From: Gammaproteobacteria bacterium
Lineage (GTDB): Bacteria; Pseudomonadota; Gammaproteobacteria; Eutrophobiales; Eutrophobiaceae
NCBI GenBank assembly: GCA_947480335.1
Contig: CANKCB010000009.1
Coordinates: 1-64,000, forward strand
DNA: 64,000 bases
Direction of reading: 5' to 3'
Positions 1-64,000 of the stretch are shown in pieces (position 1 is the stretch's first letter; every line of letters starts with the position of its first letter). The translations under genes were made by a program, and so were the position numbers. The notes under the pieces were generated by a model. It was not told the DNA's origin. It saw nothing but the letters and a program-made list of their open reading frames with translations, and searched no databases.

Positions 1-2
1 AG

Positions 3-143
3 ATTTATCGCACGATGGATATAGCCAAAGCGGACATATTTGACTACATTGAGCGTTTTCACAATCCTCGTATGCGTCGACGAGTTGCGAAGAATGATTT
101 AGAGTTATCAACCTTTTTATAACCGTCCGTGGAAACGGGGTAG
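3..143 (+). mobile_element. IS3-family transposase C-terminal remnant
   Basis: The frame from position 3 reads as the last part of an IS3-type ORFB integrase: a run containing AKADIFDYIERFHNPRMRRR, which resembles the end of the DDE domain where the family carries a DxxDYIExFYNPxR pattern. The frame meets TAA at 120-122 and, read through it, continues as PSVETG and stops again at 141-143. Tails like this are, as I recall, common at the C-terminus of this group, so the first stop may be decay. The rest of the element lies outside the window. It abuts a truncated TPR gene, so this edge is probably an insertion or deletion boundary. The terminal inverted repeat could not be identified without the other end. 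Confidence 0.6.
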
Positions 144-177
144 AACCCATCCGACCAACCCTGAATTACACCAATGG

Positions 178-807
178 ATGGGAATTGCATTAGAAGGCCC
201 CTATCTATCTTATTCGAGTGATCAGGTAGCGGGGGATGTGGCGCGTCAGAAGGCGGCTGTACATTATCGCGAATCAATTAAACAGCAACCGACTTGGCCC
301 CACGCCTGGAATGATTTGGCCAGTGTCAAATTCAGACTGTCAGAAATTGATCAGGAATATTATGCGGCTGTACATAAAGCAGTAGAATTGGGTCCCTGGG
401 AGCCAGACATACAGGATAATTTGATTTCGACGGCAGTAATCCTATGGGAGGAACTGCCTGAGTCAGAAAAAGCCATTTTTTTACAGGTGATGAGTAACAG
501 CCTGCAACATGGAAATCGAACCTTTGCGATGGAAAAATTCGATTTTCTATTCAAGACTGGCCATATACCCGAAATTGCCGCACTGAATCCGCAGCCAGTA
601 ATTCGTTGTGTCATGAGTGTACTGGAACACGCACAGCTGGATGTGATTAAGGACATGCTGGTTCTTTTGGATGAGAACAGTCTGTTTGAGAAGTTGACAG
701 CTGTAGACAACCAGATAATACAAATAATTCTGAATTCAGCCCGTTTGAGTGCAGACCAGACGTATCGTGATGCTGTCATGGTAATCATGGAAAAACATAA
801 TTTATAA
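178..807 (+). pseudogene. 5'-truncated TPR-type protein, possibly exopolysaccharide-associated
   Basis: The frame is open from 103 to 807 but has no start codon with a ribosome binding site before the ATG at 178, and the upstream part of the frame runs into the IS3 remnant. The protein has TPR-like helices in its first 80 residues (AAVHYRESIKQQPTWPHAWN followed by a second helix pair and ELGPWEPDIQ). This layout, with a WxHAWxDLA and LGPWEP pattern, reminds me of the C-terminal half of TPR proteins found in polysaccharide export clusters (VpsP-like), but the match is from memory. The most likely reading is the tail of a larger gene cut off by an insertion sequence. It may be a translated fragment or a dead gene. 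Confidence 0.5.
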
Positions 808-854
808 ACTGCGCCAGTGCAGTACGTACAGCCAAATTAAATCAGGAGGGGGAG

Positions 855-1232
855 ATGGATAGAAAATTTGTATTAACTGGTCTGGGATACGCGATTGCTG
901 GGCTGGTGTTGGGGATTTTTATGGCCGCCACCCATAATCATGGTCAACTGGTTACACATGCCCACATCATGTTGCTCGGTTTCGTGGTTTCCTTTGCGTA
1001 CGGAGTCTGCCATAAACTGTGGTTGAATAATGCCACATCAAAACTGGCCGTTATTCAGTATTACACGCATCAGACAGGGACGTTTTTTCTGTTACTCGGT
1101 TTGTTTCTGTTCTATGGTAAGTTTGTTGCCATGGAAACGATTGAGCCGGTATTATCGATAGGATCGATTGTGGTGCTCATCGGAATGATCATGATGAAAG
1201 TGTTGGTAATCAAATCGTTTAAAGCCGCCTGA
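855..1232 (+). CDS. Small four-helix membrane protein with HAH motif
   Basis: The 125-residue protein has four hydrophobic stretches (about residues 7-26, 38-56, 73-90, 98-118) and conserved-looking histidines: THNHGQLVTHAHIMLLGF at about 27-44 and a further His in GVCHKLW and YYTHQTG. Small proteins with HAHxxLLG in the second helix occur widely in proteobacteria; the pattern recalls the haem-binding helices of haem-copper oxidase subunit I, so a haem or metal site in the membrane is possible, but no function is established that I can name. The start is supported by a strong AGGAGGGGG site at 843-851 just before the ATG. It stands alone, convergent with the hydrolase downstream, with a hairpin terminator between them. 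Confidence 0.7.
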   Translation: MDRKFVLTGLGYAIAGLVLGIFMAATHNHGQLVTHAHIMLLGFVVSFAYGVCHKLWLNNATSKLAVIQYYTHQTGTFFLLLGLFLFYGKFVAMETIEPVLSIGSIVVLIGMIMMKVLVIKSFKAA

Positions 1233-1296
1233 AAACCAGTCGAATCTTTACGTCAAAAGTTTCAAATACCACATTTAATCAGCAAATAAAAACAAA

Positions 1297-1324
1297 GCGG
1301 GAATTCAATTCGATGAATTCCCGC
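1297..1324 (-). terminator. Rho-independent terminator of the hydrolase gene
   Basis: A perfect 11-bp stem (GCGGGAATTCA and its complement) with a 6-base loop lies 8 bases beyond the stop codon of the minus-strand hydrolase. On that strand it is followed by a T-rich run (TTTGTTTTTATTT). It also sits 64 bases after the plus-strand membrane protein gene, but the T-run is only on the minus side. Confidence 0.8.
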
Positions 1325-1332
1325 TCTGTCCG

Positions 1333-3273
1333 CTAGCGATTGGCCTGATAACCGATTACATCGGTTTTTGCTTTTTCGATATACCAGTCTTTTGCTTCGG
1401 GTGTGAGCAGTCCGTCCTTATGCAGGGCGGTGACGACGCCGCTCACACATTCGACATAACGCTCCCGGGTCAGATTTTCGTACGGACGTAAGATACCGGT
1501 TTTTTTCCCTTCACGATAACGTTGGTGCCATACCTGTTCGATGGTTGGGCGGGTATCACGTTGTCCACTGTCCGTCATGTCAACCAGATACCCTTCGCGG
1601 TTTAACGGCTCCAGCCACTCATCGTTAAAACCGGGTGGACGATCCTGATTCGAATTGATCTGAGGGCGTAATTCGGTAAGGAAAGGTACGAACAGTGCTG
1701 GACTTGAACCGACCGAAGTACCATCCGGACGATTCATATACGTACGAAATATGCCACGTGGGCAGGCTGTTTCAGGAAGCTGTATCGCTGGGCCGGTTTT
1801 CGGATCGGCTTCCCATACGTCAACTGCCTCTACTCGAGTCTCGGGAGGTTTTTTCCCGTTTCGTACCCAGTCAACCAGCGCCTGTTCGAGTACGATGGCA
1901 ATACTGCCGATGTCGACCATATCCTTGGCCAGCTCGGGATAGCGCTTCGCCTCGGATGTGGCATCACCATGGCTGACATCCGCGATCTCATAGGACTTCC
2001 AAAGATCTCCCAGTCCTTTTTCGATATTCAGACGCGCATTTTCACGCTTGTAATTGGCGTAGGTCGGATACACCCGCTCGAATATTTGTGGCACGGTTGA
2101 GGTGTTGCCACCGGAATAGGCTGCATGGATCGTTTCGATAACCGGAGCCATATAGCGTCGCTGGTCCGCATCGAAACTAAGTTGATCTTTTTCGGTCGGC
2201 TGCAAACGGAAAGCACCCGTCTCATCCACAACGGTTGCATCCCAGAAATAAGTAGGTGCGCCGCGTCCACCGGCACTGTCATCCAGATAAAAACCGTCGA
2301 ACAGTTTTTTGCCTTGATGATCCGTATTCATGCCTTTGACAATCAGAAAACTCCTGCCGGATGCGCCACCAGCAGAATGTCCACGAAAGAACAACGCTTC
2401 TGGTCCCTTACCCAGCTGTTCCTTGACGTAGTTACGGCTGATCTCGGTGAAATCGCGTATCAGACCCAAATTGTTATTCAGCCCCATCAAGGTCGTGCCC
2501 GGAAGTCCCATTTCGGTACCATCATCCAGCAAGACCGTATTGGACAAGGGATCACCTTCCTTGACGGTATCTTCATCTGTGCCGGTTGCATCACGGCGGG
2601 TCCAGATGACAACTGATCCCATATCGATCAGGGGGCCAGCGGATTCGCTCGCTTCGGTATAGCGATTGAATTTACCTGCCTCGCGCGGAAAGAACTGAAG
2701 TGCTGGATAGCTCGCCGCACCATGCACCAGTATCCACATATTGCCATTCCAGTCGGCCGGGTTTTGCGGTATCAGTATTTCGATACTGGTCGGGGTCTGC
2801 TCGGTATAACGGTAACGGCCAACACCCGGAACATACGGCCCCATATTACCTCTGGCCTGCATAATGAAAATCTGATCATCAAACGTGTTTTCACGACCTT
2901 CACCGTCTTCACCGGTACCAATCGGAGGAAGCAAGCGAGAATTTTTCGCGGAATAGCCAAACACCGTGCCCTGGATACCCATGGTGATTTGTCGATAGGG
3001 AACGCCATGTGCATTCTTGATAATCTTTTCTTCGACGATCGTGCAGGATTCCGGGCCTACCAGTCGTTGCTCGACTTCGCCTGGCTTCGGACCGGCCATG
3101 GCGGCATTCCATTCTTCCGCAGGCATTGCCGGTGGTGCCATATACCGTTCCAGGTATTTGCAACCCTCTTGTGCCGCAGCATTGCCTGTACACAGGATGA
3201 AAGTTAACAGAGTGATAAAGCGTAGTAATGGTCGATAGACGTCAATAACGGCTGCATATTTTTTTGTAATCAC
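1333..3273 (-). CDS. Secreted alpha/beta-hydrolase domain protein
   Basis: The 646-residue protein begins with a signal peptide: basic start, a hydrophobic stretch at about 16-30 and an Ala-rich cleavage site near residue 34, so it is exported. A serine-hydrolase nucleophile elbow, FRGHSAGG, places the likely catalytic Ser at residue 300; the HGAAS segment at 184-188 would form the oxyanion loop. Asp and His partners cannot be assigned with certainty, although DVSHGDA after residue 430 is a candidate His site. The length, with long inserts and an extra C-terminal region, is well beyond a plain esterase. Substrate unknown; distant tannase or feruloyl-esterase-like architecture is possible. It is monocistronic with its own terminator. 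The start ATG at 3273 has a weak GGGGGAT site upstream. Confidence 0.75.
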   Translation of the reverse strand: MITKKYAAVIDVYRPLLRFITLLTFILCTGNAAAQEGCKYLERYMAPPAMPAEEWNAAMAGPKPGEVEQRLVGPESCTIVEEKIIKNAHGVPYRQITMGIQGTVFGYSAKNSRLLPPIGTGEDGEGRENTFDDQIFIMQARGNMGPYVPGVGRYRYTEQTPTSIEILIPQNPADWNGNMWILVHGAASYPALQFFPREAGKFNRYTEASESAGPLIDMGSVVIWTRRDATGTDEDTVKEGDPLSNTVLLDDGTEMGLPGTTLMGLNNNLGLIRDFTEISRNYVKEQLGKGPEALFFRGHSAGGASGRSFLIVKGMNTDHQGKKLFDGFYLDDSAGGRGAPTYFWDATVVDETGAFRLQPTEKDQLSFDADQRRYMAPVIETIHAAYSGGNTSTVPQIFERVYPTYANYKRENARLNIEKGLGDLWKSYEIADVSHGDATSEAKRYPELAKDMVDIGSIAIVLEQALVDWVRNGKKPPETRVEAVDVWEADPKTGPAIQLPETACPRGIFRTYMNRPDGTSVGSSPALFVPFLTELRPQINSNQDRPPGFNDEWLEPLNREGYLVDMTDSGQRDTRPTIEQVWHQRYREGKKTGILRPYENLTRERYVECVSGVVTALHKDGLLTPEAKDWYIEKAKTDVIGYQANR

Positions 3274-3512
3274 TGATCCCCCTACATAAAATTGATTCTG
3301 ATCATGAGTTTCATGGATGTCAGTAATGTTGTCAATTAGCCAATACTTTGTCGGGTCAGTGTCGATTGTTCGGCAGGAACTAGATTGGTTGTTACATGCT
3401 CGTCATCGGGGTAGCGACAAGAATCTAACGCCACAGTAACCGACACATAGATAAGTGATGCGGGTTGTCTTAACAGATTAAGTAATACTAGGAATGATTC
3501 AATTCAAGAAAA

Positions 3513-3588
<76 letters not shown>

Positions 3589-3684
3589 ATGGTGGGAAAA
3601 CTTGCCAGGATCCCTGAAAGATCCGGTGGTTTACCAAAACGAAGGGCGTATTAAACAGAGCAAAACCGGGTTCGTCAAGCCAGC

Positions 3685-3957
3685 TTACTTGTCTGGAGCG
3701 ATAAATTCCTTCGGTTTGTCCGATCCACCCGTAAAAAAGTACTTTTCCATCTCGGTTTCAAGAAATTGTCGGGCTTTTGGCTCTATTGGGCTCAGGCGAT
3801 ATTCATTAATCAGCATGGTCTGGTGGCCCAGCCACATCTTCCAGGCCTCCTTGGATACATTCTGGTAGATCCGTTTGCCCAGTTCGCCCGGATAAGGTGG
3901 TGCGTGCAGACCTTCTGCTTCTCGTCCCAGTTTGATGCATTTCACCATGTAAGTCAT
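3685..3957 (-). CDS. yggX: YggX-type Fe(II) trafficking / oxidative damage protection protein
   Basis: The 90-residue product matches the YggX family: an N-terminal [11 protein letters not shown], then [19 protein letters not shown], a [11 protein letters not shown] segment and EMEKYFF near the end. The conserved Cys sits at position 7 (MTYMVKC). YggX is a small cytoplasmic protein thought to protect iron-sulfur clusters and move ferrous iron. The start was set at 3957 rather than at the longer in-frame ATG at 4053, because the longer version would run through the mutY stop region, while the shorter one has GGAG six bases before the ATG. It follows mutY by 17 bases, the standard mutY-yggX pairing, which couples repair of oxidised DNA with iron handling. 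Confidence 0.93.
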
Positions 3958-3974
3958 AACGTTGCTCCGGCCGT

Positions 3975-5018
3975 TTAGTCTGTTAATGCCAATAGTATCT
4001 TTTTGACAGGTGCGGCCATACCCAATCGGGTGGGTTTGCCGGGATGATACCAACGCACCTCCCCTTCATCCCTGACCGCTAGCTTGGTAGCACGCAGCAT
4101 TGCCCGATAAGGTCGAATTTCAAGATGAAAATGACTGAAGGTATGCCGCCGCGAGGGTAGTTCTGTCAGTTGGCTTACTGTACTACCGAACTGCTGTTTT
4201 AGCCACGTCAGTATGTCTGTGTCCATCGGGCATTCCGGCAGGCTCCACAACCCTCCCCAGATACCTGTGGGCGGACGTTTTTGCAGTAATATTTCACCTA
4301 GTTTGTTTTCGATTATGACGAAGATGGCTTGTTTCAGCGGCAGCGTTTTCTTGCCTTTGCGTGTGGGCAGACTGGTTTGTAGATTATGTGCACAGGTATA
4401 ACAGGCGTTCGCCAGCGGACAGCGATCGCAGGCGGGTCGGGTACGCGTACAGAGAGTAGCCCCCAAATCCATGATCGCCTGGGTATATTCGGCAACCTGT
4501 TTTTTCGGTGTTTCCTGTTCGGCCAGTTTCCAGAGTTGCTGTTCGACCTGTTTATCTCCCGGCCAGCCAGTAATGCCATGATAACGGGTGAGCACACGTT
4601 TTACATTGCCATCCAGGATAGGATGACGTTGGTTTTGGCTCAGTGCCAGTATCGCACCGGCTGTTGATCGCCCTATGCCAGGGAGTGTTATTAGTACATC
4701 GATGATCGTTGGGAAGATGCCCGCATATTCAGAGATAATAATTTGTGCGGTTTTATGCAGGTTTCTGCCTCGGGCGTAATAACCAAGGCCCGACCATAAA
4801 TGCAACACCTCATCGATGGGTGCTCTGCCCAGTGATTGTAAATCAGGAAAACGTTGCATGAAGCGGTTGTAATACGGAATGACGGTTTTTACCTGGGTCT
4901 GTTGCAGCATGATTTCAGAAACCCAGGTGCGATAGGGGTTAACCGATTGTTGCCAGGGTAGATCGTGACGTCCAGCGTGATCAAACCACTTCAGTAAATC
5001 AGGGGACAGCTTTTTCAC
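3975..5018 (-). CDS. mutY: A/G-specific adenine DNA glycosylase MutY
   Basis: The enzyme removes adenine mispaired with 8-oxoguanine. The helix-hairpin-helix [13 protein letters not shown] (about 112-124), the catalytic Glu35 in [10 protein letters not shown] and the catalytic Asp136 in ILDGNVKR line up with E. coli Glu37 and Asp138. The iron-sulfur cluster cysteines are C190, C197, C200 and C206 in the C-x6-C-x2-C-x5-C spacing. The C-terminal third is the MutT-like 8-oxoG recognition domain. At 347 residues the length is normal. Its start overlaps the upstream START-like gene by 20 bases, so translation is probably coupled. Confidence 0.97.
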
Positions 5019-5577
5019 TGGCAGCGATCTTTTCGATATTGTTTATCGTTATTTTGGTCTGGTTCAGCATCATCCGCTTGATGAACAAGGGGCCTATCAG
5101 AGGCGGTATCCAGAAGTTCGGTTTGAAGGTACTGTTAAACGTAATCATGGTGTGTGCATCATCAATTCTGAGTACCTGCCAGATCGCTTCGCCGTAACTG
5201 AAATCACTTTGTTCCGGGATAAAAACCGATTTGATGATGCCACTTTCAGGTTCCCATAAATCCTCGATCAGAATCGCGTTAAAACAAAATGACATGACAC
5301 AGGTCCGGGTTACCATACGGCGGCGGACCACAGGGTTTCCGTCTTTATCGAGTTGATTTACCAGGCTGGCTTCAATGATCAGATCGTTGAGCCGTGACAG
5401 TTTCTTGTAGTCGGTTGCTATTTTGTAAATCGTGTCCTTGTCGCCATTGATTTTGACGCTGATATCAATACTGTAATCGCCATCCTTGTAGTTGACCCTG
5501 GCATGCTGTACCTCGCCAGCCTGCAAGGAAAACAGCAGGCCGGATAATAACAGGCCGGTTATAAACCGGCGTAGCAT
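4999..5577 (-). CDS. Exported START/SRPBCC-like (cyclase/dehydrase fold) protein
   Basis: The 192-residue product has a signal peptide (hydrophobic residues about 5-19, cleavage after LQAG) and a body with the alternating strands of a SRPBCC/START-type lipid-binding fold: DKDTIYKIATDYKKLSRLND is typical of the first helix region of coenzyme-Q-binding-like or polyketide cyclase-like proteins. Two cysteines close together (TCVMSFC) may form a disulfide in the periplasm. The family binds hydrophobic ligands; the ligand here is unknown. It lies between asmA and mutY, 7 bases after asmA and overlapping mutY, so it is transcribed with them. Pairing with AsmA, an envelope lipid-transport protein, suggests an envelope lipid role, by inference only. 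Confidence 0.7.
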   Translation of the reverse strand: MLRRFITGLLLSGLLFSLQAGEVQHARVNYKDGDYSIDISVKINGDKDTIYKIATDYKKLSRLNDLIIEASLVNQLDKDGNPVVRRRMVTRTCVMSFCFNAILIEDLWEPESGIIKSVFIPEQSDFSYGEAIWQVLRIDDAHTMITFNSTFKPNFWIPPLIGPLFIKRMMLNQTKITINNIEKIAASEKAVP

Positions 5578-5584
5578 ACCGGCA

Positions 5585-8500
5585 TCATTTGAATATGCTC
5601 TTGAGCGCCCTGTTGATGAGTTCCTGCTTCGGGTCTATGGGTTGTTGGGCAGGCTGAGGTTCGGTTGGTTGTGTCTGGGCCGGATCCGTGGCGGGTTGTG
5701 CCTGTTCCGGTTGTGCCTGCTCCGGTTGTGATTGAGCCGGTACTCCAAGCGCACGTTGCAACACATCGCCCAGCTTTTCCTGTACTTTTTCCTGAACCGC
5801 TTTTTGTACCGCTACTTTGAGTATTTCTCCCACATCCGGCACACAGGATGGTCCATTTACCTGACCGCGGCACCGTATCGGTACACTGTAACCACCAATA
5901 TTATATCGTTCTGTACCCTGGGTGACACTGCTGGCATCGGCAGAGGCAACCAGATTGTAATCCAGCGTATCGTTGACCAGATTAATAACGGTGCCTTTAC
6001 CTGTAATCTTGATTCCTGGTGCGGTGATTAACAAATCATCACTGTTGACTACGCCATTATTGATGGCCAATGTGCTGGTAAAGGTGTCGAATGGTGTTTC
6101 TACACCCTTGTCGATAGCCATCGGTCGTTTGCTTTCGATCATGATCTCGACTTGTTCGAGTACCTTGGCCACATCAACGCCACGCAAGATGCCCTTTTCT
6201 AGCGCGACCTTGCCATTGCCACTGAGTGATTTTTTCAAGGAGTCTGTATTGTCACCTTTTGCAGAAACGCCCAGTTCGATATTGCCGGTGCCGCTAATAT
6301 TGGAAGAGCCGGTAAAATCGGTCATCAGAGGATCCATCTGGACTCCCTGCAGGGAGGATTTAAAGCTGAGTACGGGTTCTGCGCTGGTGGCATCCAGATT
6401 GATATCGCCAGCGTAACTACCTTGATACAGATTGGCGGATACTGGCGCCAGTTTGATCAGGCCATCCTTCGCATTCAACGACAGTACGATATCGGCCAGT
6501 TTCGCTTTGGATATGACCAGCTGCCCAACTTTCATATCGCCGCTGGCATTCAGACTGCGTAATAATTCAACTGGTAATTGCATGGCGGCACCGGCAGCGA
6601 CTTCCGGCGTGAGAGTTCGATTGTTACCGTCTTTCGGTGGGGGTGGCAAATATCGATCTGCGTTTAGCTGGTCAATCGTGATACCAAATTGAATCGCGGG
6701 CTTGGCAAAGTCCGTTACGGAGAGTTTGCCATCGAGTTTGGTGTCGTCGAATGCCATTGACAGTTTGCTGATATTCATCGCATTACTGGATCCATCAAAT
6801 GCTGTTGCCAGTGAGACTCTGGAATAGGCTTTTGTATCGGCGGTTATCGGTAACTCCTGATTGAGTTGTTGCAGCAGAGTGCGTAAATTGAATTCAGCTA
6901 CATTTACTTCACCGTTAAATGCCGGTGAGTTCAAGATGTTGGTCGCTTTTAGTGTTCCGGTGGCATTCAGGCCAAGACCGGTCAGGCTAAAATTGTCCAG
7001 GTTCAGTGTCTCTTTTTCCAGGTTCATCTGGGTAACGGCATTCAGTCCCAGGGTGACCGGCGAGTTCGGAATTTTTGCGCCTGCCAACACCATGGTCAAA
7101 GCGAATGGTTTAATATTCAGATTGGCGCGGTTGCCACTGATGTTCACATCCAGATTAACGGATTGCATTACTTCACCCAGCTCAGATTGATCCAGTGCTG
7201 CCAGTAAATCCTTTGGGTTGTCTGCGGACAGTTTGAACTGCCCGGTCATGCTGCCGCTGGTTTGATTCATGTTACTGGCTGTCAATGTCCCGCTGAGGTT
7301 GGTTCCCAATGCCTTGAGCGTTAATACCGGCATCTTGATATTACCGGTACCCATATCCGCATCAAAGTTTGTATTCATGACAAAGGATTTATTGGCAACA
7401 TGCGACAATTTGCTGCCATATTGTGTCAGTGCTGACTCTGCACCACCTTGCAGTTGTCCGAGTACCTGCATCAGTGTCGGCAAGTCCGGTCCGGAAGCAT
7501 TCAGGGTGCCACGGAATGCCGGCGAAGCAGATTCTATATTGGTGGCCTTGATGTCACCCTTGACGTTGGCTCCGAGCAGGTTTGCCTGCAAACCGGACAG
7601 ATCCACATCCCCGCGTTGCATGTCAGCATTGATGGTTGCGGCAAAATCAAACGAACGATTTCCCAGTTTGGCAATTTGACTGGCCAGAGGTTCGATTTCA
7701 GCGACCTTGAACAGCATGGACAAATCCTTGCCTGCCAGTTTGATCGTGGTTTGGATTGTGGGCGTGGTTGATTCGATATTACTGATCTGGATGTTACCAG
7801 CCAGGCTGGTGTCCAGTGCATCAAACTGCAAGTTATTAATCGCCAGTGTCTCATCCGCCAGATTCGCATTAATTGCGGTCTTCAGACTGATTGCCGCAGA
7901 CTTGTTTGGTACGTTCGGTCCGGTTAGCGTGGTGGTTAGTTCAAAGGGTGTGATATCAAAGGTTTCGTTGTCGAGGTCGTAGATGATGGTGCCAGACAAT
8001 TTAACGTCTGCGGCCAATTCAGGTTTGTTGGCTGCAGCATTTAATGACAGATTGAACTGGATAGGCGCACCATAAACCAGTTCGCCGGTACTCATCATCA
8101 TATTGCTGATGGTGTAGTGTGTGGCAGTTCCGCGATCATCCCAGATCAGGTTGGCATTCTGGATATCCACGCCACCGAGTATGACAGCCGCGAGCGGTAG
8201 TCCACCGGTATCTTGTGTTTCGCCACCTGAAACCAAATCCGCCCAGTTGGTCTGTCCCGCTTCATTTTTGGCAAGATTGATGGTGGCACCGTGTAGTCGG
8301 ATAGTGTCGATCTCATACTGCTCCTGTAACAATGGCATCAGTTTGATTCGAACCATGGCTTGATCGGCATGGAAGAATGGCTGGTCGCCAAAGCCACTGG
8401 CGTTGCCTATTGTCACCCCGTTCACTTCGATACCGAGCCAGGGATAAATTGTTAAACGAATATCACCGTCCATCACCAGCGTGCGGCCGGTCTGTTCAGA

Positions 8501-8623
8501 GAATTTGTCTGCAATCAATCCCTTGTAATTGTTTGGATCCAGTGTGGAGATGTAAACGACAACGGCTAGCAGACTGACCAGTAAGAGTCCCAGTAATACA
8601 CCGACAACTTTAATTGCTTTCAT
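5585..8623 (-). CDS. AsmA family envelope protein
   Basis: At 1012 residues this is a full-length AsmA-type protein: one N-terminal transmembrane helix (about 6-27), an AsmA N-domain (FSEQTGRTLVMDGDIRLTIYPW is the family hallmark around residues 41-62), a long run of repeated beta-rich segments and the C-terminal AsmA_2 domain near 750-900. Such proteins are anchored in the inner membrane and span the periplasm as a lipid-conducting groove. The end carries a Gln/Pro-rich linker with PEQAQ repeats (about 950-995) before a short basic tail, which may be a low-complexity spacer. It starts the asmA / START-like / mutY / yggX run and follows argH by 11 bases. Confidence 0.93.
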   Translation of the reverse strand: MKAIKVVGVLLGLLLVSLLAVVVYISTLDPNNYKGLIADKFSEQTGRTLVMDGDIRLTIYPWLGIEVNGVTIGNASGFGDQPFFHADQAMVRIKLMPLLQEQYEIDTIRLHGATINLAKNEAGQTNWADLVSGGETQDTGGLPLAAVILGGVDIQNANLIWDDRGTATHYTISNMMMSTGELVYGAPIQFNLSLNAAANKPELAADVKLSGTIIYDLDNETFDITPFELTTTLTGPNVPNKSAAISLKTAINANLADETLAINNLQFDALDTSLAGNIQISNIESTTPTIQTTIKLAGKDLSMLFKVAEIEPLASQIAKLGNRSFDFAATINADMQRGDVDLSGLQANLLGANVKGDIKATNIESASPAFRGTLNASGPDLPTLMQVLGQLQGGAESALTQYGSKLSHVANKSFVMNTNFDADMGTGNIKMPVLTLKALGTNLSGTLTASNMNQTSGSMTGQFKLSADNPKDLLAALDQSELGEVMQSVNLDVNISGNRANLNIKPFALTMVLAGAKIPNSPVTLGLNAVTQMNLEKETLNLDNFSLTGLGLNATGTLKATNILNSPAFNGEVNVAEFNLRTLLQQLNQELPITADTKAYSRVSLATAFDGSSNAMNISKLSMAFDDTKLDGKLSVTDFAKPAIQFGITIDQLNADRYLPPPPKDGNNRTLTPEVAAGAAMQLPVELLRSLNASGDMKVGQLVISKAKLADIVLSLNAKDGLIKLAPVSANLYQGSYAGDINLDATSAEPVLSFKSSLQGVQMDPLMTDFTGSSNISGTGNIELGVSAKGDNTDSLKKSLSGNGKVALEKGILRGVDVAKVLEQVEIMIESKRPMAIDKGVETPFDTFTSTLAINNGVVNSDDLLITAPGIKITGKGTVINLVNDTLDYNLVASADASSVTQGTERYNIGGYSVPIRCRGQVNGPSCVPDVGEILKVAVQKAVQEKVQEKLGDVLQRALGVPAQSQPEQAQPEQAQPATDPAQTQPTEPQPAQQPIDPKQELINRALKSIFK

Positions 8624-8634
8624 GGTGATTTCGC

Positions 8635-10041
8635 CTATGTGGTTTTTGCGGCATTCAGATATTCTTGCGCCTCCCGGACAGCTACCTTAACCTGGTTTGG
8701 GGCGGTGCCTCCGACATGATCTCTGGCATTAACGGAACCGGATAGTTCCAGCACACCATAGATATCCTGTTTTACGTTGCTACAAAATCGACCAAATTCT
8801 TCCAGAGTCAAACCGGATAATTCCTTGCCCTGCGCAATCGCGTAATTGACGGTCTGACCAACTGCTTCATGGGCATCCCTAAACGGCAAGCCGGTCTTGA
8901 CCAGATAATCGGCAAGATCTGTGGCCGTGGCATAACCTTGCCTGGCCGCCTGCAGCATTCTGTCGCGTTTGACTGTTATCGCCGGAATCAATCCTGCGTA
9001 TACCGACAAACAGGCTTCGACGGTATCGATTGCATCAAACAACGACAGCTTGTCTTCCTGATTGTCACGGTTGTAGGCCAGTGGCTGTGCCTTCATCAGT
9101 GTCAATAAGGCAAGCAGATCCCCATAAACCCGTCCGGTTTTGCCTCGTACCAGTTCCGGGATGTCCGGATTTTTCTTTTGCGGCATGATCGAAGAGCCGG
9201 TGCAATAAGCGTCAGCCAGATCAATGAATCCGAACTGCGGGTTCATCCATAACACCAATTCTTCGGAAAACCGTGACAAGTGCATCATGATGATTGAGGC
9301 CACTGCGCAAAACTCAATGGCAAAGTCGCGGTCACTGACGGCATCGAGTGAATTTGCAGCAACGCTGTCGAATTTTAATAACCCGGAAGTATAGTGTCTG
9401 TCTATCGGGAAATCGGTGCCGGCGAGTGCAGCAGCACCCAGCGGCATAATATTGATTCGCTTCCGGCAATCCTGCAACCGCTGATCATCGCGTTTGAGCA
9501 TTTCAAACCAGGCCAGCATGTGGTGACCAAATGTGATCGGTTGAGCGACCTGCATATGGGTCAGGCCGGGGAGTATGGTTTCTGCCTCCCGACCTGCCAA
9601 CTCTGCCAATGCTTGCATGACGGCCTGCAACTGGTTGCGAATGGTATCAACCTCATCCCGCAGATATAAACGCAGGTCAGTTGCCACCTGATCATTACGC
9701 GAACGGGCGGTATGCAGTTTCTTGCCAGGTTCACCGATCCGCTTGACCAGTGCGGATTCAATGTTCATATGTACATCTTCCAATTCGATTTTCCAGTCAA
9801 ACTGGCCAGACTCAATCTGTTCCAGAATAGCGGTTAATCCGGTAACAATCAGTTCGCCTTCCTTTTCCGTCAGGATGCCGGTTTTGACCAGCATGCGGGC
9901 ATGCGCTATCGAACCCGTGATATCGTGCCTGTACAATCGATAGTCAAAGGAGACAGATTCAGTGAATTTCTCCACAGTTCGGTCAGTGGCCTGGGTAAAT
10001 CGACCACCCCATGGCTTTACTGTTGTATGCTTGGATGTCAT
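8635..10041 (-). CDS. argH: Argininosuccinate lyase
   Basis: The enzyme splits argininosuccinate to arginine and fumarate, the last step of arginine synthesis. The 468-residue product carries the fumarase/aspartase signature [12 protein letters not shown] at 282-293 with the catalytic serine loop, and HTARSRNDQ at 110-118, which binds substrate. The length is normal. It is transcribed away from the algZ-type sensor gene, with 77 bases between the two starts, the same neighbourhood as in Pseudomonas, where argH stands next to fimS/algZ and algR. Confidence 0.97.
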
Positions 10042-10118
10042 TTTTAGTGTAACCGGTAAAATAGTGTAGGTAGTAGTATAACTCTATCATCAACTCAGGC
10101 CATTACCCATTCGTTCAT

Positions 10119-11165
10119 ATGAGACAAAACAGACAGAATATTGCAACATTTCTGCCCGATTTTTGCGATGCGAGAACGGTGTTTGTTGTCATTTTATTGT
10201 CTGAATTGTTGGCTATCGTACTGACACTGGCACAACCACCATTTATAGATAATCAGGTTTATGATTTGGCGATGTATTCGCTGTTTATCCAGTGGGTGGC
10301 GCTTAGTTGTACGGGCGTACTGTGTATAGCCAGACGCTGGTTACAGAACGTCAGTGACCATTGGGCAGCAAGCATCAGTTATGTGATCACTCTGGCCGTG
10401 ACGCTGATCATTGCCGAACTGGCATTTTGGGTGTTCAGTCGGGAAGCCGGTCTGAATTATTTTCGTGTCAGTCACACAACCTTCCTGACACCAATCATGG
10501 GCACCAGTGCCATAGTCTGGGCACTGGCATTGCGATATTTTTATGTCCAGCACCAGTGGCGGGTGCGTGTGGCCTCTGAATCCGAAGCACGTTTCCAGGC
10601 GTTGCAATCACGCATTAAACCGCACTTCCTGTTTAATTGCATGAATACGATAGCCAGCCTGATACGTCGTAATCCCGCACTGGCAGAAGAAGTGGTTGAA
10701 GATTTGTCTGATTTGTTTCGTGCCAGTCTGCAGGATTCACAGCAAATCTGTACTCTGGCCGATGAAATAGCACTGTGTAAACGTTACTTGCGGATTGAAC
10801 AGCAACGTCTGGGCAGCCGATTAAAGGCGATATGGGAGCTGGATGGCTTGCCGGACACCGTGCGTTTGCCAGTGTTGAGTATTCAGCCATTACTGGAAAA
10901 TGCCATTTACCATGGAATAGAGCCGGTTCCGGAAGGCGGTACTATCCATATACGTGGCGCTGTACAAACGGACGGTATCATGATCAGTATTGAAAATCCG
11001 TTACCCGCTGCCAATCGCAAGATCCCGGGCCGATCCGGCAATCGTATTGCCCAGGACAATGTCAGACAAAGACTGTCATCCTATTTCGGCAAGGACGATT
11101 TATTGCACGTCAGCCAGCTTGATAGCAGTTATAAGCTGACAATCACTATTCCTCTGAAAGCATGA
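10119..11165 (+). CDS. LytS/AlgZ (FimS)-type sensor histidine kinase
   Basis: The 348-residue protein has four predicted membrane helices in its first 140 residues and then a His_kinase (LytS-type) domain: RIKPHFLFNCMNTIASL gives the phosphoacceptor His169, and PLLENAIYHGI (258-267) is the ATP-binding N box with Asn261. There is no periplasmic sensor domain, so a signal in or near the membrane is implied. This is the architecture of Pseudomonas AlgZ/FimS, which acts on AlgR to control alginate and twitching motility; the same role here is not proven. Its stop overlaps the start of the regulator by ATGA. Confidence 0.9.
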   Translation: MRQNRQNIATFLPDFCDARTVFVVILLSELLAIVLTLAQPPFIDNQVYDLAMYSLFIQWVALSCTGVLCIARRWLQNVSDHWAASISYVITLAVTLIIAELAFWVFSREAGLNYFRVSHTTFLTPIMGTSAIVWALALRYFYVQHQWRVRVASESEARFQALQSRIKPHFLFNCMNTIASLIRRNPALAEEVVEDLSDLFRASLQDSQQICTLADEIALCKRYLRIEQQRLGSRLKAIWELDGLPDTVRLPVLSIQPLLENAIYHGIEPVPEGGTIHIRGAVQTDGIMISIENPLPAANRKIPGRSGNRIAQDNVRQRLSSYFGKDDLLHVSQLDSSYKLTITIPLKA

Positions 11166-11896
11166 AAGTCCTGATCGTTGATGACGAACTTCCCGCACGT
11201 CAGCGTATCGCTGATCTGCTGGCAGATATTGATCTGGGCTACACCCTTCTGGAAGCCGGTAATGGTCTGGAGGCAATTGGTGTGGTTGAACGTGAGCATC
11301 CGGATACGGTGTTGATGGATATACGCATGCCCGTGATGGATGGGCTTGAATCGGCATTGCATATGGCCACGTTGGATCCTGCTCCAGCGGTAATTTTTAT
11401 TACCGCATTCGATGAACATGCGATAAGCGCGTTTGAAGCCAATGCAATAGATTATTTGCTTAAACCGGTACGTCTGGAGAGGTTGAAACAGGCTCTGGGC
11501 AAGGCTGTGTTGATCAAACGACCCGTGATGAGTCAGGTGTTGGCAGCAGAGGGTCAAAAGTCGAGACGGACCCATTTGAGTGCTATCAGTCAGGGTAAAA
11601 TTCTGTTGATACCGGTAGACGAAATCCAGTGTTTCAAGGCAGACAATAAATACGTATCGGTGTTTCGTGACGGCAGGGAAATCCTGATTGATGATCCTTT
11701 AAAAAATCTTGAGGAAGAGTTTGCAGACTTGTTTCTGCGTATACACCGTAATGCTTTGGTATCGTTGGCGCATGTAACTACGCTGGAAAAAAATGCCGAT
11801 GGTAGTTATCTGCTAACAGTACGGGGGCTGCCGGAAAAACTGCAAGTCAGTCGGCGCCACGTGGCGGAGATACGGCAGAGACTTAAAAATCTGTAA
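11162..11896 (+). CDS. LytTR response regulator (AlgR family)
   Basis: The 244-residue protein has a receiver domain (1-120) with Asp8, the phosphoacceptor Asp53 in LMDIRMPVMDG and the Lys101 of DYLLKP, followed by a LytTR DNA-binding domain (about 140-240: ISQGKILLIPVDEIQCFKAD and then RIHRNALVSL). It is the cognate partner of the sensor, by ATGA overlap. Family members bind short direct repeats in promoters; none was searched for here. In pseudomonads hemC and hemD follow algR, but here the next gene is gshA on the opposite strand, so the operon ends after the regulator. Confidence 0.92.
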   Translation: MKVLIVDDELPARQRIADLLADIDLGYTLLEAGNGLEAIGVVEREHPDTVLMDIRMPVMDGLESALHMATLDPAPAVIFITAFDEHAISAFEANAIDYLLKPVRLERLKQALGKAVLIKRPVMSQVLAAEGQKSRRTHLSAISQGKILLIPVDEIQCFKADNKYVSVFRDGREILIDDPLKNLEEEFADLFLRIHRNALVSLAHVTTLEKNADGSYLLTVRGLPEKLQVSRRHVAEIRQRLKNL

Positions 11897-11899
11897 AGG

Positions 11900-13198
11900 T
11901 CAGGAATGCGGGGTAACGAATTCTCTGGCGGCAGCCAGATTGGCAAGACGAGCAATGACACCATAGGTATAACGTCGGTTCAGTTTTGTGTCCGGGGATT
12001 GGTCCTTGTCCGGTGACACACAGCAATCTTCAAAAGATTGCGGCTCAAACTGCATCCCGGGCGAGTTCAGATTATCATTGTTACCCTTGTTTGGATGCAC
12101 CCGGTAAAACCCACCGACCACATTCTTGTCGATCATGTAGACCACCGATTCGGCCACAGTCTTGTCTGCTCCCCAGGTTTCATTCGTATACACGCCTTCC
12201 TGGATAATAACCTTGGTTACTTTCTGGCCTTCCTTGGTCGTTGACATGCGGGTCCTTTCCTTGCGATTCAAGTCCAGCAATTCGACCCCGCTGTGGGCAA
12301 TCATGACACCCATGCCATACGTGCCGGCGTCCGCCTTGACCACGACATAGGGCTTTTGATGGATACCGTATTCTTCGTATTTTTTCTGGATTGCCACCAG
12401 CAGCGTGTTCACGTTGTTTTCCAGACATTGGTTGCTTTCTTTCTTCATGAAATCAATTTCACCGCAGTTACGAAACAGCGGGTCAATGAACCAGGAATCA
12501 ATGCCGATTTGTTCAGAAAATTCCTGTGCAACTTCCTTGTAGTGGCGAAAATGGACAGACTTCAGCCGCGTTGACCAGCCCAGCGACAAGTCCGGCACAA
12601 TCGGTTGTTGTAACGACTCAAGAACAGGAGGACGCCCCCCGGACAAGTCATTATTGAGCAATATCATGTCCGGTATAAAACCGTTGATAGACAGCGTATT
12701 GCCATTTCGAATGACAGGATGCAGGGTTATCGTGCTGCCGGATGTCAGTGAGATAGTTAGTGGTTCTGTCAATTCGGGTATCAGCGATCCCAGCATGACT
12801 TCAAACCCGGCCTTGGTAATCAAGGATTGTATGACGCCAATATTTTCAAGATAAAACAGATTGCGGGTATGATTTTCGGGTATCAACAGGATGCGATCTA
12901 TTTTCCTGCCCATGCGCTCTACCGCCAGTTGCAGCGATTGTATGCAGATGGCTTCAAAATCCGGATTCAGGTTATTGAATCCTGCCGGGAAAAGATTGGT
13001 GTCTACCGGGGCAATCTTGTAGCCGGAATTGCGTAAATCGACCGAAGCATAAAACGGTGCCGGGGTTTTGCGCCACTCGCTGCGAAACCAGGATTCAATC
13101 GTAGTCTGGTGCGCAATGATGTGCTTTTCCACGGTCAATAAGGGTTCATTCACTGTAGTGGCAGTCTCAGGTGCTGGGTGCTCTAGGGTTGATACCAT
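11900..13198 (-). CDS. gshA: Glutamate-cysteine ligase (proteobacterial GshA type of beta and some gamma lineages)
   Basis: This 432-residue protein catalyses the first step of glutathione synthesis, joining glutamate and cysteine with ATP. It belongs to the group distinct from E. coli GshA that I know from Acidithiobacillus and betaproteobacteria. Support: APFYASVDLRNSGYKIAPVD near residue 47, the ATP-grasp-like KADAGTYGMGVMI near 290, and HPNKGNNDNLNSPG near 370. It is convergent with algR (3 bases between the stops) and precedes no gshB, which usually follows. The start ATG at 13198 is preceded by TTGACATGAGACACC without a clear purine site. Confidence 0.9.
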   Translation of the reverse strand: MVSTLEHPAPETATTVNEPLLTVEKHIIAHQTTIESWFRSEWRKTPAPFYASVDLRNSGYKIAPVDTNLFPAGFNNLNPDFEAICIQSLQLAVERMGRKIDRILLIPENHTRNLFYLENIGVIQSLITKAGFEVMLGSLIPELTEPLTISLTSGSTITLHPVIRNGNTLSINGFIPDMILLNNDLSGGRPPVLESLQQPIVPDLSLGWSTRLKSVHFRHYKEVAQEFSEQIGIDSWFIDPLFRNCGEIDFMKKESNQCLENNVNTLLVAIQKKYEEYGIHQKPYVVVKADAGTYGMGVMIAHSGVELLDLNRKERTRMSTTKEGQKVTKVIIQEGVYTNETWGADKTVAESVVYMIDKNVVGGFYRVHPNKGNNDNLNSPGMQFEPQSFEDCCVSPDKDQSPDTKLNRRYTYGVIARLANLAAAREFVTPHS

Positions 13199-13209
13199 GG
13201 TGTCTCATG

Positions 13210-13962
13210 TCAATCTTGCGGTCGGTGATTATACATCATGTCACCACGCAGCGCCTGACAGACCGCAATGGCAGCAATTGCCGCTGTTTCGGTACGTAAT
13301 ATCCGGGGGCCGAGTGATATTTTCCGGTAACCAACGTTGGCGGCACGATCAACTTCAGTCTCACTAAGCCCCCCTTCAGGTCCGCACAGCAAGGTTATGT
13401 CGTTGATATCATTAGTGAGCGTCGACAAATCATGACTGGCTTGTGGATGCATCAGTAGTTTCAATGCAGACGTGTCCTGGCTGATCCAGGTTTCCAGCGG
13501 CATGGCTCCAACCAGTTCAGGGAGATGGTTGCGACCGGATTGTTCACAGGCACTGATAATAATTTTGAGCCAGTGTTCGTGGCGCTTGCGCGCCCGTTCT
13601 TCTTCCAGCCTGACGTTACTGAATTCAGTGAATAAGGGCACGATCCTGCTGACACCGAGTTCCACCGCTTTTTGCACGGTGTAGTCCATATGCTGACCGC
13701 GTGAAATACCCTGTGCCAGGGTCAGGTTCAATGGTGATTCGTTGTTTTCGCCAATAAATTGCTGCAGTTTGATTGAGACAGATTTTTTACCCACTTCCAC
13801 AATATCTGCTTCATAGTGACCGCCGCGACCATTAAAGGCATGAATGCTCTCTCCCGCACGCACCTTGAGTACTCGACCCAGATAATGGGACGCGTCAGGT
13901 TCTAGCGGAATGATTTCCTCTATTTTTAGCTCCGAATCAATAAATATCCTTGTTTTTCTCAT
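13210..13962 (-). CDS. rsmE: 16S rRNA m3U1498 methyltransferase RsmE
   Basis: A SPOUT-family methyltransferase that modifies U1498 of 16S rRNA. The product has the N-terminal PUA-like part (SHYLGRVLKVRAGESIHAFNG) and a C-terminal knot region with LLCGPEGGLSETEVDRA and SLGPRILRTETAAIAAI, which bind SAM. The frame is open for 48 codons upstream to 14103, but I start at MRKTRIF (13962), as family members begin with a short MR... stretch; the ATG three codons upstream (13971) is also possible. Neither has a clear ribosome site. It lies 11 bases upstream of gshA and is divergent from hspQ. Confidence 0.93.
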   Translation of the reverse strand: MRKTRIFIDSELKIEEIIPLEPDASHYLGRVLKVRAGESIHAFNGRGGHYEADIVEVGKKSVSIKLQQFIGENNESPLNLTLAQGISRGQHMDYTVQKAVELGVSRIVPLFTEFSNVRLEEERARKRHEHWLKIIISACEQSGRNHLPELVGAMPLETWISQDTSALKLLMHPQASHDLSTLTNDINDITLLCGPEGGLSETEVDRAANVGYRKISLGPRILRTETAAIAAIAVCQALRGDMMYNHRPQD

Positions 13963-14035
13963 ACAGGCCATTACATTATGGTATGGGTTATGATTACCGA
14001 ATACAGACAGTATGGTTTGAGGGTACAATTGGCTT

Positions 14036-14395
14036 ATGATAACGAATAAAATCAATATCGGGCAGAACAATAACGTAACACGGGCCGTTGCCAGGTTTGG
14101 CATGGGTCAGGTAGTCGTGCACAAACTGCTGCATACCCGCGGTGTGATTATCGACATTGATCCGGTGTTTCTCGGATCAGAGGCCTGGTATGACGAGTTT
14201 GCCCAGAACAGACCTGCCAAGGATCAGCCCTGGTACAAGGTGTTGGTTAACAATGCCCATGATGAGTCCTATTTGCCTGAACAGAATCTGACAGCGGACA
14301 GCTCAGATGAGCAGATTAAGCATCCACTGCTTGAAATCTATTTTGATGAGTTCAATAAAGGTCATTATAAAAATACCAGCTGGCGCCTGAACTAA
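14036..14395 (+). CDS. hspQ: HspQ heat shock protein (YccV-like)
   Basis: The 119-residue protein contains the HspQ core: FGMGQVVVHKLLHTRGVIIDIDPVF, then PWYKVLVNNAHDESYLPEQNL and a C-terminal HPLLEIYFDEF. HspQ is a small cytoplasmic protein that, in enterobacteria, regulates Lon and was also described as a hemimethylated-DNA binder. The N-terminus is about 20 residues longer than usual (MITNKINIGQ...ARFGMGQ), so an internal start at M23 (14102) is possible. It is followed by the TerB-like gene after 10 bases. Confidence 0.87.
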   Translation: MITNKINIGQNNNVTRAVARFGMGQVVVHKLLHTRGVIIDIDPVFLGSEAWYDEFAQNRPAKDQPWYKVLVNNAHDESYLPEQNLTADSSDEQIKHPLLEIYFDEFNKGHYKNTSWRLN

Positions 14396-14405
14396 GTCAC
14401 AGGCA

Positions 14406-14864
14406 ATGATCAAGTCGTTAACGGATTTCCTTTGCCAGAGGCTGGCAATCAAGGATGTCAGTGCAGGTAAACGTGAACATACGCTGGAACTTTGTACGGC
14501 CATATTAATGATGGAAATTGCACTGGCAGATTCCGGCATTGATCCACAGGAACACACCGTTATAGTCGATTCTGTCAGTGAACATTTTCTTCTGGACACA
14601 CAACAGGCTAACGCCTTGTTGTTGCTGGCCAAACAATATCAGCAAGACGCCAATTCCTTGCACGACTTTACCCGCGTGCTTAATCAGGAGTTGACCCGGG
14701 AGGAAAAAAATACAGTGATTGAATTACTGTGGAAAATCGCTGCGGCAGACAGCGTCATTCATAAATATGAGGAATATTTCATCCGCAAGACTTCTGATTT
14801 GCTCTATGTTTCCCACAAAGATTTTATCCGGGCGAAACATCGTGCCAGTGAAGTGACAGGCTAG
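14406..14864 (+). CDS. TerB-like tellurite-resistance-domain protein
   Basis: The 152-residue all-helical protein carries a TerB-type pattern: LELCTAILMMEIALADSGIDPQE (about 27-49), where the acidic DxxIDxxE corner forms the metal-binding loop, and a second half repeat LLWKIAAADSVIHKYEE near 118. Stand-alone TerB/DUF533-like proteins are common housekeeping genes; true tellurite-resistance clusters carry terZADEF, absent here. It follows hspQ by 10 bases, probably in one transcript. Function unknown. Confidence 0.83.
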   Translation: MIKSLTDFLCQRLAIKDVSAGKREHTLELCTAILMMEIALADSGIDPQEHTVIVDSVSEHFLLDTQQANALLLLAKQYQQDANSLHDFTRVLNQELTREEKNTVIELLWKIAAADSVIHKYEEYFIRKTSDLLYVSHKDFIRAKHRASEVTG

Positions 14865-15067
14865 TGCGCTGGGTAACCAGAATAGCTACCAAATCAACAG
14901 AAACTTTCAGCGTGTTTTGACTCCCCGTGTGACCTGACGCTCAGTCAGTGCATATATAAAGCCGATTCCCCCCCGGGACCGCCGTATACACCCCACAACA
15001 GTTTAATTTTCCAGAAAAAACGCGGCATTAATTCTATTTCCAGATACTAACACGGCAAAAATGCCTT

Positions 15068-15073
15068 TATAAT
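15068..15073 (+). promoter_or_regulatory. Candidate -10 box of the kinase remnant
   Basis: TATAAT matches the sigma70 -10 consensus exactly and lies only 7 bases before the ATG at 15080, so a transcript from it would have almost no leader. No good -35 element is visible at the usual distance, which lowers the confidence. Confidence 0.35.
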
Positions 15074-15079
15074 CAAGCT

Positions 15080-15337
15080 ATGGAAATACCTGGTTACTTG
15101 ATGCAAAAGGAAATAGGCAGGGGCGGAATGGCCACTGTTTATCTGGCTATACAGGAGTCGCTGAATCGACCTGTTGCGCTGAAAATTATGGACAATGTTG
15201 ATGTCGACAAGTCCCTGGATATGACAGAACGATTTATGGCGGAAGGCCGTATCATCGTTATAGACTCTACAAGTATCAGTGCAAATAACTTGTGGTATGG
15301 AAAATTTCTAACCAGGCAAAACTGTTGCGCCAGGTAG
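15080..15337 (+). pseudogene. Truncated Ser/Thr protein kinase (N-lobe only)
   Basis: The first 55 residues read as a clean Hanks-type kinase N-lobe: EIGRGGMATVYLA is the glycine-rich loop and RPVALKIM holds the ATP-binding Lys. ERFMAEGRII then starts the helix C region, but afterwards the reading turns into unrelated sequence (VIDSTSISANN...) and stops. The catalytic HRD and DFG motifs are absent and no plausible continuation exists before metF on the other strand. A short different-frame stretch at about 15289-15375 (LVVWKISNQAKLLRQVETVL) could be the tail of the original gene, which would mean a large internal deletion. No longer functional as a kinase. Confidence 0.78.
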
Positions 15338-15353
15338 AAACTGTTCTAGAATA

Positions 15354-16208
15354 CTACTTGGTCAAACCCAGATTATTCCAGATAGCTTCGGTAGCGGTAT
15401 GCCGGTTCATGGTATAGATATGTAAACCGGGTGCACCACCGGCTAACAGGGTTGAGCACAGTCTGGAGATCACTTCAGTACCAAATGACTGGATCGCATC
15501 AAGATCGTCAGCAAAATCCTCAAGACGTTTCAGTATCCACAAAGGAATCTCGGCGCCGCACATTTTTGAGAAGCGGAGTAACTGCTCACGGTTAATGATA
15601 GGCATGATACCCGGGGTAATAGGGATATCTACGCCATTTTTTTCGCAATCGTCGACAAAGCGGAAATAGGCATCTGCATTATAGAAATACTGTGTAATTG
15701 CGCCATTGGCTCCGGCAGCGACCTTGCGTCTGAAATTTTCCATGTCTTTGCGGGCGCTGACAGCTTGCGGATGAAATTCAGGATAACAGGCAACATCAAT
15801 ATGAAAAAAATCACCAGTTTCAGTACGAATGAGTTCAACCAGTTCATTGGCATACTTGAGTGGACCACTATCAATGGCTCCTGAGGGGATATCGCCCCTC
15901 AGCGCAACCAGATGTCGCAGACCTTGTTGTTTGTAGGTGGAAATAACGTTTTTTAAATCATTGATAGCATAACCGACACAGGAGATATGTGGTGCCGCTT
16001 CAATGCCAGTGGCGCGTTTGACCTGCAGAACAGTTTCCAGTGTCTTGTCGCGTGTGCTGCCACCAGCGCCGAATGTCACGGAAAAAAAGTCAGGATTCAG
16101 AGCAGCCAGTCTGGCCTGTGTCAGTTTCAGTTTCTCTTCCGTTTCTCCTGAACGCGGAGGGAAAAATTCGAAGCTAAACTTTTTGCGAGCTATGGTTTGG
16201 TTGTGCAT
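15354..16208 (-). CDS. metF: 5,10-methylenetetrahydrofolate reductase
   Basis: Reduces methylene-THF to methyl-THF with FAD, supplying the methyl group for methionine. The 284-residue product shows FEFFPPRSGETEEKL at the N-terminus (with the catalytic Glu), SVTFGAGGSTRDKTLETV, HISCVG, LVALRGDIP and ITQYFYNADAYFRFVDDC, all typical of MetF. It lies downstream of ahcY with 148 bases between, which hold a terminator-like hairpin and nested inverted repeats (see the separate entries). The start ATG at 16208 has no strong ribosome site, only TCCAAAAGTAA before it. Confidence 0.96.
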   Translation of the reverse strand: MHNQTIARKKFSFEFFPPRSGETEEKLKLTQARLAALNPDFFSVTFGAGGSTRDKTLETVLQVKRATGIEAAPHISCVGYAINDLKNVISTYKQQGLRHLVALRGDIPSGAIDSGPLKYANELVELIRTETGDFFHIDVACYPEFHPQAVSARKDMENFRRKVAAGANGAITQYFYNADAYFRFVDDCEKNGVDIPITPGIMPIINREQLLRFSKMCGAEIPLWILKRLEDFADDLDAIQSFGTEVISRLCSTLLAGGAPGLHIYTMNRHTATEAIWNNLGLTK

Positions 16209-16216
16209 TTACTTTT

Positions 16217-16352
16217 GGATCCGGGACATATCCAGATATAAAAATCCGGGATACAGGACTCGTGGTTTGTAAATCAGGACAGATAAAAACCGGCTGACTG
16301 AGTCAAGCCGGATTTTGTTCCTATCTGCAGTTAAACTCACGAGTCCCGATCC
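16217..16352 (-). other. Nested inverted-repeat region between ahcY and metF
   Basis: Three stems nest inside one another: an outer 9-bp pair (16256-16264 with 16338-16346), a middle 6-bp pair (16280-16285 with 16322-16327) and the terminator hairpin at 16290-16311. A further segment, 16217-16226, could pair with 16344-16352, overlapping the outer stem, so two folds compete. ATCCGGGA occurs twice (16219-16226, 16244-16251). This may be an attenuator for metF. I do not recognise it as a known riboswitch class. Confidence 0.4.
16290..16311 (-). terminator. Terminator-like hairpin after ahcY
   Basis: CCGGCT pairs with AGCCGG, extended by GAC/GTC across one bulged base. On the minus strand the stem is followed by CCGGTTTTTATC, a U-rich end as in rho-independent terminators. 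It lies 46 bases beyond the ahcY stop and 82 before the metF start, so it would separate the two or act as an attenuator. Confidence 0.6.
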
Positions 16353-16356
16353 ACAA

Positions 16357-17772
16357 TTAATATCGATAGTGGTCTGCTTTATACGGCCCATTCCTGTCGA
16401 CACTGATATATTCAGCTTGCTTCGGTGTCAGTTCAGTCAGGTTCGCGCCGATTCTTTGCAGATGCAGTCTGGCGACCTTTTCATCCAGATGTTTCGGGAG
16501 TATATAAACGTCCTTGCTGTATTTTGCGTTATGCGAATACAACTCGATTTGCGCCAGAACCTGGTTGGTGAACGAGTTCGACATGACGAAGCTTGGATGA
16601 CCCGTTCCACAGCCCAGATTTACCAGGCGACCCTTGGCAAGCAGGATGATACGCTTGCCATCTGGGAAGATCACATGATCCACCTGCGGCTTGATCTCGT
16701 CCCACTGGTATTTCTCGATACTGGCGATGTCAATCTCGTTGTCAAAATGGCCGATGTTACAGACGATGGCCTGATCCTTCATGCGTAACATGTGATCGTG
16801 GGTAATTACATTGAAATTGCCCGTGGCGGTAACAAAGATATCCACCTTGTCGCACACCTCATCCATACGTACGACGCGGTAACCTTCCATTGCTGCCTGC
16901 AAGGCACAAATAGGATCGATTTCAGTGATCCATACTGTGGCACCAAGCCCCCGCAACGATTGTGCGCTTCCCTTGCCCACATCACCATAACCGAGCACCA
17001 GGCAAACCTTGCCGGCAATCATCACATCGGTAGCGCGTTTGATACCGTCAACCAGGGATTCACGGCATCCATACAGATTGTCGAACTTCGATTTGGTAAC
17101 CGAGTCATTTACGTTAATCGCCGGGAACGGCAACGTGCCATTCTTTTTCATCTGGTAGAGACGATGTACCCCGGTCGTCGTTTCTTCGGTAACACCTTTG
17201 ATATTCGCCTTGATTCTGGAATACCAGCCCGGATGGGTCTTCAGCTTGTTACGGATCGAGGCAAACAGAAACTTTTCCTCAGTGCTGCCCGGATTGTCTA
17301 GCACAGACAGGTCCTTTTCCGCATTAGAACCAAGGATGACCAGCATGGTGGCGTCACCACCATCGTCAAGGATCATGTTCGGAGTACCGCCGTCGTGCCA
17401 GTCAAGTATACGGTGGGTGTAGTCCCAGTATTCCTCCAGTGATTCACCCTTGTAGGCAAATACAGGGATCTGCTGGTCAGCGACTGCCGCTGCTGCATGG
17501 TCCTGGGTTGAATAGATATTACAGGATGCCCAGCGTACCTCTGCACCGAGCGCGACCAGTGTCTCGATCAGCACGGCAGTCTGGATGGTCATGTGTAATG
17601 AACCGGCTACCCGCGCGCCTTTCAGCGGTTGCTGGCTGCCGTATTCACGACGTATTGCCATCAGTCCAGGCATTTCGGTTTCAGCAATACGTATTTCTTT
17701 GTGGCCCCACGCTGCCAATGACATATCGGCGACATGGTAATCTTTGAACGACGTTTTGTTAGCTACGCTCAC
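16357..17772 (-). CDS. ahcY: S-adenosylhomocysteinase
   Basis: Hydrolyses SAH to homocysteine and adenosine, removing the inhibitory product of methylation. The 471-residue product has [19 protein letters not shown] (NAD-binding), the [15 protein letters not shown] region with active-site residues near 235-245, and the C-terminal [11 protein letters not shown] with the conserved Lys and Tyr, which completes the partner NAD site. Translation starts at GTG (17770-17772) after a strong AGGAGG site. The start lies 22 bases after a SAH riboswitch, and metK is upstream, metF downstream: a methyl-cycle cluster. Confidence 0.97.
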
Positions 17773-17794
17773 CTTGTTATCCTCCTAACAATTC

Positions 17795-17862
17795 AAGCGA
17801 GCGCCGTTTGATAATTACCTCACTTCCAAGCCTGGCGGGGATCCCGTCGCAACGCTCCTCGG
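17795..17862 (-). promoter_or_regulatory. SAH riboswitch
   Basis: On the minus strand this leader reads CCGAGGAGCGTTGCGACGGG, then CCGCCAGGCTTGG, then AACGGCGCTCGCT close to the ahcY ribosome site. That is the conserved layout of the SAH riboswitch: the GAGGAGCG...GCGCTC pairing forms a pseudoknotted core and CCGAG pairs with CTTGG. These RNAs turn ahcY on when SAH builds up. In this class the GCGCTC strand near the Shine-Dalgarno sequence is consistent with control of ahcY expression by ligand binding. Confidence 0.93.
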
Positions 17863-17940
17863 AAATGGATTTTACATGTGACCGGCTCGAGTGTTCGAAC
17901 CGGGCGCCCAGTATAGTTACCTGGGTTGAAACTGACAACT

Positions 17941-17978
17941 TGTTGGTAGCCGCTGTCTAAGGACAGCGACTACCAACA
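17941..17978 (-). terminator. Strong hairpin just after metK
   Basis: TGTTGGTAG pairs with CTACCAACA (9 bp), then one mismatch, then CGCTGTC with GACAGCG (7 bp) around a TAAG loop. It stands three bases beyond the metK stop. It has no U-run after it on the minus strand, so it may be a weak terminator or a stabiliser of the metK transcript end rather than a strict terminator. Confidence 0.6.
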
Positions 17979-17981
17979 GTC

Positions 17982-19151
17982 CTACTTCAGTCCAGCGGCA
18001 GTTCTCAGTGCAGCTGCCTTGTCTGTCTGCTCCCAGGGGAACTTCACATCATCACGACCAAAATGGCCATAAGCTGCGCTTTGTTTATAGATAGGCCGCA
18101 GCAGGTTCAGTGTCTGGATGATGGCTTTGGGTCGCAGGTCAAAGTGTTCATTGACCAGAGCAACAATTTTCGCTTCATCAATTTTATTTGTGCCATAGGT
18201 ATTCACCAGCAGACTGACAGGCTTGGCGACTCCGATAGCATAGGCCACCTGAACTTCGCATATGTCAGCCAGACCGGCGGCGACGATGTTTTTGGCAACA
18301 TAACGGCCAGCGTATGCCGCTGAACGATCCACCTTGGATGGATCCTTGCCGGAGAATGCACCACCACCGTGATGAGCAGAACCACCGTAGGAATCAACGA
18401 TAATCTTGCGACCAGTCAGACCGCAATCTCCCATCGGACCACCGATGACAAAGCGCCCGGTCGGATTGACCAGGTAACGGGTGTTTGCGGTGATCATGTG
18501 TTTTGGCAACACCGGTTTGATGATTTCTTCAATCACAGCCTCGGAAAGCTCTTTATGGCCGACTTCCGGATCGTGTTGGGTGGACAAAACCACGGTATCA
18601 ATAAACTTAGGTTTGCCGTCTTCATAGGCAACCGTTACCTGAGACTTGGCGTCCGGGCGTAACCACGATAACTTGCCTTGCTTGCGAACTTCGGCCTGCT
18701 TTTTCACCAGACGATGTGCATATGTAATTGCAAAAGGCATCAGTACATCGGTTTCGTTGCAGGCATAGCCAAACATCAGACCCTGATCGCCGGCACCTTG
18801 ATCCAGATCCAGCCCCTGTCCCTCGTTTACACCCTGGGCGATATCAGGAGATTGCTGACCTAGCGAAACAATAACGGCGCAGGTGTCCGCGTCATATCCC
18901 ATGTGGGAGGAGGTGTAGCCGATTTCCCGGATAGTGTCACGAGCCGCCTTGGCATAATCAATTTTTGCCTTGGTAGTGATTTCACCTGCCAATACCACCA
19001 TACCGGTAGTTATCAGGGTTTCACAGGCAACTCTTGAGAGTGGATCCTGTGTGAGTAGAGCATCCAGCACAGCATCGGAAATCTGGTCTGCCATTTTGTC
19101 CGGGTGGCCTTCTGAAACAGACTCAGAGGTAAAAAGGTAATTCTTCTGCAT
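17982..19151 (-). CDS. metK: S-adenosylmethionine synthetase
   Basis: Makes SAM from methionine and ATP. The 389-residue product has [20 protein letters not shown] at the N-terminus, the ATP-binding [15 protein letters not shown] (about 119-133) and the P-loop-like [19 protein letters not shown] region, all diagnostic. It is the first gene of metK-ahcY-metF on the minus strand. I looked for a SAM riboswitch before it (19152-19310) and saw none. The start ATG has TAAGGATTATTTGAT before it, with AAGGA as the ribosome site. Confidence 0.97.
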
Positions 19152-19310
19152 ATCAAATAATCCTTACAGAGGTTGATGATCGGGTCGGGCGAGTACTATA
19201 CCTTAAAAATTCAGGTTGATCCTGATGTTGAATCAGAAAATTCAGTAGATTATCTGTCTACTATAAAACCGGTATGATGAATCACTTCCCCAAGCCGAGG
19301 AGTTTTACTA

Positions 19311-19865
19311 ATGGCGCTATTAAATACACCAGTTTGTGAGTTTGGAAAACCTGCTGTTGATTTCGACTTGCCCGGTATAGACGGGAAAAACCTGACACTT
19401 GAACAGTGTCGAGGCAGCAAGGGTACTTTAATCATGTTTATCTGTAATCATTGCCCGTATGTGAAGGCGATACAGAAGTTGCTGGTACGCGACGCCACTG
19501 AGCTACTGAATTATGGCATTAACACCGTGGCCATCATGCCGAATGATACTCAGGCCTTTCCAGCAGATTCATTGGAAAACATGAAGCGGGTGGCACAAGA
19601 GTCCGCCTATCCTTTTCCCTACCTGATCGATGAATCGCAGCTGATTGCAAAAGCGTATGGTGCGGTCTGTACACCGGATTTTTTTGGGTACAACAAGGAT
19701 CTGCAGTTGCAATTTCGTGGTCGACTGGATGCAACCACGCCATCTGGTCTAAACACTGTTTCACGAAGAGAGCTGTTTGAGGCCATGGTCCAGATTGCCA
19801 AAACCGGTCAGGGACCAGAGTTACAGATTCCGAGCATGGGCTGTTCAATAAAATGGCGTGAATGA
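19311..19865 (+). CDS. Thioredoxin-like (AhpC/TSA-fold) protein with CNHCPYV
   Basis: The 184-residue cytoplasmic protein has the redoxin fold: DFDLPGIDGKNLTLEQ at about 17-32, then GTLIMFICNHCPYVKAIQ near 38-55. CNHC takes the place of the CxxC of thioredoxins, and CTPDFFGY near 119-126 is the cis-Pro region. This subfamily (thioredoxin family with FxCNHCPYV) is widespread and of unsettled function, perhaps a thiol peroxidase or reductase. It is transcribed towards the tkt operon, with 201 bases between, and shares no operon with it. A ribosome site GAGGAG precedes the ATG at 19311. Confidence 0.85.
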   Translation: MALLNTPVCEFGKPAVDFDLPGIDGKNLTLEQCRGSKGTLIMFICNHCPYVKAIQKLLVRDATELLNYGINTVAIMPNDTQAFPADSLENMKRVAQESAYPFPYLIDESQLIAKAYGAVCTPDFFGYNKDLQLQFRGRLDATTPSGLNTVSRRELFEAMVQIAKTGQGPELQIPSMGCSIKWRE

Positions 19866-20066
19866 TGGATCCGCGCTTGCTCAGAGGCATCAGCTGAGCG
19901 ACAATATAAGCCCCTGTGATTCAGGGTAAAAACCTGCCTCCAGCCCCAGACAAATGTTCGATGCCAGCGGTATCAAGTCGGCTAAACCTTGTGTAGCGCC
20001 TGGAATTTACGGGAAGAATGTTCTGGCTATAGAACTCGCAAAATTAACAGGAAATTGGAGGTATAA

Positions 20067-22061
20067 ATGCTGTCCAGGCAGGAATTAGCGAATGCAATCC
20101 GTGCGCTCAGTATGGATGCCGTACAAAAAGCCAATTCAGGCCATCCGGGCGCGCCAATGGGCATGGCGGAAATCGCGACCGTGCTCTGGCGGGACTTTCT
20201 CCAACATAATCCGGTCAATCCAGGCTGGGTGGATCGTGACCGATTTGTGATGTCAAATGGACATGGGTCCATGCTGTTGTATTCAGTGCTGCATCTGTCA
20301 GGTTATGATCTATCGATAGACGACATCAAAAATTTCAGACAGTTCCATTCGAAGACACCTGGCCATCCTGAATACGGCTATACCCCGGGTATTGAAACCA
20401 CCACCGGTCCGCTAGGACAGGGTCTGGCCAATGCTGTCGGTATGGCGCTGGCCGAACGAACACTGGCGGCCCAGTTTAACCGCGGCGGGCTCGACATCGT
20501 TAACCATTATACCTATGTCAGTGTTGGTGACGGTTGTCTGATGGAAGGTATTTCACATGAAGCCTGCTCGCTGGCCGGTACACTGGGTCTGGGTAAACTG
20601 ATTGCAATCTATGACAGCAATGGTATTTCCATTGATGGAGAAGTGCATGGGTGGTTTACCGATGAAACAGCCATGCGATTTGAGTCTTATCATTGGCAAG
20701 TTATTCGAGATGTGGATGGTCATAACCCGGATGCGATAGCAAACGCACTGAAACAGGCGCATGCGGTTAGCGACAAACCCTCACTGATCATCTGCAAGAC
20801 GATCATCGGTAAGGGTTCGCCCAATAAGCAGGGAAAGGAAGCTTCCCATGGTGCCGCGTTGGGTACGGACGAGGTTGCGTTAACCAGAAAAGCACTGGGC
20901 TGGCAGCATGAGGCGTTCGTTATTCCGGAAGAATACTATCAAGGTTGGGACGGACGCCGTCGTGGTGCAGAACTGGAATCTGCCTGGAATAATAAATTTG
21001 CTACCTATCAACAACAATATCCAGAGTTGGCCGCAGAATTTACACGACGTACCGGCGCCAGCCTTCCTGCTAACTGGCAACAGACGGTAAGCGGATTTAT
21101 CAAGAAGTGTGTCGATAAAGGTGAAACGATAGCCTCACGCAAGGCCTCGCAGAATTCACTGGAAGCCTATGGCGCAATATTGCCTGAATTGATTGGTGGC
21201 TCGGCCGACCTGGCCGGTTCGAATCTGACCATCTGGTCAGGCTCCACAGGTAACAGCAGGGAAACCCCGGCTGGAAATTATATATATTATGGTGTGCGTG
21301 AATTTGCCATGTGTGCCATCAATAATGGTATCGCCCTGCACAGCGGTTTTATTCCTTATGGCGCCACATTTCTGATTTTTTCCGAATATGCGCGTAATGC
21401 CTTGCGCATGGCCGCCTTGATGAAGCAACGTAATCTCTTTGTGTTTACGCACGATTCCATTGGTCTGGGTGAAGACGGGCCGACGCATCAGGCCGTGGAA
21501 CAAACGGCAACGTTGCGCATGATCCCCAATATGTCGGTCTGGCGCCCATGTGATACGGTTGAAACGGCAGTGGCCTGGGCGGCCGCAATTGAAAATCAGG
21601 CGGGACCTACCAGCTTGCTCTTCTCCAGACAGAACTTGCGTCATATTGTACGTAACCCGCAACAAATCACCCAGATGGCCCGTGGTGGTTATATTCTGTC
21701 GGGTGAGGAAGAGGAACCGGATGCCATTGTGATAGCTACGGGTTCGGAAGTGAGTATTGCCATTGATGCGGCGGAAAGTCTGGGCAAGGAAGGTTATAAA
21801 GTACGCGTGGTGTCCATGCCGTGCACGGATTTGTTTGATGCGCAGGACAAATCCTACCGAGATACCGTATTGCCACCTCATATACGCAAGCGTGTGGCGA
21901 TTGAGGCAGGCAGCCCTGACTACTGGTTAAAGTATACCGGCCTGGATGGACGGGTGCTCGGCGTGCCGACCTTTGGTGAGTCTGCGCCTGCTAATGTAGT
22001 GTACGAACACTTTGGTATTACCATTCCAAATTTAATAAAATTAATAAAAAGCATTATCTGA
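20067..22061 (+). CDS. tkt: Transketolase
   Basis: Moves two-carbon units between sugar phosphates in the pentose phosphate and Calvin cycles. The 664-residue product has the thiamine-diphosphate motif [18 protein letters not shown] from residue 154, [13 protein letters not shown] at 24-36, and the pyrimidine domain and C-domain with [15 protein letters not shown] near 465-479 and [12 protein letters not shown] at the end. It is the first gene of a same-strand run tkt-gap-pgk-pyk-fba. A ribosome site (GGAGGT) precedes the ATG. The C-terminal end carries an Ile/Lys-rich tail. Confidence 0.97.
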
Positions 22062-22091
22062 ATTTCTGTTAATAAACCGGAGTATTTTTAA

Positions 22092-23105
22092 ATGGCAATA
22101 AAAATAGGTATCAATGGTTATGGACGTATCGGCAGAAACATTCTGCGTGCGTTGTATGAATCGGATCTGTCAAAGAAGATCCAGATCGTGGCAATCAATG
22201 ATCTGGGCAATGCAGAGACCAATGCACATCTGACACGTTACGACACAGCGCATGGGAAATTTCATGGCAGCGTGGCAGTTGAAGGTGATTTTATGATCGT
22301 CAATGGTGACAGGATTCGGGTGTTGTCCGAACGTGATCCGGCAAAGTTACCGTGGAAAGAGCTGGGCGTGGACGTGGTGCATGAATCGACCGGTTTGTTT
22401 ACCAGCAAGGAAAAGGCGAGTAAACATCTGCAGGCGGGCGCCAAAAAGGTGATTATTTCTGCGCCGGGTGAAAAGGATGTGGATGCTACCATTGTCTATG
22501 GTGTGAACCACTCTGTACTCAAGGCCACGGATACGGTTATTTCAAATGCATCTTGCACCACGAACTGTCTTGCGCCGTTGGCGAAGGTATTGCATGAAGG
22601 TGTGGGAATAGTCAGTGGCATCATGACCACTGTTCATTCCTATACCAATGATCAGGTTTTGACTGATGTTTATCACACCGACCTCCGACGTGCACGCTCC
22701 GCTACTATGTCGATGATACCGACCAAGACCGGTGCGGCGGCAGCAGTCGGTCTGGTCTTGCCTGAGCTAAATGGCAAGCTGGATGGTTTTGCAGTACGCG
22801 TACCGACAATTAATGTGTCGATGGTGGATCTGAGTTTTATCGCTGGACGTGAAACCAGTGCCAAGGAAATCAATGCGTTGGTCAAGGCGGCTAGTATTGG
22901 CAAGTTGCAGGGCATACTGGCATACACTGAAGAGCCACTGGTCTCGGTTGATTTTAACCATAATCCGGCCTCGTCCACTCTGGATGCCTCATTGACCAAG
23001 GTTATCGAGGGAAAGCTGGTCAAGGTGGTATCGTGGTATGACAATGAATGGGGTTTTTCCAACCGTATGCTGGATACGACCCTGGCACTGATGAGCGTAG
23101 GTTAA
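22092..23105 (+). CDS. gap: Glyceraldehyde-3-phosphate dehydrogenase, type I
   Basis: Catalyses the reversible oxidation of glyceraldehyde-3-phosphate. The 337-residue product has the NAD-binding [10 protein letters not shown] at 7-16, catalytic Cys155 in SNASCTTNC and His182 in [14 protein letters not shown] at 36-40 follows the second strand and sits where the cofactor choice is made; it does not settle NAD versus NADP use. It follows tkt by 30 bases and precedes pgk by 8 bases. Operons of this type act in gluconeogenesis and Calvin cycle flux as well as glycolysis. Confidence 0.97.
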
Positions 23106-23113
23106 GTCGTTTC

Positions 23114-24343
23114 ATGAAACACGATAATCTGTTTGTTACCCTTGACGATGTATCATTGTCAGGCAAACGTGTACTGGTCCGTGTTGATTTCAATGTGCCG
23201 GTAAGAAACGGCAAAATCACGGACGACGCACGAATTTGCGCCTGTTTGCCTACAATTAGTCGTGTTTTGCAATCCGGTGCCCGGCTGATATTGATGTCGC
23301 ACATGGGCAGACCCAAGGAAGGCAAGTTTGATCCAGCCGCCAGTTTGTCACTGGTTGCAGAGCATCTCGCTGAAATTACCGGAGAGAAAGTCAGCTTTGT
23401 TTCAGACTGGGCTAACCTGGATCAGCCAGGCAACGATGGAATTGTACTGCTGGAGAATGTGCGTTTTCAGGCAGGCGAAACCAAAAATGATGAACAGCTG
23501 GCCAGAAAAATGGCGGCGATGTGTGATATTTATGTGAATGATGCCTTTGCCGCCGCGCATCGAACTCATGCTTCTACCTACGGTGTTGCGCAGTTTGCAC
23601 AAGTAGCCTGTGCTGGTCCGTTGATGGTCAGGGAAATGGAAGTATTAACGGTTGCCTTCAAAAAGCCGGCCAGACCGATGATTGCCATTGTTGGCGGATC
23701 CAAGGTTTCCTCCAAACTGAATATACTCAAATCATTACTGGATCGGGTCGATCAGTTGATTATCGGCGGCGGTATCGCCAACACGTTCCTTAAGGCTTCC
23801 GGTATTAATATTGGCAGTTCACTGTGCGAGGATGAATTGTTAAACAGTGCTACTGAAATCATGAAAATGGCAAAAGACCAGGGCAAGCGCCTGCCGTTAC
23901 CGACGGACGTTATTTGTGGCACCACGGTCAGTGACTATGCCGTGGCCACTGTTAAGTCCATCCATGATATCAGTGCAGATGACATGATTCTGGACATCGG
24001 GCCTGAAACTGCTAGGTCCTATGCACATGCCTTGTTGCAGGCAAAGACGATCATCTGGAATGGTCCTCTGGGCGTATTTGAGATTGAGCAATTTAGCCAG
24101 GGTACGGGCATTGTTGCCAATGCTATTGCAGACAGTACCGCATTTTCGGTTGCAGGTGGAGGCGATACGCTTGCAGCGATTGCCAAATTCGGTATTGCAC
24201 CCAAACTGTCCTACATTACCACTGCCGGCGGTGCCTTCCTGGAATTTCTCGAGGGCAAGACACTGCCTGCAATTGCCATACTTGAACAGCGTGCGCATGA
24301 ATGGCACATACAAACAACAGATCGCGTACACAGTAGAAGCTGA
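23114..24343 (+). CDS. pgk: Phosphoglycerate kinase
   Basis: Transfers phosphate between 1,3-bisphosphoglycerate and ADP. The 409-residue product starts at MKHDNLF (23114), not at the in-frame ATG at 23048 that lies inside gap, because VLVRVDFNVPVRNGKI then falls near residue 20 as in the family. Other hallmarks: LMSHMGRPKEGKFDP, HRTHASTYGVA, GGSKVSSKLNIL and the C-terminal GGGDTLAAIAKFG that forms the ATP site. GTCGTTTC precedes the ATG without a strong ribosome site, which suggests coupling to gap eight bases upstream. Confidence 0.97.
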   Translation: MKHDNLFVTLDDVSLSGKRVLVRVDFNVPVRNGKITDDARICACLPTISRVLQSGARLILMSHMGRPKEGKFDPAASLSLVAEHLAEITGEKVSFVSDWANLDQPGNDGIVLLENVRFQAGETKNDEQLARKMAAMCDIYVNDAFAAAHRTHASTYGVAQFAQVACAGPLMVREMEVLTVAFKKPARPMIAIVGGSKVSSKLNILKSLLDRVDQLIIGGGIANTFLKASGINIGSSLCEDELLNSATEIMKMAKDQGKRLPLPTDVICGTTVSDYAVATVKSIHDISADDMILDIGPETARSYAHALLQAKTIIWNGPLGVFEIEQFSQGTGIVANAIADSTAFSVAGGGDTLAAIAKFGIAPKLSYITTAGGAFLEFLEGKTLPAIAILEQRAHEWHIQTTDRVHSRS

Positions 24344-24349
24344 GGAAAA

Positions 24350-25804
24350 ATGCGCAGAACAAAAATCATAGCCACACTTGGACCAGCAACGGACGATCCC
24401 AAAATTCTTGAGCAGCTGATTCTGTCAGGAGTAGACCTGTTCAGAATGAATTATTCGCATCAGGACCACATGTCACATCAAGTGCGCATCCAGCAGATTC
24501 GCACGCTGTCCGCGAAACTGGGTATAGAGACCGGCATCATTGCGGATCTGCAGGGACCCAAAATCAGGCTTGAACGATTCAAGCGTGGCAAGATTATGCT
24601 GAAGGAGAATGATCCGTTCATTCTGGATACACAGCTGGAGGCAGGCGCGGGCAACAAGGAACGTGTGGGAGTAACGTATAAAAAACTCGCCAAGGATGTC
24701 AAACGTGGCAACCGTCTGCTGCTGGATGATGGTCGTATCGTGCTGGAAGTGGAAAAGGTCAAGGGTCCGGAAATACATTGTGTCACCATCGTTGGCGGTC
24801 AGCTTTCCAACAGTAAAGGAATCAACCTGCAGGGCGGCGGTCTTTCAACAGATGGTCTGACTGACAAAGATATGGCTGATCTGGTGCATGCGGTCAGTAT
24901 GGGTATTGATTACATCGCGGTTTCCTTTGTTAAATCAGCAAAGGACATCTCCATACCCAGGGCTCATCTGAAAAAACTGAAAAGCCATGCACACATCATT
25001 GCCAAGATGGAACGTACCGAGGCGTTGAATAATGCCGAGGAAATTATCAGTGCGGCAGATGCAATCATGATCGCCAGAGGTGATTTGGGTGTTGAAATCG
25101 GTGATGCGGCCTTGCCACCTGTGCAAAAAAGATTGATCAATCTGGCCCGCGAAATGGATACTGCGGTGATCACCGCGACACAGATGATGGAGTCAATGAT
25201 ATCAAACCAGACGCCTACCCGTGCCGAAGTGTTCGATGTTGCCAATGCTGTGCTGGATGGAACCGATGCGGTCATGCTATCGGGTGAAACCAGTATGGGT
25301 CTGTATCCGGTCAAGGTAGTGCAGGCGATGGCCAATATCTGTGCTGAAACGGAAAAGCAGCGTGCCATAAGGGTTTCCGACCATCGGATTAATACACGCT
25401 TTGAAAATATTGGTGAAGCAATTGCCATGTCAACCATGTACGCAGCCAATCATATTGGTGCCAGCGCCATTGCCGCATTGACGGAGACGGGCTCTACCGC
25501 ACTATCCATGTCACGTATCAGTTCGGGTATACCGATTTTTGCCTTTACCCGCCATCTGAATACCATGCGCAAGGTAAAACTTTATCGCGGCGTCTATCCC
25601 ATTCTGTTTGATGTGACCAGTACCGATACCGTGAAGATCAACCAGGAGTTGGTGGATGTGCTCAGCGAACATAAAATTGTGCGCAAGGGAGAACTTGTGA
25701 TCATTACCAAGGGTGATTTGCGTGGCCGTCGTGGTGGTACCAATAACATGAAGATTGTTACGGTCGGAGACATTATTCCGGACGTAGACCATTTTCTCGA
25801 ATAA
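24350..25804 (+). CDS. pyk: Pyruvate kinase
   Basis: Converts phosphoenolpyruvate to pyruvate. The 484-residue product has KIIATLGPATDDP at the N-terminus, LDLQGPKIR-like IIADLQGPKIRLERF, the catalytic MIARGDLGVEIG (about 240-251) and the Mg-binding AVMLSGETSMGLYPV. It starts 6 bases after pgk with a GAGGAAAA site. Placing pyk between pgk and fba is known from sulfur-oxidising and methylotrophic proteobacteria (from memory), and it means glycolytic and Calvin-type genes share one transcript here. Confidence 0.96.
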   Translation: MRRTKIIATLGPATDDPKILEQLILSGVDLFRMNYSHQDHMSHQVRIQQIRTLSAKLGIETGIIADLQGPKIRLERFKRGKIMLKENDPFILDTQLEAGAGNKERVGVTYKKLAKDVKRGNRLLLDDGRIVLEVEKVKGPEIHCVTIVGGQLSNSKGINLQGGGLSTDGLTDKDMADLVHAVSMGIDYIAVSFVKSAKDISIPRAHLKKLKSHAHIIAKMERTEALNNAEEIISAADAIMIARGDLGVEIGDAALPPVQKRLINLAREMDTAVITATQMMESMISNQTPTRAEVFDVANAVLDGTDAVMLSGETSMGLYPVKVVQAMANICAETEKQRAIRVSDHRINTRFENIGEAIAMSTMYAANHIGASAIAALTETGSTALSMSRISSGIPIFAFTRHLNTMRKVKLYRGVYPILFDVTSTDTVKINQELVDVLSEHKIVRKGELVIITKGDLRGRRGGTNNMKIVTVGDIIPDVDHFLE

Positions 25805-25844
25805 TAATTTTACAAAACTGTTTTGACCAGACCGGAGTTTACAT

Positions 25845-26861
25845 ATGACCAAATTTGCACATGAACTTGAAACAACTGCCAGAGCAATGGTTGCCAAAGG
25901 CAAAGGTGTCCTTGCTATTGATGAAAGTGCGCCCACCATTGAAAAACGATTCAAGACCATCAATATCGCTTCAACCGAAGAGAATCGTCGTGCCTATCGT
26001 GACCTGCTGATTACGGCACCGGGTTCAGCTGAGTATGTCAGTGGCATGATTTTGTATGATGAAACCATGCGTCAATCCACCAGCAAAGGTGTGCCGTTTC
26101 CAAAGGCACTGGCTGACCAGGGAATTATGCCAGGCATTAAGGTTGACAAGGGTACCAAGGAACTGGCAGGTAAACCGGGTGAAGTGGTGACAGAAGGACT
26201 CGATGGTTTGAGAGAGAGACTGGCTGAATATCGTCAGCTTGGAGCAAAGTTTGCAAAATGGCGTGCGGTGATTACGATAGGTAACGGTATCCCTACCAGC
26301 GCTTGCATACGCACGAATACCCATGCCTTGGCCCGTTATGCAGCACTCTGTCAGGAAGCTGGTATCGTACCGATGGTAGAACCGGAAGTATTAATGGACG
26401 CTGATAATACGATAGATACCTGTTACGACGTAACGTCAAGAACCCTGACGGCGCTGTTTTCCGAACTGGAAAAGCAGGGAGTCGTGTTAGAACACACCAT
26501 ACTCAAGGTAAACATGGTGGTTTCCGGAAAACTGTGCAAGGTGCAGGCGGGTGTGGCAGAAGTGGCAGAGAAAACGGTCAAATGTTTGCGATCCACTGTC
26601 CCGGCGATTATTCCGGGAATCGTTTTTCTGTCCGGAGGCCAAAGTGCCGAGCTCGCAACGATACATCTAAATGCGATGAATGTGGCCAATCCACATTTAC
26701 CCTGGCCGTTAAGTTTCTCCTATGGTCGGGCCTTGCAGGAACCCTGTCTGAAAGCCTGGGGCGGCAAGTCTGAGAATGTGGCCAATGCACAGCAGGTTTT
26801 GCTGCACCGTGAGAAATGTAACAGTCTGGCCAGCCTGGGCAAGTATACTTCCGAGGCGTAG
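25845..26861 (+). CDS. Class I fructose-bisphosphate aldolase
   Basis: The 338-residue product is of the Schiff-base (metal-independent) class I type: GVLAIDESAPTIEKRF at 25-40, SGMILYDETMRQST near 66-79, KVDKGTKELAG at 101-111 and the lysine-bearing ILKVNMVVSGK near 219-229, where animal enzymes have LKPNMV with the catalytic Lys. The conserved GGQSAELATIHLNAMN follows at about 265-280. Class I aldolase is less usual in gammaproteobacteria than class II, and here it ends the carbon operon. The gap after pyk is 40 bases with a GGAG site. Confidence 0.94.
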   Translation: MTKFAHELETTARAMVAKGKGVLAIDESAPTIEKRFKTINIASTEENRRAYRDLLITAPGSAEYVSGMILYDETMRQSTSKGVPFPKALADQGIMPGIKVDKGTKELAGKPGEVVTEGLDGLRERLAEYRQLGAKFAKWRAVITIGNGIPTSACIRTNTHALARYAALCQEAGIVPMVEPEVLMDADNTIDTCYDVTSRTLTALFSELEKQGVVLEHTILKVNMVVSGKLCKVQAGVAEVAEKTVKCLRSTVPAIIPGIVFLSGGQSAELATIHLNAMNVANPHLPWPLSFSYGRALQEPCLKAWGGKSENVANAQQVLLHREKCNSLASLGKYTSEA

Positions 26862-26894
26862 ACAGTTCAGGTCCAATTACCAACAGGCGTATAA

Positions 26895-27791
26895 CTAGCT
26901 ACCCGTTAGAATGGTTTGCGCCTCACGGTATTTCGCCGCAGTACTGTCAATGACATGCTGCGGCAGTTTCGGTCCCGGCGCAGTCTTGTTCCAGTCCAGT
27001 GTTTCCAGGTAGTCACGCAGATACTGTTTGTCAAAGCTGGGCGGGCTGATGCCGACCTGATATGAACTGGCTGGCCAGAAGCGTGAGGAGTCCGGAGTCA
27101 ACGCTTCATCGATTAGGTGCACTACACCATTGTCATCCAGACCAAATTCGAATTTGGTGTCGGCGATGATAATTCCGCGTGATAGTGCATATTCAGCTGC
27201 TTTTTTATAGATTTGCAGACTACAGTCGCGCACCTTTTCTGCAATTTCACGTCCCATCAGCCCGGCAGCCGTCTCAAAACTGATATTCTCATCATGGGCA
27301 CCCAGCTCAGCCTTGGTCGAGGGTGTGAACAAGGGTTCTGCCAGTTTTTCAGCTTGTTGAAGCCCGACAGGTAAACGGATGCCACACACGGAACCGCTGG
27401 TCTGGTAATCCTTCCAGCCTGATCCGATCAAGTATCCACGTATTATCGCTTCTACTGGTAGTGGTTTCAGCCGTTTGACGACGATACCCCTGCCGACTAT
27501 CGGTTGGCGTTCGCGTTCGTCGGGTAAAACCTGTTCAAGGGCAAGATGGCTTAAATGACTGGGCATCAGGTTTTTAAATCGCTCAAACCAGAAATTGGAT
27601 ACTGCAGTTAGTACCTTCCCTTTGCCGGGTATCGGGTCAGGCATGACCACATCAAATGCTGAAATCCGGTCGGAAGTAACTATCAGCATGTGCTGCTTGT
27701 CTACCGCATAGATATCACGCACTTTACCGCTGTTAATCAGTTGCAGACTTTTTATATCGGATTTGAACAATGTGTCATGCGAAGTTGTCAT
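26895..27791 (-). CDS. purC: SAICAR synthase
   Basis: Phosphoribosylaminoimidazole-succinocarboxamide synthase, a step of purine synthesis. The 298-residue product is the longer family type: [12 protein letters not shown] at 20-31, [21 protein letters not shown] (from about 39), [18 protein letters not shown] and the closing [31 protein letters not shown] region. It is convergent with fba, 33 bases between the stops, and 157 bases from divergent speD. No PurR-type operator was recognised upstream. Confidence 0.96.
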
Positions 27792-27948
27792 TTTTACTCC
27801 TTGCAGGTTAAATTTTTATGTATTTTCCCACACCTTGGGTGTCAGCGCCAAATTCAATAAATTTTTGCTTTTATATGCTTTAAGTCTCGTGTAATGTGCC
27901 TGCGCTTGTACAACTACTTCACACCACTTTATAAGGCAGGAATCGTGA

Positions 27949-28734
27949 ATGGATAAAATACGTCTGCACGGTTTTAACAATCTGACGAAAACGCTCAGCT
28001 TCAACATCTATGATGTCTGTTATGCGGTTACCGACGTTCAGAACCGTGAATATATGGATTATATTGATGAGGCGTATAACGCCGAACGTTTGACCCAGAT
28101 TCTGGAAGACGTGGCCAATATTATTGGTGCAAAGATTCTGAATATCGCCAAGGCGGATTATGATCCATTGGGTGCCAGTGTCACGATTCTGATATCCGAA
28201 GAAGGACATGCGCCGGAAGGCATGAATAACAGTGAAGAGCCAGGGCCGATACCTGAGGCAGTGGTTGCCCATCTGGACAAGAGTCATCTGACGGTGCATA
28301 CCTATCCTGAAAGCCATCCGGATTTTGGTATCAGCACGTTCCGCGCAGACATCGACGTCAGCACCTGCGGTATGATATCCCCGCTGAAAGCTTTAAATTT
28401 CCTTATTCACAGCTTTGAATCGGATATTGTGACCATTGATTACCGGGTCAGAGGTTTTACCCGCGATGTGGTGGGTAACAAGCATTTCATAGATCACGAA
28501 ATCAATTCCATCCAGAACTACATTGATCAGGGTACCCAGGACAGGTACCAGATGATAGATGTGAATATCTATCAGGAAAACATCTTCCATACCAAGATGT
28601 TGTTGAAAGATTTTGATCTGAATACCTACTTGTTCAACGTTGAAGCTTCAGATTTGAAAAAGGATCAACGCGAGTCTATAACCAAGAGTCTCAAGCAGGA
28701 AATGTACGAGATATTCTACGGTCGTAACATTTGA
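27949..28734 (+). CDS. speD: S-adenosylmethionine decarboxylase proenzyme (E. coli type)
   Basis: Makes decarboxylated SAM for spermidine synthesis. The 261-residue proenzyme is cleaved at Lys111-Ser112 in [12 protein letters not shown], and the new terminal pyruvoyl comes from Ser112, the same number as in E. coli. [20 protein letters not shown] and [11 protein letters not shown] follow and match the family. It links the metK-ahcY methyl cycle to polyamine synthesis, though they are about 9 kb apart. The gene is convergent with glnS and the two are separated by a repeat element. Confidence 0.97.
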
Positions 28735-28735
28735 T

Positions 28736-28902
28736 CGGTGAGGTGTAAGGGGTAAAGGGTGAGGAGTAACAGCGCAGGTAATGTACTGACAGTAGATTGG
28801 TAAATTAGATAAAACAGAATAAAATTATTGACACGTGGAGTTGAAAATTTCAATCACCTCACACCTCACACCTCACACCTCACACCTCACCCCTCACTTA
28901 CT
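28736..28902. repeat. Inverted heptamer-repeat element A (GTGAGG / CCTCAC)
   Basis: The left arm (28737-28769) is GTGAGGTGTAAGGGGTAAAG followed by GGTGAGGAGTAAC. After about 84 bases of AT-rich core, the right arm (28854-28902) is six near-perfect heptamers of the form ACACCTC, four of them identical (28861-28888). The left arm agrees with the complement of the right arm at 22 of 27 positions. The right arm holds the TGA stop of glnS (28894-28896). Related arms occur near 38.7 kb and 40.4 kb. See the findings for its possible role. Confidence 0.85.
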
Positions 28903-30570
28903 CACCTTTGCCCAGGTATCCTTCATTGTAACGGATCGATTGAACACAGGTCTGTTAGATGTGTGATCAAGTAGATCGGCGCTGAAATATCCGAGTCGTT
29001 CAAACTGATACGCTGCACCGGGCTTTGCCTGTGCCAACGAGGGTTCGAGCATGGCAGTATGCAAAATCTGGCTGGAATCCTGATTAAAAGCGCTTTTCCA
29101 ATCATCCAGCTTTTCCGGTATCGGTGCAGTAAATAGCCGATCATACAAGCGTATTTCAGCCTCGATTGCACCAACTTGTGCCACCCAGTGGATCGTACCT
29201 TTCACCTTTCTTCCATCAGGTGCATTACCGCCACGTGTGGCCGGATCATAAGTACAGTGTAATTCGACTATGTCTCCCTGTGCATTTTTTATCACTTCCT
29301 TGCAGGTAATCAGGTAGGCATAGCGTAAACGAACTTCGCGGCCTGGGGCCAGGCGATAAAAGTTTTTAGGGGCATCTTCCATAAAGTCATCACGTTCAAT
29401 ATAGATGACCTTGCCAAACGGAATCATGCGCGTGCCCATTTCCGGTTTTTGCGGATGATTTTGTGCTTCTAGCTGTTCAGTTGTGTCCGGATAATTCTCA
29501 ATGACGACCTTGACCGGATTCAGGACTGCCATGACACGCTGAGCTGTTTCGCCCAGATCATCACGCAACGCATTTTCAAGTATGACAGGGTCGATACGGG
29601 TATCATTTTTGGTGACACCAATGACATCACAAAAATTGCGAATCGAGGAGGGTGTATAGCCTCGTCGACGTAACCCTGACAGCGTTGGCATGCGAGGATC
29701 ATTCCAGCCGCTGACAAAACTTTCCTTTACCAACTCGATTAATTTGCGTTTGCTCAATACTGTGTAATCCAGGTTCAGACGTGCAAACTCGTACTGATGC
29801 GGTCGTGAGGGTGTTTGCAGATTGTCGAGCACCCAGTCATACAGTGGTCGATGGTCTTCAAACTCCAGCGTACAAATCGAATGTGTTATGTGTTCAATTG
29901 CATCCGACAAGCAATGGGCATAATCATACATCGGGTAAATCTTCCAGCTATCACCGGTGCGATGATGGACGGCATTGCGGATACGATAGATCACGGGATC
30001 ACGCATATTCAGGTTTGGTGAGGCCATATCGATTTTGGCTCTCAGCACATACTGGCCGTCCTCGAAATCTCCCTGTTTCATTCTGGCAAACAGTGCAAGG
30101 CTTTCAGCCACATCACGATTACGCCATGGACTATTACGGCCAGGTTCTGTCAGATTGCCGCGATACTCGCGAATTTTTTCTGCATTCAGTTCATCAACAT
30201 AGGCCTTGTCTTGCCGGATTAATTCGACAGCGTACTGGTAAAGCTGCTCAAAATAATCCGAAGCAAAAAACATGCGGCTTTTCCAGTTGGCACCCAGCCA
30301 GCGTACGTCTTCAATAATCGATTCAACGTATTCAACTTCTTCCTTTTCCGGATTGGTATCATCAAAACGCAGGTTGAAACTGCCGTTGAACTCCTGTGCC
30401 AACCCATAGTTGATACAGATTGATTTGGCGTGGCCTATATGTAAATAGCCATTGGGTTCCGGGGGAAACCGGGTATGGACTTTCCCGCCAGTACTGTTGC
30501 TGGCGAGATCATCTTCAATTATCCGACGGATAAAATTGGAACTGGACGTATTGATAGTATCTGTCATCAC
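28894..30570 (-). CDS. glnS: Glutaminyl-tRNA synthetase
   Basis: Charges tRNA-Gln. The 558-residue class I enzyme has the HIGH motif in [14 protein letters not shown] (44-47), [10 protein letters not shown] at 68-77 and a KMSKS variant VLSKRK (271-276). The anticodon-binding beta barrels occupy the last 200 residues. Its start overlaps the stop of the upstream ubiquinone hydroxylase by 4 bases, so glnS is the last gene of the ygfB-pepP-ubiH-ubi hydroxylase run. Its stop TGA lies inside the CCTCAC heptamer repeat. Confidence 0.97.
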
Positions 30571-31802
30571 ATAATCTCTGCATACGGTAGTGGCATGGCA
30601 CTGCGTGGAAGTTCACCTTCCAGGCCCATTGCGTGGCGCATTATCCGTGATTTTAAACAAGGAATCGAATTTAGTGTGTTCAAACCGTATCCTCTCAGGT
30701 TAATCAACAGACTGTTATCCGCTGCAAACAGATATTTCAGTGCATCCAGAAACACCAACATGCGCTGATTATCAAGTTTGCGCCAGCGTTGATAGTGGCG
30801 TAATACCCGTTGAGAGAAGGGATTCCGGTATTGCTGGCGTGCCTGGCTAATCAGTTCGGCAAGCACCGCCACGTCCAGCAGTCCTAGATTGGCGCCCTGA
30901 CCGGCCAGTGGATGGACTGTATGCGCCGCATCGCCAACCAGTACTGTACGTTCATGGATATACTCAGGTGCATGTGCTCGAAACAAGTCAAAGCGGCTTC
31001 TGTCACCACAGTCGGTAATGTTCCCCAGCCGATATTCAAACGCCTGTTCCAGTTGTGAACAAAACTGTGTCTCGTTCATCGATAACAACGATCTGGCATG
31101 ATCCGGATCGGTTGACCAGACTATTCCGCAAACAGAAGGATCTGCTGTAGGCAGAAAGGCGAGTGGACCGCCAGGCAGAAATCGTTGCCTTGCTACATTT
31201 TCATGCGGCAGACTGCTGGTTGCCAGACAGGTAACAGCCTGTTGCTGGTAATCGTGCCGTTTATACTCCAGGCCAACCAGTTTTCTGATCGGAGAATGAT
31301 TGCTGTCGGCGGCTACCAGTAATTGTGCCTGTATCCTGTCCTCAGTACCGAGTTCTATTACAACACTGTCTGTCTGGTTGATGACCGAGGTAACCGTTTC
31401 TGCGTTGATTACATTGCACCCTGGTAAGTAGGCGCAGGTATCGGTTAACTGCTGCTGCAAGAGCTGTTGTTCAACGATGTATCCAAGCAATGGTTCATTG
31501 ATATCGGTACTGTCAAACCGGATCTCTCCGCCTGATTGTTCATCCCAGACATGCATCTGGTTAAACAGACCGAGCTGTAAACGCGGCAGTTTTTGCCAGA
31601 TGTTGATTGAAGCCAGAATATTGGCTGAAGCCAGTGTAATGGCCAGAGACCTAGACGGTGTTGTCGATGTAATCGAGTTCAGCTGTGTCTTTCCTGTGTT
31701 TATAAGAATGCAGCGTATCCCGGCTCCGGACAAAAGATGCGCAAGAGTACAACCAGCTAGTCCGCCACCTGCAATAACAACTTCAGTCTGGCAATCGCTC
31801 AT
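30567..31802 (-). CDS. UbiH/UbiI/VisC-type FAD-dependent ubiquinone hydroxylase
   Basis: The 411-residue flavoprotein monooxygenase has the FAD-binding [14 protein letters not shown] at the N-terminus, and the DG-like [17 protein letters not shown] and the second FAD motif [22 protein letters not shown]. It is the second hydroxylase of the pair and best matches UbiI/VisC by gene order, but the substrate position (C5 or C6) cannot be set from sequence. A 4-base overlap joins it to ubiH upstream and to glnS downstream. Confidence 0.87.
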
Positions 31803-33028
31803 ACAGAACCGGCTATTGTATGGCGTACCAGTGCTGGCTGTTTGCCGACGATACCAGTAGCCTGACGCATAAACTCCTGTTTCAGCGTCGGTGACATGTC
31901 CAGTGCTGTCATTCCCAGATTTCGGAACATCGCCTTGAGTGGGTTGTTATTGTAAAACAGGCCTGCGACAGAATCGGTAAACCGTATTGTTCGTGCCTGG
32001 TCTTGCGCTCGAGATTGACAGTAATTTTTCAGTACACTGATATGACCTGGATCCTGTCTGCTGTTCATTCCAGTTATAATATGTTCTGCCAGCTCTGCTG
32101 CATCACGTAGTCCCAGATTAAACCCCTGGGCACCATTCGGGTGTATCGTATGCGCGGCATTACCAAGCAGTATCGCGCGCTCAGTATATTGTTTGTCTGC
32201 CAGCACCAGTTGCAGCGGATAGCTCTTGCGGACACCGACCCTGGTCATTTCACCCAGACGTTTGCCAAAGTCGTGCTGCAGTTTCTGCAGATAGGAGGAC
32301 TCGTCCAGCCCAAGATAAAAGTCCTTGTCGGGTGTTGGCACTGTGTAGACAGAGACACACTTGTTCTCTTCCATCGGTAACAGTGCCAATGGTCCTTTGC
32401 GGGTAAACCGTTCAAACGCTGTTTGGTGATGGTGGCCAGTAGTGGAAACATTAGCTACGATGGCTGTTTGGCCGTAATCCTTGCAAGTTACTGTCAGTCC
32501 AATTTGCTCGCGTAATCTGGAATGGGTCCCGTCCGCCACTACCAGCAGTTTGCATGACAGCAGTTTTAACTGCCCATCAACGTTATATTCCAGTTTGACT
32601 GAATGGTTTGTGTGGGTGGCACTTGTTACGGTTGCCGGGCAGATAAAATCTATATCCGGGTGTGTAGTAATTTTGTTCAGTAGTGCCTTGCCTAGTTCCC
32701 TGGCCACGACAACATGGCCAAGAGCCGGTAGTTGTAACTCGGTCGCGTGCAGATGTACCAGACCAAATTTGCCCTGATCGCTGATATGAATATGCCTGAT
32801 GGGGTTTGCCCTTTCCGCACAGTCTTTCCAGACTTTAATGGCGTTCAATAGGCGTTGTGATGAAAGTGTCAGTGCCAGACCGCGGTCATCATAACTGGGT
32901 TGCAGATTGGCGCCCGGAACAATCTGTTCGATAACAGCAATACGTAATGATTTATCCAACAGGCAACAGGCAAGACTGGCGCCTGCCATGCCGCCACCGA
33001 TAATTGCAATATCGTAGTCAGTTGTCAT
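31799..33028 (-). CDS. ubiH: 2-octaprenyl-6-methoxyphenol hydroxylase-type UbiH
   Basis: The 409-residue flavoprotein has IAIIGGGMAGASLACCLL (FAD), SYDDRGLALTLSSQ near 65-78, which is typical of UbiH, LLVVADGTHSRLREQIGL and GNAAHTIHPNGAQGFNLGLRD. It introduces a ring hydroxyl in ubiquinone synthesis. It follows pepP by 19 bases and overlaps the next hydroxylase by 4, matching the E. coli pepP-ubiH-ubiI order. Confidence 0.9.
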   Translation of the reverse strand: MTTDYDIAIIGGGMAGASLACCLLDKSLRIAVIEQIVPGANLQPSYDDRGLALTLSSQRLLNAIKVWKDCAERANPIRHIHISDQGKFGLVHLHATELQLPALGHVVVARELGKALLNKITTHPDIDFICPATVTSATHTNHSVKLEYNVDGQLKLLSCKLLVVADGTHSRLREQIGLTVTCKDYGQTAIVANVSTTGHHHQTAFERFTRKGPLALLPMEENKCVSVYTVPTPDKDFYLGLDESSYLQKLQHDFGKRLGEMTRVGVRKSYPLQLVLADKQYTERAILLGNAAHTIHPNGAQGFNLGLRDAAELAEHIITGMNSRQDPGHISVLKNYCQSRAQDQARTIRFTDSVAGLFYNNNPLKAMFRNLGMTALDMSPTLKQEFMRQATGIVGKQPALVRHTIAGSV

Positions 33029-33047
33029 CTTCAGGCAAACAGCAGAC

Positions 33048-34352
33048 TTATCCGGCCATCAACGCTTCAATTTCATCAACCGACTTGGGGACGTCGCGGG
33101 TGAAAACCTCATTACCATCACGCTTGACCAGCACATCGTCCTCAATGCGTACGCCGATATTCCACCATTTACTGGATAAACCCTTGTGTGGCTGGAAATA
33201 CAATCCAGGTTCGACTGTGGTGACCATTCCCGGTTCCAGCTTGCGCCAGGCGCCTTCAAGCTTGTAGTCACCCACATCATGTACATCCATGCCCAGCCAA
33301 TGACCGGTGCGGTGCATGAAATATTTCTTGTACTCCTGCTCCTTTATCAGTGTTGATAATTTGCCCTTGAGAATACCCAGTGACAATAAACCTTCGGTAA
33401 GAATATGGACAGCCGTATCATGAGGATCATTCCAGTGCTTGCCTGGTTTGACCTGATCAATCGCCGCCAGATTGGCTTCCAGTACCAGCTCGTAAATCTG
33501 GCGTTGTTCGCGGCTATAGTGGCCATTTACAGGAAACGTACGGGAAATATCACTGGCATAATTTCCGTACTCAGCACCCGCATCAATCAGCAGAATGTCG
33601 CCATCTTTAAGTTCATCAGTGTTTTCGGTGTAATGCAGGATACAGCTGTTGGCACCACTACCGACGATGGAAGGGTAGGCCGCTGAACGTGCACCATTGC
33701 GCATGAACTCGTGCAAAATTTCAGCTTCAATCTGATATTCCATCATGCCGGGTTGACATACTCTCATTGCCCGCTTATGCGCGTTCGCGGCGATTTTGGC
33801 TGCCTTACGCATCAATGAAATTTCATCCCGGTTTTTGAACAAGCGCATTTCATGCAGCAGGTGGTTCAAGGTAATAAACTCATCGGGAGATTTGACACCG
33901 GTACGTATACGTTTACGCACCTGATTTACCCAACCAAGTACGCGGTGATCAAACGGAGCATTGTTGCCCATCGTATAGTAAATACGATCACGGTCTTCCA
34001 GCAGTCCCGGAAGAATGTCGTCCATATCTTCAATCGGAAAAGCATCGTTGGCCCCATAAAGACTGCAGGCGCCTTCCAGGCCGGCGCGGCGACCGTTCCA
34101 GGTCTCCATCTTCTCATCACGTTCACGACAGAACAGTACATATTCGCCATGATGGCGATCCGGTATCAGTACGGCTACCGCTTCCGGTTCAGAATAGCCG
34201 GTCAGATAATAAAAATCACTGTCAGGCCTGAAGGCAAACTCAACATCACGATTCCGGATCGTGACTGGAGCTGTTGGTATAATGGCAACGCTTTGATCGC
34301 CCATCATATCCATCAGTTTTTTCCTTCGGCGCGCGTATTCTTTCTTGTCCAT
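33048..34352 (-). CDS. pepP: Xaa-Pro aminopeptidase
   Basis: A metal peptidase that removes N-terminal residues before proline. The 434-residue product has the pita-bread metal ligands in order: LLIDAGAEYGNYASDISRTFP (two Asp), FMHRTGHWLGMDVHDVG (His), MVTTVEPGLYF (Glu) and GVRIEDDVLV (Glu). The N-terminal domain is of AMP_N type. Its position between ygfB (one base upstream) and ubiH is the usual gammaproteobacterial cluster. Confidence 0.95.
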   Translation of the reverse strand: MDKKEYARRRKKLMDMMGDQSVAIIPTAPVTIRNRDVEFAFRPDSDFYYLTGYSEPEAVAVLIPDRHHGEYVLFCRERDEKMETWNGRRAGLEGACSLYGANDAFPIEDMDDILPGLLEDRDRIYYTMGNNAPFDHRVLGWVNQVRKRIRTGVKSPDEFITLNHLLHEMRLFKNRDEISLMRKAAKIAANAHKRAMRVCQPGMMEYQIEAEILHEFMRNGARSAAYPSIVGSGANSCILHYTENTDELKDGDILLIDAGAEYGNYASDISRTFPVNGHYSREQRQIYELVLEANLAAIDQVKPGKHWNDPHDTAVHILTEGLLSLGILKGKLSTLIKEQEYKKYFMHRTGHWLGMDVHDVGDYKLEGAWRKLEPGMVTTVEPGLYFQPHKGLSSKWWNIGVRIEDDVLVKRDGNEVFTRDVPKSVDEIEALMAG

Positions 34353-34353
34353 A

Positions 34354-34908
34354 TTAATGGTAAGTCTCCGCTTTACTGGTCACGGTGTCAGCTGGTTGCA
34401 GCAGATCATAGATATAAATGATACCCATGCGCACGTATTCAACTAGCTCAAACAAGGCCTGTTCATCACTTTCGTCAGCCGTTTCACCTGCTTCGATATG
34501 GCATATTCGGGTAAAATTCTCGATTAAATCCTTGCCCTCCTCATCAGCCATTACCATTTCGGTATTCTGACCAAGGGCAAAGCCATTCAGGAAGCCGTGA
34601 CACCATTCGCCCAGTGCGACCGCCCTGTCAGGTAAGGCCAGGTAACTGTCTGGTAACAGCAGGTCGAAATCCAATTCGGGCGAGGCAAGTAGCCTGCCGG
34701 ATTCGGTCAGGACGAGATCAATGGTTCGATAGCATTCAGCCACCAGATTGTCATCTTCTGTCTGCAGATCCAGATATTCTTCCCAAACAGCCTGATCTGG
34801 GTATATGTTCACACACAGATGACCGGACAAAAAACCATGGCAATCAGCTGCCTGAACGACGGATCCAGACTGTCGTAATATCTCGTTTAATTCACTATAA
34901 TCCAGCAT
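34354..34908 (-). CDS. YgfB/UPF0149-family protein
   Basis: The 184-residue protein has the ADCHGFLSGHLCV motif near residues 22-34 and WCHGFLNGFALG in the middle of the chain, the two hallmarks of the YecA/YgfB UPF0149 family. It starts the ygfB-pepP-ubiH run and is divergent from the zapB-like gene. Function is unsettled; in Pseudomonas a YgfB homologue was linked to antibiotic response (from memory). Confidence 0.9.
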   Translation of the reverse strand: MLDYSELNEILRQSGSVVQAADCHGFLSGHLCVNIYPDQAVWEEYLDLQTEDDNLVAECYRTIDLVLTESGRLLASPELDFDLLLPDSYLALPDRAVALGEWCHGFLNGFALGQNTEMVMADEEGKDLIENFTRICHIEAGETADESDEQALFELVEYVRMGIIYIYDLLQPADTVTSKAETYH

Positions 34909-35078
34909 ACGTTAACCAGGCTCTCCCGCTTGTTCCGGTATTTTGCAGGGCAACATCATCCGGGTTCAAGTATTAAAAGTAAATCATCAATATCGGTTGT
35001 TGACCATAATCTGGTGCAGCCCTATATTGGACACCAGACGCTACAACGTTTGCTTAACCAAATACATAAAAAGACTGT

Positions 35079-35309
35079 TTGACTATGAATGATAAAACCA
35101 GTGAAAACATGGACCTTGTCTCCCTGGAGACGCGTGTGGATGAGCTTATCCGAACCGTGGATAACCTGAAATCTGAAAATAACGCTCTGCGTTCACAAAC
35201 AGAACATTTGGTAAATGAACGGTCCAGTCTGATTGAGAAAACCGAGCAAGCGCGTTCACGTATAGAATCGATGATTACCCGCCTACGTGCAATGGAAACA
35301 CGCTCATGA
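35079..35309 (+). CDS. ZapB-like small coiled-coil protein
   Basis: The 76-residue protein is one long coiled coil: leucine/acidic heptads run from residue 10 to 70 (VDELIRTVDNLKSENNALR). It belongs to the short-family genes found just upstream of zapA (a TIGR02449-like group, as I recall), and is probably a divisome helper. It overlaps zapA by ATGA, so translation is coupled. The reading starts at an ATG after GACTATGAATG; a nearby alternative, the preceding in-frame ATG, is not present. Confidence 0.8.
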   Translation: MTMNDKTSENMDLVSLETRVDELIRTVDNLKSENNALRSQTEHLVNERSSLIEKTEQARSRIESMITRLRAMETRS

Positions 35310-35620
35310 GTACCAAGCCTGTAACTGTACATATACTGGACAAAGAGTATTTGATCTCGTGTGATGATAACGAGCGTGAGCAGCTGCATACCGCTGTCAC
35401 ATTTCTTAATATGAAAATGAAAGACGTCAAGGACGGCGGAAAAATTATCGGTTCGGAAAGAATCGCGGTCATGGCCGCCTTGAATATTGCGCATGAACTT
35501 CTTGCATACAAACGCCAGAATGCCGACTATACTAAAACTATAGACAAGACGGTGCAGCGCTTGCGAAACAAACTGGAGCAGGCTCTGACCAGCAGCAAGC
35601 AGCTGGAGATGCATCAGTAG
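35306..35620 (+). CDS. zapA: Cell division protein ZapA
   Basis: The 104-residue protein stabilises the FtsZ ring. VTVHILDKEYLISCDDNERE (6-25) is the N-terminal beta part, and the second half forms the long coiled coil of the tetramer. Order zapB-like, zapA, 6S RNA is a conserved gammaproteobacterial arrangement. Confidence 0.92.
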   Translation: MSTKPVTVHILDKEYLISCDDNEREQLHTAVTFLNMKMKDVKDGGKIIGSERIAVMAALNIAHELLAYKRQNADYTKTIDKTVQRLRNKLEQALTSSKQLEMHQ

Positions 35621-35659
35621 CCAACAAACAGGCCCGTCAAGTCACCAGATCAAACTTGG

Positions 35660-35835
35660 GTATCTTCTGAACTGCGCGTAACCAGGCCAAGGAAACTTGA
35701 GCCTAATTACAAAACCCGGGGGCTAATCGTGGTATTGTTGTGCATGCCCGTAAGGGAAGCCTGATATATCACTCGCTGTTCCCACTTGAACTATCTGGTT
35801 CAAGTTCAGGCCTGCCACGTCAGAACGGTTGATAC
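35660..35835 (+). ncRNA. ssrS: 6S RNA (ssrS)
   Basis: The 353-base gap between zapA and the EVE gene holds a rod-like RNA. Its ends pair: GTATC at 35660 with GATAC at 35831, TTCTGA with TCAGAA, and ACCAGGCC with GGCCTG. Inside lies CTTGAACTATCTGGTTCAAG, like the CCTTGAACC...GGTTCAAGG hairpin of 6S RNA from E. coli. The RNA mimics an open promoter and binds the sigma70 holoenzyme. Position just after zapA agrees. After the closing stem a TTTATTTTTCTTT run could end it. The usual follower ygfA (5-formyl-THF cyclo-ligase) is missing. Confidence 0.85.
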
Positions 35836-35973
35836 CCTCTTTATTTTTCTTTCCGGGAGTTCGGATAATTAAATCTGTATCCCTATAACCTACTGCCCGC
35901 TTCAGCCAGCAGGATTATTTTGTTGTATCATACGGGCATCTGCTAACGAGCATCGATCAACGAAAACCTGACT

Positions 35974-36432
35974 GTGAATTACTGGCTATTAAAATCCGAA
36001 CCAGACGTTTTCAGCATCACTGATCTGAAAAAACGACCAGGCCAAACCGAGCCTTGGGATGGCATCCGAAACTATCAGGCCAGAAATTTTATCCGCGATG
36101 ATATGCGGTCTGGTGATTTGGCTTTTTTTTATCATTCCAATTGCGATGTTCCCGGTATCGCCGGAATTTTGAAGGTGGCCGGTGCTGCCCGGCCGGACCC
36201 AACCGCCTTCGATCAAAACCATATCCATTTTGATCCCAAAAGCAAACCTGACAGTCCAGCCTGGTATCTGGTCGAAGTTAAATTCGTCAAACAATTCAAA
36301 CGCATTATCAGCCTGAATGAATTGCGTCAACATAAGGCCTTGAGTAATATGAGGTTATTGCAAAAGGGTAACCGGCTGTCGGTCATGCCAGTGACAGCCA
36401 GTGAATGGCAATACATACTCAAACTTGAATAA
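35974..36432 (+). CDS. EVE domain protein
   Basis: The 152-residue protein starts with MNYWLLKSEPDVFSITDL, EPWDGIRNYQARNFIRDDMR, then GDLAFFYHSNC and the DPTAFD...DPKSKPD segment, which define the EVE fold (PUA-like, thymocyte nuclear protein 1 group). EVE domains recognise modified cytosines or RNA. It begins at GTG (35974); no better ATG lies nearby. It stands alone at this locus, in the position normally taken by ygfA, with no restriction enzyme gene next to it. Confidence 0.92.
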   Translation: MNYWLLKSEPDVFSITDLKKRPGQTEPWDGIRNYQARNFIRDDMRSGDLAFFYHSNCDVPGIAGILKVAGAARPDPTAFDQNHIHFDPKSKPDSPAWYLVEVKFVKQFKRIISLNELRQHKALSNMRLLQKGNRLSVMPVTASEWQYILKLE

Positions 36433-36460
36433 TAAAAACACAAATCTGCAAGCAGGGGTT

Positions 36461-37885
36461 ATGAGTCAGGAATCATCAACTGTGAATGTAGTAGAGGCCT
36501 ACGGTGCATGGGTAGCTACCTGCCCTGCTAGCTGGAGTACTGAGGCACTTGATAGTGCACATCGCCAGTTGATTGACACTGTCGCGGTGATGATCCCTGG
36601 GGCGATTGAACCCTCTGCCTGTGCTGTATTACAGACAGTCTCGGCCTGGGGAAACGGTGATAAAGGTAGCCGGGTTGCAGGCAGTACAGCCTGCTTGCCA
36701 GAACCTTGGGCAGCGCTGGTAAATGGTACAGCCGCCCATGCACTCGATTTTGATGACAATTTTGATCCCTCCAAAACTCACGCCTCCGCTGTACTCTACC
36801 CGGCGATCCTGGCGCTGGCAGATGTGCATGGCAAATCTGGCTTGGAAGTGCTGGATGCCTATATTGTCGGACTGCAAATCATGGGGAGAGTCGGACAAGG
36901 TGTGAATCCAGTGCACCGTAACCGGGGCTGGCATGCAACCGCAACAGTGGGTGTGTTTGGCGCAGCAGCGGCTTGTGCGAGACTATTGAAGCTAGATGCC
37001 TCCCAGAGCGCTCATGCCTTGTCTCTGGCTTCCAGTATGTCTTCCGGATTCATGTCCCAGTTTGGTTCAATGGCCAAATCACTGCATGCCGGTCTTGCCG
37101 CCAAGGGCGGTGTATTGTCTGCCGCGCTTGCACGACAAGGTATGCAAGCAGGACGTCATACGCTGGACGGTCCTACCGGCATGAATACACTGATGGTTGG
37201 CCCGGATCGGGATGAATTGCGTAAGGGATTGACCGGTGCAGAACATGGCCAAACGCTTCATTTTAAAACGGATCATATTGGAGAGCCATTGCATATCACC
37301 GAGTACGGTTTCCGGGTAAAACGGTTCCCGAACTGTGGCAGCGCTCATCGGGCTATGGATATCCTGCTGGAAATCTTACAGACACGCGGGCTGGCGCCGG
37401 AAGAGATACTCAGTATTGTCGTTGAAGCACCCAAGTCACATCTGGATAACCTGTTTTACCATAATCCCGTCAATGGCCTGGAAGCGAAATTTTCAATGCA
37501 ATATGCACTGGCCTGTTTGCTGTCCACACGCTATTGCGGATTACAGGACTTTACTGACGAAGCTGTTGCCCGGCCCGAAGTGCGCATGTGGTTCAACAGA
37601 ATACAGTTACGGCCTGTGGACGTGCTTGAAAGCGTATTTCCAACCAGGCTCACCGTGTTATGCACAAATAACCGGCAATACCAGTTGTCCGCCAGTATGC
37701 CCAGAGGCAGTCTTGCCGCACCGTTTACAACAGCACAGTACTGGGAAAAATACGACGCTTGTGTGAACGGTTTGCTCAATGTGGAGCAGGCCCTCACACT
37801 CAAGCAGGCTTTGTCTGGTTTTCAGAAACTGGCGCTGGCCAGCGACATGAGCAAATATTTTGCAGTAAAATTTACAGTATTCTAA
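36461..37885 (+). CDS. MmgE/PrpD family protein
   Basis: The 474-residue protein, starting at MSQESS (36461; AGCAGGGG ribosome site; the longer ATG at 36401 lies inside the EVE gene), has the MmgE/PrpD two-domain fold: DFDDNFDPSKTHASAVLYPAILALA near the active site, with His and Asp residues of the 2-methylcitrate dehydratase or cis-aconitate decarboxylase type, and HRNRGWHATATVGVFGAAAA and KRFPNCGSAHRAMD after it. Substrate is not fixed; the family acts on 2-methylcitrate, aconitate, iminodisuccinate and others. prpB and prpC are not here. It is followed by a nucleotidyltransferase 28 bases later, so the two may work together. Confidence 0.85.
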   Translation: MSQESSTVNVVEAYGAWVATCPASWSTEALDSAHRQLIDTVAVMIPGAIEPSACAVLQTVSAWGNGDKGSRVAGSTACLPEPWAALVNGTAAHALDFDDNFDPSKTHASAVLYPAILALADVHGKSGLEVLDAYIVGLQIMGRVGQGVNPVHRNRGWHATATVGVFGAAAACARLLKLDASQSAHALSLASSMSSGFMSQFGSMAKSLHAGLAAKGGVLSAALARQGMQAGRHTLDGPTGMNTLMVGPDRDELRKGLTGAEHGQTLHFKTDHIGEPLHITEYGFRVKRFPNCGSAHRAMDILLEILQTRGLAPEEILSIVVEAPKSHLDNLFYHNPVNGLEAKFSMQYALACLLSTRYCGLQDFTDEAVARPEVRMWFNRIQLRPVDVLESVFPTRLTVLCTNNRQYQLSASMPRGSLAAPFTTAQYWEKYDACVNGLLNVEQALTLKQALSGFQKLALASDMSKYFAVKFTVF

Positions 37886-37913
37886 CTCACGCACGAGGAC
37901 GGTCAGCAGAACC

Positions 37914-38744
37914 ATGCAAGTTTCATCTACCAAGTACAGCGGTCTGGTATTGGCCGCAAAAAGGCCCGGTATACACGATCCGTTAGCGCAAGCAGCCGGT
38001 GTAACGCATAAATGTATGGCACCAATTAATGGTCGCCCCATGCTGGAGCGTGTCATTGAGGCGGTATTGTTGAGCGGTCGCTGCAAGCACGTGTATGTAT
38101 CAATAGATGACCCGCAAGTGCTGCAATCAAACAAAAAAATAGTTGGCTGGCTGGCGGATGGATCGGTCAGCACCGTATCTGCTCGTAGTACCCTGACTGA
38201 CAGTGTATTGGCAGCGGCAGAACAGATTCCTGATCGCGACTGGCCTGTCATGATAACGACAGGTGATAATGCGTTACACACACCCGAGATAGTGCGGGAT
38301 TTCATAGACGGGGCTGAAAGCAATGGTGCGGACGTTTCCTGCGGTATCACACGCGAGGAAGTAGTTGTCGCCACCTTGCCCGAGGCCGCAAAGGCATTCC
38401 ACCGTCTCAAGGACGGAGGCTTTTCCTCATGTAATCTGTATTCATTGAAAGACCGTGACGCGTTGAAGGCTGTTGAGGTTTTTCGTGGTGGTGGACAGTT
38501 TGGTAAACGCCACCGCAGAATCCTGAAGGCATTCGGTCTGGTATCATTTCTGCTGTACAAGCTGAAACTGATTACGATTGATGGCATGGTTCGTCGGGTT
38601 GGTAAGGGTTTTGGGGTAAAGGTGGCCGCCGTGTTTCTGCCTTATGATTTTGGGCCCATTGATGTGGACGATCAGAATTCATTCGATATTTCGGAAAAGA
38701 TCCTGAAGAAACGTGAGGGGATAGGAGCGAGGAGTCAGGAGTGA
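37914..38744 (+). CDS. MobA-like nucleotidyltransferase family protein
   Basis: The 276-residue protein starts with GLVLAAKRPGIHDPLAQAAG, a loop pattern of NTP_transf_3 (MobA-like/GlmU-type) enzymes, followed by THKCMAPINGRPMLERVIEAV and ITTGDNALHTPEIV, which give the nucleotide-binding and metal-binding Asp residues. The C-terminal third is basic and partly hydrophobic (GLVSFLLYKLKL) and is not part of the plain fold. Substrate unknown. The last ten residues (about REGIGARSQE) are written by the GTGAGG repeat arm that begins at 38713, so the protein end is an extension by the repeat. Confidence 0.72.
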   Translation: MQVSSTKYSGLVLAAKRPGIHDPLAQAAGVTHKCMAPINGRPMLERVIEAVLLSGRCKHVYVSIDDPQVLQSNKKIVGWLADGSVSTVSARSTLTDSVLAAAEQIPDRDWPVMITTGDNALHTPEIVRDFIDGAESNGADVSCGITREEVVVATLPEAAKAFHRLKDGGFSSCNLYSLKDRDALKAVEVFRGGGQFGKRHRRILKAFGLVSFLLYKLKLITIDGMVRRVGKGFGVKVAAVFLPYDFGPIDVDDQNSFDISEKILKKREGIGARSQE

Positions 38745-38860
38745 AAAAAGCCTTACTGTTATTTATATGAAATTCCAGACTCAATCTAACCTGAGTTTAT
38801 CAATGCTACCCTTTTATTTAAGCATTGTTACCCCTCACTCCTGCCCCCTCACTCCTTACC
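38713..38860. repeat. Inverted repeat element B (GTGAGGGG / CCCCTCAC)
   Basis: The left arm (38713-38743) is GTGAGGGGATAGGAGCGAGG and then AGTCAGGAGTG. The right arm (38827-38860) is GTTACCCCTCACTCCTGCCC followed by CCTCACTCCTTACC. 38713-38735 agrees with the complement of 38830-38852 at 19 of 23 positions, around a core of about 95 AT-rich bases. The stop TGA of the nucleotidyltransferase (38742-38744) falls in the left arm. The element separates that gene from rpiA, which it precedes by ten bases. Confidence 0.8.
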
Positions 38861-38870
38861 AGGACAAAAC

Positions 38871-39530
38871 ATGACTGCAGACGAAAAAAAGCAGGCGGTT
38901 GCGAAAGCGGCGCTGCAATATATAGAAGACAATACAATTGTCGGAGTGGGCACGGGCAGCACCGTTAACCATTTCATACACTTTCTAGCCACGATCAAAC
39001 ACCGGATAGAAGGTGCAGTATCCAGTTCAAACGCCTCTGCTGAACTGCTGCGTAAACACCATATACCGGTGTTGGATCTGAATAGTGTGAATGAATTATC
39101 GGTCTATGTTGATGGTGCAGATGAAACAACCCGTCACCTGCAATTAATCAAGGGTGGTGGGGGAGCGCTGACACGGGAAAAAATTGTTGCTGCTGTTAGC
39201 AAGACCTTCGTTTGTATAGTTGATGACTCGAAATTAGTTGATACGCTGGGTAAGTTTCCGTTGCCCGTCGAAGTTATCCCCATGGCACGTAGTCATGTTG
39301 CCCGTACCATCGCCAGAATGGGAGGGAAACCGGTTTTGCGTGACAGTTTTGTTACCGACAACGGTAATATCATTCTTGATGTGCATAATCTAACGATACT
39401 GAAACCTGCTGAACTGGAGATGCAGTTGAACCAGATCACCGGAGTGGTTACCAATGGCTTGTTTGCCATACGACCGGCCGATATCCTGCTGATCGCAGAT
39501 AACGATTCAGTGCAAACCTTACGCAGGTGA
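38871..39530 (+). CDS. rpiA: Ribose-5-phosphate isomerase A
   Basis: Interconverts ribose-5-phosphate and ribulose-5-phosphate. The 219-residue product has [13 protein letters not shown] (24-36), [12 protein letters not shown], the catalytic YVDGADETT (about 83-91) and [15 protein letters not shown] (94-108). Its start has ACCAGGACAAAAC before it, with AGGA as the ribosome site. It supports the pentose side of the tkt pathway but is not in that operon. Confidence 0.96.
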
Positions 39531-39668
39531 TTCAGTATGGTAGTGGCCGTCTAAATGATATATATTATCGGCGCCTGTACATCGCGCAGACATCAATCCC
39601 GAATATTAAGTACCTTGTCTGCAAGAGATGAAACAATAACAATCAAACTACACCCCAGAGGGTAAGTC

Positions 39669-39818
39669 ATGATTTTTTACATAGTTTATATCGCTTCCAT
39701 CATAGTATTGGCACTGCATTTCACCGGATTTCTTGCCAGACGTAATATGGAATGGGCTGTACTGGCGGCGGCGGCACTGTTCGCAGTCAATATTCTCGAT
39801 TACCTCGCAATTATCTAA
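39669..39818 (+). CDS. Small two-helix membrane protein
   Basis: A 49-codon reading frame from ATG at 39669 to TAA at 39816-39818 that was not in longer-ORF lists. It encodes MIFYIVYIASIIVLALHF, a loop with FLARRNMEW, then a second hydrophobic helix rich in alanine and ending in DYLAII. A purine site (AGAGGG) precedes the ATG. Two hydrophobic helices joined by a short positive loop look like a real small membrane protein. It overlaps no other gene and stands 17 bases before dtd. Confidence 0.5.
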   Translation: MIFYIVYIASIIVLALHFTGFLARRNMEWAVLAAAALFAVNILDYLAII

Positions 39819-39835
39819 GTAATATCCTCCACCCG

Positions 39836-40273
39836 GTGATCGGCCTGATACAGCGGGTCAGTCGCGCCCACGTCGATGTTCAGCAAAAAACCATTGCCAG
39901 TATTCAGCAAGGAATCTGCGCATTAATCGGTGTTGAAAAGTCGGATAGTCCGGCTACTGCAGACAGGTTACTGGAACGGATGTTGTCATACCGTATTTTC
40001 GCGGATGCAGAGGGAAAAATGAATCGCAGTCTTGTAGATGTTCAGGGTGAGTTGTTAATTGTTCCTCAATTTACCCTGCCAGCAGATACTCGAAAAGGTA
40101 CCCGTCCCGGATTCAGCAAGGCGGCATCACCCGAGCTGGGCAGGCATTTGTTTGAATATCTCAAAGAACAGGCCAGGCAGAAATATGGCAAGGTCTGTTC
40201 AGGTCAGTTTGGTGCAGATATGCAATTACACCTGGTCAACGACGGACCAGTTACGTTCTGGCTGACAGCTTGA
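39836..40273 (+). CDS. dtd: D-aminoacyl-tRNA deacylase
   Basis: Removes D-amino acids wrongly charged to tRNA. The product begins at GTG (39836, reading VIGLIQRVSRAHVDV), because family members start with a short M-x-x-LIQRVS; the longer ATG frame from 39752 would overlap the small membrane gene. It has VPQFTLPADTRKGTRPGFSKAASPE and the catalytic-region QFGADMQLHLVNDGPVTFW at the C-terminus, including the GP cis-dipeptide. At 145 residues its length equals that of E. coli Dtd. Confidence 0.94.
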   Translation: MIGLIQRVSRAHVDVQQKTIASIQQGICALIGVEKSDSPATADRLLERMLSYRIFADAEGKMNRSLVDVQGELLIVPQFTLPADTRKGTRPGFSKAASPELGRHLFEYLKEQARQKYGKVCSGQFGADMQLHLVNDGPVTFWLTA

Positions 40274-40397
40274 GCAGGCGTTAATCAGTCACAAAATGTT
40301 GTGAAAATTAAAAGATAATTTCTGACAGACTGTGCCCCGGCTTATCCTTACGACAAGCATCGGTTATCAGATTGAGTATTTAAGATTACTGGCAAGG

Positions 40398-41381
<984 letters not shown>

Positions 41382-41443
41382 TTATACCATTTACTGCATC
41401 ATATGTTATTGTAACCAAACTTGAATTGTGCGGATATTGATCG

Positions 41444-42040
41444 ATGTCAAACAAACGAATTGCAACTGTAAAACGCGAGACCCGTGAAACCAGTATAGTG
41501 GTTGAAGTAAATCTGGATGGTACGGGTCACTCCAGCCTGAAGATCGGTGTTCCGTTTCTGGAACACATGATTGACCAGATTGCACGGCATGGCCTGATTG
41601 ATATCAAAATTGATGCCACTGGCGATCTGGAAATTGATGCACACCATACAGTTGAGGATGTTGGGATTACGCTGGGTCAGGCTATTGCCAGGGCGTTGGG
41701 TGATAAAACAGGTATTTTCCGCTATGGCCATGCCTATGTACCACTGGATGAAGCCTTGTCGCGTGTTGTACTTGACTGTTCAGGTCGGCCCGGTCTTGAG
41801 TATCTGGTGGATTACCCCAGAGCCAGAGTGGGCGATTTTGATATTGATCTTGTTTATGAGTTTTTCCAGGGCTTTGTAAACCATGCCCAGGTTACCCTGC
41901 ATATCGATAATCTCCGGGGACGTAATGCGCACCATATTGCTGAAACCATCTTCAAGGCGTTTGGTAGGGCATTACGTATGGCCGTTGAACCAGACCCGCG
42001 TATGGCAGGAATAATGCCGTCTACCAAAGGATCGCTTTAG
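41444..42040 (+). CDS. hisB: Imidazoleglycerol-phosphate dehydratase
   Basis: Step seven of histidine synthesis. The 198-residue single-domain protein has [19 protein letters not shown] near 60-80 with the metal-binding His pairs, and [18 protein letters not shown] near the end. Metal sites are formed by HHxxE pairs. It is the single-domain type without the phosphatase part of E. coli HisB. hisH follows after 18 bases. Confidence 0.97.
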
Positions 42041-42058
42041 GACCAAAGCCTGACTGGT

Positions 42059-42694
42059 ATGAAATCCGTTGCCGTGATCGATTATGGTGCAAGCAACCTG
42101 CGCTCTGTGGTTAAGGCACTTGAACACGTTGCCGATGCCAAAAGCCGCATCAGTGTGTGTACGACCGCCGAGCAGTTACAGCAAGCTGACCGAATTGTGT
42201 TTCCAGGGCAAGGCGCTATTAAACAGTGTATGGATTCACTCAGGTCCAGAAACTTGATTGAACCCTTGCTTGAGTCGCTCAGGACCAAACCGTTTCTTGG
42301 TTTATGTCTGGGGTTGCAGTCGCTGATGCAATTTAGCGAGGAGGATGGTGGTACAGAGGGACTCGGTGTGATTGCCGGCAAGGTGATTAAATTTCCCCCA
42401 CAAAAAACTGACAGTAACGGGGATAAATACAAGATTCCACATATGGGTTGGAATGTTGTGGAACAACAACAGTCACATCCGCTGTGGAAAGGCATACCCT
42501 CTGGCGAACGATTTTACTTTGTTCATAGTTACCATGTGCAACCAGACAGTTCTGCAGTAACGGCTGCAACCACATCCTACATCGTTGACTTTACCTCGGT
42601 AATCGCAAGAGACAATCTGTTTGCCGTGCAATTTCATCCAGAAAAGAGTCAACGAGCCGGACTGCAGCTATTATCAAATTTTCTGGCCTGGTAA
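42059..42694 (+). CDS. hisH: Imidazole glycerol phosphate synthase subunit HisH
   Basis: The glutaminase partner of HisF. The 211-residue class I amidotransferase has the catalytic nucleophile Cys83 in FLGLCLGLQSL, the oxyanion GPGQGA-like PGQGAIKQ at 49-56 and the His/Glu pair in FHPEKSQRAG near 190-199. Its usual followers hisA and hisF are absent: a terminator comes next, then HU on the other strand. So HisF must be encoded elsewhere. Confidence 0.96.
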   Translation: MKSVAVIDYGASNLRSVVKALEHVADAKSRISVCTTAEQLQQADRIVFPGQGAIKQCMDSLRSRNLIEPLLESLRTKPFLGLCLGLQSLMQFSEEDGGTEGLGVIAGKVIKFPPQKTDSNGDKYKIPHMGWNVVEQQQSHPLWKGIPSGERFYFVHSYHVQPDSSAVTAATTSYIVDFTSVIARDNLFAVQFHPEKSQRAGLQLLSNFLAW

Positions 42695-42730
42695 AACACA
42701 ATCGGCCCGCCTGGGACAGAATAACAGACA

Positions 42731-42758
42731 AAAAAAAGGCCGTTTTAACGGCCTTTTT
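42731..42758. terminator. Bidirectional rho-independent terminator between hisH and HU
   Basis: A run of seven A, GGCCGTT, a TT loop, AACGGCC and then a run of six T makes a near-perfect inverted repeat that works on either strand. It lies 36 bases after hisH and 22 bases after the stop of the HU gene on the opposite strand. Confidence 0.9.
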
Positions 42759-42780
42759 TATAACGAGTGTAGCTAAAAGC

Positions 42781-43104
42781 TTAGGCTACAGCGTCCTTCA
42801 GTGCTTTTAACGCCGTGGCTTTTACGCTGGTTGCTGCTGGCTTGGCCTTGATCATGATTTCCTCTCCGGTAAATGGATTGGTACCTTTTCTGGCTTCGCG
42901 AGCTGGCTTGATAATTCTTCTTAATTTAATACCCAGTGATGGAACAGAAAATTCTCCTGAGCCACCTTTCTTCAAATGGGCATGAGCAAGCGCGGCAAGA
43001 CCATCAAGCACAGCCGTCACTTCTTTCTTGGATAAACCGGTATTGTCAGCCAGGCTGCTCAATATCTGCGATTTGGTTTGTTTTGTTGAAACTGTCTTAG
43101 CCAT
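42781..43104 (-). CDS. HU-family DNA-binding protein
   Basis: The 107-residue protein matches the HU/IHF fold with an N-terminal helix pair (TKSQILSSLADNTGLSKKEVT), the beta arm region GEFSVPSLGIKLRR and the hallmark NPFTGEEIMIKAKPA, then a tail of alanine and lysine. It is longer than E. coli HU (90 residues) by an N-terminal stretch and an Ala/Lys-rich end. Nucleoid architecture is the expected role. A GAGGAG site precedes the ATG. The gene is preceded by a 259-base gap (43105-43363) in which I see no gene or clear operator. Confidence 0.9.
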   Translation of the reverse strand: MAKTVSTKQTKSQILSSLADNTGLSKKEVTAVLDGLAALAHAHLKKGGSGEFSVPSLGIKLRRIIKPAREARKGTNPFTGEEIMIKAKPAATSVKATALKALKDAVA

Positions 43105-43363
43105 TTTGTCTCCTCATGATTTGCATCAGTAATTTATGGTTATTGAATCCTTAGTATACGTCCGGTAATTCTATGTCAGGTCTACAGCGATTATTTCCCC
43201 CAAGGGCGCCAATTATGCTATGGAAAGCCTACAAATCCAAATTTAATAGCGTAAATACAGCCATTTTTTCACAAAATAATTTATGGCGGGGTCTGCCGTG
43301 GTGAAATAAAATGTCAGGAATTGCTTTAGGTATTTAACCCTAAGCTTCTTATTCTTAAACGAT

Positions 43364-44650
43364 TTATCCGTTCTCTCTGTTAATGGCGCGGTAGCCGATA
43401 TCGTCCCGGTAAAACATGCCCTCCCAGTGTATCTGACGTATTGCCTCCAGAGCGGCCTGCTGTGCCAATTTCACGCTATTACCCAGCGCGGTCACACAGA
43501 GTACCCGTCCACCCGCCGTGACAATGCGGTCATTCAAAACAGAGGTACTGGCATGAAATATCTTTGTGTCTGCAGTAAATGGACCTGACAGTCCGGATAT
43601 CGTATCGCCTTTTTTGGGAGAGTCGGGATAACCGGCGGCGGCGGCAACAATACCTAACGCAGGTCGTGGATCCCACTTGGCAACGGTCTGATCCAGTTTT
43701 CCTGCCAATGCTTGCAGGCATAATTCCACCAGATCACTTTGCAGACGCATCAGGATAGGCTGGGTTTCCGGATCGCCGAACCGGCAATTGAATTCCAGTA
43801 CCCGAATGTGGCCGTCGGCAGATATCATCAGACCCGCATACAAAAATCCGGTATAGGTACGCCCTTCCATTTTCATACCAGCAATCGTAGGACGTATGAC
43901 TTCTTCCATAATACGGTCATGTAATGAATCGGTAATTACCGGTGCAGGTGAGTATGCACCCATACCGCCGGTATTAGGTCCACGGTCACCTCTGTCACGG
44001 GCCTTGTGGTCCTGCGAGGTTGCCATAGGCAGTACATTCTCACCGTCACACATAACAATAAAGCTTGCCTCTTCACCGGTCAGAAATTCCTCAATCACGA
44101 CACGATGACCGGCATCACCAAACTTGTTTGCCTGTAACATATCCGTTACCGCAGCCAATGCTTCATCGAGTGTGGTGGCTACCACCACGCCTTTTCCAGC
44201 GGCCAGACCGTCGGCCTTGATTACCAGTGGAATAGCTCGGGTGTGTATATAGGTAATCGCCCTGTCCAGATCGGTAAAGACTTCATAGTCTGCTGTCGGG
44301 ATTTTATGCCGTTTGAGAAAATCCTTGGTGAAGGATTTGGAGGCCTCCAGTACGGCCGAATTTTTTCGGGGACCGAAACAAGGTAATCCTGCGGCGATGA
44401 AATCATCCACTATACCGTTAACCAGCGGACCTTCGGGTCCGATAATGGTCAGGCCAATTGCCTGTTCACTGGCAAAGCGGATTAAGGAATCCGTGTCATC
44501 GGCGGCAATCGGGATGTTATAGATACCCGTTTCTGTGGCCGTACCGGCATTACCTGGAGCGACAAATACGGCCTCAATATTCTTAGACTGTGAGGCTTTC
44601 CATGCCAGTGCATGCTCACGTCCGCCTCCACCTATGATCAGGATTTTCAT
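43364..44650 (-). CDS. purD: Phosphoribosylamine-glycine ligase
   Basis: Second step of purine synthesis. The 428-residue ATP-grasp enzyme has ILIIGGGGREHALAWK (N-terminus), PLVIKADGLAAGKGVVVA (about 139-156), GDRGPNTGGMGAYSPAP and VLEFNCRFGDPETQPIL. The start lies 3 bases after purH. Order purH-purD downstream of fis is conserved in gammaproteobacteria. Confidence 0.97.
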   Translation of the reverse strand: MKILIIGGGGREHALAWKASQSKNIEAVFVAPGNAGTATETGIYNIPIAADDTDSLIRFASEQAIGLTIIGPEGPLVNGIVDDFIAAGLPCFGPRKNSAVLEASKSFTKDFLKRHKIPTADYEVFTDLDRAITYIHTRAIPLVIKADGLAAGKGVVVATTLDEALAAVTDMLQANKFGDAGHRVVIEEFLTGEEASFIVMCDGENVLPMATSQDHKARDRGDRGPNTGGMGAYSPAPVITDSLHDRIMEEVIRPTIAGMKMEGRTYTGFLYAGLMISADGHIRVLEFNCRFGDPETQPILMRLQSDLVELCLQALAGKLDQTVAKWDPRPALGIVAAAAGYPDSPKKGDTISGLSGPFTADTKIFHASTSVLNDRIVTAGGRVLCVTALGNSVKLAQQAALEAIRQIHWEGMFYRDDIGYRAINRENG

Positions 44651-44652
44651 AA

Positions 44653-46215
44653 TTAATGTCTGAAATGACGCATGCCAGTAAAGACCATTGCCATGCCATG
44701 CTCATCGGCCGCAGCGATGACTTCTTCATCACGCACGGAACCTCCGGGTTGTATCACTGCCGCGATGCCAACCTTGGCTGCTGAATCAATCCCGTCACGG
44801 AACGGGAAAAAAGCATCTGAAGCCATCACCGAACCCTTTACGATAAGACCACTGTCTTCTGCCTTGATAGCGGCGATACGTGCGCTGTAGACCCGACTCA
44901 TCTGGCCGGCACCAATTCCAATGGTCTGCCTGTGCTTGCCATAAACAATCGCATTCGACTTGACGTATTTGGCTACATGCCAGGTAAATAACAGATCAAT
45001 AAGTTCCTGAGGGGTAGGGTTTCGTTTACTGACAATTTTCAGTTCTGCCTGACCAATAACGCCATTATCGCTATCCTGAATCAACAAGCCGCCACTGACA
45101 CGCTTTAACTCCAGCTGCTGTATAGGTGACTCACGGTAGCCGTTGATCAGTATCCGGACATTCTGCTTGCTGGCCGTAATAGCAAGTACATCATCATCTA
45201 TTTCAGGTGCAATGATCACTTCAACAAACTGTCTGTCAATAATGGTTTTTGCCGTAACGGCATCCAGCTTCCGGTTAAATGCAATGATGCCACCAAATGC
45301 CGAGACCGTATCGGTCTTGTAGGCTTTTTCATAGGCATCCAGAATTGAATCCGATATTGCCACGCCACAGGGGTTGGCATGTTTAACGATGACACAGGCC
45401 GGTTCACTCAAGCCACTGACACATTCAAGTGCAGCGTCCGTGTCAGCGATATTATTGTAAGATAATTCCTTGCCCTGTAATTGTTTTGCACTGGCCAGCG
45501 TGCCGGAAGAGCTGAGGTTATCCCTGTAAAACGCGGCGGTCTGATGGGGATTCTCGCCATAGCGCAGATCCTGTGCCTTACGAAATTGCATGGTATAGGT
45601 ATCAGGATAATTCTGGTACTGGTTGTCTCCGGTAATGCTACCCAGATAATTGGAAACGGAGGCATCATAGTTCGCAGTATGGGCAAAGACCTTCTTCGCA
45701 AGGCGGAAACGGGTAGCATCAGCCAGTTTACAATTATTTGCTTTCAGCTCGGCTAATACCGGGGCGTAGTCGTTTGTATCAACCAGTACAGCGACATAGG
45801 CATGATTTTTTGCTGCTGAGCGGATCATGGTTGGTCCACCAATATCGATATTTTCTATTGCTTCAGCCAGCGTACAATCCGGTCGGCTCACGGTTGCTTC
45901 AAACGGGTAAAGATTTACCACGACCAAATCAATCGGTTCTATTCCATGTTTTTGCATCACCGCATCATCCTGTCCGCGTCGTCCAAGCAGACCGCCATGT
46001 ACTTTCGGGTGTAGGGTTTTTACCCGACCGTCCATAATTTCAGGAAAACCGGTGTAGTCAGAAACGTCTGTTACCTCTATTCCCTGTTGCTTGAGCAGGC
46101 CGGCTGTACCGCCTGTTGATAGAATACTGATACCGAGTTTTTGCAGCTCCTTGCAGAGCTCGATCACTCCTGTTTTATTGGAAACACTGACGAGCGCGCG
46201 TTTTACGACTGACAT
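44653..46215 (-). CDS. purH: Bifunctional AICAR transformylase / IMP cyclohydrolase
   Basis: Does the last two steps of IMP synthesis. The 520-residue product has the N-terminal cyclohydrolase (MGS-like) domain with [14 protein letters not shown] and [16 protein letters not shown], and the AICAR transformylase domain with KHANPCGVA (near 263-271) and [25 protein letters not shown] at the end. The gene follows fis by 56 bases. Confidence 0.97.
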
Positions 46216-46271
46216 TGAACAAAATACCTCTGACTATTAGCGGATGGGTTTTCGGGATAATAAAAAAAGAA

Positions 46272-46556
46272 TTATTGTATATTATATTTTTTCAGGCGGT
46301 TCCTGAAGGTGCCCCTGTTCAACCCCAGAATTTCGGCCGCACGTGAGACATTACCGCCAGCGTAATCGAGCACGGATTCAAACAGTGGTATTTCAATCTG
46401 GGTCAGGATAAGTTCATAAACATCGGCTGGTTCATGCCCATCCATGTCCCGGAAATATTTCTCCATGACTTCCTTGACGTGGTTACCCATGCTACCGGAG
46501 GCATTTGCCTGGGTTTTCTGGGGTCTGCTTTTTTTCTTGCGTGTGGCTGAGTTCAT
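46272..46556 (-). CDS. fis: Fis-type DNA-bending protein
   Basis: The 94-residue protein has an N-terminal basic stretch, a middle beta/helix part and the Fis helix-turn-helix at its end: VLDYAGGNVSRAAEILGL, then NRGTFRNRLKKYNIQ. The C-terminal HTH is the NtrC-like HTH_8. It is coupled to dusB by a 4-base overlap, the usual dusB-fis arrangement. Fis normally controls rRNA promoters and chromosome structure. Confidence 0.95.
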   Translation of the reverse strand: MNSATRKKKSRPQKTQANASGSMGNHVKEVMEKYFRDMDGHEPADVYELILTQIEIPLFESVLDYAGGNVSRAAEILGLNRGTFRNRLKKYNIQ

Positions 46557-47542
46557 GCTGCCAGTTTCCCGTGTCTAGTGCCTTCCATCCAGAAGAATTC
46601 TGTAACCAGTTGTAACTGCTGTTCACAACTTTCCGTAGCGTTTATCAACGGCTGGAAAGTGCTATATCCTGGCACCTTAGCGCAGTACCATCCGATGTGC
46701 TTACGGGCGATACGTACTCCGGTGTAATCCCCGTAAAACCGGTATATCTGTTGCAGATGCTCGATCAATACGCGGCCAATCCCGGAATGATCAGGCAACG
46801 GCATGGCCGTGCCGGACTGCAGATATGTCTTGATCCTGGAAAATATCCAGGGATCGCCAAGCGCGCAGCGTCCAATCATGACGCCATCTACCCCTGTATA
46901 ACGTATAACCCTTGCGGCCTCTTCTGCCGAGTCGATATCACCATTGGCAATGACCGGAATAAGGACGCGTGATTTTATCTCGGCAACAGTGTCATGTTCT
47001 GCAGTGCCATTGAATTTGCAGGCGCGGGTGCGGCCATGTACCGTCAGTCTTTGTATTCCTGATTCTACCGCTATCTTCGCAATCGTGATCGCATTTTTGC
47101 TTTGCAAGTCCCAACCGGTACGGATTTTCAACGTAACCGGTACGGACACTGCATTGACCACCGCTTCCAGTATTTTCCCCACCAGCTGTTCGTCGCGCAG
47201 TAAGGATGAGCCAGCCATCAAATTACAGACTTTCTTGGCCGGGCAACCCATATTGATATCTATCACCTCGGCTCCTTGTGTGACATTGAATTTGGCCGCC
47301 TCTGCCATCATTACCGGATCGGCGCCGGCAATTTGGACTATTCGCGGCGACTCGTCGTCAATGATATCCATGCGCCATCGGGATTTTTTGCTGTGATACA
47401 GCGTCGGGTTGGAGCTGGTCATTTCTGAAACGCAAGCGTCAGCGCCCATACTCCGGCAGATTTTACGGAATGGTTTGTCCGTAATTCCTGCCATCGGAGC
47501 AAGAAAGATTTGTTTGTGAGTCAAGTCAGAAATAACGTTCAT
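46553..47542 (-). CDS. dusB: tRNA-dihydrouridine synthase DusB
   Basis: Flavin enzyme that reduces uridine in tRNA. The product has IFLAPMAGITDKPFRKICR near the start, AEVIDINMGCPAKKV with the FMN/catalytic region, IRTGW, RLTVHGRTRACKFNGTAEH and ANGDI. The start was set at MNVISDL (47542), which puts the APMAGITD hallmark near residue 14 as in the family; the longer reading from 47596 adds 18 residues of unclear origin. The ribosome site is weak in both cases. Confidence 0.95.
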   Translation of the reverse strand: MNVISDLTHKQIFLAPMAGITDKPFRKICRSMGADACVSEMTSSNPTLYHSKKSRWRMDIIDDESPRIVQIAGADPVMMAEAAKFNVTQGAEVIDINMGCPAKKVCNLMAGSSLLRDEQLVGKILEAVVNAVSVPVTLKIRTGWDLQSKNAITIAKIAVESGIQRLTVHGRTRACKFNGTAEHDTVAEIKSRVLIPVIANGDIDSAEEAARVIRYTGVDGVMIGRCALGDPWIFSRIKTYLQSGTAMPLPDHSGIGRVLIEHLQQIYRFYGDYTGVRIARKHIGWYCAKVPGYSTFQPLINATESCEQQLQLVTEFFWMEGTRHGKLAA

Positions 47543-47745
47543 CCTGCAAATCGCCGCTTCTAGTGATTTCGTGGCGGCATAGTGAGACGCAATCATAACG
47601 GGGAATAGTTAGGGTGAAAAGCGTTGCTTTACAAGCTGGCCAAACGGTTTAGAGCAGAATTGAATGCTTCAGGATAAATAAGCGACTTAACTGCCTCTAA
47701 CGAGTGATAAAAGTATTGCTGGATGCCTGTATTATCGACAGTAGG

Positions 47746-48567
47746 TCAAAAAAAGCCGAACTCAAAACCAACCGTGCTGGCAATGGTGTCGGCCACTTCC
47801 AGTACCAGATGCAGGGGGAGATGCGGTGACAGGCCTGCATCTATCGCAACGGAAGTATCGAGATATTCAGCCGGTTGCAAGCGACGATACGCGGTAACCG
47901 CACCGTTATTGTCATATAACATGAATTGGATACCCGGATAAGGTTGGGTTTTATCAGACTGGTTTTCAATCGTAATGTTGACGAGCAGCGCATCGTTATA
48001 TCTGGGGTGATCACGCACATCACGATTGACCAGAACGATTGCATCAAGATCACGCTCCCTGACCAACTGACACTGCCAACGTTCACAGAACTGTTTGGCC
48101 AGCGGCAGATACTGTGGATAGCGGGTCAGTAACATATCACGGTTAAACCAGAGCAGTTGCGCGGCAATGGCTGTAGTAAACAACAACACACCCAGAGACC
48201 AAAATACAGCTGCTGTGCGGGATCGAACTTCGGGTTCCGCGGCCAGTAAATTCAGTGCAAATTCAGGCTCTATATCCTGGCGGGTAATTTGTGCAGGATT
48301 ATTCGCCATGGGACTGATGCTGGAAGTAGCACGCGGTTCGTTGAGCATTTCAGGTATCTCGAACTGCGGTTCCTCCGGCTTTTTGCGCATGAGGTCCAGC
48401 ATGATTTTTTGCCCGGATTCGCTGGCAGATGAAGGCCTGTCAGAGAGCTTGTCCAGCGCATTGAATTGTTCGCCACAAAACCCGCATTGCACCTGACCCT
48501 GCGCCGCAGACAATTGTCTGGCATTGATACGAAACTGCCTGTGGCAGGAATAACAGACGGTAATCAT
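47746..48567 (-). CDS. MJ0042-type zinc-ribbon and DUF3426 protein
   Basis: The 273-residue protein starts with a zinc ribbon: CYSCHRQFRI then CGFCGEQFNAL, with CxxC pairs at residues about 5-8 and 32-35. A transmembrane helix follows at about 123-142. The C-terminal part fits the DUF3426 beta fold, exposed outside the membrane. Proteins of this kind between prmA and dusB are common in beta and gammaproteobacteria; function unknown. The start overlaps the prmA stop by ATGA. Confidence 0.83.
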   Translation of the reverse strand: MITVCYSCHRQFRINARQLSAAQGQVQCGFCGEQFNALDKLSDRPSSASESGQKIMLDLMRKKPEEPQFEIPEMLNEPRATSSISPMANNPAQITRQDIEPEFALNLLAAEPEVRSRTAAVFWSLGVLLFTTAIAAQLLWFNRDMLLTRYPQYLPLAKQFCERWQCQLVRERDLDAIVLVNRDVRDHPRYNDALLVNITIENQSDKTQPYPGIQFMLYDNNGAVTAYRRLQPAEYLDTSVAIDAGLSPHLPLHLVLEVADTIASTVGFEFGFF

Positions 48568-49490
48568 GTTTTACTGCCAGCAATTACCTGCTTGCGAGTA
48601 CCGGTAATCATGACCCATTCATCGCGAAAAACCGGCGTGTCCAAATCAAACCAGGGTGCATAGGTTCGCAGACACTGATCCGTCTGGGTAGATAATACTC
48701 CTGACAAGACAATTCTCTCGCCACCAGAGAGCAGTGTGCTGAAATAGGGCGCTAGTGTAATCAATGGATTGAGCAAGATGTTCGCAATCAAAATATCGGC
48801 TGGCTGGTCTGAAAACTGGTCAGGTAGATAAGTCTGTATGCGAGATTCTAGTTGATTAATGCCGGCATTGTTACGAGTTGCCTGTAAGGCCTGTGGATCG
48901 ATATCAACGGCATGAACGATACTGGCGCCCAGGCTGGCGGCCGCAAGACCAAGGATACCGGAACCACAACCGTAATCGATAATCTGTTTGTCTTGTAAAT
49001 CATGGGTGGCCAGCCATTCCAGACACAGGGCCGTCGTCGCATGTGTGCCTGTACCAAAGGCCAGACCTGGATCTAACTCAATGATATGGTCGATATTTGC
49101 CGGTCGTGTTAACCAGCTGGGGCAGATACACAGCTTGTTGCCAAAGATCATCTGTGCAAAGCCTGGCTTGTGTTGCTCAAGCCAGTTGGCGTCCTGCATA
49201 AATTCAATCTTGCATTCGATTAAGTTATTACTGCCTACCTTGTTGCGGATACAGGCAACCAGTATGTCCAGATCGATGTCTGGATTGAACAGCGCAGAAA
49301 TGGCTGTTTGCTCCCAGAACCGGTCTTCAGTTGAATCATCACCAAAGATTGGTTCGTTGGTGGCTGGCGTCATGCTGACAGAGATTGCGTCAAACTTTTC
49401 CAGCAGATCTACCAGATCCTCGACCAGGGGCGGATAACTGGTCAGGGTCAGCTTGAACCAGGCGTTACTGCCTGAGTTATTTAAGTCCAA
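48564..49490 (-). CDS. prmA: Ribosomal protein L11 methyltransferase
   Basis: Methylates L11. The 308-residue product has the SAM motif [21 protein letters not shown] near residue 167, [14 protein letters not shown], and the NPF-like [13 protein letters not shown]. It begins with TTG (49488-49490), because no ATG lies nearby and the usual WFKLTLT segment follows close. It overlaps the end of accC by 14 bases, so it is translationally coupled. Confidence 0.95.
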
Positions 49491-50820
49491 GTTTTTTTTC
49501 TAGATAGTGGATATTGGTACCGCCGGCAATGAATGCAGCATCATTCATCAGTTTTCGATGCAGCGGTATGTTGGTCTTGATGCCATCAATCACGATTTCA
49601 GACAAGGCCATCGACATGCGCTTGATGGCCAGTTCACGGGTTTCGCCGTGAGCAATCAGTTTGCCTATTAATGAATCATAATGCGGTGGAATCGTATAGC
49701 CCTGATACACATGTGTATCTACACGTATACCGGGACCACCAGGTGGATGATAATGATTTATCACCCCTGGGCAGGGAATGAATTTTTCAGGATCCTCGGC
49801 ATTAATACGACACTCAATTGCATGACCGCGGAAATGGATGTCCTGTTGTTTGTAGGAAAGTTTTTCGCCCGCTGCGATACGTAGCTGTTCCTTGACAATA
49901 TCCACGCCGGTGATCAGTTCGGTAATTGGATGCTCTACCTGAACCCGGGTATTCATCTCAATAAAATAGAAATTATCATTTTCATACAGGAACTCAAAAG
50001 TGCCGGCACTGACGTAACCAAATTTCCGGCAGGCGTCCACACATTGTTCCGCAATTTTCTTGCGTAGCTTGTCCTTGATATGCGGTGCCGGGGCTTCTTC
50101 CAGAATCTTCTGGTTACGCCGTTGCATGGAACAGTCCCGTTCACCCAGATGAATAATATTGCCGTGTTTGTCAGCCAGCACCTGGATTTCGACGTGACGC
50201 GGGTTTTCCAGATATTTTTCCATATAAATCGTATCGTCATTAAAGGCGGCACCTGCTTCTGAACGCGTAAGCGAAACCGCGTTGCGCAAGGCAGCCTCAC
50301 TATGTACGACACGCATACCACGACCACCACCACCACCGGAGGCCTTGATAATGATCGGATAGCCGATGTCTCTGGCCATGCGTGTGAATTCAACCGGATC
50401 ATCACTGATAGGTCCATCGGAACCAGGCACACACGGCACACCGGATTCCTGCATGACATTGCGGGCCGAAATCTTGCTCCCCATCAGCCGTATGGTTTCA
50501 GAACGTGGACCGATAAATACAAACCCGCTTTTTTCAACACGTTCGGCAAAGTCAGCGTTTTCGGAAAGAAAGCCGTAACCGGGGTGGATAGCCACCGCAT
50601 CCGTTACTTCCGCTGCACTGATGACGGAAGGAATGTTCATGTAACTTTCCATCGAACTGGCCGGCCCGATACAGACGGCTTCGTCAGCAAGCAATACATG
50701 TTTCTGGTTTCTGTCTGCCTCGGAAAATACGGCGACAGTTTTTATATCGAGTTCGTGGCAGGCACGCAGTATTCGCAGGGCAATTTCACCACGATTGGCG
50801 ATGACAACTTTTTCAAGCAT
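49477..50820 (-). CDS. accC: Acetyl-CoA carboxylase, biotin carboxylase subunit
   Basis: The 447-residue ATP-grasp enzyme carboxylates biotin. Hallmarks: [15 protein letters not shown] at 6-20, [31 protein letters not shown] (ATP), [34 protein letters not shown] and [14 protein letters not shown]. It follows accB by 48 bases. Confidence 0.97.
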
Positions 50821-50868
50821 ACAGGCTGGGTCCGAAAGGTTAGGGAGAGCTGGAATGTCCGGTAATAA

Positions 50869-51333
50869 TCAGGATTTCCGGAGCAGGTACAGTGGCTGGC
50901 CGTATTCGACAGGCGCACCATTTTCAACCATCACCCTGATCACTGTTCCATCCGCATCCGCTTCTATCTGGTTCATGATTTTCATAGCCTCGATGATACA
51001 GACAATATCGCCGGCCTTTACTTCCTTGCCTGGCTCTGTAAATAATGGCTTGTCCGGTGCAGGTGAGGAATAAAAAATACCAACCATCGGTGAGCGTATC
51101 ATGTGGCCATCCGGCTCGGCATTCTTTTCCGGAGCAGTTGCAACATTATCTCCGTCTTTTGCTACAGGTCTGGCATGCTCAGGGCCAGAGACCTGCACAT
51201 AACTTTGTGGCTGGACGGATGCGGAACTGTTGCGACTGATGCGTACAGATTCCTCACCCTCATGTATCTCGATTTCCGAAATTTTCGATTCCTCGAGCAT
51301 TTCGATCAGTTTTTTTACCTTGCGGATGTCCAC
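50869..51333 (-). CDS. accB: Biotin carboxyl carrier protein
   Basis: The 154-residue carrier has the N-terminal DIRKVKKLIEMLEES, a middle Pro/Ala-rich linker and the biotinyl domain with IEAMKIMNQIEAD, where Lys118 carries biotin (Lys122 in E. coli). It starts at GTG (51331-51333) just 3 bases after aroQ. It works with accC next to it. Confidence 0.97.
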   Translation of the reverse strand: MDIRKVKKLIEMLEESKISEIEIHEGEESVRISRNSSASVQPQSYVQVSGPEHARPVAKDGDNVATAPEKNAEPDGHMIRSPMVGIFYSSPAPDKPLFTEPGKEVKAGDIVCIIEAMKIMNQIEADADGTVIRVMVENGAPVEYGQPLYLLRKS

Positions 51334-51336
51334 TCG

Positions 51337-51780
51337 TTAACTCTCCTTGATTCTCTGGTGAATCGCTAGCAATGCATAAAGATAACCGGAGGCTCCCAGC
51401 CCACTAATGACGCCGGTAGCCACATCTGACAGATAGGAATGCTGACGGAACGATTCCCGGGCAAACACATTTGACAGATGCACTTCGATAAACGGTATGG
51501 CTACACCCAACAGTGCATCTCGTATTGCGATGCTGGTATGGGTAAGTGCGCCGGGATTGATTATAATGTATGCAACTCCCTGATCCCGTGCCTGATGGAT
51601 GCGGTTGATCAGTTCATGTTCAGCATTACTTTGATAATGCTCGAGCCGATGTCCACGTGATTTGGCCTCGGTATCGAGCATCTGGATGATCTGATCCAGC
51701 GTGGTCGAACCGTAAACCTCTGGTTCGCGCGTGCCTAATAGATTCAGATTTGGGCCATTCAAGACCAGCACGGTAGCCAT
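51337..51780 (-). CDS. aroQ: 3-dehydroquinate dehydratase, type II
   Basis: Third step of the shikimate pathway. The 147-residue product has [21 protein letters not shown] at the N-terminus, [19 protein letters not shown] (active His/Asn region) and [25 protein letters not shown]. Order aroQ-accB-accC is conserved. Gap of 122 bases to the tlpA-like gene upstream. Confidence 0.97.
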
Positions 51781-51902
51781 TTATACCCCGAAATTGACAA
51801 TTTATAATGTGGTTGTTTTAGTATGGAGTTTGCTGCTAATAGAAACATATTAGCAGAATTTAGACGAAATACGAGAGATTTAATACCTGAAAACCGGACC
51901 GA

Positions 51903-52466
51903 TTACATTAAGGTAGTGATGATACTCTCTACCTCGGCCTTTTTGATTTGACCGGCTTGAACAAAGATGATTTTACCACTTTTATCAATGATTGCCGTAT
52001 AGGGTAATCCGCCGACCGTATTGCCATAGCTTTCCGCGATTACAATCACAGCTTCCAAGCCCGCCAGCACTGGATAATTCATGCCGTGTTCACGGATAAA
52101 ATCAGACAGTTCATTCGGATTTTGCAAGGCTATACCAATAACCTGCAGGCCTCGTGCCTGATACTGTTGTTGTAAATCTACCAGTTCCGGAATTTCTTGC
52201 AAGCAAGGGGAGCACCAGGTGGCCCAGAAGTTGAGCAGGATGACTTTGCCATCCCACTCCTTGATATCGTGCACAGTGCCCTGGATGTCAGGGAGAGAAA
52301 ATTCGGGTCGAAGCTGCCCGAGAATACGGGTATCGGCCTGCGGAAGAGCAAGCGGGGGCAGCGAGGTCTGTTCTGCAGGAGGCATTGTAATTATGCGCGA
52401 CACGAAAAATCCGACACTCAGGGAGATCCCTGCCGCCAATACCAGCAGGTAACCGGTTTTGTTCAT
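51903..52466 (-). CDS. TlpA/ResA-type thioredoxin
   Basis: The 187-residue protein has one N-terminal membrane anchor or signal stretch (about 6-23) and a periplasmic thioredoxin fold with FWATWCSPCLQEIPEL, placing the active cysteines at C85 and C88 in a WCSPC motif. It probably reduces apocytochromes or other periplasmic proteins. It overlaps the dsbD stop by 4 bases, so it is made together with DsbD, its likely electron donor. Confidence 0.92.
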   Translation of the reverse strand: MNKTGYLLVLAAGISLSVGFFVSRIITMPPAEQTSLPPLALPQADTRILGQLRPEFSLPDIQGTVHDIKEWDGKVILLNFWATWCSPCLQEIPELVDLQQQYQARGLQVIGIALQNPNELSDFIREHGMNYPVLAGLEAVIVIAESYGNTVGGLPYTAIIDKSGKIIFVQAGQIKKAEVESIITTLM

Positions 52467-54370
52467 TGCTTGCCAGTCGCCCTGTTTACATGCTTTGTAA
52501 ATTTGTCCGCATCCGAATATCCAAACAGGCGATAAGCGGTCATTTCCCTTCCGTCTTGATCAAAAAACAGGATGGCAGGCGGACCGTAAATTCCGAATCT
52601 GGCCAGCAGCGCCTTGTCTTCTGCATCATTGGCCGTAACATCTGCTTGCAGCAGAATCACATTCTGCAAGGCGCTCTTCACTTCAGGCATGGTGAAGGTG
52701 CTCGATCCCATGCGGATACATTCAATACACCAGTCTGCGTAGAAATCGAGCATGGTTATTTTGCCGGCCTTGTCTGTCTGTTGTAGTGCTGCATCGAGGT
52801 CTGCCACACTTTTAATTCGTTTGAATACCAGATGACTCTCTGTTGCGTTCTGCGGATTGCCGGATGCGCGAGTGATATTTTCCATTGGCTTGAAAAAATT
52901 ACCGGCACCTGAAGCGGCACCTATCAGCAACAGAATGCCATAACACAACAGGATGAGCCCGAGTCCTTTCCACAGTTTCGCCCAGCCGGAAGGTTTGCCT
53001 ACAGGTTCCAGTGCGCCCATATAAATCGCGGAGACTATCAGCAGGACAGAGCACAGATAAAAAACTGTTGTGATAGAGACGACTCGCGCAATAAACCAGA
53101 TGGCCAGTGCCAGCAGCCCAACACCGAACACCTGTTTTACCGTGTCCATCCAGCTACCGGCTCTAGGTAATAATGAACTGGCAGATGCGCCAATAACCAA
53201 CAGTGGTGCGCCCATACCCAATCCCATGGCAAACAGGGCGAGACCGCCGAGCAATTCATTACCAGTCTGGCTGATATAGGCCAGCGCACCAATCAGCGGC
53301 GGCGCAACACAAGGACCGACAATGATTGCTGATACTGATCCCATGATGGCCACGCCGGACAAGGTTCCACCTTGCTGGCTGTTGCTGATCTTAACCAGTC
53401 TGTTCTGGATCAATGCGGGCATTTGAATTTCGTAAAAGCCAAACATTGACAGTGCCAGTGCGACAAAGACCAGACAAAAAACCGATATGACCCAGACATT
53501 CTGGGCCGCTGCCTGAATATTCAAGTCTGCCATCGCCGCAATAACGCCAACGATTGCATAAGTTAATGCCATTGCAATGACATAAACCAATGACAACAGG
53601 AAACCTCTGGTCGGGGTAACGGTTTTTTCCTGGCCAACGATTATGCCGGACAGGATAGGAATCATGGGAAACACACAGGGTGTGATCGCCAGTAATAATC
53701 CCGCTCCGAAGAACAGTAGAATATTCACCAGCATACTGCCTTCTTGCAGTTTCTTTGTGAACGCATCCTGTTCGGAGATGAGCGGTTGTTCCGTCGACTC
53801 GTTGCGGGTCGTGGGGATTTGCCCGGCAACGGGTGTGGGTGGTGTACTGTCAGTAGCCGTCAGCCTGGAGACGGCGGCCAGTATCAATGGTACCGTTTTT
53901 TTGATGGGTGGATAACACAGGGATTCATCTTTGCAACCCTGATAAGCAATCTGCAGGCTGATGCTGGTTTCGCCTGGTCCTTTGCGGATCAAAGGTATCG
54001 CAATACTGACATCACCGGTGTTGATTTCAACCTTGCCAAAGGAAGGGTCTTCCTTGATTTCCCCCGGCGGGATGACAACATGGGTATTATCGACAGTCGC
54101 ATCGCCAGAAATTACCTCAAATTTGAACTGGTCATGATACAGGTAGTAACCATTGGCGATCTGAAACTGCGCAGTGACTCGATCCGGAGCGTCAACCGTG
54201 GCCGACATGATAAATGCCTGATCCGGATGCAGGAATTCCTGTTCTGCTGAACTGGTAGCCAGTCCCCGTAACTTATCCAGACGTTCACTAATACTGGATT
54301 GTGCAAAAGCAGGTGTGCATAACAGGATGCAAAACCACAGCAGCAGTAATCTGCAATAAGGAAGTTTCAT
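52463..54370 (-). CDS. dsbD: Thiol:disulfide interchange protein DsbD
   Basis: DsbD moves electrons from thioredoxin across the inner membrane. Starting at MKLPYC (54370) gives a clean signal peptide with a GGAT site nearby; the longer ATG at 54406 is less likely. Order: periplasmic alpha domain with QGCKDESLCYPP (disulfide pair), a beta domain of eight membrane helices with GLLLAITPCVFPMIPILSG and GPCVAPPLIGAL (the two Cys of the central domain), then a periplasmic thioredoxin domain with ADWCIECIRMG, Cys 548 and 551 of 635. It pairs with the TlpA protein downstream. Confidence 0.96.
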   Translation of the reverse strand: MKLPYCRLLLLWFCILLCTPAFAQSSISERLDKLRGLATSSAEQEFLHPDQAFIMSATVDAPDRVTAQFQIANGYYLYHDQFKFEVISGDATVDNTHVVIPPGEIKEDPSFGKVEINTGDVSIAIPLIRKGPGETSISLQIAYQGCKDESLCYPPIKKTVPLILAAVSRLTATDSTPPTPVAGQIPTTRNESTEQPLISEQDAFTKKLQEGSMLVNILLFFGAGLLLAITPCVFPMIPILSGIIVGQEKTVTPTRGFLLSLVYVIAMALTYAIVGVIAAMADLNIQAAAQNVWVISVFCLVFVALALSMFGFYEIQMPALIQNRLVKISNSQQGGTLSGVAIMGSVSAIIVGPCVAPPLIGALAYISQTGNELLGGLALFAMGLGMGAPLLVIGASASSLLPRAGSWMDTVKQVFGVGLLALAIWFIARVVSITTVFYLCSVLLIVSAIYMGALEPVGKPSGWAKLWKGLGLILLCYGILLLIGAASGAGNFFKPMENITRASGNPQNATESHLVFKRIKSVADLDAALQQTDKAGKITMLDFYADWCIECIRMGSSTFTMPEVKSALQNVILLQADVTANDAEDKALLARFGIYGPPAILFFDQDGREMTAYRLFGYSDADKFTKHVNRATGKQ

Positions 54371-54418
54371 CACTTTATCCGGAAACACATTGGTATGCCG
54401 TGGCATGAGCAGGCCGGC

Positions 54419-54751
54419 TTACTCGGTGGATGTATTGGTATCGATCCAGGCAAGATACCCTTCCAGTCCACCATTAATCGGGATAGTAACAATTTCCGGA
54501 AGGTCATAAGGATGCAATGACGCAATCCTTTCCTGCAGCTGGGGATAACGATCCGATGTGGTTTTAATCAGCAGCAGGATTTCTTCAGAGTGATCGACCT
54601 TGCCCACCCAGCGGAAAAACGACATCACTCCAGGGATAATCTGAACACAGGCGGCCAGTTTCTCAATGACCAGATCATTGGCAATTTTTTTTGCCGTGAT
54701 GGTTCCCGGGCAGCTCGTCAGTACCAGCAGATGTTTTGATTGCTTCGCCAT
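54419..54751 (-). CDS. cutA: Divalent-cation tolerance protein CutA1
   Basis: The 110-residue CutA1 protein has LAACVQIIPGVMSFFRW, GKVDHSEEILLLIKT, and the end LHPYDLPEIVTIPINGG...YLAWI, the trimer-fold hallmarks. It lies before dsbD in the well-known cutA-dsbD cluster. Role in metal tolerance is from E. coli; mechanism is unsettled. Confidence 0.96.
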   Translation of the reverse strand: MAKQSKHLLVLTSCPGTITAKKIANDLVIEKLAACVQIIPGVMSFFRWVGKVDHSEEILLLIKTTSDRYPQLQERIASLHPYDLPEIVTIPINGGLEGYLAWIDTNTSTE

Positions 54752-54840
54752 AAGTTATCCGGATTTACCGCTTGAAAAATGCTATTTTGCCAATACATTC
54801 AGTAATAAGCCACAATCTTTGAGGATCCCTCCAAATCGCC

Positions 54841-55275
54841 ATGTTTCGAATACTGTTTATACTGTTGTTGCTGGTGCCGTTGATGGAGGTTTATGTCTTT
54901 ATAAAGGTTGGCAGCCTGCTCGGTGCATTGCCCACGGTCATGTTATGTATCCTCACTGCCATGCTGGGTACCTGGTTATTCAGGCAACAAGGCATGCAGA
55001 CAATTCGTCGCGTGCAGGAGAAACTTAGCCAGGGAGAAATGCCGGCGACGGATCTGGTAGAGGGTTTTATTTTGCTGCTAGCTGGAATACTGCTGTTATT
55101 ACCGGGCTTTCTCTCTGATATTGCCGGCTTGATCTGTCTGATTCCTGGGCTGCGCACCCGTATCGCCACCGCCCTGCTTGGCAAAATGCTGATCATCAAG
55201 TCCGGAAATACGCAGAATCAGACCGTTATTGTTGAAGGTGAATTCTGGAAGGATGACGACAAGCGATTGCGTTAA
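54841..55275 (+). CDS. fxsA: FxsA family membrane protein
   Basis: The 144-residue protein has MFRILFILLLLVPLMEVYVF at its start, GTWLFRQQGMQTI, and the LLAGILLLLPGFLSDIAGL segment that defines FxsA. E. coli FxsA over-expression blocks phage F-exclusion; the native role is unknown. It is divergent from cutA with 89 bases between, and its end overlaps the stop of the convergent GIDE gene by 4 bases. Confidence 0.93.
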   Translation: MFRILFILLLLVPLMEVYVFIKVGSLLGALPTVMLCILTAMLGTWLFRQQGMQTIRRVQEKLSQGEMPATDLVEGFILLLAGILLLLPGFLSDIAGLICLIPGLRTRIATALLGKMLIIKSGNTQNQTVIVEGEFWKDDDKRLR

Positions 55276-56210
55276 CCCGTCAATAGACGGGCCGTAATTG
55301 CAACACAGGCAAACCCACCGGCCAGAAAGAAAAGTGCAATGAAACCGGCAGAGTACCAGGTATAACGTTGTATCAGATGTTGTTGGGATAACGCCGACAG
55401 GATATAGGGTTGACGTAAATCATGGGTATTGCTCATCAGATTGACGGCTGGCGCGGATGTGAACTCACGGTGTCTGCCCAGTACTTCCTGTAATGCCGTA
55501 TCGCGAACTTTTTCCCATTCCTGTGCGTCAATCTGACCATCCCTGTTTCGATCAAATTTTTGTAACAGTTCATTACTGTTATTTTTCCATTCCTTCAACA
55601 ATGATACGACTTCTGCATTCGCATTCAGTTCGGCACTGGCACCGCCTACAGTCTTGAATAGTCCTATCGCATACAAGGAATCGCCGGCATGCATCCGGCT
55701 TTCAATATAGCGAAAGCTTCCGCCGTAAAAAATACCACGTTTTATGCCGGGCCCACTTTGTGGACGCGGTCCGGTTCCATACCAGGTGTTCGTGACAGCA
55801 GGAATCACACTTGCACCATCAGGGTCGATCACACACTGGCCGGTTTCATCCAGAATCAGAAATAGACTGTCACTGATTCCGGTTTCTATGATGTCCCACC
55901 GGGTGTTTTTGCCGGAACCTCGACGTTCCTCAACACGGTAACTGAACCAGGTGCAGCGATTGCCTGTCAGCGGTGAAATGATGGGCGGACCTTCCAGCAG
56001 TTGTCCGCGCCCAATCAGTTCCAGATAACCTTGTGCTGCAGATCGGATTTTTGAAGTGGGAATATTCTCGAGTATGCGTTTACGTGTCAGATAATAAAAT
56101 CCGGCGAGGATTCCGAAAAGACTGGCAACGACAGCCAGTAGGGCAATTACCCAGAAATCCTGTGCCGGACTGTTCCTCGCCCACTCACTTATAGCACTCG
56201 CGAAAGCCAT
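55272..56210 (-). CDS. GIDE-domain membrane protein with EF-hand
   Basis: The 312-residue protein has an N-terminal membrane helix (about 18-42), a GIDE-like middle (IRSAAQGYLELIGRGQLLEGPPIISPLTGNRC at about 57-88, CTWFSYRVEER following), an EF-hand FDRNRDGQIDAQEWEKV near 218-234 with five acidic or amide ligands in DRNRDGQID, and a C-terminal membrane helix (about 288-309). GIDE is named after eukaryotic E3 ligases, but bacterial members lack the RING part. It is 9 bases after lemA, a common pair. The EF-hand implies calcium response. Confidence 0.82.
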   Translation of the reverse strand: MAFASAISEWARNSPAQDFWVIALLAVVASLFGILAGFYYLTRKRILENIPTSKIRSAAQGYLELIGRGQLLEGPPIISPLTGNRCTWFSYRVEERRGSGKNTRWDIIETGISDSLFLILDETGQCVIDPDGASVIPAVTNTWYGTGPRPQSGPGIKRGIFYGGSFRYIESRMHAGDSLYAIGLFKTVGGASAELNANAEVVSLLKEWKNNSNELLQKFDRNRDGQIDAQEWEKVRDTALQEVLGRHREFTSAPAVNLMSNTHDLRQPYILSALSQQHLIQRYTWYSAGFIALFFLAGGFACVAITARLLTG

Positions 56211-56219
56211 TGCGTCAGA

Positions 56220-56792
56220 TTAACGAAACAGTTCCTTGATGTTGACGTCCTTCAGTTCTTCCTCGCTGAACACGAGCAGTTGTCGTGCTACAAAATTAAA
56301 CATCCGTGCCAGCAGCACGTCGGGGAATTGTTCAATGCGAATATTGTTATTGTTAACGCTTTCGTTGTAGAACTCGCGACGATCGGCAATTGCATCTTCC
56401 AGACCGGAAATGCGTGATTGCAGTTGCTGGAAACTCTGGTTGGCTTTCAGATCAGGGTAGGCTTCAGCCAGCGCAAACAGGGAGCCAAGGCCGCTACGTA
56501 ATTGTGTTTCAGCTGTGCCCAGTGCACCTACATCATTGCGTTCCCATGCAGAAGAAACGGCAGATCGGGCCTGCATTACTTTTTCCAGCGTGCCCTGCTC
56601 ATATTGCATATATTGCTTGCAGGTTTCGATCAGCTTGGGCAATTCATCGTGTCGCTGCTTAAGCAACACGTCGATATTCGACCAGGCCTTGTCGACGTTA
56701 TGCTTTAATGAGACCAGGTTGTTATAGATGGTAACGCCGTAGGCAAATACAACCGCAAGAATCCCGATGATAACGAAGAGTGCGATTTCCAT
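56220..56792 (-). CDS. lemA: LemA family protein
   Basis: The 190-residue protein has an N-terminal membrane helix, the VSLKHNVDKAWSNIDVLLKQRHDELPKLIETCKQYM core, and YNESVNNNNIRIEQFPDVLLA further on. LemA proteins are short coiled membrane proteins of unknown role. It is divergent from bfr. Confidence 0.93.
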   Translation of the reverse strand: MEIALFVIIGILAVVFAYGVTIYNNLVSLKHNVDKAWSNIDVLLKQRHDELPKLIETCKQYMQYEQGTLEKVMQARSAVSSAWERNDVGALGTAETQLRSGLGSLFALAEAYPDLKANQSFQQLQSRISGLEDAIADRREFYNESVNNNNIRIEQFPDVLLARMFNFVARQLLVFSEEELKDVNIKELFR

Positions 56793-56849
56793 GGTTTCCT
56801 CCGCAATAATGAGTACTAATCATGCACTGCAATCAGGATTGCGACAAGC

Positions 56850-56876
56850 GTGAGCGGAAATAATTATTGTTCTCAC
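56850..56876 (+). promoter_or_regulatory. Inverted-repeat operator candidate upstream of bfr
   Basis: GTGAG and CTCAC flank the 10-bp palindrome AATAATTATT (56859-56868), followed by TATAAG (56879-56884), a possible -10 box. The AT-rich core resembles part of an iron-regulator site, but the match to the Fur consensus is poor and the binding protein cannot be named. Confidence 0.35.
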
Positions 56877-56949
56877 AATATAAGCTTTTAACAGGATCGG
56901 TGATCCGTTATTCTGGCGACCAGCTTACCCAGACTGCGGAGTAAATGAT

Positions 56950-57414
56950 ATGAAAGGTGACACCAAGGTAATTGCTTATCTGAATAAGGTGCTGAAAAAT
57001 GAACTCAGTGCGATCAACCAGTATTTTCTGCATTCTCGCATGTACCGCAACTGGGGGCTCAAGCAGCTGGCCGAGCACGAACACGCGGAATCGATCGATG
57101 AGATGAAGCACGCCGATAAACTGATTGAGCGCATCCTGTTTCTGGACGGTTTGCCAAACCTGCAGGACATCGGCAAGTTGATGATAGGTGAGAATACCAA
57201 AGAAGTGATCGAATGCGATTTGAAACTGGAATTGCTGGCGGTTCCGGATTTGCGTGAAGCAATCAGCCACTGTGAAACGGTCAAGGATTTTATCTCGCGT
57301 GAATTGTTCGAAGATATTCTGGAAAGTGAGGAAGAACATATCGACTGGCTGGAAACACAGCTAGGTCTGATTGAGAAAGTTGGAATCGAAAACTACCAGC
57401 AATCGAAAATGTAA
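56950..57414 (+). CDS. bfr: Bacterioferritin
   Basis: Iron-storage protein with haem. The 154-residue product has all six di-iron residues in E. coli numbering: Glu18, Glu51, His54, Glu94, Glu127 and His130, and the haem ligand Met52. The chain is normal length. bfd follows after 129 bases with a Fur-like site between them, so the two are probably separately controlled though paired in function. Confidence 0.96.
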
Positions 57415-57477
57415 TCGGCACCACTGTCTGACTGATACATTATTAAGCACCAATGGCCAGCCAGCAGGCGCATTGTT

Positions 57478-57496
57478 GATAGTAATTCTCATTTGT
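57478..57496 (-). promoter_or_regulatory. Fur-box candidate upstream of bfd
   Basis: On the minus strand it reads ACAAATGAGAATTACTATC. Against the 19-base Fur consensus I count 12 matches in a palindromic layout. It lies 48 bases before the bfd start, where repression by iron would make sense, as bfd is usually raised when iron is low. Confidence 0.55.
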
Positions 57497-57543
57497 ACTA
57501 TGGTCGATAACACCCAGCCTATTGCGATATAACGGATTGAACA

Positions 57544-57759
57544 ATGTACGTATGTGTTTGTAATGCTGTAACTGATACCGATATCAATCGAGAGATTGAT
57601 GCCGGGGCGGTCACAATGGAGCAACTGCGGGCCAGGTTGAACGTCGCAACTACCTGTGGACGTTGTTCAGTCTATGTGATGGAAAGCCTGTCCAAAAAGC
57701 TTGAACAGGCACTGGCACAAGTAGACACGAAACCCTCACTACTACCTGGACATTGTTGA
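57544..57759 (+). CDS. bfd: Bacterioferritin-associated ferredoxin
   Basis: Small 2Fe-2S protein that reduces and frees iron from bacterioferritin. The 71-residue product has CVCNAVTDTDI at 4-14 and TTCGRCSVYV at 37-46, giving the C-x-C ... C-x2-C ligand pattern. A likely Fur site lies upstream. It is the partner of bfr. Confidence 0.95.
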   Translation: MYVCVCNAVTDTDINREIDAGAVTMEQLRARLNVATTCGRCSVYVMESLSKKLEQALAQVDTKPSLLPGHC

Positions 57760-57864
57760 TACACACGTTTGGCATAAACAACAATTAACCGGCAAGGGCG
57801 TCCGTTAGCATACACAGTTCAAAATATTCACTGCTATCAACACTCACAGTCTCAGGAAATATTC

Positions 57865-58227
57865 ATGTCAGCTCAGGGTCCGCAAGGTATAGAAAGAGTC
57901 ATCAAGGCTACCTTATATTCAATGAAAGGTATCCGGTTTGCGTTCACCAGCGAGGCTGCCTTTCGTCAGGAACTCGCGCTGTCAGTCATATTATTTCCGC
58001 TCGGTCTGTGGCTGGGCAAAACCGGCGTGGAAAAAGCGTTGCTATGCGGCGTGCTGCTGATTGTGCTGATTGTTGAATTGTTAAATACCGGTATAGAAGT
58101 CGTCGTGGATCGGTTTGGTGGTGAACATCATACCTTGTCAGGTCATGCGAAAGATGTCGGATCGGCAGCTGTGTTTTTTGCGCTGATCAATGTGCTGGTG
58201 GTCTGGCTTTTGGTACTGTTTTTCTAG
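57865..58227 (+). CDS. dgkA: Diacylglycerol kinase (prokaryotic DgkA)
   Basis: The 120-residue membrane enzyme phosphorylates diacylglycerol left by MDO and LPS decoration. It has IKATLYSMKGIRFAFTSEAAFRQEL, three membrane helices and the catalytic VELLNTGIEVVVDRFGGEHH with GHAKDVGSAAVFFAL, aligned to E. coli DgkA. The LpxR-like gene begins right after it. Confidence 0.95.
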   Translation: MSAQGPQGIERVIKATLYSMKGIRFAFTSEAAFRQELALSVILFPLGLWLGKTGVEKALLCGVLLIVLIVELLNTGIEVVVDRFGGEHHTLSGHAKDVGSAAVFFALINVLVVWLLVLFF

Positions 58228-58262
58228 AGGATAAACCTGTCCTTTTAAACTTCCGCCTGCTA

Positions 58263-59303
58263 TTGCTGTTGCTGCTGACAGGGTTCAGCACAGGAAGCAT
58301 CGCCAATCATTTGCCACCCACCGACTCGTGGACCTTTACTCTCCGGTTTGAAAACGATTTGTTTAATCGCACCGACCGGTTCTATACCAATGGCATCAAA
58401 CTGAACTGGATCTCGCCGGAGCTGAAATGGTTTGAGGATCTGGCGTGGTTTAAAAAGGAAGGGTTGCCACAGCAAGGGCTGAACTGGTTTGCCTCTGTAC
58501 TACCTTATCATAAAGACGAAAGTCGCCAGCGCAACTTTTCATTGTCTGTAGGACAGATGATGTATACACCGCGAAATACGGTTGCCACAACACTGATCGA
58601 TGATGATCGCCCCTATGCAGGCTAGTTGTATGGTAGCGCGGCTTTTCATAGCAGAAATTATCGCGTGCTGGACAGCTTCGAAATCCAGGGAGGTTTCACG
58701 GGTAAATGGTCGCTGGCCCGGGAAGCCCAGAATCTGGTTCATTCAGTTCGTGGAATTCCAAAAGCAAATGGTTGGGACAACCAGATCCGCACAGAACCAG
58801 GGCTTGCACTGGTCTATGACCACAAATACCGGCTGGTTCCGCGTATCGATTTCAGTCGCCGCTGGAAGGCTGATGCGATTCTTCATGCGGGTGGCGCTTT
58901 GGGCAATGTTTACACCAACCTGAACGGTGGAATTGAACTGCGTGCCGGGTGGAACCTGCCTACTGACTTTGGTACTGCCCTAATAAGACCTGGAGGCGAT
59001 ACCAATGCGCCGGCCGATACCGCTGATGTTAGATACAGCACTGACCTGAATGCCTACAGTGCACATGTATTCATTGCCACCTCCGGGCGCATGGTGTTGC
59101 ACGATATATTTCTCGATGGTAATACGTTCAGGAGCAGTCATAAGGTCGACAAGGAATTGTTCGTCGGCGATCTGGTAGTTGGCGCCAGTATCGTGCGTCG
59201 CAAGTTCAAAATATCCTATGCGCATGTCTTTCGCAGCAATGAATTTAAAGGTCAACCCGGTGGACTGGGATTTGGGTCAATAAGTATTTCCTACACGGAC
59301 TAA
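58263..59303 (+). pseudogene. LpxR-like lipid A deacylase with in-frame stop codon
   Basis: Two adjacent stretches in the same frame (58263-58622 and 58626-59303) together read as one LpxR-family (DUF2219-type) outer membrane beta barrel. The first has a hydrophobic signal (FRLLLLLLLTGFSTGS) and FENDLFNRTDRFYTNGIKL, with the ND pair of the active site; the second closes the barrel. They meet at TAG (58623-58625) in DDRPYAG*LYGSAAF, where relatives have Trp (PYAGWLY). TGG to TAG is a single change. No ATG with a ribosome site starts the frame: the first candidates are TTG at 58263 or a GTC where a start might have been (58239). So it is likely broken, unless TAG is read through. Confidence 0.75.
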
Positions 59304-59624
59304 TCGTCCAGAGTAGTGCTCTATAACTAAAACAGCGTTACAAAAACTGTGGCCGTGCTCAAGATTATTAACTGGTGTCTGAAATATCCATGCGTGTGGT
59401 GACGAACAGACCTGAAACCGAGCCCTTTGTAGTCTGCTGATTCGGAATTTGATTTTGATCAAGCCCAAATTGCACTGTTATGCTATATTTATGACTGAAT
59501 CTGGATCGGGTTTTATTCTGAGTCATTGTTAAATAAAGCATGAGTGGCTTCAGTGCGCAAAGTGGTAACACCAAAATGACGTATATCTCCGGATAAAAAA
59601 TCCATATAAATCAAGGCAGAAAAA
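59304..59624. other. 321-base intergenic region with FNR-type promoter
   Basis: No gene was seen; the longest small frame (16 codons) is not credible. It holds the FNR-type site and extended -10 described in the next entry, and a probable 5' leader of about 130 bases for the exporter operon. Confidence 0.7.
59449..59489 (+). promoter_or_regulatory. FNR/ANR-type class II promoter of the ABC exporter operon
   Basis: TTGAT-TTTG-ATCAA (59449-59462) is a perfect FNR-family consensus site. Its centre (59455.5) lies 41.5 bases before a start predicted from an extended -10 box TGCTATATT (59481-59489), which gives about 59497. That spacing is the textbook class II FNR arrangement. So the downstream operon is probably induced when oxygen is low, or by a related Crp/Fnr protein. 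Confidence 0.7.
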
Positions 59625-60878
59625 TTGACCAATAACTCATCATTGTCCGCACCAAAGTCATGGAAAAATCAATCCGGGTGGAAGTGGTTGCCAGGGATCC
59701 TTGTGGTTCTGTTTCTACTGTCCTGGTTGTTTCGTAATACGCTGCTCGGCCCATTGGTCGATACGTATGCTGTGACGATGGGCGACCTGACACAGACAGT
59801 TGTTGCCAGTGGTCGTATAGTCACCCCACAACGCATCGCTATTTCTGCACAGTTGCTTGCACGCGTACAAAATATGACCGTTGCAGAAGGCAGCACGGTT
59901 ACCGAAGGTCAGCTGCTGGTTGAGCTGAATGACGAAGACGCGCGCGCGAATCTGGCCCAGGCCAGTGCTGCAGTCGAGCAGGCGAGTGCACGTTTGCGAT
60001 CAATACAGGAGCTTGAGCTCCCAGCCGCGCAACATAACCTGGATGAAACACAGGCCAATTTGTTGCAAGCCGGCAAGCAGCTCGTACGGATACAGGATTT
60101 GAAGAAAAATGGGTTTGTAGGCCAATCTGATCTTGATAACGCGCAACGTAATTTTGATATAGCTCAAAGTCAGGTGGATTCTGCGAGCTTGCAAATTCTC
60201 GCACGTCAGCCATCTGGAAGTAGTTATGTCGTGGCTGAAACGGCGCTGACACAAGCGCAAGCGGTTTTCCAACAGGCATCGGTAAAGCTGGCGCAATACC
60301 GTATTCTGGCGCCGGTTAATGGCACGCTGATAAGTCGCGAAGCGGAAGCGGGTGATATTGTTCAGCCCGGGCAGGAACTGATGTTGCTGGCAGGCGCGGG
60401 CAAAAGCCAGATTGAAGTGCAACTGGATGAAAAAAATCTTTCCAGAATCCAGATCGGTCAACCTGCATTGGCTTCCGCTGATGCGTTTGCCAGTGATCGC
60501 TTTGAAGCAAAAGTTTCCTATATCAATCCAGGTATCGATGCCACACGTGGTGCCGTCGAGGTCAAACTTGATGTGCCAGTGCCACCCGAATATTTACGAC
60601 AGGACATGACAGTGTCGGTGGATATACATACTGCACAAAGAGAGGGCGTCATGGTGATTCCTACGGGCACGACACATGATATTTCAGGTGCAGAGCCCTG
60701 GGTGATGGTGGTGCGTCAGCGTCGTGCCGTACGTCAACCGGTTGAATTGGGGCTACGTGGTGATGAAAATGTCGAGGTACTGAAGGGCCTGTCAACCGGT
60801 GAACCGGTTGTTTCAGCAAGTATAAAAACGGTGGTTGAGGGTGCACGCGTGCGTGCACGTCCGGTTAAGACGCAATGA
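59625..60878 (+). CDS. HlyD-type periplasmic adaptor
   Basis: The 417-residue protein has one N-terminal membrane helix (about 21-36), a biotinyl-lipoyl-like domain (GRIVTPQRIAISAQLLARVQ and its partner near 210-240: YRILAPVNGTLISREAEAGDIV), a long coiled hairpin between (about 85-200), and beta barrel and MP domains after. It starts with TTG (59625-59627) with AAGG before it; no in-frame ATG fits. It links the inner-membrane ABC parts to an outer channel such as TolC, not found here. Confidence 0.92.
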   Translation: MTNNSSLSAPKSWKNQSGWKWLPGILVVLFLLSWLFRNTLLGPLVDTYAVTMGDLTQTVVASGRIVTPQRIAISAQLLARVQNMTVAEGSTVTEGQLLVELNDEDARANLAQASAAVEQASARLRSIQELELPAAQHNLDETQANLLQAGKQLVRIQDLKKNGFVGQSDLDNAQRNFDIAQSQVDSASLQILARQPSGSSYVVAETALTQAQAVFQQASVKLAQYRILAPVNGTLISREAEAGDIVQPGQELMLLAGAGKSQIEVQLDEKNLSRIQIGQPALASADAFASDRFEAKVSYINPGIDATRGAVEVKLDVPVPPEYLRQDMTVSVDIHTAQREGVMVIPTGTTHDISGAEPWVMVVRQRRAVRQPVELGLRGDENVEVLKGLSTGEPVVSASIKTVVEGARVRARPVKTQ

Positions 60879-62101
60879 AACAGTTATTAACGTATGAATG
60901 GATACTTTCGACCCGCTTTATGCGTGAAGGGATAATGCAAACATTGTTAATAATCTCCGGCGTAGCGCTGGGGGTTTCAGTCATCGTATTTATCTCAGCT
61001 CTTATTAGTGGTTTGCAAACCAATCTGTTCCGCCGCACGCTCGATTATCAGGCGCAAATTGTCATTCGTCCTCCCAGAGAAGTAGCGCGTTCCTTGCGTA
61101 AATCGGATGTTGGATTGCAGGCAACTTTGGTACAGCCTCGCGCCCAGAGATTGCGTTCAGTGGATCAATGGCAAACAGTAAGCAGGATGCTGGAAAAAAT
61201 GCCCGAAGTAGAAGTAGTCGCGCCGGTAGTGGCCGGTGCCGGGTTTGTAATCAGAGGCGATGCGAACAAAGCGGTCAATCTTACCGGTATGGAACCACAA
61301 AGCTATTTACGACTGATAGCATTGGAAAAACAATTGATTGCGGGTACGGCCAGGGTAGGGCCAGCAGATATTCTGATTGGTAATGAATTGGGGCACGATC
61401 TAGGCGTAGGAGTAGGTGACAAGCTGATTTTGCAAACAGCAAGCAAGGCCAGTGTCACATTGACGATCTGTGGCATTTTTGATTTTGGAAATAAAGGTAT
61501 CAATGAACGCTCAGTTTATGTCGCCTTGCGTACAGCCCAAAGCCTGCTTAACTTGCCGGGTGGTGTTACTACTGTTGAAGTCAATGTGGAAAAACCGTTT
61601 GATGCTGAACTGGTCGCGCAAGTTATCAGTGCGCAGACTGGTCTGGATGTTGAAAGCTGGATCGTTTTGAATGCCCAGTTTTTCAGCGCGTTGCAGGCGC
61701 AATCCATGTCCAATTTCATTATTCGTTTCTTCGTTGGTCTTACGGCCGCATTGGGAATAGCCAGTGTACTGGTCGTTTCTGTCGTGCAGAAGTCCAGGGA
61801 AATCGGAATCCTGCGTGCGACCGGCGCGACACGCAACCAGATTCTTCGTGTGTTCCTGTTACAAGGAGCGGTGATGGGGTTGCTGGGTTCGCTGATTGGT
61901 TCATTCGCAGGCTGGCTATTTCTGATTGCGTGGCGTGGTATTGCCATCAATGCCGACGGTACTCCGCTATTTGTTATCGAGTTTGATCCGATGCTATTTG
62001 TCTGGGCCGCTGTAGGTGCAACGCTGGTCGGCACTCTGGCGGCAGTTTTCCCTGCACGTACAGCGGCAAAACTGGATCCTGCAGTAGCAATTCGTGGCTG
62101 A
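60875..62101 (+). CDS. ABC transporter permease (FtsX/MacB-type)
   Basis: The 408-residue protein has one membrane helix near 20-45, a large periplasmic MacB_PCD-like domain and three membrane helices (about 270-300, 320-350, 370-395) with the FtsX signature [20 protein letters not shown]. Unlike MacB it has no fused ATPase. The operon order adaptor-permease-ATPase equals that of DevBCA-like exporters. It overlaps the adaptor by ATGA. Confidence 0.92.
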
Positions 62102-62810
62102 AACACAAACACTGCGTCTGCAGGGAGTTCGTAAAGCCTATGGCGTGGGTACTGTGGCTGAGATGGAAGTATTGCACGGTATAGACCTGACGATACAAAA
62201 GGGTGAATTCACTGCGCTGATAGGGCCATCCGGTTCCGGTAAAAGTACCTTGCTCAATCTGATTGGCTTACTGGATCATCCAACAGCAGGTCAACTATTT
62301 CTGACAGGAGTGGAAGCAACCGGTCTGGATGATGCCGATTTGACAAGGTTACGTGCCACGGCAATTGGATTTGTTTTTCAGTCACATAACCTGCTTCCGG
62401 CATTTACCGCAGAAGAAAATGTCATGTTGCCACTGCTGGCTGCGCGTGGGCGACCAGATAAGGATATGCAAAAACGTGCTGAAGGATTAATCGAGGCAGT
62501 TGGTTTGACGCCATGGTCCAGTCACCTTACAAATGAACTGTCCGGTGGACAACAACAGCGTGTTGCAATTGCCCGTGCGCTGATTATGCAACCTGCACTG
62601 GTACTTGCCGATGAACCCACTGGCAATCTGGATACCCAGACCGCAGACAGTGTGTTTGATCTGCTCAGAAAGATTAACCTGGAAAGCCGCACCAGTTTTT
62701 TGATTGTCACGCATGACAAACGTCTTGCCCAACGCTGCGATCGTATTATTGAACTGGTCGATGGAAGGATTGCGTCAGATAAGGTTAATGCGGTGATTAA
62801 TCCGGAATAA
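62094..62810 (+). CDS. ABC transporter ATP-binding protein (LolD/MacB-like)
   Basis: The 238-residue ATPase has Walker [10 protein letters not shown] at 44-52, the [15 protein letters not shown] signature and [13 protein letters not shown] as Walker B with D-loop, the form of MacB/LolD ATPases. It starts at GTG (62094) overlapping the permease by 8 bases. It powers the three-gene exporter; substrate unknown. Confidence 0.95.
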
Positions 62811-62813
62811 AAC

Positions 62814-62837
62814 AGTCCGAACGTAAGTAATCGGGCT
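62814..62837 (+). terminator. Possible terminator after the exporter operon
   Basis: AGTCCGA pairs with TCGGGCT (7 bp with one G-T) around a 10-base loop, followed by TTATTATT. The stem is short and the T-run broken, so it is weak evidence. Confidence 0.4.
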
Positions 62838-62851
62838 TTATTATTAAGCGA

Positions 62852-63601
62852 TTAGGGGGTGGTCCTGCACACCGGGCAATCCGGATCCTTTGATAATCTG
62901 GCCTGATGCCATTCCATATTCAATATGTCCAGCAACATCAGTTTGCCTTGCAAGGTGGTGCCAATTTGCATGATCAACTTCATAGCCTCGCTGGCCTGAA
63001 TGCTGCCGACGATACCGAGTAGCGGTGCCATGACGCCGTTTGCGGTACAGGTGGTATCCACCTGATTGTCTTCTGCATAAAGACAGCGATAACAGGGGGA
63101 TTCCGTATTGCGAGGATCAAACACACTGACTTGTGCTTCAAAGCGTATCGCCGCCGCGGAGACCAGTGGCGTGCGTGTCTGGACGCTAGCGCGGTTTAGT
63201 GCAAACCGTGTTTCAAAATTGTCGGTTGCATCAATGGCCACATTGCACTTACTCATCCATTCAGCAAACTCACTCTCACTCAGCTGACGATCGATCAGTG
63301 TGAGTTTAATGTCAGGATTTAGCGCGAGCAGGCGGTCTCTGGCAGACTCGACCTTGAGCCGGCCTATGTCTGCGTTCGAATGTACAATCTGTCGTTGCAG
63401 GTTGGATAAATCGACCTTGTCAAAATCAACCAGTACCAGATGGCCAACGCCAGCTGCTGTCAGGTAGAGGGAGGCGGCAGAACCCAGGCCACCCAGGCCA
63501 ACGATGAGTACTGTAGCATTGGCCAGATGCGACTGGCCTGCGGCATCAATTTCCGGCAGCATGATCTGTCGGCTGTATCTGAGTAATTGGTCGTCGCGCA
63601 T
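62852..63601 (-). CDS. moeB: MoeB/ThiF-type adenylyltransferase
   Basis: The 249-residue E1-like enzyme activates the C-terminus of a sulfur-carrier protein. It has RYSRQIMLPEIDAAGQ at the start, VGLGGLGSAASLYLTAAGVG (ATP), DFDKVDLSNLQRQIVH, a zinc site from CYRCLYAED and CPVCRTTP at the end, and CTANGVMAPLLGIVGSIQASEAMK. MoeB, ThiF and HesA cannot be cleanly told apart; MoeB is the best guess from the 249-residue length and Zn pairs. No moaD or thiS neighbour is seen. Confidence 0.87.
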   Translation of the reverse strand: MRDDQLLRYSRQIMLPEIDAAGQSHLANATVLIVGLGGLGSAASLYLTAAGVGHLVLVDFDKVDLSNLQRQIVHSNADIGRLKVESARDRLLALNPDIKLTLIDRQLSESEFAEWMSKCNVAIDATDNFETRFALNRASVQTRTPLVSAAAIRFEAQVSVFDPRNTESPCYRCLYAEDNQVDTTCTANGVMAPLLGIVGSIQASEAMKLIMQIGTTLQGKLMLLDILNMEWHQARLSKDPDCPVCRTTP

Positions 63602-63627
63602 TTTGCCAGTATAGGATGATTTGCAGT

Positions 63628-63999
63628 TTATGAGTTCTGATTTTCCGGCCGTTTTACGGTTTGCCAGGGTTTGGCAATACGTTTACTGCGGCGCGCTTCG
63701 TCCCGCAGATGACTGGCGACCATGATATCGCGTACATAGATATCCCAGCCGTACCGGGCATGCTGATACTGCGCTTCAGTCTGTTCCATGCTGGAACGCA
63801 GTTCAAGTAGTAGTCTGCGCAATAAGCCAAACTGCTTGCTGTCGATATGGGTTTTGATTGTTTGCCAGATTGTATAAAAGCTAACTTCGGGAAACGAATA
63901 TCGTATGCCCAGAATATTATTTTCTGGCAGATAGTTAATTTCGATATCCAGTGTCTGAAGTTCCCGGATCAGTGCATCCCGGAGTGCAGTATCGAGCTT
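63628..63999 (-). CDS. Partial protein of unknown function, cut by the window edge
   Basis: The frame is open from the edge (63999) to the stop at 63628-63630, so at least 123 residues. It begins KLDTALRDALIRELQTLDIE, continues with PENNILGIRYSFPE and a helical part with LLRRLLLELRSSMEQTEAQY, and ends in a basic stretch (RRSKRIAKPWQTVKRPENQNS). It sits 27 bases upstream of moeB, so the two may share a transcript. I do not recognise the family. The true start lies beyond the window. Confidence 0.55.
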   Translation of the reverse strand, partial: KLDTALRDALIRELQTLDIEINYLPENNILGIRYSFPEVSFYTIWQTIKTHIDSKQFGLLRRLLLELRSSMEQTEAQYQHARYGWDIYVRDIMVASHLRDEARRSKRIAKPWQTVKRPENQNS

Positions 64000-64000
64000 A

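Follow-up and report, generated by a model that had tools for sequence, protein, structure and literature searches.

FNR is an oxygen-sensing regulator, and promoters activated by FNR- and ANR-type proteins carry the box TTGAT-N4-ATCAA, as given in sections of PMC6588701 and PMC7349173. Among the closest described systems are the class II promoters of Pseudomonas Anr and of the cld gene of Ideonella. From the same section of PMC7349173 come a discussion of an extended -10 element in the FNR-type cld promoter, the class II range that we used here (box centre at 41.5 ± 4 bases upstream of the start) and ETxSR as the motif for TTGAT recognition. In Rhodobacter sphaeroides, the FnrL target table in the relevant section of PMC2908626 includes uspA, ccpA1 and ccpA2.

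The window, a 64-kb stretch of DNA analysed at its full length, encodes on its forward strand an exporter built from the same parts as MacAB/LolCDE-type ABC exporters: a periplasmic adaptor of the HlyD/RND_mfp family (59625-60878, 417 aa, TTG start; TIGR01730 180.3 bits, cut-off 94.9), a MacB/FtsX-type ABC permease (60875-62101, 408 aa) and a LolD/MacB-like ATPase (62094-62810, 238 aa). MacB is a one-piece protein, whereas the permease and the ATPase are separate here. A test for LolCDE failed, with scores below the LolCE and LolD cut-offs (TIGR02212, 159.3 of 362.45 bits; TIGR02211, 246.8 of 307.75 bits). Upstream, on the same strand, lies an LpxR-type gene of the lipid A deacylase family (58263-59303) with an in-frame TAG at 58623-58625; the halves on either side of it cover positions 11-108 and 111-322 of the 323 in PF09982.

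In front of this operon the first-pass annotation had described a textbook FNR-type promoter, and its reading of the DNA was correct. The box TTGATTTTGATCAA (59449-59462, + strand) matches TTGAT-N4-ATCAA at 10/10 defined positions and is the sole perfect copy in the window. Allowing one mismatch, the window holds 9 matches vs a shuffle mean of 3.74, a count equalled by 1 of 100 shuffles. An extended -10 element recognised by inspection, TGCTATATT, lies at 59481-59489 on the same strand (hexamer 59484-59489), with 21 bases between the box and the hexamer. With the hexamer taken as -12 to -7, transcription is predicted to begin at 59496, which centres the box at -40.5; the start at 59497 given in the first-pass annotation makes it -41.5. 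Both starts are predictions from the -10 position and the box spacing. The box is shared with the Pseudomonas Anr and Ideonella cld promoters and the extended -10 with cld, and the centre as predicted would lie near -41.5 as it does there. Of the genome's eight intergenic boxes (see below), scored in both directions, it is the exporter box whose -10 at class II spacing scores highest. A sigma-70 scan of 59200-59800 predicted no -35/-10 pair, a result that fits an activator-dependent or extended -10 promoter, and no intrinsic terminator was predicted in the same interval. The TTG start of the first exporter gene at 59625 is preceded by AAGG at 59613-59616, and with the predicted start the leader would be ~128 nt long.

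Unlike the Pseudomonas and Ideonella systems, the present genome (G000; 2,422,416 bases, 27 contigs, 95.18% complete) yielded no intact FNR-type protein. The search for an fnr or anr gene that had been proposed as a check on the promoter reading returned only a 34-codon stub and a Crp-like gene with an in-frame stop. The stub was found by searching the genome with three joined proteins of the congener G002 (FNR, a Rieske oxygenase and an unclassified neighbour). At the syntenic locus, C4:145356-145614 (L104 3357-3615), only FNR residues 1-34 are left (145356-145457, 76% identical to G002); three cysteines are kept, and the sensor domain and the helix-turn-helix are absent. One base after the stub comes the tail of the Rieske protein (residues 388-439, the last 52 codons; 145459-145614, 54% identity). 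The unclassified neighbour gene is found at C4:143758-145074, and the flanks are recognisable against the G001 locus, with 84% identity for the unclassified gene, 75% for an ankyrin-repeat gene and 82% for a DUF1552 gene. The amidohydrolase gene that lies between the Rieske and ankyrin genes in G001 had no match in this stretch of G000. As the syntenic locus is assembled and holds a stub, we rejected the idea of an orthologous fnr hidden in an assembly gap, and attribute its absence to a deletion at the native locus. For the assembly, the inference of oxygen control drawn from the box fails on this stub. A full Rieske paralogue survives elsewhere on the same contig (C4:111888-113207).

The first-pass annotation had cautioned that other Crp/Fnr proteins use the same box, a caveat that does not rescue the regulatory reading: an FNR-type protein with [4Fe-4S] cysteines and an ETxSR helix was not found in the 95.18%-complete assembly. 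PF13545 and PF00325 gave one match each, both to the same Crp-like gene (C1:257649-258209, L018), which reached 45.1 bits with the FNR model NF008365 (cut-off 228). An in-frame TAA interrupts the cyclic-nucleotide domain of this gene, and its recognition helix reads SREMVGR, not ETxSR; we take this helix to be Crp-type by comparison with E. coli CRP. On both grounds Crp is unlikely to read the box. The genome encodes four other proteins with cyclic-nucleotide domains (a rhodanese fusion, a kinase fusion, a stand-alone domain and a double domain), none with a DNA-binding domain by Pfam.

We followed fnr through the genus and the family. G001 and G002 have an intact fnr with an N-terminal cysteine cluster and an ETVSR helix (Pfam domains checked for G002), flanked on one side by a Rieske-oxygenase gene and on the other by one that has no Pfam match. 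In G003 the gene (L091 ~8000-8800, C42) is broken by internal stops, and the first cysteine of its cluster motif is changed. In G004, listed as 100% complete, there was no fnr match beyond the Crp-like gene. Judged from these loci, fnr would have been lost at least twice, perhaps three times, within the genus (the G000 stub, the multi-stop pseudogene of G003, and G004, in which it was not found). The crp-like gene is damaged in both G000 and G004, the two genomes that yielded no whole fnr. The Crp-like protein of G004 (L138 315-998, C6) lacks, ahead of its DNA-binding domain, a short in-frame segment that is kept in G001. Across the family, 25 of 40 genomes (G000 included) had an FNR match over the cut-off, a figure that counts the stop-containing G003 gene.

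These data bear on the possibility that the promoter still works under oxygen control, with an FNR/ANR or DNR-type protein encoded in unassembled DNA activating the exporter at -41.5. The perfect box, its spacing and the extended -10 are what such a promoter would show, boxes are kept at usp and ytkA (see below), and four family members (G009, G016, G022 and G023) have a second FNR-type protein of >200 bits. At a completeness of 95.18, ~5% of the genome could be absent from the assembly, and a second FNR paralogue may lie there; other cells of the population could also have kept fnr. However, the fnr locus of the genus is present and carries only the stub, and G001, G002 and G003 each have a single match of >200 bits, so that the genus would not be expected to have a second copy. 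We hence consider a working oxygen-controlled promoter unlikely.

We think it likely that the exporter had an FNR-activated (class II) promoter in the past, and that its activator has since been lost. On the evidence of conserved boxes and of the intact fnr in two congeners, the genus has an FNR-type regulon, with boxes, presumably bound by FNR, before genes such as usp and the ytkA/cytochrome-peroxidase pair. In G000, a deletion has joined the 34th codon of fnr to the end of the adjacent Rieske-oxygenase gene, leaving the exporter box without a matching regulator in the assembly and probably in the cell. The promoter, which was once activated by FNR or could have been, would now be driven weakly and independently of FNR from its extended -10, or be nearly silent. 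The box is thus probably an orphan relic that gives no clue to the exporter's present role. It is improbable, in our view, that what we see is an orphan FNR regulon in the making, in which another factor reads the boxes or the promoters have been rewired to run activator-free.

The site itself is of a known kind; what is unusual is that boxes are still there although their regulator has demonstrably been deleted. A perfect box for a regulator is commonly read as evidence of regulation. Here the regulator's own locus shows a deletion, and anyone who assigned the exporter to anaerobic physiology on the strength of the box would be misled. A narrow literature search on FNR loss, regulon evolution and orphan binding sites gave no title on such a case among the matches listed, and an equally narrow one on fnr pseudogenes and genome reduction found nothing. 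With fnr intact, decaying, reduced to a stub or not found, the genus forms a small natural series for following the fate of binding sites after the loss of a global regulator.

A box of this length can also occur by chance, as an AT-rich intergenic palindrome that happens to precede a -10. To the genome-wide search for further TTGAT-N4-ATCAA sites that had been suggested, the answer is 12 perfect boxes in total, the window's own included. This number is not above the Markov expectation of 8.7-11.9 (orders 2-4, trained on the window), and we therefore rejected the total as evidence of regulation. A reversed-pattern control gave 1 match with 0.34-0.42 expected, and was judged misleading, since G000 is poor in the reversed words. 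Placement is more telling: 8/12 boxes are intergenic, vs 0.43-0.74 expected in ~222 kb of intergenic DNA (intergenic being defined by ORFs of at least 100 aa, and the expectation coming from order 0-2 models trained on the window's intergenic DNA). Yet the matched control palindrome TGATT-N4-AATCA, present in 8 copies, has 3/8 in intergenic DNA where 0.43-0.90 were predicted. The control also exceeds its prediction, which shows that the model overstates the placement effect, and with such small samples placement alone cannot separate the box from the control (8/12 vs 3/8; Fisher P 0.36, not significant). The enrichment over the model is clear, and that over the control palindrome is unproven. 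The weight is carried only by the usp/ytkA conservation and by this intergenic placement, itself not significantly above the control.

Conservation of the site upstream of related exporters had also been put forward as a check on the claim, and it did not bear the claim out. Of 53 family genomes, G000 counted among them, just two others gave permease matches at E <= 1e-40: G001 and G004, both at 47% identity. In the 11 kb surrounding these two permease loci there was no match to the five neighbour genes of the window that we tested, and upstream of their adaptor gene no box was present even at 2 mismatches. A first scan for relatives with the permease alone returned none. An alignment scan gave six exporter relatives, 47-48% identical, two of which appear to be the G001 and G004 loci. 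Taking the position of each adaptor start as reference, a box with up to 2 mismatches was found in 0/6 of them between 1.2 kb upstream and 0.1 kb inside the adaptor gene, a weak test, as at 47-48% identity these are perhaps not true orthologues. Two public metagenome records among these, CAMBTO010000019.1 (L143, G004-like) and CAMDWI010000001.1 (L145, G001-like), are titled Klebsiella pneumoniae, a title that looks wrong.

Since the exporter box is not conserved in these relatives, and 3/8 control palindromes are intergenic as well, the box may never have been an FNR site. We nevertheless hold a chance match to be an unlikely explanation: the Markov-level total and the empty relatives agree with it, as does the control that is not significantly below 8/12, but it has to account for 8 intergenic boxes against 0.43-0.74 expected and for an extended -10 at class II spacing with the best score of the eight sites. 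For this genome, oxygen control through FNR as a first clue to the exporter's role is not supported, given the fnr stub, the stop in the Crp-like gene and the absence of the box from 6/6 relatives.

The seven further intergenic boxes lie near a redox-flavoured set of genes. Five of them are near usp, an FTR1/cytochrome c gene, a cupin gene, a nitrite/sulfite reductase and a multicopper oxidase. Of the other two, one lies between an adaptor gene and ytkA, after which comes a di-haem cytochrome c peroxidase (CCP_MauG), and one between cytochrome b561 and a chromate transporter. We scanned congeners G001-G004 for their conservation, taking homologue rows at E <= 1e-15 and, within 450 bases, boxes of at most 2 mismatches. 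The usp box recurs in 4/4 congeners, with 0, 0, 0 and 1 mismatches. The ytkA box also recurs in 4/4. Two copies have 1 mismatch; the other two (G002 and G003) are perfect but weaker as evidence, since they depend on partial alignments starting at residues 12 and 60. A further ytkA homologue of G004 (L137) had no box, and the adaptor gene beside ytkA gave no homologue row in G001-G004. For ftr1, a box with 1 mismatch was present in 1/3 congeners found, and for the multicopper oxidase, boxes with 1 mismatch lie beside the closest homologue in G001 and in G003, with none at up to 1 mismatch in three further homologue rows. For the other sites the counts were 0/4 for the nitrite/sulfite reductase at up to 1 mismatch, 0/5 rows for the cupin gene, 0/6 rows for cytochrome b561 and 0/2 rows for the chromate transporter (one G004 gene at two loci). 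Most boxes of G000, the exporter box included, are not conserved.

The recurrence of the usp and ytkA boxes in all four congeners suggests that the genus has an FNR-type regulon. Two of its members appear to be retained in G000, with FNR presumably as the protein that bound them. The boxes before usp and before the ytkA/CCP_MauG pair resemble the R. sphaeroides FnrL regulon as far as the relevant section of PMC2908626 lists its targets. Unlike R. sphaeroides, in which FnrL exists, G000 shows only an fnr stub, and the exporter is an additional site.

The usp box is perfect in G000 and in G004, both without a whole fnr found, although its flanks have diverged. Such undecayed boxes could reflect a recent loss of fnr or another binder. 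If boxes were truly maintained without FNR this would be of real interest, yet recent loss is the simpler reading. A DNA-binding protein from outside the Crp/Fnr family that now reads the box, and so keeps an orphan regulon alive after the loss of FNR, would explain the perfect usp boxes. We judge this very unlikely: no candidate protein was identified, recent loss of fnr accounts for the retention of the boxes equally well, and only 2/8 intergenic sites recur in all four congeners. In G002, where fnr is intact, the stretch between fnr and the Rieske gene downstream of it holds a further perfect FNR box (L090 7344-7357).
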